From contig WRGF01000209.1 in NCBI GenBank assembly GCA_009787345.1, positions 1-38,465 on the forward strand: a stretch of 38,465 bases of DNA. Reading direction: 5' to 3'. The DNA is from Turicibacter sp. (GTDB taxonomy: Bacteria > Bacillota_I > Bacilli_A > MOL361 > Turicibacteraceae). The notes under the pieces are model-generated. The model was given only the letters and a program-made list of their open reading frames with translations, was not told where the DNA came from and did no database searches. The position numbers and the translations under genes are program-made. Positions 1 through 38,465 of the stretch are shown piece after piece. Position 1 is the first letter of the stretch, and every line of letters starts with the position of its first letter.

Positions 1-76
1 AAAAAAAAAAAAAAAAAACGGTGTGAAATTTGTATTAATGTTGTATAAAATGATTCAGAGAACGTTTTCCAGAGTG
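1..76. other. window edge with 18-base A run, no gene seen
   Basis: The window opens with an uninterrupted run of 18 A, followed by AT-rich sequence with no convincing gene. An A run exactly at the edge may mark an assembly break at a homopolymer. Read on the minus strand it would be a T run downstream of the phosphoesterase gene. No function is assigned. Confidence 0.4.
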
Positions 77-122
77 TATAGAAAGAGCATCTCCTCGGTT
101 TTTGGGAGATGCTCTTTCTATA
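77..122 (-). terminator. long perfect hairpin at the end of the phosphoesterase gene
   Basis: Arms 77-94 and 105-122 are perfectly complementary over 18 bp with a 10-base loop. The stop codon of the minus-strand phosphoesterase (118-120) lies inside one arm, so the last codons also form part of the stem. There is no clear T run directly after the stem on either strand. The terminator role is inferred from position and stem strength. Confidence 0.6.
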
Positions 123-1605
123 CATACTTTGGTGCTGGGAACCTCGTCACGCTGACATGCTTATGCCTCGACAGAAACTCAATAATCAGCTCGCTCATTT
201 CGGTTTGATATTCCTTTACGACTGGACAGTCCTTGTAGCTATCGTAGCCACCAGCCCCCGTTGCTCGGTAATTGTTCATGCAGATGGTGAAGGTGTCGCT
301 GTCGTGGATTTCTTTACCGTTGACCAGAATGTTGGAAACCCTTTCCCCAACTGGGTTGGACAAAGTGTTCGTGTAAGTCACCCCCGCAAAATAATCGTAG
401 TTGTAGTGCTCGATTTTGGGTTGCAGGAATGCCTTGGACACTTTTGGGCCGGGTTCCAAATAGCTGGCCGCCCGCTCTAACACCGCTTTCAGCTGCTTGC
501 CTGTGATGGATAAGACGACGATGGTGTTGGGATAGATGTAGGTGGACACCACATCCCGCACGGTCACTTCTTTTTGGAAGCCCTTTACCTCATTGCCGAG
601 GCTGGTGACGGAAATGTCTGCCCCTGTGGCTTCCAGCTGGACCTGGTTGAAGAAATCCGCGAGCGGCGTGCCATTTAGGGCCATTGAAACTTTATCGTCC
701 GGGGTAAGTGGCTGGTCCAAGAAACCTACGGGCGCATCGAGCCATTTTTGTACTTGTGATTCAATGGCTGCTATGTCCTTAGCTTGCTTGGAATCGAACT
801 TGCCAGTTGGTTCCTTGAATTGAGAGGTAAAGGTGACCCCTTCATCTGTAACTGTCCCTTCTATTTGCAAGTAGTGGACCGCTTTATCCTGGGGTTGGAC
901 CACGTAAGTCCCATTAATCATAGCCCCTTCTACTGGCATGTGCTGGTGCCCTGTAAGCATCAAGTCGAAATCCAGGTCACTCGCTATTTTATAGGCGATG
1001 TTTTCCGTGGATTCCGTGAGCTTTTCTCCGGTAACGACGTCACATTCAAAGCCTCCATGATAAAGGCAGATGTTCATATCCGTCCCGTTCAAATCAGCCA
1101 AAGCATTTTTAGCAGCTTCAAACGGATCGGTAATGGTTAGATTTTTAATGTGTTCGGGCTTTTCCCAGATGTTGACCCAGTCCGTGACGATGCCGACAAT
1201 CCCGATACGCAGGCCGTTTTCAAGGGTTTTGATGGCATAAGGCAGGATGGGCAGATCACCTGATACGTTGGCACATAGGCACTGGGCATCCAATGCGTTC
1301 AAATACTCCGAAAGGTGGGCTTCCCCATAGTTGAAGTCATGGTTGCCAAGGGTCACAAAGTCGTAGCCCGCTCCATTGAGCGCCGTTGCCACGGGATGGA
1401 CGGGCATTTTTAGTTTATGGGAAAAAAGGGTGAATGGGGAGCCCTGGATGGTGTCACCCCCGTCGATGACCAACGTATTGCCGTCCTTATCATAATCAAA
1501 GCCGCAGCTCAAAAGGCCAGCATGTTTAGGGGTATTGGTCGCATAATCCATTGGCAGCAAGTAGCCATGGGTATCGGATGTGTAGTATATTTTAAATTTT
1601 TTCAT
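118..1605 (-). CDS. 5'-nucleotidase / 2',3'-cyclic phosphodiesterase family metallophosphoesterase
   Basis: A 495-residue two-domain enzyme of the UshA/YfkN type, expected to hydrolyse nucleoside monophosphates or related phosphoesters with two metal ions. The metallophosphatase domain shows D11-T-H13, D48-G-G-D51, the GNHD motif at 87-90, H183 and the GHQH motif at 219-222. The C-terminal nucleotide-binding domain (about 300-490) contains an NNYRATGAGGYD stretch typical of substrate recognition. Unlike most relatives it has no signal peptide or wall anchor, because the mature fold starts at residue 3, so it should act in the cytosol. The ATG follows GGAG-containing sequence. It is transcribed alone, divergently from the small protein at 1754. 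Substrate preference cannot be read from sequence. Confidence 0.88.
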   Translation of the reverse strand: MKKFKIYYTSDTHGYLLPMDYATNTPKHAGLLSCGFDYDKDGNTLVIDGGDTIQGSPFTLFSHKLKMPVHPVATALNGAGYDFVTLGNHDFNYGEAHLSEYLNALDAQCLCANVSGDLPILPYAIKTLENGLRIGIVGIVTDWVNIWEKPEHIKNLTITDPFEAAKNALADLNGTDMNICLYHGGFECDVVTGEKLTESTENIAYKIASDLDFDLMLTGHQHMPVEGAMINGTYVVQPQDKAVHYLQIEGTVTDEGVTFTSQFKEPTGKFDSKQAKDIAAIESQVQKWLDAPVGFLDQPLTPDDKVSMALNGTPLADFFNQVQLEATGADISVTSLGNEVKGFQKEVTVRDVVSTYIYPNTIVVLSITGKQLKAVLERAASYLEPGPKVSKAFLQPKIEHYNYDYFAGVTYTNTLSNPVGERVSNILVNGKEIHDSDTFTICMNNYRATGAGGYDSYKDCPVVKEYQTEMSELIIEFLSRHKHVSVTRFPAPKYV

Positions 1606-1646
1606 AGTCGCTCCTGAATTCCTCCTCCAAAGTTTCCTTATGTATT

Positions 1647-1676
1647 ATTGTAGCATACTTGCAATGGATGTTTCAA
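1647..1676 (-). promoter_or_regulatory. sigma-A-type promoter of the phosphoesterase gene
   Basis: On the minus strand a -35 TTGAAA (1671-1676) and a -10 TACAAT (1647-1652) are separated by 18 bp. They lie about 45 bp upstream of the start codon. It was identified by eye, with no mapped transcript start. Confidence 0.6.
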
Positions 1677-1691
1677 AATAATGGAAGAAAA

Positions 1692-1721
1692 TTAGCATCC
1701 ACCCCAAAAAAATGTTATACT
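1692..1721 (+). promoter_or_regulatory. extended -10 promoter of the small acidic protein gene
   Basis: A -10 TATACT (1716-1721) is preceded by TG in the extended -10 position. A weak -35 TTAGCA (1692-1697) lies 18 bp upstream. It is 32 bp before the ATG at 1754. Confidence 0.5.
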
Positions 1722-1753
1722 TATGTCACGAACAACCGAAAGGAGAATTGAAC

Positions 1754-2038
1754 ATGGACGAACAAATGGAAAGCGTTGCCCAACTTCGCGAAAATGGTCA
1801 ATTGGAGGACTATTTAAAGCAAGTCGGGAATATGAATGTATTGACGGACGAAGAAATTTTAGGGTTGATCGAGGCTGAGGATGATGAAATCCTGGCAACA
1901 CTTTATGACTACTTGCTGACAACCTTGGAGGACATCAAAGAGTTAACCGAGGAAGAAGCCAAACTGGTTGATTTAGGCCGCATCCATGAAAACATTGCGA
2001 CGATTGAACGGCATGTGGAGTTTGAAGAAGAGGCTTAG
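1754..2038 (+). CDS. small acidic helical protein, function unknown
   Basis: A 94-residue, strongly acidic protein predicted to be almost entirely alpha-helical, with no membrane segment or signal. I do not recognise the family. Helical stretches rich in Glu, Leu and Ile at about residues 28-90 (EEILGLIEAEDDEIL, then LEDIKELTEEEAKLVDL) could form a helical hairpin or short coiled coil, which would suit a protein-binding role. The ATG at 1754 was preferred over an in-frame upstream ATG because AGGAG at 1741-1745 sits at ideal spacing. It has its own promoter and no obvious operon partner; two repeat copies follow immediately downstream. Confidence 0.75.
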   Translation: MDEQMESVAQLRENGQLEDYLKQVGNMNVLTDEEILGLIEAEDDEILATLYDYLLTTLEDIKELTEEEAKLVDLGRIHENIATIERHVEFEEEA

Positions 2039-2044
2039 TTTTAT

Positions 2045-2182
2045 CCAATCCAGCTTCACAAACCACTCCGAGGCGAAAACTGGACTTGCGGGATAGCATT
2101 ATGTGGGAAAAACACCCACGTCATGCTGCCCTTCAGCCACAACTTTCGCCCCTGCGTAAACGTGTGTGTTCAGCCTTTTATT
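2045..2182 (+). repeat. structured intergenic repeat, copy A
   Basis: The first of four related elements of about 135-139 bp in this window, directly abutting copy B. It starts CAATCCAG and ends in a TTTTATT-like tail. It folds into a long interrupted hairpin whose tip is GTGGG, an AAAAACA loop and CCCAC (2103-2119). The arms GCGAAA/TTTCGC and GGGATAGCAT/ATGCTGCCC pair on either side. Compared with the other copies the arms change together, which points to a conserved RNA or DNA fold rather than a conserved sequence. The function is unknown. Confidence 0.75.
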
Positions 2183-2320
2183 CAATCCAGTTCCGAAAGC
2201 CGTTCCAGGTGGAAAAGTGACCCTCCATGGAATCACCTCTGGGAAAACCCTCCCATATGTGCTTCCACTCCAGGCACATCTTTCCACCTTCCACAGACGG
2301 ACTTTCTGCACTTTTTATTT
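2183..2320 (+). repeat. structured intergenic repeat, copy B
   Basis: This is in direct tandem with copy A and the same length, ending just before the guanine deaminase ribosome site. The tip hairpin is GGG, AAAACCCT, CCC (2241-2254). The flanking stem TGGAATCAC/GTGCTTCCA and the outer stem AGGTGGAAA/TTTCCACCT differ in sequence from copy A but keep pairing. A bulged A in GTG-A-CC / GG-CAC is retained. Confidence 0.75.
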
Positions 2321-2333
2321 AAGGGGGATTTTC

Positions 2334-2810
2334 ATGACTGAACTTGAATTTATGGGGGAAGCCTGCAAAGAGGCTGACCGTAATTTGGAACTGGGTTTTA
2401 AGGAAGGCGGGCCGTTTGGGACGGTTATTGTGAAGGACGGGGAAATCATTGCCCGGGGCAAAAACAATGTCTTGGCCCATCATGACCCAACCGCCCATGC
2501 GGAAGTAAGTGCCATTAGGGAAGCCGGAAAGGTATTGGGAACCCATGATTTAAAAGGATGTGTGCTTTTTACTTCCTGCTATCCATGCCCCATGTGCCTA
2601 TCCGCCATTATTTGGAGTAATATTACTGAAGTTTACTATGGCAACACAAAGGAAGATGCAGCAGAAATCGGATTTCGGGACGATTTCATCTATGATGTCT
2701 TGAGTGGTAAAACCGAAATGTCGTCTATCATTGGGTTAAAGCCTTTGGGACGGGAAGTTTCCATTGGGACATTTCATGCGTTTGCTCAAAATAAGGGGAC
2801 GATTTATTGA
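2334..2810 (+). CDS. guaD: guanine deaminase
   Basis: A 158-residue zinc-dependent deaminase expected to convert guanine to xanthine and ammonia. It carries the cytidine-deaminase-fold signature: HAE at 55-57 (zinc His and proton-shuttle Glu) and PCPMC at 84-88 (C85 and C88 as zinc ligands). DPTAHAE, the TSCYPCPMC stretch and DAAEIGF closely match Bacillus subtilis GuaD as I know it. The C-terminal Tyr, which in that family reaches into the partner active site of a domain-swapped dimer, is present as the last residue. The ATG at 2334 follows AAGGGGG at good spacing; a longer reading frame runs back through the repeat but has no support. The gene sits alone, behind two tandem structured repeats and before a tRNA gene. 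Confidence 0.88.
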   Translation: MTELEFMGEACKEADRNLELGFKEGGPFGTVIVKDGEIIARGKNNVLAHHDPTAHAEVSAIREAGKVLGTHDLKGCVLFTSCYPCPMCLSAIIWSNITEVYYGNTKEDAAEIGFRDDFIYDVLSGKTEMSSIIGLKPLGREVSIGTFHAFAQNKGTIY

Positions 2811-2860
2811 AAATTTTAACACAAGCCGGTTGTCTTTTTAACCAACTTGTGTTAAAATTT
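2811..2860 (+). terminator. 15-bp perfect inverted repeat after guaD
   Basis: Arms 2811-2825 and 2846-2860 are perfectly complementary, begin directly after the guaD stop and enclose a small GGTT/AACC inner stem. It probably ends guaD transcription, but the arms are AT-rich and lack a clean T run. The right arm also contains the -10 element of the tRNA promoter, so it could act as an operator. Confidence 0.45.
2830..2858 (+). promoter_or_regulatory. promoter of tRNA-Arg
   Basis: A -35 TTGTCT (2830-2835) and a -10 TAAAAT (2853-2858) are separated by exactly 17 bp. This places the start of transcription only a few bases before the mature tRNA at 2868. The promoter lies entirely inside the inverted repeat at 2811-2860. 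Confidence 0.6.
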
Positions 2861-2867
2861 ATCTTAT

Positions 2868-2944
2868 GTCCTGATAGCTCAGCTGGATAGAGCACTTCCC
2901 TCCTAAGGAAGGGGTCGGAGGTTCGAATCCTCTTCAGGACGCCA
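2868..2944 (+). tRNA. tRNA-Arg (anticodon CCU)
   Basis: A complete cloverleaf. The acceptor stem is GTCCTGA/TCAGGAC, with discriminator G2941 and encoded CCA at 2942-2944. The anticodon stem is CTTCC/GGAAG with loop CTCCTAA, giving anticodon CCT at 2902-2904. The T arm is GGAGG-TTCGAAT-CCTCT. It decodes the AGG arginine codon and stands alone with its own promoter and terminator. Confidence 0.96.
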
Positions 2945-2985
2945 TACACTGATAATTTTACGCTTCAGCATATTTCCATATAAAA

Positions 2986-3030
2986 AAGCTAGCACCAACG
3001 GATTACCATCCGAGGGTGCTAGCTTATTTT
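2986..3030 (+). terminator. intrinsic terminator after tRNA-Arg
   Basis: The stem AAGCTAGCACC (2986-2996) pairs with GGTGCTAGCTT (3015-3025) and has an inner CGGAT/ATCCG stem. It is followed by ATTTT, and a run of A precedes the stem, so it may work in both directions. Confidence 0.85.
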
Positions 3031-3169
3031 GTGCTATTAACCGTCCATTCAACCCATCAATGGCTTCGACAACGTATGACAACCCGTGAGTGTTTCAGTG
3101 GCGTTCCCCTCCCCAATTGTAGTATAATAGTTATAATGTCTACTATTATCACATTTGGAAGTGAATTTC

Positions 3170-3670
3170 ATGTCAAAAAAGTATCTGATTGCTTTTGAAG
3201 GAATTGATGGTTCGGGTAAAACGACCCAAATCAAAATATTAACGGCTTCCCTTGTTCTATCGGGGATTTCTGCTGCCCCTTTTGGACGCCGCTTTCTTTT
3301 TAAGCGGGCACTCCTTGCGGATGTACTCTTGCTGGACAGGTACAAAGCCAGCTGGATGGGCTATGCCAAGCACGACCCCCGCTTCTCCTTTTTGAAGCCA
3401 CTGGTCCGTGCCCTTCGGGAACCGGATTTCACCATTTATTTTCGTTTAGACCCCAACCTTGCCTATCAACGGATTTTAACCCGACAAAAGAAGCCTGAGC
3501 GGCTTGAATCACTGGAATACCTTAAAATATTCTCCCGGGACTTTGAGGAAGGATTCCAAGGGAAATCTAACGTCCTGATAGTCGATGCCACCCTCCCGCC
3601 TGAGGAAATTGCCCGGCTGATTAAAGTGAATTTGCCTGTTGAGGCTTATACTCAGGCACAAATGAAGTAA
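3170..3670 (+). CDS. short thymidylate-kinase-like P-loop protein
   Basis: A 166-residue P-loop kinase-fold protein. The Walker A motif GIDGSGKTT is at 11-19, and a DRYKASWMGYA segment matches the DRY region of dTMP kinases. Typical bacterial dTMP kinases have a little over 200 residues. Here the region between the P loop and DRY, normally holding the PGGT-like dTMP-contact segment and a long helix, is compressed to about 40 residues. The lid is replaced by an Arg/Lys-rich QRILTRQKKPERLESLEY stretch. It is therefore probably a divergent paralogue rather than the essential Tmk; the substrate is unknown. The start was chosen at ATG 3170, with GGAAG 8 bp upstream, over a TTG 15 bp earlier. It is a single gene, convergent with amt. 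Confidence 0.65.
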   Translation: MSKKYLIAFEGIDGSGKTTQIKILTASLVLSGISAAPFGRRFLFKRALLADVLLLDRYKASWMGYAKHDPRFSFLKPLVRALREPDFTIYFRLDPNLAYQRILTRQKKPERLESLEYLKIFSRDFEEGFQGKSNVLIVDATLPPEEIARLIKVNLPVEAYTQAQMK

Positions 3671-3722
3671 CTGAGAACTTATTTTCGTTTTTCTGGAATG
3701 AAGGATTGACATTAAAAAGGAT

Positions 3723-3758
3723 GTAAGGCTGAAGTGTTTTGCTTCGGCCTTACCCCTT
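3723..3758. terminator. bidirectional terminator between the tmk-like gene and amt
   Basis: The stem 3723-3734/3742-3753 (GTAAGGCTGAAG with CTTCGGCCTTAC) is followed by CCCCTTTTT on the plus strand. On the minus strand it is followed by ATCCTTTTTAA. It serves both convergent genes. Confidence 0.85.
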
Positions 3759-3766
3759 TTTCATTC

Positions 3767-5416
3767 CTAATATTGCAATGCGTCATACCCTTCTTCGCCT
3801 GTGCGGATGCGGATGACATTTTCCACATCGTAGATGAAGATTTTTCCGTCGCCGATTTTTCCGGTGTGGAGGATGCTTTTGGCTGTATCCACCACTAGGG
3901 ACACTGGTAGCTCAGAGACGATGATTTCGATTTTGACTTTTAGGGCGGAGTTGGTTGCCAGTGGCAAGCCCCTGTAAAAATCCGCTTCCCCGGTTGGGAG
4001 CCCATATCCAATAACATGGGTGACGGTCATGCCGGTGATTCCGATGGCATCCAACGCAGGTTTTAGTTCATCAAATTTAGCTTGGCTGGTGATGATGACT
4101 ATTTTTGTCAGCTTGGCCTCCGGCTTGGACACGGGTTTAGCTGGAATGACGCTTCCACTTGGCACTGACGCGGTGTAGTCAATAACGGCTGGCATGAAGT
4201 CGGCATACGAGGAATCCAACCCGTGCTCCGTGACATCAAGGCCGACCAGTTCCTCGTGACGGCTGACGCGCAGGCCAATGGTACGTTTCAAAATAGCGAA
4301 GACAATCAGCATCGTGATGGCGACCCAAAGGGCGACTGAAACGACACCCAAAGCTTGGATTCCTAAAAGGTTGAAGCCGCCACCGTAGAACAGGCCGCCG
4401 TCAAGAGCGAACAAGCCAACGAGGAGTGTACCCAAGGCACCGCAGATTCCATGAACCCCGATAGCCCCGACGGGGTCGTCGATTTTCAGCTTTTTGTCGA
4501 TGAATTCAATGCCAAACACGACAGCAAAGCCACCGAGGAGACCAATAAGGACGGATCCGCCGGCAGACACCACATCCGCACCTGCCGTAATGGCAACCAA
4601 CCCGGCCAAGGCACCATTGAGGGTCATAGACACGTCGGGCTTTTTGTAACGGAGCCAGGTGATGAGCATGACCGCAACCGTTGCCGCCGCTGCCGCCAAG
4701 TTGGTGTTGACCAAGACATTAGCTGTCAAAATCATGTCGCTGTCGCTGCTTAGGGCAAGGGTGGAACCGCCATTGAAGCCGAACCAGCACATCCAAAGGA
4801 TGAATACCCCAAGGGCGCCCAGGGTCAAGCTATGTCCTGGAATGGCGCGGGATTCACCGGTTTTGGAGTATTTTCCGATGCGTGGGCCCACCATTTTAGC
4901 CCCGACCAATGCGGCGACCCCACCAACCATGTGAACGGCGGTAGATCCGGCAAAGTCATGGAAACCAAGGGTGGATAGCCAGCCGCCACCCCAGATCCAA
5001 TGACCGGAAATAGGGTAAATCAAGGCGCTGATTAAAAGGCTGTAAATACAGTAGGCGGAGAATTTGGTCCGTTCCGCCATGGCACCTGATACGATAGTTG
5101 CCGCCGTGGCACAAAACACGGTTTGGAAAATCAGGAAGGCCGGGTCAGGGATGGTAAGCCCCAGGTCAAGGCTTCCGGTGACGAAGAAGTTGAAGCCCCC
5201 GACGATGGCACTGGAACCGGCAAACATAATCCCAAAGCCGATGAACCAATAAGCCAGGGTCCCTATGGCGAAGTCCATCAGGTTTTTCATGATGATGTTA
5301 CCGGCATTCTTGGCACGGGTGAAGCCGGTTTCCACCATGGCAAAGCCTGCTTGCATGAAGAATACCAACACAGCTGCAACCAAGACCCACATGGTGTCAA
5401 TTGCTGAAAATGACAT
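3767..5416 (-). CDS. amt: ammonium channel Amt with fused C-terminal PII domain
   Basis: A 549-residue fusion. Residues about 1-395 form an 11-helix Amt/Mep/Rh ammonium channel, with the twin pore histidines at H162 (STAVHMVGG) and H322 (GVHGICGALGT). After a roughly 40-residue linker, about 436-549 are a complete GlnB/GlnK (PII) domain with the ATP-site sequences TGKIGDGKIF and VIRIRTGEE. In free-standing systems PII plugs the channel when nitrogen is plentiful; here the regulator is tethered. The T-loop is altered: the modified Tyr51 position reads Leu (YRGLPLAT instead of YRGAEYMV) and the Gln39 position reads Pro (GYGLPTG). Uridylylation and normal 2-oxoglutarate sensing are therefore unlikely. 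The start at ATG 5416 has GAGGAG upstream; an upstream in-frame extension lacks a ribosome site. It is transcribed alone. Confidence 0.93.
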   Translation of the reverse strand: MSFSAIDTMWVLVAAVLVFFMQAGFAMVETGFTRAKNAGNIIMKNLMDFAIGTLAYWFIGFGIMFAGSSAIVGGFNFFVTGSLDLGLTIPDPAFLIFQTVFCATAATIVSGAMAERTKFSAYCIYSLLISALIYPISGHWIWGGGWLSTLGFHDFAGSTAVHMVGGVAALVGAKMVGPRIGKYSKTGESRAIPGHSLTLGALGVFILWMCWFGFNGGSTLALSSDSDMILTANVLVNTNLAAAAATVAVMLITWLRYKKPDVSMTLNGALAGLVAITAGADVVSAGGSVLIGLLGGFAVVFGIEFIDKKLKIDDPVGAIGVHGICGALGTLLVGLFALDGGLFYGGGFNLLGIQALGVVSVALWVAITMLIVFAILKRTIGLRVSRHEELVGLDVTEHGLDSSYADFMPAVIDYTASVPSGSVIPAKPVSKPEAKLTKIVIITSQAKFDELKPALDAIGITGMTVTHVIGYGLPTGEADFYRGLPLATNSALKVKIEIIVSELPVSLVVDTAKSILHTGKIGDGKIFIYDVENVIRIRTGEEGYDALQY

Positions 5417-5636
5417 ACAAATCCACTCCTCGATTGTAAAATTGAAAAAAGGGCTTCCAAGATGGGGCTTTTTTTTTAAGCCTGGCATCTGGAACACCCT
5501 TGTTCCGTAAATTCGTTGCTAAAGACGACCTTGTCTTAATCTCAGTATATGCGCCTGCTTTGCCGGACTTTCCAACTTTTTTGACAATTTTTGTGAATTT
5601 TATTGAACAAAAAACTAGAATGTGTTGATTTATTGT

Positions 5637-5644
5637 GGTATGAT
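5637..5644 (+). promoter_or_regulatory. extended -10 promoter upstream of repeat copy C and the patatin gene
   Basis: TGG followed by TATGAT is an extended -10 element; no good -35 is visible 17 bp upstream. A transcript starting here would carry the whole repeat copy C as its 5' leader before the lipase gene. Confidence 0.4.
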
Positions 5645-5673
5645 ATGGGAAGAAACGCTTCGGCATTGGAAGC

Positions 5674-5812
5674 CAATCCAGATTCACAAGCCATTCCGAA
5701 GGGAAAAGTGACCTTGCAAGGGGGGATTCTGTGGGAAAAACGCCCACGCCATCCCCCCCTCTCCAGGCACACCTTTCCCTTCTCCATGAACGGGCTTGTT
5801 ACACTTTTTATT
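5674..5812 (+). repeat. structured intergenic repeat, copy C
   Basis: The best-paired copy. The outer stem ACAAGCC pairs with GGGCTTGT, the next stem GAAGGGAAAG with CTTTCCCTTC, then GTG-A-CCT with AGG-CAC (bulged A). The inner stem GGGGGGAT pairs with ATCCCCCC and is capped by GTGGG-AAAAACG-CCCAC (5731-5747). It ends directly at the AGAGGAGG ribosome site of the lipase gene, so it can sit in the mRNA leader. Confidence 0.8.
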
Positions 5813-5828
5813 AGAGGAGGACGATGAC

Positions 5829-6716
5829 ATGGTAGGTTTAGTTTTAGAAGGCGGTGGGATGCGGGGTGCCTATACAGGTGGCGTGCTCCAGTATTTGATG
5901 GAACAGGAGCTGTACCTGCCCTATGTCATCGGCGTGTCGGCGGGGGCTTGCCAGGGCTGTTCTTATGTTTCGAGGCAGCTCTCAAGGAATAAAGCCGTGA
6001 CGGTGGATTTCGCTGCCCACCCCGAGTATATTTCTTTTAAAAATTACTTGAGGAAGCGTGAGCTCTTCGGCATGGATCTGATTTTTCACGACATCCCGCT
6101 GAAGTATATCCCCTTTGATTTCAAGACCTTTAAAAACAGTCCCCAAAAGGTCACCATCGGGGTGACGGATTTGGAAACGGGGCAGCCCCATTATTTCACG
6201 AAGGATGGGCTGAGTGACCAGGATTTACTGACCGTCGTGCGGGCCTCAAGTTCCCTGCCCTTCATGGCTAAGCCAGTCAAGTTCCAGGGGCAAACTTTTA
6301 TGGACGGGGGCATCGCTGACCCGATCCCCATTAGAAAATCGGTGGCTGATGGCAACAACAAAAACATCGTCATCCTGACGAGGAATGCCGGTTACCGAAA
6401 AGCAAAGCCGAAGGGCCAATGGATCGTAAAGAAAACGGCGCAAAACGAAGCTTTTGGGGAAAGCATGCTAAACCGCTATCAGGTATATAATGATACCCTT
6501 GACTATGTGGAGCAAGAGGCAGATAAGGGGAATATTTTCGTCATCCAGCCGTCGGTACCCCTTGAAGTGGGACGCATCGAACGCGACGTCACTAAACTTG
6601 AAAAGCTGTACTGGCAAGGTTATAAGGACGCCAAAAACAGCTATGGAAAACTCGTCCAGTGGTTGGGGAGTGCCCCTAAGCCGGTTATTAATAACCAAAT
6701 GCAGAAGTTAGCATAA
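5829..6716 (+). CDS. patatin-like phospholipase, YjjU type
   Basis: A 295-residue cytosolic serine acyl hydrolase with the Ser-Asp dyad of patatins. The oxyanion motif GGGMRG is near residues 9-14, the nucleophile elbow GVSAG near 37-41, and the MDGGIADP motif supplies the catalytic Asp. The C-terminal roughly 100 residues match the layout of the YjjU-like bacterial subgroup. It should release fatty acids from phospholipids or other acyl esters; the natural substrate is unknown. The ATG at 5829 has AGGAGG 8 bp upstream. It is a monocistronic gene behind structured repeat C, ended by a strong terminator shared with the convergent thioredoxin-fold gene. Confidence 0.87.
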   Translation: MVGLVLEGGGMRGAYTGGVLQYLMEQELYLPYVIGVSAGACQGCSYVSRQLSRNKAVTVDFAAHPEYISFKNYLRKRELFGMDLIFHDIPLKYIPFDFKTFKNSPQKVTIGVTDLETGQPHYFTKDGLSDQDLLTVVRASSSLPFMAKPVKFQGQTFMDGGIADPIPIRKSVADGNNKNIVILTRNAGYRKAKPKGQWIVKKTAQNEAFGESMLNRYQVYNDTLDYVEQEADKGNIFVIQPSVPLEVGRIERDVTKLEKLYWQGYKDAKNSYGKLVQWLGSAPKPVINNQMQKLA

Positions 6717-6720
6717 AAAA

Positions 6721-6757
6721 TGAACCGCCCTTCGTTAACGGGGCGGTTCATTTTTTA
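6721..6757. terminator. bidirectional terminator after the patatin gene
   Basis: The perfect 10-bp stem TGAACCGCCC/GGGCGGTTCA (6721-6730/6741-6750) is flanked by AAAAAA on the left and TTTTTTATT on the right, so it works on both strands. The stop codon of the minus-strand neighbour (6755) follows directly. Confidence 0.92.
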
Positions 6758-7351
6758 TTCAAAAAGAGGGGCTTCCAGTCCTGAATAGCTGGCAAGCATT
6801 TGTTTCGCCTGCTCAACCCCAATATCAAAAGCAACGGCCTGGCCATTGACGATGTGCATCATGGAAGGGGTTCCGGAAATGTCGATTTCTTCCGGTGAGG
6901 TCGGGTTCGTGTTATTATAAGCGCGGTTGTACTGGGCGACAATCTCAGTCCCCACCACAGCAAAGGACCAGTCCCCTTCTGGAAAATCGGCTGCATCGAA
7001 ATCATCATGGAAAACTTCTTCTCCATCGATGATTTCACCGACAACGACATCATACTGCTCATGATGCCCATCCCAGTCATACCAGACATTGTTATTTCTT
7101 GGGTCGCGGACATCTACTACAAAAATGGGGACACCGGCGCGGTGGGCCTCCATGATTGACGGCTCTAATTGCTGGCAGAAACTGCAATCCGTGTTATAAA
7201 AATAAACGAAGTATTCAGCAGGCTCCTGGGTAAAAGCCTCTTGATAGTTAATAAATGGCAAACCTCTGGTACTGTTTACGCTAGGGAAAAAAGTGGAAGC
7301 CAATCCACCAATAACAAGCAATGCAACGAGTCCAATAATAATTTTTTTCAT
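6755..7351 (-). CDS. membrane-anchored thioredoxin-fold thiol-disulfide protein
   Basis: A 198-residue extracytoplasmic protein. Residues about 4-22 form one hydrophobic anchor, followed by a thioredoxin fold with the redox motif C56-S-F-C59 in a YFYNTDCSFCQQ context. A cis-proline loop GTPSM lies near residue 160. It probably reduces, oxidises or isomerises disulfides of secreted proteins, or serves a bacteriocin or competence system as PedC/BrxC-like proteins do; the partner is unknown. A 60-residue insertion between the first strand-helix unit and the cis-Pro is packed with Asp and Glu, a trait of surface proteins in salt-tolerant bacteria. Its own promoter lies at 7441-7470, and it is convergent with the patatin gene. 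Confidence 0.8.
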   Translation of the reverse strand: MKKIIIGLVALLVIGGLASTFFPSVNSTRGLPFINYQEAFTQEPAEYFVYFYNTDCSFCQQLEPSIMEAHRAGVPIFVVDVRDPRNNNVWYDWDGHHEQYDVVVGEIIDGEEVFHDDFDAADFPEGDWSFAVVGTEIVAQYNRAYNNTNPTSPEEIDISGTPSMMHIVNGQAVAFDIGVEQAKQMLASYSGLEAPLFE

Positions 7352-7440
7352 AAATCCTCCTAAAACTTGCCCTTGGGCAGCTTATTTACGCTTTACATCT
7401 TACCACAGATTTCACTCAAAATCCGTCGTATTTTCTTACA

Positions 7441-7470
7441 ATTATACCACATTTTCAAGACAAGGGACAA
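7441..7470 (-). promoter_or_regulatory. promoter of the thioredoxin-fold gene
   Basis: On the minus strand a -35 TTGTCC (7465-7470) and a consensus -10 TATAAT (7441-7446) with extended TGG are spaced 18 bp apart. The leader is about 85 bases. Confidence 0.6.
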
Positions 7471-7511
7471 GAAATAGGCCGACAAGGCCCAACTTTATTA
7501 CAATAATTTCA

Positions 7512-7540
7512 TTTCAAATTGGCATCCCCTGTGTTAAAAT
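7512..7540 (+). promoter_or_regulatory. promoter of the acetamidase/formamidase gene
   Basis: A -35-like TTTCAA (7512-7517) is 17 bp from a -10 TAAAAT (7535-7540), with TG in the extended position. It lies only about 20 bp before the start codon. Confidence 0.5.
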
Positions 7541-7560
7541 GGGTGAAAGAGGTGATATCC

Positions 7561-8463
7561 ATGAAAAAAATCAGCAAAGAACATGTCATTTACGCCATGA
7601 ATCCCCAAAACGAAGCGGTGGCAACTGTAAAATCTGGGGAAAGGATCCAATTTGAAACCAGCGATTGCTTTACTGACCAAATCAAATCGGAGGCCGATGG
7701 CTTTACTAGTTTGGATTGGGATAGGATAAACCCGGCAACAGGTCCTGCTTATATCGAGAAAGCCGCGCCGGGGGATATTTTAGCCGTCCACATCGAAAAA
7801 ATTGAAATCGCTGGCCGTGGGGTTGCGGTTGTCGGCAAAGGCATGGGGACACTGGGGCATATCCTTGAAGATACTTACCTGCGGGTGATGGACATCAATA
7901 AGGAAGGGGTTGTTTTCAACGAGGGCCTGACACTTCCCATCAATAAAATGATTGGGGTCATTGGCACTTCGCCAACGACAGATTCCATTAGCTGTGGCAT
8001 CCCTTGTGCCCATGGCGGCAACATGGACTGCAAAGAAATTACCGAGGGTGCAACCCTTTACCTGCCTGTCAACGTCCCGGGGGCGCTTTTGGCAATGGGA
8101 GACCTTCACGCTTGCATGGGCGACGGGGAAATCGGTATCAGCGGCCTAGAAGTACAAGGTGTTGTCACCGTCAAGGTTGACCTTATCAAAGGCAAGAATT
8201 ACCCGCTTCCGCTCATTGAAAACAACGGCAGCCTGATGGCTTTGGCATCACACCCCGACTTGGATGAAGCTGTCGTGATAGCGACGAAACATATGGCGCA
8301 GCTCCTTACGGAAATTACCGACATGACCCTTAATGAAGCGGCGATGCTATTATCTTTGGCAGGTGATGTGAAAATTTGCCAGGTAGTTGACCCGCAAAAG
8401 ACTATCCGTGTGGAAATCAAAAAAGAGTTGTTGGCAATTAAAAAGGGGCATTTCGAAGGTTAG
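7561..8463 (+). CDS. acetamidase/formamidase family protein
   Basis: A 300-residue metal-dependent amidase of the FmdA/AmdA family, which releases ammonia from short amides such as formamide or acetamide. Family hallmarks are the central segment CGIPCAHGGNMDCKE (about 140-155), with Cys, His and Asp in the metal region, and GDLHACMGDGEIGISGLEV (about 181-199). Length is normal. The ATG at 7561 follows AGAGGTGAT. It is a cytosolic single gene with its own promoter and terminator. It lies beside other nitrogen-releasing functions (M20 amidohydrolase, AbgT, Amt-PII, guanine deaminase), which supports a nitrogen-supply role. The exact substrate cannot be read from sequence. Confidence 0.9.
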   Translation: MKKISKEHVIYAMNPQNEAVATVKSGERIQFETSDCFTDQIKSEADGFTSLDWDRINPATGPAYIEKAAPGDILAVHIEKIEIAGRGVAVVGKGMGTLGHILEDTYLRVMDINKEGVVFNEGLTLPINKMIGVIGTSPTTDSISCGIPCAHGGNMDCKEITEGATLYLPVNVPGALLAMGDLHACMGDGEIGISGLEVQGVVTVKVDLIKGKNYPLPLIENNGSLMALASHPDLDEAVVIATKHMAQLLTEITDMTLNEAAMLLSLAGDVKICQVVDPQKTIRVEIKKELLAIKKGHFEG

Positions 8464-8483
8464 ATAGTTGGGAAACCTTTCCT

Positions 8484-8533
8484 AAAGGGCGATGGACAAA
8501 TGAGCAGGACAGCTTATTTATCATCGCCCTTTT
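8484..8533 (+). terminator. terminator after the acetamidase gene
   Basis: The 11-bp stem AAAGGGCGATG/CATCGCCCTTT (8484-8494/8522-8532) encloses a 27-base loop and ends in TTTT. Confidence 0.75.
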
Positions 8534-8569
8534 CCTGTCCCCTTATACATTTTTTATACATTTTAGGAG

Positions 8570-8598
8570 TTGCCAAGGGATGGCTTCCATGATAAGAT
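8570..8598 (+). promoter_or_regulatory. promoter of the M20 amidohydrolase-abgT operon
   Basis: A -35 TTGCCA (8570-8575) and a -10 TAAGAT (8593-8598) have ideal 17-bp spacing, 30 bp before the ATG. Confidence 0.65.
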
Positions 8599-8628
8599 TG
8601 TAGAAATATCTCGGAGGGAGTTGTCGAA

Positions 8629-9813
8629 ATGGATCGAATCAAGGCGCTGGCTGAAAATTATTATGATGAGTACAAACGGATACGGGAACATTTACACCGG
8701 AATCCTGAAGTTTCGGGTCAAGAATATGAAACCTGCAAGTACGTCCAACAAGAACTTGATAAGTTAGGCATCCCCAACAAGGTGATGTATAAGACTGGCG
8801 TGGTTGCCCTCATCGTAGGCGCCAAGCCAGGCAAGACGGTGCTCCTTCGAGGTGACATGGACGCCCTTCCCATTAATGAAGAAACAGACGTCCCCTTTAA
8901 ATCCGAAACTCCCGGAGTCATGCATGCTTGTGGGCACGATGGCCATACGGCAGGGCTGCTAGGTGCTGCCATGATTTTAAATGACTTGAAAGATGAGCTG
9001 CATGGAACGGTGAAGCTGATGTTCCAACCGGATGAGGAGTTTAACGGAGGGGCCCGCCAGATGATTGAGGAAGGCCTTTTGGAAAACCCTAAAGTCGATG
9101 CGGCATTTGGCATCCATTTATGGGGACCGCTTCCCTTCGGGACAGTCTGGTATAAAGATGGCCCGATGATGGCTGCACCCGATGCTTTTGAAATCACCAT
9201 TAAAGGAAAAGGCACCCATTCGGCAATGCCCCATCTAGGGATTGACCCGGTTGTGATTGCCGCCAACACGGTTTCCGAGTTTCAAAACATTGTCGCCCGT
9301 AGGATTGACCCCCTTCGACCGGCAGTATTATCCACTTGCTCCATCCACGGTGGCGATGCCTTCAATGTCATCCCCCAGGAAGTCACCTTAAAAGGATCTG
9401 TCCGCACCCTTCACAGCGACATCCAACAAGAAATCAAGGATAGCATGGAACGCATCTTAAAAGCACAGGCCATTGCGACAGGTTGTACCTATGACTTTAA
9501 ATACACCTACCGTTACCCGGCTGTTGTCAACCACGAATCCACCAACCGGTTGGCTGCCAAATCCTTTGCTAAAATCATCGGCGACGATAATGTCCGGGAA
9601 CTCCCAGAGCCTAATATGGGCGGGGAAGACTTCTCATACCTTGGTCAGCATGTCCCTGCCAGCTACTTATTTGTCGGCATCAAAGAAGAGGGAAAAGACG
9701 AACCGGTCCACCACCATCCAGCCTTCCAGTGGTCAACAAAAATCCTTAAGACGACTGCGGCGGGACTTGCCCAAACAGCATTTGATTATCTGAATAATAA
9801 TAAGGGGTACTGA
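8629..9813 (+). CDS. M20 family amidohydrolase (hippurate / N-acyl-amino-acid hydrolase type)
   Basis: A 394-residue cytosolic di-metal peptidase-like enzyme that cleaves N-acyl or N-aroyl amino acids. The metal motif MHACGHDGHT is near residue 100, DEEFNGGARQMIEEG supplies the catalytic Glu region, the lid-domain motif GKGTHSAMPHLGIDPV is near 190-205, and the C-terminal metal His is in VHHHPAF. A consensus promoter and GGAGGG ribosome site precede it. The next gene, an AbgT transporter, starts 1 bp after its stop, so the two are translated together. The pair suggests import of an acyl- or aroyl-amino acid (for example p-aminobenzoyl-glutamate or N-acyl dipeptides) followed by hydrolysis. 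Close relatives are annotated as AbgB, HipO or amino-acid deacetylases; I cannot choose between these substrates. Confidence 0.9.
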   Translation: MDRIKALAENYYDEYKRIREHLHRNPEVSGQEYETCKYVQQELDKLGIPNKVMYKTGVVALIVGAKPGKTVLLRGDMDALPINEETDVPFKSETPGVMHACGHDGHTAGLLGAAMILNDLKDELHGTVKLMFQPDEEFNGGARQMIEEGLLENPKVDAAFGIHLWGPLPFGTVWYKDGPMMAAPDAFEITIKGKGTHSAMPHLGIDPVVIAANTVSEFQNIVARRIDPLRPAVLSTCSIHGGDAFNVIPQEVTLKGSVRTLHSDIQQEIKDSMERILKAQAIATGCTYDFKYTYRYPAVVNHESTNRLAAKSFAKIIGDDNVRELPEPNMGGEDFSYLGQHVPASYLFVGIKEEGKDEPVHHHPAFQWSTKILKTTAAGLAQTAFDYLNNNKGY

Positions 9814-9814
9814 C

Positions 9815-11374
9815 ATGAAACTGAAAAAGAAAAACACATTAATGGCTGCACCGAAAGAAAAATCTGGGATTTTCAACCTGTTCCTGAATGGAATTGAAAA
9901 GTTGGGGAATAGGCTCCCAAGCCCGGTTATGATCTTTTTATTCTTCTCCATTTTGATTATGGTCGTCTCTGCGTTCTTGGCCAATGCCGGGGTTTCTGTC
10001 ATCCACCCTGCCACCGGAGATACGATGGATGCCATCAACTTATTGTCTATCCCTCAGCTTCAGGCTTTCTTAGGAAATGTCGTTGGAAACTTCCAAGGAT
10101 TTCCGCCACTGGGGCTTGTACTGGTCGTAATGATTGGTGCCGGGCTTGCTGAAAAAACCAAGTTTATGGAAACCGCTATGCGCGGAAGCATTGCCAACCT
10201 ACCGAAAGGCTTGCTGACCACCATGATTTTCCTTGTGGGGATTATGGCCAATGCGGTTGGTGACGCTGGGTTCATTATCTTGCCCCCACTGGCAGCGACT
10301 TTATTCCTTTCCGTCAAGCGCCATCCGCTAATCGGTTTGTTTGCCGCCTTCGCTGGTGTGGCTGCCGGGTTTGCCGCCAACCTGATCATCAATATGGGGG
10401 ACGTGCTATTGGCCGCTTTTACCCTTCAGGCTGCCCAAACCATTGACGCTTACATCAACATTTCCCCAGCCATGAACATGTATTTCTTGTTTATCTCCAC
10501 CTTCATGCTCACTGCTGCCGGGGTATTCGTTACCGAAAAAATTATCGCACCCCGATTTGAGGGTGAGGAACTCCCGGAAGAACTTTTAAATGAAGCGACG
10601 GTGGAAGCAATTTCCCCAGAGGAAAAAAGAGGGATCAAATTAGCAACCCTTTCAGTCCTTGCCTACGCTGCCATTTTAGTCTTTTTAAGCCTAGTGCCCC
10701 TTTACAATGGCCAGGCGTTCTTGGTCGGTTCCAATGGCGGGCTGATGGACGCTGATTCCACTTTCATGCGCGGCCTTGTCCCGATTATCACGCTCCTGTT
10801 TTTCATTCCGGGGCTTGTGTACGGGATTGCCACCAAGCAGATCAAGTCCAGCTTCGACTTAGTGAAGCTCATTGGCGATTCCCTTTCCGACATGGGCGGG
10901 TACATCCTTTTGGCGTTTGCCGCCTCCCAGTTCATCGCCCTGTTCAACCAAAGCAATATCGGGATTATCCTTGCCGTGGAAGGCGCTCATTTCCTTCAGG
11001 ATATTGGCCTGACGGGGGGTCCTTTGTTTGTCGCTTTTATCCTGTTTTGTGCTTTTATCAACCTATTCATTGGAAGCGCCAGTGCAAAGTGGGCCATGCT
11101 GGCCCCGATTTTCATCCCGATGTTTATGCTGATGGGATATGACCCGGCCCAGACGCAGATTGCCTTCCGTATCGGGGATTCCATCACCAACCCAATCAGC
11201 CCCTTGTTCCCCTACTTCCCTATGATTGTTGGATTCGCTTCCAAGTACAAGAAAAACATCGGGATGGGGACGCTGATTTCCAACATGATCCCTTACTCTT
11301 TAGTATTCGGGGTACTATGGATTATCCTATTCTTAGTGTTCTTCTTCTTGGGCTTGCCATTAGGGCCAGCTTAA
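9815..11374 (+). CDS. AbgT family transporter
   Basis: A 519-residue integral membrane protein with about 12-13 hydrophobic helices, the AbgT fold. Family segments include GAGLAEKTKFMETAMR near 110 and the re-entrant-loop motif SASAKWAMLAPIFIPM near 425, followed by GDSITNPISPLFPYFP. Proteins of this family import p-aminobenzoyl-glutamate or export sulfonamides using the proton or sodium gradient. Its location directly behind an M20 amidohydrolase argues for uptake of that enzyme's substrate. The ATG at 9815 is one base past the upstream stop, with AAGGGG inside the upstream gene end. A strong terminator follows. Confidence 0.9.
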   Translation: MKLKKKNTLMAAPKEKSGIFNLFLNGIEKLGNRLPSPVMIFLFFSILIMVVSAFLANAGVSVIHPATGDTMDAINLLSIPQLQAFLGNVVGNFQGFPPLGLVLVVMIGAGLAEKTKFMETAMRGSIANLPKGLLTTMIFLVGIMANAVGDAGFIILPPLAATLFLSVKRHPLIGLFAAFAGVAAGFAANLIINMGDVLLAAFTLQAAQTIDAYINISPAMNMYFLFISTFMLTAAGVFVTEKIIAPRFEGEELPEELLNEATVEAISPEEKRGIKLATLSVLAYAAILVFLSLVPLYNGQAFLVGSNGGLMDADSTFMRGLVPIITLLFFIPGLVYGIATKQIKSSFDLVKLIGDSLSDMGGYILLAFAASQFIALFNQSNIGIILAVEGAHFLQDIGLTGGPLFVAFILFCAFINLFIGSASAKWAMLAPIFIPMFMLMGYDPAQTQIAFRIGDSITNPISPLFPYFPMIVGFASKYKKNIGMGTLISNMIPYSLVFGVLWIILFLVFFFLGLPLGPA

Positions 11375-11394
11375 GCTGTTTAAAAAAGCCACTT

Positions 11395-11447
11395 AAAAAC
11401 GCAAACCATCTAAGGAAATCAGTTCCTAAGTTAGTTTGCGTTTTTTT
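11395..11447 (+). terminator. terminator after abgT
   Basis: The stem AAAAACGCAAAC/GTTTGCGTTTTT (11395-11406/11434-11445), with an inner AAGGAA/TTCCT pairing, ends in seven T. Confidence 0.9.
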
Positions 11448-11475
11448 GCATCAATTTTCAGTTTAATTTTGTTGA

Positions 11476-11516
11476 CGAAACCAGCTAATCATGCTTTTTG
11501 TGATTAGCTGGTTTCG
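11476..11516 (-). terminator. 16-bp perfect hairpin after copA
   Basis: Arms 11476-11491 and 11501-11516 are perfectly complementary, with a 9-base loop, and lie 10 bp past the copA stop. There is no strong T run on the minus strand, so termination efficiency is uncertain. Confidence 0.7.
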
Positions 11517-11525
11517 TTACAACTC

Positions 11526-14018
11526 CTAATGGGCTTTAAAGCGTTTCAGCCTCAAGGCATTCGCCAATACGGAAATGGAACTGAAGCCCATGGCTGCAGC
11601 GGCGAACATTGGATTGAGGAGCTGGCCTCCGAAGAGGTACCACACACCGGCAGCTACTGGAATGCAGATGCTGTTGTAGCAAAATGCCCAAAAAAGATTT
11701 TGCTTGATGTTGGCAATGGTTTTTTTGCTGAGAAGCAGGGTGGTCGGCACGTCTTTCAGGTCGCTTTTCATCAAGACGATGTCGGCGGATTCCATGGCAA
11801 CGTCCGTGCCTGAACCGATGGCAATCCCCACATCTGCCTGGACCAAAGCGGGTGCGTCGTTGATGCCATCCCCTACCATGGCCACTTTTTTTCCTTCAGC
11901 CTGCAAGCGTTTGACTTCGGCGGATTTGTTCTCTGGAAGGACTTCAGCCAGGATGCGGGTAATGCCAACTTGGGAGGCGATGGCCTTGGCCGTCAGTTCG
12001 TTGTCTCCAGTAATCATGGCTACTTCGATCCCCATTTTATGAAGGGTCTGGATGGCTGCCTTGCTGGAAGGCTTCACCACGTCGGCAACAGCGATGATTC
12101 CTGCAAGTTCCCCATCGACGGCGACGAACATCGGGGTTTTCCCGGCGCTTGCCAATTCATCCATTTGGGAAGCCACTGCATCCTGGGAAATCTGACCTTC
12201 TTCCATAAGGCGCTGGTTTCCGATGAGGATATCCAGGTCTGCAAGTTTTGCTTTGACCCCTTTTCCGGTAACGGCTTCAAATCCTTCGATATTCAAAAAT
12301 GGCAGCTCTAGCACTGTGGCCTCTGCCACAATGGCTTCGCCCAGCGGATGCTCGGAGCCACGTTCAACGGAAGCTGCCAACTGGAGCAGCTCAAGCTGGG
12401 TCATCTCGGCGACTGGCAGGACATCGGTCACTTTCGGCTTGCCTTCCGTGATGGTACCGGTCTTGTCAAAGACGATGGTATTGATTTTATGGGCAGCTTC
12501 AAGGGCTTCCCCACCTTTGATTAAGATTCCGTTTTCCGCACCTTTTCCAGTCCCCACCATGATGGCAGTAGGGGTAGCAAGCCCTAGGGCGCATGGGCAA
12601 GCGATGATCAAAACGGAGATGAAAATCAGCATGGCAAACTCAAAATCACGGGTGCCGATGTACCAGGCAATCCCTGCCACCACGGCAATACCAACAGCTA
12701 CCGGAACGAAGTACCCGGTTACCTTATCGGCGATTTTTGCGATAGGGGCCTTGTTGCCCTGGGCATCTTCAACCAGTTTGATGATTTGGGCAAGGGCTGT
12801 GTCGCTGCCAACTTTTTCGGCGGTGAACTGGATCAAGCCATTTTTATTGATGGAGCCGGCATAAACCACATCGCCAGGGTTTTTGTCAACGGGCATGCTT
12901 TCCCCGGTCAGCATGGATTCATCGATGGCGGTATGCCCACTGGAAATCTTGCCATCCACAGGGATTTTCCCGCCAGGCTTGACCACAATCAACTGCCCGA
13001 TTTCCACTTCACGGATGGGGATTTCTATTTCCTGTCCACCTACGATGACCGTCGCCGTCTTAGGTGCAAGCCCCATGAGCTTCTTGATGGCTTCGGAAGT
13101 CTTGCCTTTGGAGATGGCTTCCAATGTGTTCCCTAGCAAAATCAGGGTCACAATGACACCGGCAGTTTCTAGGTACAGGTGCATGACGTGATGGACCACA
13201 TGATGGAAATGTTCAGGACCAAGGCTATTGTAATAATGGATTTGGACGATGGTATAAATGCTATAAAGCACTGCCGCAGAGGTACCAAAAGCAACGAGGG
13301 AGTCCATGTTGGGGCGACCCTTGAAGAATGCCTTGAAACCAATCCGGTAAAAATCAAAGCCACATGCAATGATGGGAATGGTCAGCACAATTTGCAGCCA
13401 AGTCACCAGCATGGGGTTGATGTGCGGGTCTATAATCGCAGGCACGAAATTGGCAAGTCCCGGGACCATGGGGAACATCGAGATGATGAATAAGGGGATG
13501 CAAAATATAGTAGAGATGATGGTTTTTCGCCATAGGGTGCGGATTTCCCGTTCCTTGCGGAGTTTGTCCTGGTCCACAGCCTCGGAGGCATCGGTGACTT
13601 CTAAGGGAGTGAATCCCAAATCCAGAATCTGCTGCTTAATGGCGGATAATTTGATGACATTTGCGTCATAAGTGATGTTGGCTTTTTCCGTTGCCAGATT
13701 GACCGTGGCTTCCTGAATCCCATCCAATTTATTCAGGGCGCTTTCCACACTGTTCGAGCAGCTGGCGCAGTGCATTCCAACGATAGGGATGGTCACGGTG
13801 CCGGCAGCGGATTTGTCCACCACTGAAAAGCCAAGTTCGGCGACTTTATCTTTGACCACTTGCAGATCAAGGCTTTCATCGTACTGGAAACTTAGTTTTT
13901 CGGTGGTCAGGTTCACGGCGACGTTTTGGGTCCCCGCAAGGGATTTGACACCCTGTTCCACGCTATTTGAGCAACTGGCGCAATGCATCCCCGCAATGGT
14001 TAACGTTTCGGTTTTCAT
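11526..14018 (-). CDS. copA: copper-exporting P1B-type ATPase CopA
   Basis: An 830-residue copper(I) pump of the cytoplasmic membrane. Two N-terminal metal-binding domains each carry GMHCASCSNSVE (C13/C16 and a second near residue 80). These are followed by eight membrane helices, the intramembrane CPCALGLATP metal motif, the phosphorylated Asp in DKTGTITEG, the HP dipeptide in SEHPLGEA and the hinge motif MVGDGINDAPAL. It exports excess Cu(I) at the cost of ATP. A His-rich insertion (EHFHHVVHHVMHLYLE) between early membrane helices may bind metal at the surface. The ATG at 14018 has AGGAGG upstream. It is the last gene of csoR-copZ-copA, with an 11-base gap to copZ, and should be induced by copper through CsoR. 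Confidence 0.96.
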   Translation of the reverse strand: MKTETLTIAGMHCASCSNSVEQGVKSLAGTQNVAVNLTTEKLSFQYDESLDLQVVKDKVAELGFSVVDKSAAGTVTIPIVGMHCASCSNSVESALNKLDGIQEATVNLATEKANITYDANVIKLSAIKQQILDLGFTPLEVTDASEAVDQDKLRKEREIRTLWRKTIISTIFCIPLFIISMFPMVPGLANFVPAIIDPHINPMLVTWLQIVLTIPIIACGFDFYRIGFKAFFKGRPNMDSLVAFGTSAAVLYSIYTIVQIHYYNSLGPEHFHHVVHHVMHLYLETAGVIVTLILLGNTLEAISKGKTSEAIKKLMGLAPKTATVIVGGQEIEIPIREVEIGQLIVVKPGGKIPVDGKISSGHTAIDESMLTGESMPVDKNPGDVVYAGSINKNGLIQFTAEKVGSDTALAQIIKLVEDAQGNKAPIAKIADKVTGYFVPVAVGIAVVAGIAWYIGTRDFEFAMLIFISVLIIACPCALGLATPTAIMVGTGKGAENGILIKGGEALEAAHKINTIVFDKTGTITEGKPKVTDVLPVAEMTQLELLQLAASVERGSEHPLGEAIVAEATVLELPFLNIEGFEAVTGKGVKAKLADLDILIGNQRLMEEGQISQDAVASQMDELASAGKTPMFVAVDGELAGIIAVADVVKPSSKAAIQTLHKMGIEVAMITGDNELTAKAIASQVGITRILAEVLPENKSAEVKRLQAEGKKVAMVGDGINDAPALVQADVGIAIGSGTDVAMESADIVLMKSDLKDVPTTLLLSKKTIANIKQNLFWAFCYNSICIPVAAGVWYLFGGQLLNPMFAAAAMGFSSISVLANALRLKRFKAH

Positions 14019-14029
14019 ATGGCCCCTCC

Positions 14030-14278
14030 TTATTTCTTAAAAATCTTCCCGAAGAATCCTTTGGGTTTATGCTCAAAAACCTCAAACCCTAGGCTCCCGA
14101 TGGTTTCATGGACTTTTGATAAAGGAGTTGCCCCTTCGTCCAAATCCAGGGTCATGGACTTCCCTTTCAAATCAATGGATAGGTTTAGCACCCCGTCCAA
14201 AGCGCCAACGCCCTTCTCGATCTTCCCAACGCAGTTCATGCAGTTCATTCCGTTAATGCCAATTGTTTGATTTTTCAT
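14030..14278 (-). CDS. copZ: copper chaperone CopZ-like heavy-metal-associated domain protein
   Basis: An 82-residue single heavy-metal-associated domain with the metal loop GMNCMNC near residues 10-16. It is expected to carry Cu(I) in the cytosol to CopA or CsoR. The ferredoxin-like core ends near residue 68; a basic tail (HKPKGFFGKIFKK) extends beyond the usual length and could contact the membrane or the pump. The start at ATG 14278 follows AGGGAG. The longer in-frame reading through repeat copy D is rejected because it has no ribosome site. It is the middle gene of the copper operon, separated from csoR by a 150-bp gap occupied almost entirely by repeat copy D. Confidence 0.9.
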   Translation of the reverse strand: MKNQTIGINGMNCMNCVGKIEKGVGALDGVLNLSIDLKGKSMTLDLDEGATPLSKVHETIGSLGFEVFEHKPKGFFGKIFKK

Positions 14279-14296
14279 GTGTATCTCCCTTTTAGT

Positions 14297-14431
14297 CAAT
14301 CTAGCTTCACGCACCACTCCGGGATGAAAACTGACCTTCCGATTCGCCATTCTGTGGGAAAAGCACCCACGACATGACGTATCTACAGGCACAATTTTCA
14401 CCCTCCGTAAACGGGTGCGCTCAGCCTTTTA
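14297..14431 (+). repeat. structured intergenic repeat, copy D
   Basis: The fourth copy, lying inside the copper operon and read on the plus strand, antisense to csoR-copZ. Its tail overlaps the csoR stop codon (14429-14431). The tip is GTGGG-AAAAGCA-CCCAC (14354-14370), the outer stem CGCACC pairs with GGTGCG, and GGATGAAAA pairs with TTTTCACCC. Because the element is a near-palindrome, the operon mRNA would also fold it into a long hairpin between csoR and copZ, which could lower or uncouple downstream expression. Confidence 0.75.
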
Positions 14432-14692
14432 CGTAATAATCTTCTCAATGACTTTCATCATCTCATCGTTTTTTTCTTCCCAGTTGTTTTGCTGGATGGC
14501 GTCTTTGACGCAGTGGTTCAGGTGCTGTTTGAGGATTAAAATTTGCGACCGCTTAAGAAGGGCCTGGGCAGCTACAATCTGGTTGGAAACATCCATGCAG
14601 TAACGCTCATCCTCAATCATTTTAATAATGCCTTCAATTTGCCCCTTCGCCGTTTTCAGGGATTGCAGGGCTTTTTGCTTTTCCGGATTCAT
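14429..14692 (-). CDS. csoR: copper-sensing transcriptional repressor CsoR
   Basis: An 87-residue all-helical DNA-binding repressor of the CsoR/RcnR family. The Cu(I) ligands of the family are in place: C32 in helix 2, then H57 and C61 in HLNHC. Binding copper should release it from the GC-rich operator just upstream. The ATG at 14692 is preceded by GGAGGTG. It is the first gene of the operon, so it represses itself together with copZ and copA. Confidence 0.95.
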   Translation of the reverse strand: MNPEKQKALQSLKTAKGQIEGIIKMIEDERYCMDVSNQIVAAQALLKRSQILILKQHLNHCVKDAIQQNNWEEKNDEMMKVIEKIIT

Positions 14693-14716
14693 GGTTCACC
14701 TCCACTAAAGTAGGCC

Positions 14717-14737
14717 ACGCCCCCCCCAGGGGGGTGT
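14717..14737. promoter_or_regulatory. CsoR operator
   Basis: A near-palindromic run of eight C (14720-14727), an A, then six G (14729-14734), flanked by ACG and TGT. G/C tracts of this kind are the known CsoR-type operator form. It lies just downstream of the predicted transcription start, so bound CsoR would block RNA polymerase. Confidence 0.85.
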
Positions 14738-14746
14738 CCCTGAGTT

Positions 14747-14775
14747 ATTTTAGCATGTTAAAAGGTCCCCGTCAA
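14747..14775 (-). promoter_or_regulatory. promoter of the csoR-copZ-copA operon
   Basis: On the minus strand a -35 TTGACG (14770-14775) and a -10 TAAAAT (14747-14752) are separated by 17 bp. The predicted start near 14740 abuts the operator. Confidence 0.8.
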
Positions 14776-14811
14776 GAGTGAAAATTGACTGGTGGGGTCC
14801 TTCTCATTGAT

Positions 14812-14852
14812 AAAACCCGATAATCCCACGGTTTTAGGGATTATCGGGTTTT
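14812..14852. terminator. bidirectional-looking hairpin at the end of the Fic gene
   Basis: Arms 14812-14827 and 14837-14852 match perfectly over 16 bp (AAAACCCGATAATCCC and complement). The Fic stop codon (14834-14836) lies at the loop/stem border, so the last residues of the protein are encoded by the terminator arm. The stem ends in AAAA/TTTT. Confidence 0.85.
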
Positions 14853-15643
14853 ATCATCTCTTTTTTATCTAGGGCATTTTTTCCGTCCAGTAAAATATTT
14901 TCAGTAAATTTTTTAAGGAATCTTTTAGTTTGCAGGGGGCGCTTTGCATTGGCGATGACTAATGCGTCCCTGAAATACTTAGCGTTTTGTTTAAATGGCG
15001 TGTTGTTAATTTCAAATCCGAGATGACGCAAATACTTAATGGTAAAAACAGCTACTGTCCGAGTATTGCCTTCCCGAAAAGGATGCACTTGCCAGGCATT
15101 TGAAATAAAATCCATGACATGGTGTGCCATTTCTTCTTTGCTTAACCCTCCATAGTCAAAGCCTTTTTCTTGGGAAAAGTCCCAGTTGAGTGTGTCGGAT
15201 ATATCTGAGAAATCAGTATATATCACCGAATCCCCACCTAAAACTTCTTCTGATTTTGTGATATTGACCTTCCTAAATTCACCCACTGGATAGCGAAAAC
15301 TTGTGATGCCTGAAAAAAGTCGCCGATGATAGCTTAATAAAGTCGCCGGGCTGAAGGTAAATCCAGTTGTAGATAAAATCTCATTTATACGCAAGGAAGC
15401 AAAGTCCGCCTCCATGGTTTCATAGCCGTCCTCATGATTTGAGTAATAAGTATTTAAGTCGTTCGAGATTTCTTCATAGTCCTTTTCCCCAAGGACATGT
15501 GCTTTGGCTAAGGAAACCATATATGCCGAAGGCTTCAGGTTGTCTGTCGCCTGTAAACCAAAACTGGTTTCCCACAAGTCCATCCGTTCATAAACAGAAT
15601 CATCCCGGATTTCTTCTACATAGGGCCTTTCATCAAAGTCCAT
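14834..15643 (-). CDS. Fic domain protein (predicted nucleotidyltransferase)
   Basis: A 269-residue cytosolic Fic protein. Fic enzymes usually transfer AMP or another nucleotide part to target hydroxyls. The motif reads H187-PFREGN-T194-R195-T-V-A198, against the canonical HPFxxGNGRxxR. The catalytic His, Gly, Asn and first Arg are kept, but the second Gly is Thr and the second Arg is Ala. A flap/target-dock segment near 119-125 (PVGEFR) is present. The N-terminal segment resembling the inhibitory helix reads SLRINE instead of (S/T)xxxE(G/N), so the usual autoinhibitory Glu is not obvious. No antitoxin gene is adjacent. The target, nucleotide and toxicity are unknown. Confidence 0.85.
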   Translation of the reverse strand: MDFDERPYVEEIRDDSVYERMDLWETSFGLQATDNLKPSAYMVSLAKAHVLGEKDYEEISNDLNTYYSNHEDGYETMEADFASLRINEILSTTGFTFSPATLLSYHRRLFSGITSFRYPVGEFRKVNITKSEEVLGGDSVIYTDFSDISDTLNWDFSQEKGFDYGGLSKEEMAHHVMDFISNAWQVHPFREGNTRTVAVFTIKYLRHLGFEINNTPFKQNAKYFRDALVIANAKRPLQTKRFLKKFTENILLDGKNALDKKEMIKPDNP

Positions 15644-15742
15644 CCAACCACCGCCTTTACATCTATTTTATCATATTTCCATTTTCGTTTCAAAGAATTG
15701 CTAAACCCCGTGATCCTGATGGATTAGCATTTTAATCATAAA

Positions 15743-15776
15743 AATCCCACTGGCGGTTTATCCAGTGGGATTCTTT
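15743..15776. terminator. terminator after the peptide-binding lipoprotein gene
   Basis: The stem AATCCCACTGG/CCAGTGGGATT (15743-15753/15762-15772) is followed by CTTTCT on the plus strand. On the minus strand it is followed by TTTATGATT. It most likely ends the minus-strand gene at 15783. Confidence 0.75.
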
Positions 15777-15782
15777 CTGATA

Positions 15783-17357
15783 TTACTCTGCGAAGTAAAC
15801 GCCTGCCAGTGTTTGCTGTCCGTTTAGGCGGATCGTATAGCCGCGGACTTCTGCACGGGAGGCATGAAGGGTTACCCCTGCATCAAGGAATGCCCATGGT
15901 GCCAGGTCGCGGATCAGCTGCTGGGCTTCATGGTAGATTTCACCACGGGCCACGTCGTCAAATTCGCTGCGGCCTGCTTCAATCAATGCGTCTACTTCCG
16001 GGCTATTGAAACGCCCACGGTTCCCGGCGCCACCGATGTTGCTAGAGTGAAACATTGGGGTCAGCATGTTGTCCGGATCCCCTGTTCCCGGGTTGAACCC
16101 TAAGATAAACATATCAAAGTCGCCATTGCCAGTTACTTCAAGCAAAGTTGCCTGCTCTAAGCGCTCAATATCAACATTGATGTTGATTTCCCCAAGCATG
16201 TTGGCAATAACCGTCGCTAAGTGCTCATTGATGGCACTTCCGATGTTGATGGTTGCATCAAAGCCGTCCTCAAGCCCAGCCTCAGCCATTAATTCGCGGG
16301 CACGGTCTAGGTCAAACCCATAAGGCTCAACATCAGTAGAAGCAAATGGCAGGTTGCGTGCCATCGGACCGAATGCCGGCTCCCCGAAGCCTTCTAAGAT
16401 TGAATCAATCAAAAGCTGGGTATCAATGGCATAGTTCACCGCTTGGCGGACTAAAACATTGTCAAATGGAGCCTGCTCCGTGTTCATGGACAGGTAACGC
16501 ACGGTGTTGTTGACGCGGGTCAGCAAGGTAATGCGGTCATCTTCCTCGGCACGGGCTGCATCGATTGGCGCAATGTCAAAAGCCAAATCCACTTCACCTG
16601 TTTCAAGCCCGATCAAACGGTTGACCGGCTCTGGGATGACACGTAAAATAATCCCGGCAATCTGAGGAAGGTCCCCGTGGAAGTTTTCGTTTCGCACTAA
16701 TGTGATGGAATCCCCATGAACGAAGCTTTCAAGCTGGAACGGCCCTGTCCCTACCGGATTATTGGCAAAATCATCACCATGTTCTTCCACCGCCTCCTGG
16801 CTGACGATAAACGCTGTATTATGGCCAAGGAAAGCAAGCATAGGCGCGAAGGGCTCCAAAGAAGAAATACGGATGGTGTGGTCGTCGATCACTTCAAACC
16901 CTTCTGGGTCCAAGAATCCCTGGATAGCAGCCGCTGCTGGCGTTGCTATGGAGCGCTGCAAGGAAAATTCCACGTCATGGGCGGTAAATGGCGAGCCGTT
17001 GTGAAAATAAACCCCTTCGCGCAAGTTGAATTCAACGGTATAGTCGTCGATGCGCTCCCAAGAAGTTGCCAGTGATGGGATAATGTTCATGTCCGCATCG
17101 CGGGTCACCAAAGTTTCATAAATCTGCGTATTGATCAATGACGAGTTGGCCTCGTTGGTCGCTGTTGGATCCATTGTCACTGGGAATGCTCCGTTTGCGA
17201 TGGTTAAAAAGCGAGACGAATCAACCGTTGCCTCTTCTGCCGGCCCCTCTAAAGTCGTTTCTTCCTGCCCGTTTTCAGCTGGTTCAGAGGTTTCTACCCC
17301 ACAAGCCGCCAAAGCCAGCGCAGCAACAATGCCCAACCCAAATTTAAATTTTTTCAT
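15783..17357 (-). CDS. peptide ABC-transporter substrate-binding lipoprotein (SBP family 5)
   Basis: A 524-residue extracellular lipoprotein of the OppA/DppA family. The lipobox LALAAC gives the lipidated Cys at residue 19, followed by a strongly acidic linker rich in Glu and Thr. The fold then runs the whole length, with the family opener LTIANGAFPVTMDPTATNE and FNLREGVYFHNGSPFTAHD near residue 115-130. It should capture peptides or other small ligands at the cell surface. No permease or ATPase gene is next to it, so it must use a transporter encoded elsewhere. It has its own promoter at 17396-17423 and a terminator. The ligand cannot be predicted. Confidence 0.92.
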   Translation of the reverse strand: MKKFKFGLGIVAALALAACGVETSEPAENGQEETTLEGPAEEATVDSSRFLTIANGAFPVTMDPTATNEANSSLINTQIYETLVTRDADMNIIPSLATSWERIDDYTVEFNLREGVYFHNGSPFTAHDVEFSLQRSIATPAAAAIQGFLDPEGFEVIDDHTIRISSLEPFAPMLAFLGHNTAFIVSQEAVEEHGDDFANNPVGTGPFQLESFVHGDSITLVRNENFHGDLPQIAGIILRVIPEPVNRLIGLETGEVDLAFDIAPIDAARAEEDDRITLLTRVNNTVRYLSMNTEQAPFDNVLVRQAVNYAIDTQLLIDSILEGFGEPAFGPMARNLPFASTDVEPYGFDLDRARELMAEAGLEDGFDATINIGSAINEHLATVIANMLGEININVDIERLEQATLLEVTGNGDFDMFILGFNPGTGDPDNMLTPMFHSSNIGGAGNRGRFNSPEVDALIEAGRSEFDDVARGEIYHEAQQLIRDLAPWAFLDAGVTLHASRAEVRGYTIRLNGQQTLAGVYFAE

Positions 17358-17395
17358 AAGTTTCTCCTCCCGGTGCTAATTGCACTCACCCTACT

Positions 17396-17423
17396 AGTTT
17401 ACCAAATCCCCAGAAATTGTAAA
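17396..17423 (-). promoter_or_regulatory. promoter of the peptide-binding lipoprotein gene
   Basis: On the minus strand a -35 TTTACA (17418-17423) and a -10 TAAACT (17396-17401) with extended TGG are spaced 16 bp apart. It lies about 40 bp before the start. Confidence 0.55.
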
Positions 17424-17470
17424 GTACGCACATTTTGAGTACCTAGTGTAAAAATGTATACCATCAAAAG

Positions 17471-17499
17471 TCGACAAAGCTTTTGGGAACTGGTACAAT
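17471..17499 (+). promoter_or_regulatory. promoter of the NTF2-like gene
   Basis: A -35 TCGACA (17471-17476), 17 bp spacer, and a -10 TACAAT (17494-17499) with TG in the extended position. It sits 25 bp before the ATG. Confidence 0.65.
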
Positions 17500-17523
17500 A
17501 TCCCTTGAATGGAGCGTGAGACA

Positions 17524-17865
17524 ATGAATCATAAGATGTTAAAGCCGGTAGAAGGGCAGCTGGAAGCTTATAACCGGGGGGATATTGATGCTTTTATGCT
17601 GCATTTCTCGGAAGGCTGCGTGGTGGAAGACGGTGCTGGGCAATTATTGATGCAGGGCTGGGATGCGATGCATGCCTCATATAAAAAAATGTTCGAGGCG
17701 TCCCCTGAGCTTCATTGCAACCTGGTCAGCCGCATCGTGTTAGGCGAGTACATCCTGGACGAAGAACGGGTCACCGGACGAAACGGGTCAACCGAGGAAT
17801 CCCACGTCGTCGCCGTCTATAAAGTTGAAAACGGGCAAATCTGCCACATTAGGTTTTTACGTTAG
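17524..17865 (+). CDS. SnoaL/NTF2-like domain protein
   Basis: A 113-residue single-domain protein with the cone-shaped NTF2-like fold pattern. An N-terminal helix pair (QLEAYNRGDIDAFMLHFSEGCVVEDG) is followed by strands ending in HVVAVYKVENGQICHIRFL. Relatives include ketosteroid-isomerase-like enzymes and stress or binding proteins; no catalytic set can be assigned. The ATG at 17524 was chosen because GGAG at 17511-17514 is 9 bp upstream, while an in-frame ATG at 17509 has no ribosome site. It is a single gene with its own promoter and terminator, and no neighbour suggests a pathway. Confidence 0.8.
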   Translation: MNHKMLKPVEGQLEAYNRGDIDAFMLHFSEGCVVEDGAGQLLMQGWDAMHASYKKMFEASPELHCNLVSRIVLGEYILDEERVTGRNGSTEESHVVAVYKVENGQICHIRFLR

Positions 17866-17917
17866 GAAAAAAAGAATGGTAATCCCCAAAACCACTGGGA
17901 TTGCCATTCTTTTTGCT
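17866..17917 (+). terminator. terminator after the NTF2-like gene
   Basis: The arms AAAAAGAATGG-AATCCC and GGGATT-CCATTCTTTTT pair over about 17 bp and begin right after the stop. The stem ends in five T. Confidence 0.9.
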
Positions 17918-18002
17918 AGCCCGCTCAATTCTCACCGCCTCCTGCATATTAAACCTATTTTGTCACAACCTAACAAAATAACAACCCGACGGGAGGCACA
18001 TC

Positions 18003-18794
18003 ATGCTTAATTTGAGACGGATCCAAAACCTATTGATTCCCTGTTTGCTGGGACTGCTTTTTTTCCCAGTGGCATCCATCCAGGCCATCGACTGGGGGAT
18101 ACCTAAAACCAGCGATAACCGGCAACAGCCCTTTCCCGGGAAGGAATACCACGACCTGATTGCTGGCCATGACCACGCTTTTTACATTGGCAGCCCAGAG
18201 GGGAAGGACATTTACCTGACGTTCAACATGGGGTTTGATAACGGGACCATCCCCCAAATCCTTGAAGCGTTAAAGGCCCATGACGTCCCCGCTACTTTTT
18301 TCCTCAATGGGCGGGTTTATGAAACCAATCCCGAAGCTGTCAAGCAAATCCTCGAGGCCGGGCATACCGTCGGCAACCATACCTATTATCACATTAATTT
18401 AGCCAAAGCGAATAAAGCTAAGTTCCAAGAAGATTTGGAAAAGTTGGAACAGGCCCACCTGCAAGTGACGGGACAGCCCATCAGTAACTATTTGAGCCCG
18501 CCATCAGGCAGCTTTACAAAGGACACCCTGGAATGGGCGAAGGAACGGGGCTACTATACCTTCCTATGGTCTTTGACCTATTTGGACTTTGATGTGAACA
18601 AGCAAAAAGGGGCGCAGTACGCTTTTGACCAGATTACTTCCCGAATCCATCCAGGGGCTCTCATCCTCATCCACGCTACTTCCACCGACAACGCTGCCTG
18701 CCTTGAAAAGCTGCTCCCCAAATTAAAGCAAGACGGCTATACCTTCCAGCCCCTCGGGCACCTTATTGAGAGCAAAGGGGAAGGAGCTCAATAA
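18003..18794 (+). CDS. PdaA-like polysaccharide deacetylase homologue with degenerate active site
   Basis: A 263-residue secreted protein: signal peptide about 1-28, then a NodB-type deacetylase fold most like B. subtilis PdaA (muramic-acid de-N-acetylase). The HxxxH metal pair is kept (H126, H130 in GNHTYYH), as is the late His (H224 in LIHATSTDNA). However, motif 1 reads TFNMG instead of TFDNG, replacing the catalytic Asp by Asn75. Motif 3 reads SPPSG instead of RPPRG. Deacetylase activity is therefore doubtful; it may bind rather than modify wall glycan, or use altered chemistry. The ATG follows GGGAGG. It is a single gene, convergent with pyroglutamyl peptidase. The host need not form spores, since homologues occur in non-sporing Firmicutes. 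Confidence 0.82.
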   Translation: MLNLRRIQNLLIPCLLGLLFFPVASIQAIDWGIPKTSDNRQQPFPGKEYHDLIAGHDHAFYIGSPEGKDIYLTFNMGFDNGTIPQILEALKAHDVPATFFLNGRVYETNPEAVKQILEAGHTVGNHTYYHINLAKANKAKFQEDLEKLEQAHLQVTGQPISNYLSPPSGSFTKDTLEWAKERGYYTFLWSLTYLDFDVNKQKGAQYAFDQITSRIHPGALILIHATSTDNAACLEKLLPKLKQDGYTFQPLGHLIESKGEGAQ

Positions 18795-18930
18795 ATCTTG
18801 CAATAGATGTTGGCATCCTTGGATGCATTTGATGCCTTATTCTCATCATCCAACTTCTTTTAAGCTACGTGGCCGCTTATCGGCTAACAAGGCCAGAGGT
18901 GATAAGGCATAATAAACATCAGCTCCAAGA
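18795..18930. other. gene-free spacer with nested inverted repeats
   Basis: Between two convergent genes I see ATGCCTTAT near 18832 pairing with ATAAGGCAT near 18903. An inner TGGCC/GGCCA stem and a small GCATC-CTTG-GATGC hairpin lie nearby. There is no T run after the pairs. It may hold a terminator or a small structured RNA; the evidence is weak. Confidence 0.35.
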
Positions 18931-19575
18931 CTAACATACAGCCCCGCCCGTTTCCAAAACATCCTCAGAAACAGTGATGACCGTCCTGATGATTTCGGTC
19001 AGGCCTTTTATGATATCGCCCTCAGACATAGACGGCATGGTAGGTTTATCGGTGACTTGCTGCGGCAAATACGGGATGTGGACGAAGCCTGCCTTTAAAC
19101 CTGGGCTTTTAGTCGCCGCAAAATGAAGGGCACCATACATGATGTGGTTGCAAACGAAAGTCCCCGCTGTGTTGGAAACAGCTCCCGGGACACCCGCAGC
19201 ATTTAAATCCCGGGCGATGGCTTTGATGGGAAGGGTCGAAAAGTAAGCCGCTGGCCCATCAGGGACAATGGTGCGGTCAATGAACTGGTTGCCTTCATTA
19301 TCGGGGATACGGGCATCGTCTTGGTTAATGGCAATGCGCTCAACGGTAATGTTGGGGCGGCCGCCTGCCTGACCGACACAAATCACCGCATCAGGTGCTT
19401 CAGCCAATAGGTATTCCTCCAAGCGTGCAATGCTTTTATCAAACACGGTGGGGATTTCCTTTTTGATGATTTTGACGCCTTCAATCCTATCTGGCAGCTG
19501 CATCACGGAAATAAGCGCCGGGTTAACGGCTTCCCCACCAAATGGGTCAAATCCAGTAATCAGAACTTTTTTCAT
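18931..19575 (-). CDS. pcp: pyroglutamyl-peptidase I
   Basis: A 214-residue cytosolic cysteine peptidase of family C15 that removes N-terminal pyroglutamate from peptides. The triad is visible: E79 (ITVERIAIN), C142 (TAGTFVCNHIMYG) and H166 (AGFVHIPYLP). The opening KKVLITGFDPFGGEAVNPA is the family signature and length is standard. It lies downstream of the ROK kinase with a 45-base gap and could be read through from that operon. Functionally it fits the peptide- and amide-use theme of the window. Confidence 0.95.
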   Translation of the reverse strand: MKKVLITGFDPFGGEAVNPALISVMQLPDRIEGVKIIKKEIPTVFDKSIARLEEYLLAEAPDAVICVGQAGGRPNITVERIAINQDDARIPDNEGNQFIDRTIVPDGPAAYFSTLPIKAIARDLNAAGVPGAVSNTAGTFVCNHIMYGALHFAATKSPGLKAGFVHIPYLPQQVTDKPTMPSMSEGDIIKGLTEIIRTVITVSEDVLETGGAVC

Positions 19576-19620
19576 AGGGACACGTCCTTTATCGAGAAAT
19601 TAAAATGCCAAGTGCACCTG

Positions 19621-20508
19621 TTATGAAGCCATTTCAGGATGTAATTTATGAAAATTGTTGACTGCACCTATTAAGTTGGCGTCGTTTTTGAACCAGCAAG
19701 GCTGTATGTCCGCTTGGATGTAAGGATAATTGCTCTCCGTAAAAAAGCAGGCTACTTTCTCAGCAATTTTTTGGATAATGGCGTCGCTGGCAGATAAACC
19801 GCCTCCTATAATAATCCGCTGCGGGTCAAAACATGCCTGTAAATTGTAGATGCCAAGGGCTGCGTAGTGGTAAAAACTATCGACTTCATCTTGGGCTATC
19901 AAATCGCCTGCCAGTGCTTTTTCAAAGACTGCCTTGCCGTCAAAGGTTCCCGCTGCAACCCCGGCCCTTTCACAATAGCGTTTGGCCATGGATACTGCCG
20001 TTGCCATACTGCTGAAGGTTTTTCCCCGCTCGAATTCTAAAACCCCAAATTCACCACCGAAAAAATGTTTCCCCCGATGGATTTCGCCATTGATAACGAC
20101 AACACCTCCGACACCGGTCCCAAATACCACAAACAGGGCATTCTTCACGTCTTGGGCTGCTCCCATCCAAAGTTCTGCCAAGGCGGCACAATTGGCGTCA
20201 TTTTCGATAGCTACTGGCAACGACAAGATTTCTTCAAGCCTTTTCGCTAATGGTATTTTTTCTAAATATTTAATCGCGCTTATCTGATGGATGATGCCTG
20301 CCTGGCCATCTACCGCACCAGGAAATGAAAAGGCCGCTCCCTTTAGGGCATAGGTCTTCTCAAACTGCTGTTTTACCCTAAGGATGGAACCTACCAATTC
20401 ATCCCAAATCTTCGGGGTCCAAAAGCTCCCCTTCTCTTTAACTTCGTCCTGGCTCCAAATGCCATATTTTACACTTGTCCCACCAAAATCAAAGACTAAT
20501 ATGCCCAT
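19621..20508 (-). CDS. ROK family sugar kinase-like protein
   Basis: A 295-residue ROK (repressor, ORF, kinase) protein without a DNA-binding domain, so probably a sugar kinase. The phosphate loop DFGGTSVKYG is at the N-terminus. The catalytic segment IENDANCAALAE is near 95-106 and a second ATP-site loop GTGVGGVVV near 130. The CxCGxxGCxE zinc motif of many ROK kinases is absent, as in the BglK-like Lactobacillales subgroup. The ATG at 20508 was preferred; an in-frame GTG further up overlaps the AGGAG ribosome site itself. It is the last gene of the sugar-uptake operon and probably phosphorylates the imported or hydrolysed sugar. The substrate is unknown. Confidence 0.85.
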   Translation of the reverse strand: MGILVFDFGGTSVKYGIWSQDEVKEKGSFWTPKIWDELVGSILRVKQQFEKTYALKGAAFSFPGAVDGQAGIIHQISAIKYLEKIPLAKRLEEILSLPVAIENDANCAALAELWMGAAQDVKNALFVVFGTGVGGVVVINGEIHRGKHFFGGEFGVLEFERGKTFSSMATAVSMAKRYCERAGVAAGTFDGKAVFEKALAGDLIAQDEVDSFYHYAALGIYNLQACFDPQRIIIGGGLSASDAIIQKIAEKVACFFTESNYPYIQADIQPCWFKNDANLIGAVNNFHKLHPEMAS

Positions 20509-20527
20509 CATGACCACTCCTATATGT

Positions 20528-22639
20528 TTAATTCAACTCCCGGTACTGCCCCGGGGTAATGCCTAGTTTTTTCTTAAACGTCCGAGTAAAGTTCGATACA
20601 TCGTAATATCCGCTTTGGGTGATGATATCCTTAATGGGAAGGGCAGTCGTCACTAACTGCTCTTTCACCCACTCCAGCCGCAGCTCCTGAATAAACTTGG
20701 AAAATGTGGTCCCGGTTTCTTCTTTAATAATTTTGCTTAAATAGGCGATGGAATAATCAAACTGCTCTGCCAGCCCTTCCACGCTTAAATCCGGCGAGGT
20801 GAAGTTAGAGCGGATAAAGTCAAAGACCTCTTCATGGGAACGGTGCCTAGCAAGTTCCCTGTTTTTAAGCACCTGTTGGGTCACTTGGACGACCAGCTGC
20901 GAAAAGCTCTCTTTGAATTTAACCACATCTCCACCATCGGTAAAATGCCAAAAATCGATCCCTACTTTTGAAAGCCTATTATCGGTGCCAATCCCCAAAA
21001 TTAGTTGGACCAGGTAACAGCGGTAAATTTTAATTTCTTGGGAAAAATAATGGTTTTGGGAGAAAAACTTATAAATCCCATCGAGGCAATCCGTAGCAAC
21101 TTCCAGGCTCCCCTGCTTAATGCTGTGAACCAGCTTCATTTCCAAATCTTTCGGATAGGGCAAAAAATTCCCCATTGCAGGGGTCACAGGCCGATAAGGC
21201 ATGATGCTTCCCACAGCAGTTTCAGGCAAATAATCACAGGCAATGACCGCCTCGATGTAGGAGTGCTTAATCGCCTGAAGGTCACGGTATAGCCGGCCAT
21301 GATAATAAACGAAGCCCAAGCCTATTTCCTTTTGAAGATGTGCTAAAGAATCTTCGATGATGAGATTCGGCGATTGGTGTGCTACTAATATTCCCATTTT
21401 ATTTTGTAGGGGGATTTGAAATAAATGAGCTTCAAACCCTTCATGGGCTAATGGAAAGCGCTCGATGAGCCTTACCTTGTCCCCTTTATTTATTTCCTCG
21501 CCTTTTAAAAGGCAAATATAAAATCCGGCCCCATCCAAATTAAGTGTCGGGTGTTCCCCATCTTCGAGAAGGGATAAAATAGCCCCCACCATGTCATTTT
21601 CCTGCAATCTTTTATTTTGGCCTACTATGGCATGGATCCTGTTTTGGATCTGCTCTAATTCGTTTTCGCCTTCAAAAGCCCCATCCCCCAAAGATTTATG
21701 AAGTTTTTTAATGGGTTTATAATGGGTGTAGCTAATCGACCCGGCAGCCAAGAGCCCCACTAGGAAAATAACACCGATGACCTTGATGGTGAGGGTCCGT
21801 GCTTCACTCAATGAAGATATTAACGCACCCGGGTCACTGATGCTATAAAATGATAGCCCTGTTGTTTCCGAATGCAAGGTCGCCAATCGATGATGGCCTT
21901 TTCCCGACCGGAACGCCTCTAACTGTTGCAAGGCCTCTGCGTCACCTTCCAAAAAATCCAATCCGTTGTGCAGCACAATTTCCCCAGCCGAATTAAAGAC
22001 GACGATATGGGATTGGTTGATTTCGCCCATTGGAAGCAAAAGCCGCTCTAGGGTCGATTGATTAAACAAGAAGGCTACCGTCCCACTTTGAGAGCGCAAT
22101 ACATCCGGCAGCGGGGTGACATAAGCGATAAAATCCCCTTGAGGCGACGCAATGGGCATTAAGCTGGATGCAGGGGAATGAAACATCGCATTCAGCCCTT
22201 CATTTGTATTTTGAGGGAAGAAAGTCGTTTGAAGGACATCCAACCCGTAGGTTCCCCGAGTGGTATAAAAACGGTCCAAGTCATTAAAATGAAACAGGAT
22301 AAGTTCATCTATGACTCCCTGCCCGGCAATATAACTGGATAAGATATTAATCCCCTGGCGTTGGTAAAAGGGATGGGAAAGCATAAATTGCGAAAGGGAT
22401 TCGTTCACGGAAATCTGGAGGGCAATATTATCAAGGCCTGAAATCTTGTCCTCAAATTGACGCTGTATTTGCTGCAGTTCCTGTTCGATGACATTTTGAA
22501 ATCCCACTTCTACCTGCTGGACGGAAATATGGTAAAAGACACCGGAAAATATTAGGAAGGGAAGGCAGAACAAGCAAAAAGAATAAAAGGAATAACGAAG
22601 GAAAATACTTGATTTAAAGCGCGCAGCCCATTCCATCAT
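20528..22639 (-). CDS. membrane-bound AraC family transcriptional regulator
   Basis: A 703-residue regulator with two membrane helices (about 15-40 and 285-308) enclosing a roughly 245-residue extracellular sensor of Cache-like layout. A cytosolic linker follows, and the last 100 residues form an AraC-type double helix-turn-helix ending in GYYDVSNFTRTFKKKLGITPGQYREL (second recognition helix and AraC signature). Proteins of this design (YesN/YtcQ-associated type) sense an extracellular sugar or binding protein and activate the adjacent carbohydrate ABC operon. Its start overlaps the stop of the DUF624 gene (TAATG), so the two are coupled. A second ATG lies one codon downstream. Confidence 0.9.
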   Translation of the reverse strand: MMEWAARFKSSIFLRYSFYSFCLFCLPFLIFSGVFYHISVQQVEVGFQNVIEQELQQIQRQFEDKISGLDNIALQISVNESLSQFMLSHPFYQRQGINILSSYIAGQGVIDELILFHFNDLDRFYTTRGTYGLDVLQTTFFPQNTNEGLNAMFHSPASSLMPIASPQGDFIAYVTPLPDVLRSQSGTVAFLFNQSTLERLLLPMGEINQSHIVVFNSAGEIVLHNGLDFLEGDAEALQQLEAFRSGKGHHRLATLHSETTGLSFYSISDPGALISSLSEARTLTIKVIGVIFLVGLLAAGSISYTHYKPIKKLHKSLGDGAFEGENELEQIQNRIHAIVGQNKRLQENDMVGAILSLLEDGEHPTLNLDGAGFYICLLKGEEINKGDKVRLIERFPLAHEGFEAHLFQIPLQNKMGILVAHQSPNLIIEDSLAHLQKEIGLGFVYYHGRLYRDLQAIKHSYIEAVIACDYLPETAVGSIMPYRPVTPAMGNFLPYPKDLEMKLVHSIKQGSLEVATDCLDGIYKFFSQNHYFSQEIKIYRCYLVQLILGIGTDNRLSKVGIDFWHFTDGGDVVKFKESFSQLVVQVTQQVLKNRELARHRSHEEVFDFIRSNFTSPDLSVEGLAEQFDYSIAYLSKIIKEETGTTFSKFIQELRLEWVKEQLVTTALPIKDIITQSGYYDVSNFTRTFKKKLGITPGQYRELN

Positions 22640-23250
22640 TAATTACCTTTATAAAAGATGGACTCTAGCCGGCGAATGGAATGACGGCTGAACCAAACAT
22701 GGGGAAAAATTATTAAAGGGACTCCCATAAAGAACCCGACGGGAGGAACCAGCAATCCAATACCCGCAGCAAAGGCCATGCCTACAATAATCGCCAGGGT
22801 TTCAAAAAAGCCAACGATACTGCATAAAAAACCTTGGAGGATATACTGGCGGATCGGCAGTTCGTATTTCCCGATGACGGGGATCATATGCAAAAAGGTG
22901 CTGATAAGGATTGCCATAATAAGTAAGGTTAGCCCATGGAAGAACCAGTTGCGGATGACTTCCGCAGATATCCTTAAATTCAGCCATAATAGCAAGAATA
23001 CAACGGTGAACCCAAATCCAAGGACGTTCATCACTAAAAATTCGCGCTTATCAAACTTGTTTGCTGCTTCCCTGAATTTAAAAGCAGGAGGGGCATCTTC
23101 TACCAAAGCCCTTTGAATAAGCCGGTATACCGATAAAATAGCAGGGAAAAAGCCGAGGACAATCCCCCCCTGAAGCAGTTTGACTAGGAAATAAAATTGT
23201 AAATTCAGGCCATGCATCATCAGTGTGCCGAGTTTATAAATAGCTTTCAT
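22639..23250 (-). CDS. DUF624 (YesL-like) membrane protein
   Basis: A 203-residue protein with about five hydrophobic helices, matching the YesL/DUF624 family by size, the GxxxGFFPAxxxxYRLI segment near 30-45 and its place in an LplABC-type operon. The molecular role is unknown. Members are nearly always encoded with carbohydrate ABC transporters and membrane AraC regulators, so it may assist transport or sensing. It overlaps the AraC start by one base and is separated from the binding-protein gene upstream by 216 bp that contain a hairpin. Confidence 0.85.
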   Translation of the reverse strand: MKAIYKLGTLMMHGLNLQFYFLVKLLQGGIVLGFFPAILSVYRLIQRALVEDAPPAFKFREAANKFDKREFLVMNVLGFGFTVVFLLLWLNLRISAEVIRNWFFHGLTLLIMAILISTFLHMIPVIGKYELPIRQYILQGFLCSIVGFFETLAIIVGMAFAAGIGLLVPPVGFFMGVPLIIFPHVWFSRHSIRRLESIFYKGN

Positions 23251-23410
23251 AAAATCCCTTCTCTCACGTGGAATCGTTCCGCAAAATAAAAGCCGTCGGT
23301 TTTCAAATGGCGACTTTGGAAAATTTAGATGTTTTCTCCTAATTATATAACAATCCGCCGTTTTTGTAAAGGCTTTCTTTTTTGGTTGCGGCCCGTTTCG
23401 TCATTTCATG

Positions 23411-23440
23411 CAACAAAGGATGAAGCATTTTGCCTCATCC
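23411..23440 (-). terminator. hairpin between the binding-protein and DUF624 genes
   Basis: On the minus strand GGATGAGGCA and TGCTTCATCC pair around AAA (23418-23427/23431-23440) and are followed by TTTGTT. A partial terminator here would make more binding protein than regulator, as in many ABC operons. Confidence 0.6.
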
Positions 23441-23466
23441 AATGTCTGTCATTCAATTAGGACATG

Positions 23467-25086
23467 TTACCTGCGGTCAAATGCTGTTTGCCATACATCA
23501 ACCAACTCGCCGACACCGATGTTTTCCAACGTTTGTTGGAATGCCGCCCAAGTATCGTCATTTAAAGGCTGCTGCCCTGTGATAAATGCTGCTTCTTGCT
23601 GCTCCAAGAACATATTAAGGTCAGCATTGATTAATGCGATTTGGTCTGCTTCTTCTGCTAAAAGCATGGTTGGAGGGAATGGTACTTTTCCGAATGCCAA
23701 GATATTATTGGCAGTTTCTTGTGCAATGAAATCACGGAATGTCAGGTCAGCCGGTGTGCTGGCATCTGGCAGGACCGGTGGGAAATCTTGAAGGACGTGT
23801 GGCCCAGGGAACCCGTAAAATGGAGTAACAACGCCGCGGGTCTGGTCATCAGTCAAATCACGGCCTGGGGCAACGACAAATACTTCTTCCCCTTGGCTGT
23901 TGACAGCGCGCTCATAGTACGCACCTTCAGGACCAAAGAACGAGAATAATGATCCTTCCTCAGAATAGAAGAAGTCTACCCAACGCATGGTTGCTTCCGG
24001 GCTTGGGTTAGTGTTGGTGATGACAAATGTACCTGCTGCCATCCCTGGTGCCCTTTGGATAACCGGTGTCGGTGCCCAGTCACTGATTAAAGGCCTGAAC
24101 ATTGGGTTATTCAACCCTTCTTCATCAGTTTGCTGCAAGAAGAACATGGAGTACCAGCTCTGGAAGAACCCTACTTGGTTATTTTGCCCAAGTGCAGAGT
24201 TTTGCTCGGAAGATAAGGAGAAGATTTCAGGGTGAAGGATGCCTTCCTCAAATGCCATCCGCATCCATTCCAAATAAGCACGGTAATTATCTGTCGTAGC
24301 ATTAAACTGAACCGTCCCATCAATCACTTCATGTGCACGGGTCGTAATGCCGAATACAGATAACATCCAGTTACGGGCATGGACCCATTGCAGCCCATCC
24401 GAAATCGGGAAAACAGGGGCGCCGATGATTTCAGGCATTTCATCACGGAAACGTAGCATTAAGGCAGTAAATTCATCTAAGGTAGTAGGCACTTCCGCAT
24501 CTAAAGCATCTAGCCAAGTCCCGTTATACCACATGGGCTGAACCATCCAGGAAGCTTCTGCTGACTGGTTGATTTGAGGCAATGCATAAATATTCCCATC
24601 CGGTGCCGTGATATTTTGTCGGATTTCTGGATTTTCAGCCAATAAGCGGCTTAAATTGGGTGCATATTGTTCGATTAAATCCTGAAGGGGCAATAGCATC
24701 CCTTGGGAACCGAACTCGATTTGCTGGGCCGCACTCATTCCAGCCCCCAAAATAACATCAGGTAATTGGCCTGAATTCAAAGCTAAGTTTAAGTTGGTGG
24801 AGAAGTCGCCCGTCGGCGGTGTCGTGAAGTCAAAATTAATGTTGGTTTTTTCTGCCAGCTCGATAAAGAATGGCATATCAGACCAGTCGCTGAGCCCCAT
24901 GTGCGGCCCCATCATGCTTAAGGTAATCGGCTCATCCACAATTGGCCAACCTGTCTGGTTCACTGCAGCGGCTTCGCTGTTTGTACCGACCCCAGCAGTG
25001 TCATTGCCCCCACATGCAGCAAGGGCTAATCCAAGCATGGTGGCAGCAACAATTTTGTAACTTTTCGAAAACTTAAAGTTTGTCAT
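23467..25086 (-). CDS. carbohydrate ABC-transporter substrate-binding lipoprotein (LplA type)
   Basis: A 539-residue lipoprotein with lipobox LALAAC (lipidated C25) and an extracellular periplasmic-binding-protein fold of the large LplA/YtcQ class. Family segments include PGMAAGTFVITNTNPSPEATMRWVDFFYSEEG near 325-355. It should bind an oligosaccharide for the two permeases encoded just upstream. No ATPase gene is present in the operon, which is usual, because such systems share an MsmX-type ATPase. The mature protein is Asp- and Glu-rich. The ligand is not predictable. Confidence 0.93.
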   Translation of the reverse strand: MTNFKFSKSYKIVAATMLGLALAACGGNDTAGVGTNSEAAAVNQTGWPIVDEPITLSMMGPHMGLSDWSDMPFFIELAEKTNINFDFTTPPTGDFSTNLNLALNSGQLPDVILGAGMSAAQQIEFGSQGMLLPLQDLIEQYAPNLSRLLAENPEIRQNITAPDGNIYALPQINQSAEASWMVQPMWYNGTWLDALDAEVPTTLDEFTALMLRFRDEMPEIIGAPVFPISDGLQWVHARNWMLSVFGITTRAHEVIDGTVQFNATTDNYRAYLEWMRMAFEEGILHPEIFSLSSEQNSALGQNNQVGFFQSWYSMFFLQQTDEEGLNNPMFRPLISDWAPTPVIQRAPGMAAGTFVITNTNPSPEATMRWVDFFYSEEGSLFSFFGPEGAYYERAVNSQGEEVFVVAPGRDLTDDQTRGVVTPFYGFPGPHVLQDFPPVLPDASTPADLTFRDFIAQETANNILAFGKVPFPPTMLLAEEADQIALINADLNMFLEQQEAAFITGQQPLNDDTWAAFQQTLENIGVGELVDVWQTAFDRR

Positions 25087-25189
25087 AATAATACCTCCTA
25101 TAATTTATATCATTTTATGGCAACAATTCCCCATTGGGGACTTCCCCATACCTTCCTGCCGGCCAAAGCCAACCTCAAAGTTGCCGGAA

Positions 25190-26125
25190 TTATCCTTTCA
25201 ATGAACCAATCATAACCCCTTTAACAAAGTATTTTTGCAAGAATGGGTAAATCATAATGATTGGAAGTGTGGAAACAATCATAACCCCGTAACGGATAAC
25301 TTGTGAAAGTTGCTGCCTTGTGTGCATAAATGCTGCTGTCGTGGCATCCATAGTACCGGGTTCAGGCATAGATGCCATTTCCTGCATGACCAAAATTTCA
25401 CGCAAGATTAATTGCAATGGGAACATGGTGCGGTCATTTAGATAAATCAAAGCCCCAAACCAACTATTCCAGTGCCCCACCCCGAAGAATAAAGCCATGA
25501 CGGCAATGATAGGCAGCGATAATGGTAAAATAATTTTAAAGAACATGGCAATGTCTGAACAACCATCGATGATCGCCGCTTCTTCCATTTCCCTAGGGAT
25601 TGTTGACTGGAAGAACGTCCTGGTGACAACGATATTGAAAACAGAAGTTGCACCTGGCAAAATTATGGCCCAAATGGTATCAAGCATTCCCATCCGAACC
25701 ACTAGTTGGAAAGTTGGAATCAAGCCGCCGCTGACAAACATAGTAATCATGATGAAGGTCATGAAGAATTTTTTCCCTTTGAATTCAGGCCGGGCTAGGG
25801 CATAGGCACATGGAATCGTCACCATTAAGTTAATGGCTGTCCCTAAAATCGTATAAATAATTGTATTGGCATACCCTTGCCAAATCTGTTGGTTAGCAAA
25901 TATTAAGCGGTACCCTTCAAAGGTAATTCCTTTTGGCAAGAGCCACATGGCCCCGGAATTAACATAGTTAGGGTCGCTGATAGAGGCGCTCAAGATGTAA
26001 ATCAACGGATACATCGTAATGAGGAGGGCCCCTACCAAGAACGCATAGACAAACCCAAGGAATACCTTATCGGCAGGACTGTCTTTAATGGCTGAGTATT
26101 TTTTCCGTTTTCTCGAAATTACCAT
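25190..26125 (-). CDS. carbohydrate ABC-transporter permease (LplC/YtcP type)
   Basis: A 311-residue inner-membrane permease with six helices. It has the cytosolic coupling motif EEAAIIDGCSDIAMFFKIILPLSLP near 190-215 (the EAA loop that docks on the ATPase). It forms the import channel with the preceding permease. It begins 7 bases inside the end of that gene, so the two are translated together. A 103-bp gap separates it from the binding-protein gene. Confidence 0.94.
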   Translation of the reverse strand: MVISRKRKKYSAIKDSPADKVFLGFVYAFLVGALLITMYPLIYILSASISDPNYVNSGAMWLLPKGITFEGYRLIFANQQIWQGYANTIIYTILGTAINLMVTIPCAYALARPEFKGKKFFMTFIMITMFVSGGLIPTFQLVVRMGMLDTIWAIILPGATSVFNIVVTRTFFQSTIPREMEEAAIIDGCSDIAMFFKIILPLSLPIIAVMALFFGVGHWNSWFGALIYLNDRTMFPLQLILREILVMQEMASMPEPGTMDATTAAFMHTRQQLSQVIRYGVMIVSTLPIIMIYPFLQKYFVKGVMIGSLKG

Positions 26126-27087
26126 AATCCCACCTCACTTACTTTTTTAGCTACCCTGTTTACGATAATCAACAGGATAGCGTTGATAACAGAGTTGAAC
26201 AGCCCTACGGCAGCAGCGAAACTGAACTGCCCGCCGATAAGCCCTACTTCATACACGTAAGTCGCAATAACGTTGGAATGGGTCATGTTCATCGGCGTTT
26301 GGAGCAACAGCACCCGTTCAAAGCCCATAGCCATTAAGTTCCCTACGTTCATGATCAATAAGATGATGATGGTTGGCTTGATCGTCGGCAAGTTGATATG
26401 CCAAACCCGCTGAATCCTTGATGCGCCGTCTACGATTGCTGCTTCATGAAGGGTCGGGTCAACCCCCGCCAAGGCAGCCAGATAAATAATAGATGCCCAA
26501 CCGGTACTTTGCCAAACACCTGACCAAACGAACACGCTGCTGAACCACTCAGGGATCTGCAAGAAGGCGATAGGGCCCACCCCGAAGAATCCAAGGATAT
26601 GGTTGATAATCCCAGTTGTCGGGGATAAGAAGGAAATAATCATCCCACTCATGACCACGACGGAGATAAAATGCGGTGCATAAGTTGTTGTCTGGATAAA
26701 CTTCTTAAACATCCCGTCTTTCGCTTCATTGAAAGCCAGTGCCAAAATAATCGGCAGTGGAAAACCAATAACCAGTGCATATAGGTTAATATGCAGGGTA
26801 TTTCTGATCAGCGGCCAGAAGTGATGGGAATTAAAGAAACGGATGAAATGATCGAAACCTACCCATGGGCTATTAAAGAACCCGAGGGCTGGCCTAAAGT
26901 TTTGAAAAGCCATGACAACCCCATACATTGGGATGTAGGCAAATACGAAGATACTGATGAAGGCCGGCAATACGAATAAATAGAGCTGCCAACTATTTTT
27001 AAATTCCTTCAATTTGCTGCGTTTGTTCAGTTCCCCGAGTTCCGGGTGGACCACAGCCTTTCCTTGCAACTTGAGTTTTGCGTCCAA
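26119..27087 (-). CDS. carbohydrate ABC-transporter permease (LplB/YteP type)
   Basis: A 322-residue permease with six membrane helices and the EAA loop HEAAIVDGASRIQRVWHINLPTIKP near residue 220. It is the first gene of the operon and pairs with the LplC-type permease. I place the start at TTG 27087, seven bases after AGGAG, because the in-frame GTG further up overlaps that ribosome site. The operon is expected to be controlled by the membrane AraC protein and by catabolite repression at the cre site 65 bp upstream. Confidence 0.92.
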   Translation of the reverse strand: MDAKLKLQGKAVVHPELGELNKRSKLKEFKNSWQLYLFVLPAFISIFVFAYIPMYGVVMAFQNFRPALGFFNSPWVGFDHFIRFFNSHHFWPLIRNTLHINLYALVIGFPLPIILALAFNEAKDGMFKKFIQTTTYAPHFISVVVMSGMIISFLSPTTGIINHILGFFGVGPIAFLQIPEWFSSVFVWSGVWQSTGWASIIYLAALAGVDPTLHEAAIVDGASRIQRVWHINLPTIKPTIIILLIMNVGNLMAMGFERVLLLQTPMNMTHSNVIATYVYEVGLIGGQFSFAAAVGLFNSVINAILLIIVNRVAKKVSEVGLW

Positions 27088-27151
27088 ATGTACCACTCCT
27101 TTTCTCGTTTAGTGACCTGTATCCAACGCTGGCTAGTCACCACTTACCATA

Positions 27152-27166
27152 CTGAAAACGATACCA
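27152..27166. promoter_or_regulatory. cre site (CcpA operator) of the sugar operon
   Basis: TGAAAACGATACCA (27153-27166) fits the catabolite-responsive-element consensus TGNAANCGNWNNCW at every fixed position. It lies about 65 bp upstream of the first permease gene, likely downstream of or overlapping its promoter, where CcpA would repress. Confidence 0.8.
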
Positions 27167-27324
27167 CGAATTAGGGGAATTTAAAATGTGTATAAAATCC
27201 CACCCTATGCGCAAATAAGATTCATATGGTAATACCAGGGTTTTCTGCCCTTTTTCTTCACAAAAAAGAATACTCCTGATATTTTTGACAACCTGTACCT
27301 TTTGGTAGGGATCAGTGGATAACG

Positions 27325-27399
27325 AAAAAAAAGCCCACCAAAAAGAATAGGCTCGCTACTTCTTTTTGGTGGACCCCATTGTCCACTAGCTCTTGTATG
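27325..27399 (-). ncRNA. candidate small RNA or terminated leader upstream of the sugar operon
   Basis: A predicted transcript of about 75 bases. It starts near 27399 from a good promoter and ends in an intrinsic terminator. The terminator arms are 27360-27374 and 27333-27347 (CCACCAAAAAGAA with TTCTTTTTGGTGG), followed by eight T. Near the 5' end GTGGAC can pair with GTCCAC, which forms part of the terminator stem, so two folds compete. It may be an independent sRNA or an attenuator for the sugar operon 240 bp further on. No protein is encoded in it. Confidence 0.5.
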
Positions 27400-27405
27400 T
27401 TTTCA

Positions 27406-27434
27406 AGTATAACTCAAGCCTTTCCAAGACACAA
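27406..27434 (-). promoter_or_regulatory. promoter of the candidate small RNA
   Basis: On the minus strand a -35 TTGTGT (27429-27434), a 17-bp spacer and a -10 TATACT (27406-27411). It lies between the exporter terminator and the sRNA terminator, so it explains the second terminator. Confidence 0.55.
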
Positions 27435-27484
27435 TACCCCAAAGGCACTTTTTACCATAATAACGTTTACCTTCCAAATCCTGT

Positions 27485-27542
27485 TAAAATAAAAGCAACC
27501 ACCCTGATAATCCCTAAAACTATGGGATTATCAGGGGCGGTT
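27485..27542 (-). terminator. terminator of the ABC exporter operon
   Basis: A long stem, 27496-27514/27523-27542, has a perfect CCCTGATAATCCC/GGGATTATCAGGG core and outer CAACC/GGTTG. On the minus strand it is followed by CTTTTATTTT. Confidence 0.9.
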
Positions 27543-27549
27543 GCACAAC

Positions 27550-29349
27550 TTATGCCAACTTATCCAAAATATTGAACTGGGAGTTGAACAGTTCGTAGTA
27601 ACGGCCTTTTTCCTCTAACAGTTCATCGTGGGAGCCGCTTTCTACGATTTGCTTGTCGGAAACGTAGAAAATCCTTGAAGCGTTCTTGATGGTGGACAGG
27701 CGGTGGGCGATGACGAAGCTGGTGCGCCCTTCGAGGAGTTTATCCAAAGCGATTTGCAGGTCTTTTTCCGTTTTGGTGTCAATGCTTGATGTGGCTTCAT
27801 CCAAGATGAGGATTTTCGGGTTCCTTAGCAACGTACGGGCGAAGGAAATCAACTGCCTTTGGCCTGCTGATAAGTTGCTTCCCCGCTCTTTGACAACGGT
27901 ATCATAGCCATTTGGCATTTCCATGATGAAGTCGTGGGCCATGACGGCTTTGGCAGCTGCCATGACTTCTTCGTCGGTGGCATCCAGTTTCCCATACAGG
28001 ATGTTTTCCTTGATGGTGCCGGAGAAGATGAAGGTATCTTGCATCATGACCCCCATCTGCCCACGAAGGGAAGCCAGGCTCACTTGGCTTATGTCCTCCC
28101 CGTCAACGAGGATGCGCCCTTTTTCCAGGTTGTAAAACCTTGAAATCAGGTTGATGATGGTGGATTTCCCGGCACCGGTAGGGCCTACCAAGGCGATGGT
28201 TTCTCCTTTTTTCACTTCAAAGTTAACGTTCTCTAAGATCGTCTTGCTGGAATCGTAGGCGAAAGTGACATCTTCAAATGTAATATTTCCAACAATCGAA
28301 GGCATGGTTTTAGCATGTTCCACGTCGGAAATTTCCAAAGGGGTGTCCAGGGTTTCAAAAATCCGCTCAAGATAGGCTGAGGCATTGATGAGGGAGTTGT
28401 AGAAGTTCCCGATGTTGATGAGGGGGTTCCACAAGTTGTTGAGATAGCCCATGAAAGCGATGAGCACACCGGCAGAAATGTTGAGGTGCCCGAAGTAAAT
28501 GGCGACGAAAATGACCAGGGCGGTGGTGAGGGCGGAGATGACGTTAAGTACCGGGTGCATGATGAACAGGCGCTTGATAGCGGACATCCAGGAACTGCGG
28601 TACTGCTTGTTGACATCGTCGAAAATTTCTCCATTGACCTCTTCGCGAGCAAACGATTGAGTGACTTTGACCCCTTCGATGCTTTCTGCGATGTAGGCAT
28701 TCATGTTGGATTGCTTGTTGGAAAGTACTTGGAATGCCCGGCGCTGGGAGTTTTTAATGAGTAATGTCACCAAAACGACGATGGGAAACAATGCCAAACT
28801 GATACCCGCCAAGCGTGCATCCATCAAAAGCATGAAAGCGAAAGTCATAATCAAGGACAATAAATCTGAAATCAGGTTGATGAGCCCGCTGGATAAAATC
28901 TCACTGAGGGAGTTGATGTAGTTGACCACCCGGATGAGGATTTTCCCGTGGGGGCGGGAATCGAAATAATTAAAGGAAAGCTTTTGCAGATGGACGAAAA
29001 TATCTTCCCGCATGTCCATAAGAATCTGCTGCCCAAGCCTAGTAATTTGATTAATCCTTAGGTTGGTACAAATCCCCGACACCAAAAGCCCCGCCAAAAA
29101 GATGGCCGCAAGCATAATGAGCTGTCCGTAATTTTGATTGGGGATGCTGTAATCAATGGCATAGCGAAGAAGGAATGGCCCAATGACAAGACCGATATTT
29201 CCCAGGAAAATAATGCTAAGGACCTTCAGCATTTGTTTACGGTATGGCCCAATGTATTTGAAAATACGCATGAGGCTTTTAAAATCCAAGCGCTCTTCCA
29301 GTTCTTCATCTTCGTTAAAGGTATTGCGTTTAGCGGTTTGCGCTGCCAT
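27550..29349 (-). CDS. heterodimeric ABC exporter, catalytically complete subunit (LmrD/BmrD-like)
   Basis: A 599-residue half-transporter: about 70 cytosolic residues, six membrane helices, then an ATPase domain. Walker A is GPTGAGKST, the signature LSAGQRQ, Walker B with catalytic Glu ILILDEATSSID, and the switch His is in VIAHRLST. All hydrolysis residues are present, unlike its partner. With the preceding gene it should form an asymmetric exporter for drugs, lipids or peptides. Its ATG starts immediately after the partner's stop (TAAATG), with GGAGGG in the end of the upstream gene, so the two are made in equal amounts. A strong terminator follows. Confidence 0.94.
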   Translation of the reverse strand: MAAQTAKRNTFNEDEELEERLDFKSLMRIFKYIGPYRKQMLKVLSIIFLGNIGLVIGPFLLRYAIDYSIPNQNYGQLIMLAAIFLAGLLVSGICTNLRINQITRLGQQILMDMREDIFVHLQKLSFNYFDSRPHGKILIRVVNYINSLSEILSSGLINLISDLLSLIMTFAFMLLMDARLAGISLALFPIVVLVTLLIKNSQRRAFQVLSNKQSNMNAYIAESIEGVKVTQSFAREEVNGEIFDDVNKQYRSSWMSAIKRLFIMHPVLNVISALTTALVIFVAIYFGHLNISAGVLIAFMGYLNNLWNPLINIGNFYNSLINASAYLERIFETLDTPLEISDVEHAKTMPSIVGNITFEDVTFAYDSSKTILENVNFEVKKGETIALVGPTGAGKSTIINLISRFYNLEKGRILVDGEDISQVSLASLRGQMGVMMQDTFIFSGTIKENILYGKLDATDEEVMAAAKAVMAHDFIMEMPNGYDTVVKERGSNLSAGQRQLISFARTLLRNPKILILDEATSSIDTKTEKDLQIALDKLLEGRTSFVIAHRLSTIKNASRIFYVSDKQIVESGSHDELLEEKGRYYELFNSQFNILDKLA

Positions 29350-31092
29350 TTAAACCACCCTCCCTTCCAAAAATTCACCCATTTGGGATTGATAAATGTC
29401 GTAATAATAACCTTTTTTGTCGAGTAGACCAGCGTGGTTGCCCCGTTCGACAATCCTCCCGTTTTCCATGACGAAAATCTGGTCGGCATCAATGGCACTG
29501 GAAACCCGGCTGGCGATGACAATGGTGGTAATCCCGTGGCCGATTTTTTTAAGTTCTTCTTGGATTTTAAATTCCGTTTCCATATCCACTGCAGATGTCG
29601 TATCGTCCAAAATCAGGATGGATGGCTCTTTTAAAAGAGCCCGTGCCAAGGAAACCCGTTGTTTTTGCCCGCCAGAAAGCCCAGTCCCCCGTTCACCGAT
29701 GATGGTGTCGTATTGGTCCTCAAGCTTCATGACGAAGTTATGGGCATCGGCACGCATGGCAGATTCCACAATCTTTTCCCGGGAAATATCCGGTGCGGAA
29801 AAGGCGATGTTTTGGCGGACGGAGTCGGAGAACAGGAACACATCCTGCATGACATTGGCGATGGAGCCCCGAAGGGTTTTCAAGTCGTATTTCTTCACAT
29901 TTTCCCCGTCGATGAACACATCGCCATCTGTAGGGTCGTAAAAACGGCTGATCATGCTGACCAGGGTGGATTTCCCAGAGCCGGTTTCGCCGAGGATGGC
30001 AACCTTTTGCCCTTTGGAAATTTCCAGGTTGATGTCGTGAAGCACCTTCGTCTGAAGGTCGTCCTGGTAAAAGAAGTTGACATTTTTGAACTGGATGTCC
30101 CCTTCCACCGGTTTTTCGACTGGGTTTTGCACTTGGATGGTGCTTTCGACTTTCAACATCTCCTGGATTTTTTGGCTGGATGCGATGTAACGCTGGGTGT
30201 CGTTCAATAACCAGCCTGACATCCTCATAGGCATGGAAAGCATCCACATGAAGTTCCCATAGGCCACAAATTCCCCCATGGTCATTTCGCCACGCATGAT
30301 AAACCAACCCCCTAGCAGCATGATGATGACCTGAAGGCTTCCGGTCAACCCGTCAAGCAAAGGAAGGTATTTCCCCCAAACAGAAGCGGATTCGATGTTT
30401 TTCTCACGGAAGTCCCGGTTATGCTTGCGGAATTTTTCGATTTCATAATCTTCGTTGACAAACACTTTAACGATCCGGTTGCCGCTAATGTTTTCCTTGA
30501 CCATGGAGTTCAGTCGGGAAAAACTCTCACGGATGTTTCCAAAAGTGGGACGGACTTCATAGCATAGCCGTTTGGCGAAGTATGCCATAAACGGCGTCAC
30601 ACAAAGAATCGCCAGTGTAAGCGTTAAATTAATCCGTGCCAGCATAAAAATGGCAATGATGAAAAAGATGCTGTTTTCTACGATGTTGTAGCAAACCCAA
30701 CTTAAAAAGTGGCGGATAGTCTCCGTATCCCCGGTCATGCGGGCCATAATGTCGCCCATCTGGTTTTGCTTGAAATAATCCACGTCAAGCTCCTGCATTT
30801 TATTGTACAGGTCATCCTTGATTTGAAAAATCGCATTTTGCCCTACCGTTTCAGACAAGAGGCGGTAGCTGTAGCGCAGGGCCTCCCTGATGACAGTGGC
30901 GCCGACGATGCCTAAAAGCAATGAGGGCAATAAGTCAATTTGTCCCCCGTTGATGACTTCGTCCACGACCCGCCCGGTCAAAAGCGGTATGTATACGCTG
31001 ACGGCTGTTGCCAGGATAATCATAAGCACGACGATGGTGATGCGTATCCACCAGCGTTTGGCATATCCAAAAATCCACTTGATGCTCTCCAT
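29350..31092 (-). CDS. heterodimeric ABC exporter, degenerate-site subunit (LmrC/BmrC-like)
   Basis: A 580-residue half-transporter with six membrane helices and an ATPase domain. Walker A GETGSGKST and signature LSGGQKQR are intact. The catalytic Glu is Asp (LILDDTTSAVD) and the switch His is Ser (VIASRVSS). This is the usual asymmetry of LmrCD, BmrCD and TM287/288: one silent and one active ATP site. The ATG at 31092 follows AGGGG at good spacing; an upstream in-frame ATG (31125) has no ribosome site. An 18-codon open frame ends one base before this ATG, suggesting translational or transcriptional attenuation as known for bmrCD. Confidence 0.93.
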   Translation of the reverse strand: MESIKWIFGYAKRWWIRITIVVLMIILATAVSVYIPLLTGRVVDEVINGGQIDLLPSLLLGIVGATVIREALRYSYRLLSETVGQNAIFQIKDDLYNKMQELDVDYFKQNQMGDIMARMTGDTETIRHFLSWVCYNIVENSIFFIIAIFMLARINLTLTLAILCVTPFMAYFAKRLCYEVRPTFGNIRESFSRLNSMVKENISGNRIVKVFVNEDYEIEKFRKHNRDFREKNIESASVWGKYLPLLDGLTGSLQVIIMLLGGWFIMRGEMTMGEFVAYGNFMWMLSMPMRMSGWLLNDTQRYIASSQKIQEMLKVESTIQVQNPVEKPVEGDIQFKNVNFFYQDDLQTKVLHDINLEISKGQKVAILGETGSGKSTLVSMISRFYDPTDGDVFIDGENVKKYDLKTLRGSIANVMQDVFLFSDSVRQNIAFSAPDISREKIVESAMRADAHNFVMKLEDQYDTIIGERGTGLSGGQKQRVSLARALLKEPSILILDDTTSAVDMETEFKIQEELKKIGHGITTIVIASRVSSAIDADQIFVMENGRIVERGNHAGLLDKKGYYYDIYQSQMGEFLEGRVV

Positions 31093-31093
31093 G

Positions 31094-31150
31094 TTAAATC
31101 CCCTTTCGTGACAAATCAAACCCATGCGAAAAACGCCACATGGGTTTCAT
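31094..31150 (-). CDS. possible 18-codon leader peptide of the ABC exporter operon
   Basis: A short frame encoding MKPMWRFSHGFDLSRKGI ends with TAA one base before the exporter ATG. Its own ATG lies 9 bases after a TATAAT -10 element, so its mRNA would be leaderless or nearly so. The frame overlaps a hairpin, AAACCCATG (31139-31147) with CATGGGTTT (31118-31126). B. subtilis bmrCD is controlled by translation of a leader peptide; this arrangement is compatible but unproven. Confidence 0.4.
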   Translation of the reverse strand: MKPMWRFSHGFDLSRKGI

Positions 31151-31159
31151 GTTAAAGAT

Positions 31160-31188
31160 ATTATACTCCCTTCTGCCGCTGTTGGCTA
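31160..31188 (-). promoter_or_regulatory. promoter of the ABC exporter operon
   Basis: On the minus strand a consensus -10 TATAAT (31160-31165) lies 17 bp from a weak -35 TAGCCA (31183-31188). The predicted start falls at or just before the leader-peptide ATG. Confidence 0.6.
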
Positions 31189-31199
31189 GATATTATTTG

Positions 31200-31940
31200 A
31201 TGATTTTTTGGAAAACGTACTGTAGCTTAACTTTTCTGGCTTTAATTCAGGGCACCTCTAATAATTCCAATTCAGCCGAATTTACAGTCTTTTTCCGCCC
31301 ATCCTAATAGCCCTCCAAAGGAGGATACCTTCCTATGGAAGGGAGGGGACCCTGCCAGTAAAAATACCATGAAGCTCCGCTCCACTTCACTGCGATGCTC
31401 TAAATCTTTTTTGCGCCAAGGAGCACAAGGTCGTGAGCTCCGTAGAAGCATTTTCACTTCCTCGGCTCGACGAAAAAACCTCGCAAATACGGGCAAGGCT
31501 CTTACGGAATTCTTGTTCTGAGGAAGGTTACGTAGTGAGTACCGTAGGAACAAAGCAAGTTAATAGAAGTACCCTTTAGTTAAATCGAACTTCTCTGAGA
31601 CTTGTGAGTCGTAATTTTCAGTAAATTCCCTTACTAAAAACAGGTATGCTTAAAAAGCGGATGGGCTCTGAATTTCTCAAAAACTCCCCCTGTCTCCTCA
31701 ACGTGAGAGCCTATTCATCGGTTTGACGTACTTTTTATGCGGCGGAGCCGTACTCCTGCGGTTTTTCCCTCCGCTGCTTCCATTGAATTATTTGGACTAG
31801 CAGAATGGCCGAATTTTGGGCGAAACACGCATTAAGTTCGTGACGGACTGCGCACATCATGGTTTCATCGGATAAATATCAGTGCATTGAGAATTGCTTC
31901 CTTTAGGGCAAGTTCCGAATAGCCCATATAATCCTGACGA
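31200..31940 (-). ncRNA. candidate large structured non-coding RNA
   Basis: About 740 bases without a credible protein, far longer than any other gap here. The only long frame (31272-31553, minus) reads as compositionally odd, Arg/Ser-rich sequence with no ribosome site. The minus strand holds many perfect hairpins: GCGGAG/CTCCGC (31769-31774/31742-31747), TTGTTC/GAACAA (31548-31553/31513-31518), CCTTCC-ATA-GGAAGG (31328-31342), CCTCC-TTT-GGAGG (31312-31324) and GGAGCAC/GTG..CTCC (about 31420-31441). Loops are A-rich on the minus strand (GGAAAAAC, GCAAAAAAG), typical of RNA. Size and style recall large bacterial RNAs such as ROOL or OLE, but I cannot confirm a family, and the exact ends are uncertain. 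Confidence 0.5.
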
Positions 31941-31946
31941 TAAAAA

Positions 31947-32618
31947 TTACTTGCGGTAGGTGCGTTCTTCGTGCATATTCAACGTTGCCCGGGTGATGAA
32001 CCTTAGGCGGTTTCCGTCATAGGCGGCGTAGTAGACATCCCCGACGAACAGGATGCCTTCGGCTTCCATTTGGGCATTCAACCAGTCTGTGTCCCTGTCG
32101 ATTTTGGTGAGGTTTTCTTGGACCAGGACACCGGATACGATAATGGGCAGAGGGTTGTAGGGGCAGGAGTCTTTCTTGAATGCGGTGAGCTGGCCGTTAG
32201 CTTCAAGGATGGCATATTCCACTTCAAAGACGGAGGTGATGTCTTTCATGCGCAGCTGGACCATGAGGTCGTCGAAATTATAGCGCTGCTTTTTCATTTC
32301 CTCGATGTTGACCACCCCGTTATGGATTAAAATCGCCGGCTTGCCGTCGATGACGTCGCGGAGCTTTTTTGAACGGAGGGTGATGAACGCGGTGAGAAGC
32401 TGGAGCGAGCCTAACAGGGTGATGGCCAGGAATATTTCTTGCATGGACCGGTTGAAGTCGATGGCCATGGCGGCGATTTCAGCCATGAGGATGGAAACCA
32501 CCAAGTCGATGACGGTCAGTTCGCCGACCTCTTTTTTGCCCATGAGCTTGAAAACTACCAGAAGCAGGACGTACAGGATAAAGGTACGGTAGATTGTAAG
32601 ATAGTAATTGAAACTCAT
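31947..32618 (-). CDS. DUF421 (YetF-like) membrane protein
   Basis: A 223-residue protein with three N-terminal membrane helices, containing LMGKKEVGELTVIDLVVSILMAEIAAMAI (about 25-55), the family signature. A cytosolic DUF421 domain follows, with GKPAILIHNGVV near 92-103. Family members sit in the membrane of many Firmicutes and some are linked to spore or stress physiology; the biochemical role is unknown. The ATG at 32618 follows AGGTGAGGTGG. It is a single gene whose downstream side is the candidate large RNA. Confidence 0.9.
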   Translation of the reverse strand: MSFNYYLTIYRTFILYVLLLVVFKLMGKKEVGELTVIDLVVSILMAEIAAMAIDFNRSMQEIFLAITLLGSLQLLTAFITLRSKKLRDVIDGKPAILIHNGVVNIEEMKKQRYNFDDLMVQLRMKDITSVFEVEYAILEANGQLTAFKKDSCPYNPLPIIVSGVLVQENLTKIDRDTDWLNAQMEAEGILFVGDVYYAAYDGNRLRFITRATLNMHEERTYRK

Positions 32619-32813
32619 AAAGCCACCTCACCTGTTTTACAATTTATGCTAAAACCTTCCCCCATTCAATGAACGTTTCCAAAAAAGCCGATTCTTTTTA
32701 GCATCGAGCCGAAGAAAAAACGGGCTTCCCCAGCCAAATCCTTGCGCTTCAACATATCCAATTGGCGGGGCACATAAAATTTATAGACCAAATGAATATT
32801 AGGAGCTGAGATT

Positions 32814-33182
32814 ATGACCGAAAAATTAGGAAAAGCAATTTTATCAGGGTTTTCATTCGTCGGGATTAGTGTTCCCATCGCTTCCCTTATTATTACAACC
32901 ATCGCCTATTTTGACTTAATCCCGCAAGCGGTTTTAAGCGGGCTGTTATTTGGGTCTTTCATCGTGATTTTCTTTATGGCTTCCCTTCGCACCGCCCAAA
33001 AAATCGGGCAAAAAGGATGGGCAGTCGGAGCCGCCATCGCCGCTGCCATGACCGTGCTCAGTCTGATGTACACCCTTATCGGCATCGAACAAACCCCTGG
33101 GCTGCAATTTTTGGTCCGCACCGCCATTTCCACCGTCACCTGCATCACCGGCGGGATGATTGGAGTCAACCTTTCCAAATAA
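32814..33182 (+). CDS. small four-helix membrane protein, TIGR04086/YrzE-like
   Basis: A 122-residue polytopic protein with four hydrophobic helices (about 12-33, 38-58, 68-90, 97-118) and a short GMIGVNLSK end. Size, helix spacing and the GxxxG-rich last helix resemble the TIGR04086 family of Firmicutes membrane proteins; this is a family-level match from memory. The function is unknown. The ATG at 32814 has AGGAG upstream. It is a single gene, convergent with the bacteriocin-like cluster, sharing a terminator. Confidence 0.7.
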   Translation: MTEKLGKAILSGFSFVGISVPIASLIITTIAYFDLIPQAVLSGLLFGSFIVIFFMASLRTAQKIGQKGWAVGAAIAAAMTVLSLMYTLIGIEQTPGLQFLVRTAISTVTCITGGMIGVNLSK

Positions 33183-33186
33183 AAAG

Positions 33187-33232
33187 ATAAAAGACGAATG
33201 AGGTCTTGGCCACTTCATTCGTCTTTTATGCT
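33187..33232. terminator. shared terminator at the end of the membrane-protein gene and the ABC permease gene
   Basis: Perfect 15-bp arms 33187-33201 and 33215-33229 (ATAAAAGACGAATGA and complement). The stop codon of the minus-strand permease gene (33215-33217) lies in the right arm, so its last codons double as terminator stem. Confidence 0.85.
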
Positions 33233-34573
33233 GAAAAAAAAACATATCATCGTCATCCCTAAGTTGGAAGCTATCCCTATCAAAAAGGAAACCACTAAGG
33301 AATTGAGGAAAATTTGACCCACCACAAATGCTAAGACCAAAGGCAACAACTGAAGTGTCCGGAAAATATTCACCAAATAAATAAAAGACAAATCATCTGG
33401 GAGAAGCTTAGGAAAAAGAGAATGAGCTGAATAAATGGGGATAAAATTCGCAAGTACCAGACTTAACATCACCAAGGGAAGCAATAGCAAATATCCCCAA
33501 ACCTGGATTGGGAATACCCAAAAACATAGGACAACAACCAGTCCATGCACCAGATTCATTTTAACAAAGGGGATAAAGTAAGCATCAATAAATTTCCATG
33601 GTTTAGAAATGGGGGCCAACTGCAAGCAAAGAGATTGCAGGTCTTTAATGATATTAAAATCCGCCAGGGATCCTACAAAAAAATTAGCAGTTGCCACGAT
33701 AAGCAACAACACCCACGGAAAATCAATACCGTTGTCATCATACGCCGTGACGCCCACCCACAAAAAAACAACCAGCACAGCCATCGTCGAATTAAAGATG
33801 AGCGAAAAATCCAAGAATTTAATCCTTCCCCTTCGAAGAAGAATTAAATTCTTGGAGGCGACAGGCAGTTTTTTCCAACGCCATAGAGAAACGGCACCGC
33901 TTCCTCCTCTGGGATTTATTCCCCTATCATGGGAATAATTTCGAAATCCTTTTCTTTTTCTAAATCCAAGAGTTATATTGAAAAATATCAGTGAGCCAAA
34001 ATATACCCACATGAATATCACTGGATCCCACCGCAGGCGAATAAAAAAAGAAAGAATCATCACGAAAGTACAAATTAAATAGAGGATCTTGCCCCTATTC
34101 CCCCCTCCCTGATATTTTATCAAAAAATGCAAGCTTGTCAAAAAGTAGATACCTACTATCCATACAGCATGTTGGCTAAACCTCTCTGTCCGCTGAGGGA
34201 TTAGATAAAAAATCCATACCAAGAGGGCTAGCTTAAATAAAAGTCCCACCATATTGGGCAGGAGGGAATTCATCCTCATCCAGAGACGCAAGGTTTCATC
34301 CGTAATGGGGCAACGCCTCAAAAAAAAGAATAAGCTATCCCCCTCTTGTGAGGTTGCGTTACCCAATAATGGCAAAGTTGTCAAAAACACGATGCCTATC
34401 ATAAAATAAACAAGCACTTCAGGGGAAAACGTAAAAACTGTATCCCTGACCGTTGGATTTGAAATGAGTAAAGGAAGTAAAAAGAGCATTCCGACCATCA
34501 GGCTCAAAAGCCCTAAGGGGGAAAAATATTTCCGTTTAAATTTCTGGTAATTTAGGAATAAAATAGCTTTCAT
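33215..34573 (-). CDS. polytopic ABC-type permease of the bacteriocin-like cluster
   Basis: A 452-residue membrane protein with about 11-12 hydrophobic helices. The first is preceded by a basic N-terminus (NYQKFKRKYFSP), a layout seen in large ABC-2-like exporters of lantibiotic and bacteriocin immunity systems. I do not recognise a precise family. A cytosolic basic loop lies near residues 205-250 (FRKRKGFRNYSHDRG, LWRWKKLPVASKN). Its ATG overlaps the stop of the ATPase gene before it by 4 bases (ATGA), so the two form one transporter module. It is the last gene of the cluster. Confidence 0.75.
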   Translation of the reverse strand: MKAILFLNYQKFKRKYFSPLGLLSLMVGMLFLLPLLISNPTVRDTVFTFSPEVLVYFMIGIVFLTTLPLLGNATSQEGDSLFFFLRRCPITDETLRLWMRMNSLLPNMVGLLFKLALLVWIFYLIPQRTERFSQHAVWIVGIYFLTSLHFLIKYQGGGNRGKILYLICTFVMILSFFIRLRWDPVIFMWVYFGSLIFFNITLGFRKRKGFRNYSHDRGINPRGGSGAVSLWRWKKLPVASKNLILLRRGRIKFLDFSLIFNSTMAVLVVFLWVGVTAYDDNGIDFPWVLLLIVATANFFVGSLADFNIIKDLQSLCLQLAPISKPWKFIDAYFIPFVKMNLVHGLVVVLCFWVFPIQVWGYLLLLPLVMLSLVLANFIPIYSAHSLFPKLLPDDLSFIYLVNIFRTLQLLPLVLAFVVGQIFLNSLVVSFLIGIASNLGMTMICFFFSIKDE

Positions 34574-35283
34574 AAGGTATCCTTCCCAAAAAATGACTTC
34601 ACCAATTGTTGGGTAGAAGCAAGCGTTTGATAGCCCTCTCCGTCAAAAACAGAAGCGATTTTCCCGTCTTTGATAATAGCAATTTTATCGTACAATCCGA
34701 TGACCGTTTCAATTTGATGAGTGGAGATCAGGACCGTCTTACCTTCTTCCCGAAAACGTGTGATGGTGGACTTTAAAGTTTCCACCGCGGCGATATCAAG
34801 GCCCACAAACGGTTCATCAAATAAAATAATGTCTGGACAGGTTAAGAGTGCCACACAAATGTTTAATTTTTGCTTCATTCCTTTGGAGAGGTTTTTTCCA
34901 AAGGTTTTTTTTTCTTTCAATAAGTCAAATTCAGACATCAAACGTTTTTTATAGGCTTGGTACCCCGACAAAGAAAATAATTTAGCAATAAACTCCAAAT
35001 GTTCATCTACCGTAAGAAAATCGAATACTTCGGGTATTTCAGGTACATAGCCTAACCGCCTTTTAGAAGCTAATGCCGTATTTTTTTCATCTCCGAACTC
35101 AATTTGTCCCTCATACGGCTCCAACGTGGCGATTGCCTTAAAGAGCGTGGATTTTCCAGCGCCGTTTTCCCCTAAGAAAACCATGGTTTCGCCGGATTTT
35201 ATCTGAATATTGACATGTTTCAAGACCTGCTTTTGTTTGTATTTTTTCGATACTTCATGTACCAAAACCGAATGATTTGACAC
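34570..35283 (-). CDS. ABC-transporter ATP-binding protein, second module
   Basis: A 237-residue ATPase. Walker A is GENGAGKST, the signature LSKGMKQK, Walker B IILFDEPFVGLD with catalytic Glu, and the switch His is in STHQIE. It is of the ABC-2/CcmA-like class that partners separate permeases. The GTG start at 35283 has GGAG nine bases upstream. It follows the first permease gene by 19 bp and overlaps the 452-residue permease by 4 bases. In AS-48-type clusters such modules provide export and self-protection. Confidence 0.9.
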   Translation of the reverse strand: MSNHSVLVHEVSKKYKQKQVLKHVNIQIKSGETMVFLGENGAGKSTLFKAIATLEPYEGQIEFGDEKNTALASKRRLGYVPEIPEVFDFLTVDEHLEFIAKLFSLSGYQAYKKRLMSEFDLLKEKKTFGKNLSKGMKQKLNICVALLTCPDIILFDEPFVGLDIAAVETLKSTITRFREEGKTVLISTHQIETVIGLYDKIAIIKDGKIASVFDGEGYQTLASTQQLVKSFFGKDTL

Positions 35284-35302
35284 TTCTACCAGCTCCTCGT
35301 CT

Positions 35303-36166
35303 TTAATCCGTTAAATCTTGATTCTTAAATACTAACAATGCTGTCGACAAAAAAACGGCGAGTGAGACGACCAGGCTTAAGCCTCCGATGATATGGACAA
35401 ACGTCATGCCCGTTCCTTGGCGAAATATAACTAAGGCATAATTCGTAGGGAAAAGGTAGGTTACCACGTCTCCTGCTGGGAAACCTGCCGAAGCACTTCT
35501 GGCAAAATTAGCGAGCAAGGCCTCCATCAAACTCGCCCCGAAATGAATCAATACCAATAGCATATCTGATTTAACGAATAGGCTAATTAAAACCAAAAAG
35601 GAAGCCAACATTGCCTGATATACCGTCATTCGAATAATTAAAAGGAAAATCTGCATGATGGGGATAAGCAGGGAAGAATACCCCCAACCGTACCGAAGGG
35701 TGGCAATGACAGTGATGACAGTTGCGAAAAACAGATGAAAGAGAAACAAAAAGAAGGTAATCACAATTATTTTAGAAAGAAAAATGACCACCCGGCTATC
35801 ATGTGCCAATACGATATTATAAATGGTCTTTTTAGTAAATTCTGAAGAAAATAAAATCACCACTAGTAATGGGGTCAAAAACATCATCAGCCCGTCTGCC
35901 GAGGAACTGGAAAAAGATTGATGTCCAAATCGTAAATTTTCTTGTTCTGCCATAAAAGCTTCCATTTCCTGTGCGAATGCCTCATCCAATCCCATATCTT
36001 GCCATTCCACTGAAGCATGACTCCCCTGAATCCCAAAATTTTCTAATAACATTTCCCCGATAGGCACGACATGAAAAAATCCGAGGGCAAAGAAAACAAG
36101 AAAGGCAACACCGAGGGATTTGTTCTTAGATAACCGGTAGATTTCCGCCAATAGCACCCCCTTCAT
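35303..36166 (-). CDS. ABC-2 type permease, first module
   Basis: A 287-residue membrane protein. The first helix is at about 16-35, followed by a roughly 65-residue extracellular loop rich in Glu and Met. Five further helices form the ABC-2 core between about 95 and 285. It partners the ATPase encoded just before it, whose stop it overlaps by 4 bases (ATGA). It is probably part of bacteriocin export or immunity. Confidence 0.82.
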   Translation of the reverse strand: MKGVLLAEIYRLSKNKSLGVAFLVFFALGFFHVVPIGEMLLENFGIQGSHASVEWQDMGLDEAFAQEMEAFMAEQENLRFGHQSFSSSSADGLMMFLTPLLVVILFSSEFTKKTIYNIVLAHDSRVVIFLSKIIVITFFLFLFHLFFATVITVIATLRYGWGYSSLLIPIMQIFLLIIRMTVYQAMLASFLVLISLFVKSDMLLVLIHFGASLMEALLANFARSASAGFPAGDVVTYLFPTNYALVIFRQGTGMTFVHIIGGLSLVVSLAVFLSTALLVFKNQDLTD

Positions 36167-36885
36167 GAAGGCACCTCCACGGGGATATAGTCAACGGTAT
36201 CCAAAAATTCCTGATAAATATCCCGCTGAATTTGTCTGCCTCCTTCATCCAAAATATGCCCCTCCTTTTTATAGAAACACCGAAGAAGTTCCCCTTGATG
36301 AAGAATACCATAATGGGTCGCTACATCTTCTGTTTCCTTAATGAGATGGCTAGACAAAATAATGGTCATCCCTGCCTTGGATAAGGCTCCGATGAGGCGC
36401 TTCATTTCTGCAATAGCAACAGGGTCAAGCCCATTAAAAGGTTCATCCAAGATTAACAACTGACTATTTTTAAGTAGGGCGCAAGCAATCAACAGGCGCT
36501 TTTTCATGCCGATGGAATACGTTTTAATGGGCTTTTTGTTGGTGATATCCAACCCCACCCATGCTATTTTCCCCTCAATGCCAGTGGTTGAGTTATTTCC
36601 CATGACTAGGGAATAATACTTAAGGTTCTCGTAAGCTGACAAATTGTCTATCAAATTTGTCCCTTCGAATACCGCAGCAATTTCACTTTTGGGAAATCTG
36701 CACTTCACTTCCCCTCGGTCGCTTGCGATTAATCCAGTGGCAATTTTCAAAAGTGTTGTTTTTCCTGCCCCGTTGATTCCCATTAAAAAGAAAATAGATC
36801 CCGAAGGGATTTCCAAGTTCACATGCTTTAAAACCTGATTTTGTTGAAAACTTTTCGTGATTCCTCTAAATTTGAGTGCCATCAT
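36163..36885 (-). CDS. ABC-transporter ATP-binding protein, first module
   Basis: A 240-residue ATPase with Walker A GINGAGKTT, signature YSIGMKKR, Walker B LLILDEPFNGLD and switch His in LSSHLIKE. It resembles the BcrA/CcmA-like ATPases of peptide-antibiotic immunity transporters. The start at ATG 36885 has AGGAG eight bases upstream; a second ATG follows directly. It lies 11 bases after the preceding membrane-protein gene and overlaps the next permease. Confidence 0.9.
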   Translation of the reverse strand: MMALKFRGITKSFQQNQVLKHVNLEIPSGSIFFLMGINGAGKTTLLKIATGLIASDRGEVKCRFPKSEIAAVFEGTNLIDNLSAYENLKYYSLVMGNNSTTGIEGKIAWVGLDITNKKPIKTYSIGMKKRLLIACALLKNSQLLILDEPFNGLDPVAIAEMKRLIGALSKAGMTIILSSHLIKETEDVATHYGILHQGELLRCFYKKEGHILDEGGRQIQRDIYQEFLDTVDYIPVEVPS

Positions 36886-36896
36886 AAGTTGTTCTC

Positions 36897-37421
36897 CTAG
36901 GGTAGCATTAAAAATACTAAGCCAATAGTGGTTACCAAAGTCATGGCTATTCTTTGAAATTGGGTGTATGTACCGATTTTAGCTAAAAATTTGATGGAAA
37001 GAAGGTAAAAAAGGACATAAAAGGGTAAGTATCCTCCCATCCCTAAAAATCCTTGTGCGGACCATGGGGTTCCGATGATTAAGAAAGCTGCTGTATCACA
37101 AATGGCAATAATAAAAGCACTGCTGAAAATACAAACTGACAATTTGACGAATTCTTTAATGTGAAGCAATTGGCCAACGATCGCTGACAAAAAATAATAA
37201 ATAACGGAGATGCAAACAATCCAAAAAGCCAGTACGATGAAAATAGATATAAAGTTTCCGATGAAGGATAGTGCCACACTCCAGCCATTTCCTCCAAAAA
37301 AACCATAAATCTCTCCCAAGTTTAGAAGCATATTCAAACAGCCAAACAAACCGAATCCTAACGCACTCAATAAATACGTCTTTTTAACATTTTTTTCCAA
37401 CGTTAAATAAATTTTATCCAT
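36897..37421 (-). CDS. five-helix membrane protein, Yip1-like, bacteriocin-cluster associated
   Basis: A 174-residue protein with about five hydrophobic helices and short charged N- and C-termini. Helix spacing resembles the bacterial Yip1-domain proteins that often accompany SpoIIM/DUF95 genes in circular-bacteriocin clusters; this is a weak family match. The ATG at 37421 lies seven bases after GGGAGG and was preferred over an in-frame TTG adjoining the ribosome site. It follows the SpoIIM gene by 19 bases. It is a candidate component of the maturation, export or immunity machinery. Confidence 0.65.
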   Translation of the reverse strand: MDKIYLTLEKNVKKTYLLSALGFGLFGCLNMLLNLGEIYGFFGGNGWSVALSFIGNFISIFIVLAFWIVCISVIYYFLSAIVGQLLHIKEFVKLSVCIFSSAFIIAICDTAAFLIIGTPWSAQGFLGMGGYLPFYVLFYLLSIKFLAKIGTYTQFQRIAMTLVTTIGLVFLMLP

Positions 37422-37440
37422 GTTCAAGCCTCCCAGAAAA

Positions 37441-37875
37441 TCAAATGAAACTATTAAATATACGAGGTGTTAGAAAGGCTTCAAATCCAGCCATGATTAC
37501 CAAGAATACCAGATGGCATAAAAAGTCCTTCATGTATTTTACCGCGTGAGTGCGTATGTATGCCTCTCCTTTATCCACATAAATGGCCGTGGATAAAAAT
37601 AAAGGGATTTCAAAAAGGCCGTGGGGGATAATTAGCATTAAAAGCAACGGATTCAAAGAAAGAGACCACCCCATAAAAATTCCCAAGACAAGTCCGTTAT
37701 AAGCATAGGTAAATAGCGCATAATATTTCGTAAATACAAACGAGAAGTAGATAAGAAATAGGAGTCTTGTATTAATGCGGATAATATCAAAAAAATAATA
37801 ACTTTGGACAACAAATGGTACGAGGGGGTTATCTTCTTCTGGAGGGAAAATAAAAAACCCTAGAAAGATACCCAA
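37441..37875 (-). CDS. SpoIIM/DUF95 family membrane protein of the bacteriocin-like cluster
   Basis: A minimum of 144 residues. The signature AYNGLVLGIFMGW and LLLMLIIPHGLFEIPLFL is typical of SpoIIM/DUF95 proteins, which in non-sporing bacteria are found beside circular bacteriocins (for example in the AS-48 cluster) and are required for production or immunity. The only standard start, TTG at 37875, lies inside the first membrane helix and lacks a ribosome site. The frame stays open upstream and encodes a sensible N-terminus, NYFQNKGFKQSVKLF, then a Leu-rich helix. An ATT codon at 37938, 10 bases after GGAGGGG, could be the true start, giving 165 residues. It is the first gene after the precursor hairpin. 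Confidence 0.8.
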   Translation of the reverse strand: MGIFLGFFIFPPEEDNPLVPFVVQSYYFFDIIRINTRLLFLIYFSFVFTKYYALFTYAYNGLVLGIFMGWSLSLNPLLLMLIIPHGLFEIPLFLSTAIYVDKGEAYIRTHAVKYMKDFLCHLVFLVIMAGFEAFLTPRIFNSFI

Positions 37876-37974
37876 CAGGAGTAATAAACAAAAAAGCTTA
37901 ACTGATTGCTTGAATCCTTTATTTTGAAAATAGTTAATATTCCCGACTCCCCTCCAATGATTTGATGAATTCGT

Positions 37975-38014
37975 GCAATAAGCCCTGTCTTTAAGAGTAG
38001 ACAGGGCTTATTGC
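37975..38014 (-). terminator. strong hairpin between the precursor peptide gene and the SpoIIM gene
   Basis: Perfect 16-bp arms 37975-37990 and 37999-38014 (GCAATAAGCCCTGTCT and complement), 20 bp past the peptide stop. It lacks a long T run, so partial read-through is likely. This would give much more precursor than processing proteins, as in other bacteriocin operons. Confidence 0.8.
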
Positions 38015-38034
38015 CGCTTAACATGCGCTTTCTG

Positions 38035-38301
38035 CTACGCCGCAGCGTGGTAAAGCCCTAAAATACCAGATTTAAGAGCTCCCGGAATCACGACGAATCC
38101 CCAACCCGTTAAGGCACTAGAAATAAGTCCAATCCAAGTAAGGGCAACAAGTGTCCAAGCAAACCAAGTGGGAATTGTCCTACCTGTGAAGAGTTGGACA
38201 AGTCGGATAACATTAAATTGTAGTGCTGTTGCCAATAAGAGCGAACAGGAAATGGTAAGTCGCAACCCTAAGGTTCTGGGTTTAACAGTAGCTTGAAGCA
38301 T
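38035..38301 (-). CDS. putative AS-48-like circular bacteriocin precursor
   Basis: An 88-residue, very hydrophobic peptide with no Asp or Glu, four Trp and seven Lys/Arg/His. Residues about 11-29 form a hydrophobic leader ending SLLLATALQFN. The following region (VIRLVQLFTGRTIPTW...) recalls the AS-48 precursor, where SLQFLPIAH precedes the mature MAKEFGIPAA. Three helices are predicted (12-28, 44-62, 64-86), with Gly/Ser/Ala spacing like saposin-fold circular bacteriocins; the Lys-rich end of AS-48 is missing and the C-terminus is YHAAA. The ATG at 38301 has GGAGAG upstream, so a longer in-frame start is not used. Downstream SpoIIM and ABC genes support the call. The cleavage site is uncertain. 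Confidence 0.6.
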   Translation of the reverse strand: MLQATVKPRTLGLRLTISCSLLLATALQFNVIRLVQLFTGRTIPTWFAWTLVALTWIGLISSALTGWGFVVIPGALKSGILGLYHAAA

Positions 38302-38302
38302 A

Positions 38303-38465
38303 TTATCTCTCCTTTGTTTTTTTACCTTTCTTTTTATCCTGAACAAAATTCAACACGCCGAAATACAACGTCAGACCGTAAAATACAATCCAAACAGGAT
38401 GTTCCAAATCGTTCCGATAAAAGAAGATGACTATTGTTGCAAAAATAATAATACAGCAGATACCA
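38303..38465 (-). CDS. small basic membrane protein, 5' end outside the window
   Basis: The C-terminal 53 residues of a protein whose start lies beyond the window edge. It has two hydrophobic segments (IIIFATIVIFF, then VWIVFYGLTLYFGVLNFV) and a very basic tail, QDKKKGKKTKER. Its stop is one base before the precursor ATG, and its end contains that gene's ribosome site, so both share an mRNA. Small hydrophobic cationic proteins of this type are the immunity proteins of circular bacteriocins; that role is inferred from form and place only. No start, promoter or full length can be given. Confidence 0.55.
   Translation of the reverse strand, partial: GICCIIIFATIVIFFYRNDLEHPVWIVFYGLTLYFGVLNFVQDKKKGKKTKER

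Follow-up and report, generated by a model that had tools for sequence, protein, structure and literature searches.

The window analysed here is the whole of contig WRGF01000209.1 (38,465 bases), and it carries a cluster at 38464-33215 whose genes all lie on the (-) strand and are read inward from the contig end at position 38465. The cluster includes, in order, a cut small basic membrane protein, an 88-aa peptide regarded here as a putative precursor, a hairpin, a SpoIIM/DUF95 protein, a five-helix membrane protein and two ATPase-permease modules. What remains of the first protein (38303..38464) is its C-terminal 53 aa, with two hydrophobic stretches and the tail DKKKGKKTKER; the 5' end is cut off at 38465, where the contig stops, and no contig overlapping this end was found in the genome. 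The precursor gene (38035..38301, coding to 38038) starts at ATG 38301 with AAAGGAGAG immediately upstream, a strong Shine-Dalgarno ribosome-binding site, and its product exhibits no D/E, four W and a GRAVY of 1.0. It is followed by a hairpin (37975..38014), detected as an inverted repeat and by RNA folding, whose arms (37975-37990 and 37999-38014) form a 16-bp stem of 100% complementarity around an 8-nt loop, with a fold z of -4.7 and 0/200 shuffles folding equally well. Since no U-tract lies behind it, the hairpin is not a classical terminator, and it likely represents an RNA processing/stability or attenuation element.

The SpoIIM/DUF95 protein (37441..37938) matches PF01944 at E 8e-9, above the cut-off, and most likely starts at ATT 37938 (37936-37938) behind GGAGGGGAG, giving 165 aa; starting instead at TTG 37875, the first start in the list, would cost the protein its N-terminus. 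If ATT 37938 is the true start, 96 bp separate it from the peptide stop. An ATT behind a strong ribosome-binding site is a rare start codon that would escape gene finders. The five-helix membrane protein (36897..37421) is 174 aa long, or 176 aa from TTG 37427, and lies 13-19 bp behind SpoIIM depending on this start. Its structure model shows five predicted helices at a mean pLDDT of 58.7, and no Pfam match was obtained for it. Its position resembles that of the polytopic GaaB/Yip1-type partners, and Yip1-type partner proteins have been reported in circular-bacteriocin clusters (PMC8659200); the topology is shared with no demonstrable homology, and an assignment as a GaaB homologue was not supported by sequence comparison.

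ATPase 1 (36163..36885) follows after 11 bp and overlaps permease 1 (35303..36166, 287 aa, ABC-2-like) by 4 bp; after a further 19 bp, ATPase 2 (34570..35283, 237 aa) overlaps the polytopic permease 2 (33215..34573, 452 aa), again by 4 bp. The two ATPases match PF00005 at E 4e-27 and 5e-27, permease 1 gives a sub-threshold match to PF12730 (E 4e-4, 20.9 bits against the 27-bit gathering cut-off), and permease 2 is an orphan that matched nothing in Pfam. ATPase 1 is closest to the LanF/BcrA lantibiotic self-protection ATPases of LanFEG/BcrAB systems, with a match to TIGR03740 (NCBIfam) at E 5e-55, below the curated cut-off, and up to 44% identity over about 200 aa to plasmid-borne self-protection ATPases (PcfF, BcrA). 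Unlike in those systems, the permeases of the cluster are orphan and no lantibiotic enzymes were seen in the cluster. Within the frame of permease 2, a long inverted repeat with a T-rich tail (33810-33856 (-), 20 pairs counted) was observed, terminator-like yet inside coding sequence. Elsewhere in the genome, a further ATPase (C190:7210-7845) is 44% identical to ATPase 1 and possibly belongs to another self-protection transporter.

These observations agree with much of the initial annotation of this DNA, which had described an acid-free, Trp-rich, hydrophobic 88-residue peptide, a strong hairpin behind it, and a SpoIIM/DUF95 gene, a polytopic membrane protein and two ATPase-permease modules on one strand. 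The composition, the perfect stem, the open reading frames and the PF01944 and PF00005 matches all bear this out, and the proposed 4-base overlaps or gaps of up to about 20 bp hold from SpoIIM onward. The basic two-helix protein that had been placed directly upstream of the peptide is likewise real, with its 5' end missing.

The cluster also differs from its surroundings, with a GC of about 39-39.5% against 47% in the rest of the window and a GC3 of 0.36-0.45 against 0.60-0.72 elsewhere. The neighbouring YetF gene is present in 7/7 other genomes of the family, and together with a TIGR04086/DUF3792 membrane gene (31947-33182) it forms a pair conserved in three sister genomes. In those three genomes the YetF-DUF3792 pair is followed by yajC, tgt, queA and ruvB (names from reading of the translations), where the low-GC cluster is found instead in the present genome, whose own tgt is on a different contig and lacks those neighbours there. 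Searches of the 7 other family genomes found neither the precursor nor permease 2; given this and the low GC, the cluster was probably acquired and would be accessory.

The precursor exhibited no match in Pfam, NCBIfam, PHROG or PDB. The profile search against circular-bacteriocin families that the initial annotation had proposed was empty: PF12173 gave no match at E <= 1, while the positive control gassericin A matched at 4e-50, and neither TIGR03651 nor the Pfam bacteriocin models matched, while circularin A as positive control matched TIGR03651 at 1e-22. The PF12173 profile, run over the phylum, found nothing above cut-off, nor any match in the source genome. In single-sequence scans, no relatives of the precursor were found in plasmids, viral contigs, 84,980 genomes and its own family and class, in collections that may leave out records of the window's own genome; matches at E 0.01-0.1 were attributed to chance, as they scored 14-18 bits and often contained internal stops. 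The Rfam search returned no match. The AlphaFold model of the precursor, a weak single-sequence model with a pLDDT of 70, shows a helical hairpin of two long helices, the first of 32 residues, with a disordered C-terminus below 50 and no visible four-helix bundle, and it found no match in a fold search of PDB.

The layout of the precursor nevertheless resembles that of subgroup ii circular bacteriocins, whose precursors are cleaved at Asn|Ile to leave a 58-aa core (PMC7452424, PMC8659200), those of gassericin A and plantacyclin being 33+58 aa. The precursor has a single Asn, at position 30, with exactly 58 residues after it, so that a long hydrophobic leader of 30 aa ending in Asn (38212..38301) and a 58-aa core, VIRLVQLF...LYHAAA (38038..38211), are predicted; the likeness is one of position only and the cleavage is a prediction from the subgroup ii layout. 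The predicted core has a pI of 11, three K/R, no D/E and a GRAVY of 1.14 (about 1.0 in subgroup ii), and its predicted cyclic mass is about 6207 Da (average). It shares with subgroup ii a very hydrophobic character and an A-rich C-terminus, and differs from most of that subgroup in being acid-free and basic, although plantacyclin B21AG, at pI 10, is basic too. The precursor further differs in lacking both a PF12173 match and the invariant NI...IA and GVTLPxW in register. The initial annotation had read the absent cationic patch and the AAA end as hints of a different ring closure and mode of action; for subgroup ii, whose cores end in ATAA, GTAA or AVSA, neither is an anomaly.

Placed in a fixed 58-residue register against five subgroup ii cores (four taken from sequence records, AR10 and the subgroup i cores entered by hand), the core scored above 99.4% of its own shuffles (P 0.006) and above 99.9% of hydrophobic membrane-protein segments from the window, in a layout recognised after the sequence was seen. 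The core has Pro43 and its A-rich end in common with subgroup ii, and its Pro14 and Trp16 match the paracasei type. Gapped circular alignments against subgroup ii cores were at chance, and hhalign of the precursor against subgroup ii precursors gave 0.8%, not significant. Taken together, the comparisons of the core with subgroup ii cores are suggestive of similarity, short of proof.

The SpoIIM protein matched the SpoIIM profile of subgroup ii (gassericin A-type, GaaD/PlcD) at E 7.4e-8 (94.5%, 114 residues), a plain SpoIIM from an unrelated locus giving a similar pairwise E-value (1e-4), and BLASTP against the AS-48 SpoIIM returned no meaningful match. Scans of the sequence collections with SpoIIM found no relatives, and the A2 SpoIIM profile recovered one further SpoIIM in the class (G310), which was rejected as a related cluster, its locus being an ordinary stand-alone gene. 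In common with the clusters of gassericin A, acidocin B, plantacyclin B21AG and butyrivibriocin AR10, the cluster runs from precursor to SpoIIM to ATPase-permease, with SpoIIM homology and a small basic two-TM protein. On the gassericin A and plantacyclin plasmids, the precursor gene is followed by those for SpoIIM, a basic membrane protein of 53-54 aa, an ATPase and an ABC-2 permease; the present cluster departs from this order in having two ABC modules, its small protein upstream of the precursor and a five-helix protein downstream of SpoIIM. This small protein has a layout like GaaI/GaaC with no sequence match to them, nor did it match known immunity proteins, and from its size, charge and place it is a candidate immunity protein. 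The gassericin A clusters fit better than AS-48, because Asn30 leaves a 58-aa core and the SpoIIM matches subgroup ii and not AS-48.

A putative circular-bacteriocin cluster has been defined for working purposes as a precursor, a DUF95 protein and an ATP-binding protein (PMC8534725, PMC8659200), and all three are present here, the precursor assigned by its character and position only. Drawing on the observed gene content, gene order, SpoIIM homology and layout, we consider it fairly likely that the locus is an acquired head-to-tail circular bacteriocin cluster of subgroup ii-like layout with a sequence-orphan precursor, and it would most likely represent an uncharacterised new group within the known class. 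Cleavage, cyclisation, killing and immunity are inferred. The precursor would be made in excess, the hairpin keeping its transcript apart from the downstream genes, which would be less abundant; cleavage after Asn30 would remove the hydrophobic 30-aa leader, and a bond between Val31 and Ala88 would close a hydrophobic, helical ring of 58 residues and about 6207 Da. SpoIIM, the five-helix protein and ATPase 1/permease 1 may act in maturation, export and self-protection, and immunity may come from the second ABC module together with the small basic membrane protein. The ring would enter the membranes of related Gram-positive bacteria and make them permeable. On this reading the cluster would yield a candidate for a stable antimicrobial in a lineage where these searches turned up none. 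If functional, a cluster with an unrelated precursor and a recognisable SpoIIM would help to separate the needs of the machinery from mere inheritance.

A linear membrane-active bacteriocin, leaderless or signal-bearing, that is exported by genes of a similar type and is not circularised is unlikely. The Trp-rich, basic and hydrophobic precursor would suit it, as would the lack of a ring-closing enzyme in the cluster; we know of no enzyme for circular-bacteriocin cyclisation. No maturation enzyme was identified in the cluster, which also counts against the circular reading, nor is one known in described circular-bacteriocin clusters (PMC8659200). Yip1 proteins are also mentioned in papers on leaderless bacteriocins (PMC11580447, PMC10707071). 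SpoIIM, however, is a hallmark of circular clusters, a leaderless bacteriocin would usually be shorter than 88 aa, and the sole Asn stands at the subgroup ii cleavage position. A role other than that of a bacteriocin, in which the peptide would be a small membrane protein with a structural or regulatory task in an ABC efflux/stress operon and have a SpoIIM-like partner, is likewise improbable. The modelled hairpin with its 32-residue first helix, the missing bacteriocin-family match and the occurrence of SpoIIM-family proteins on their own agree with such a protein; the strong ribosome-binding site and the hairpin that set the peptide gene apart, the acid-free Trp-rich composition, the self-protection-type ATPase, the gassericin-like layout and the deviating GC argue against it.

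The initial annotation had proposed a divergent member of the AS-48 family; a circular-bacteriocin-like cluster is still the best reading, and AS-48 is not the best fit. In favour of a divergent circular bacteriocin of the AS-48 type (subgroup i, saposin-fold) are the precursor, DUF95 and two ABC ATPases that both clusters combine, a core that shares its basic character with subgroup i, and the best single circular alignment, which is with lactocyclicin Q (14 tests, z 3.1, P 0.012). Such a bacteriocin is nevertheless very unlikely: the SpoIIM sequence and the bacteriocin models give no support, no large AS-48B-like protein lies between precursor and SpoIIM, the periplasmic-adaptor subunit is missing, the precursor sequence has no cationic C-terminal half or basic patch near the C-terminus, and the alignment of the core with AS-48 itself is at chance.

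Within the circular-bacteriocin reading, it is doubtful that the precursor founds a new group without sequence kin, or might even be a circular permutant of the subgroup ii family. If true, a new-group precursor could serve as evidence that cyclisation by the SpoIIM-based machinery depends on layout (hydrophobic helical ends, Asn at -1) and not on sequence. A half-turn rotation (29 of 58) was the best-scoring register of the core against the subgroup ii cores, with GxTxPxW in place; this register was singled out post hoc and serves as a lead only, its P being 0.024 against shuffles and 0.0005 against membrane segments.
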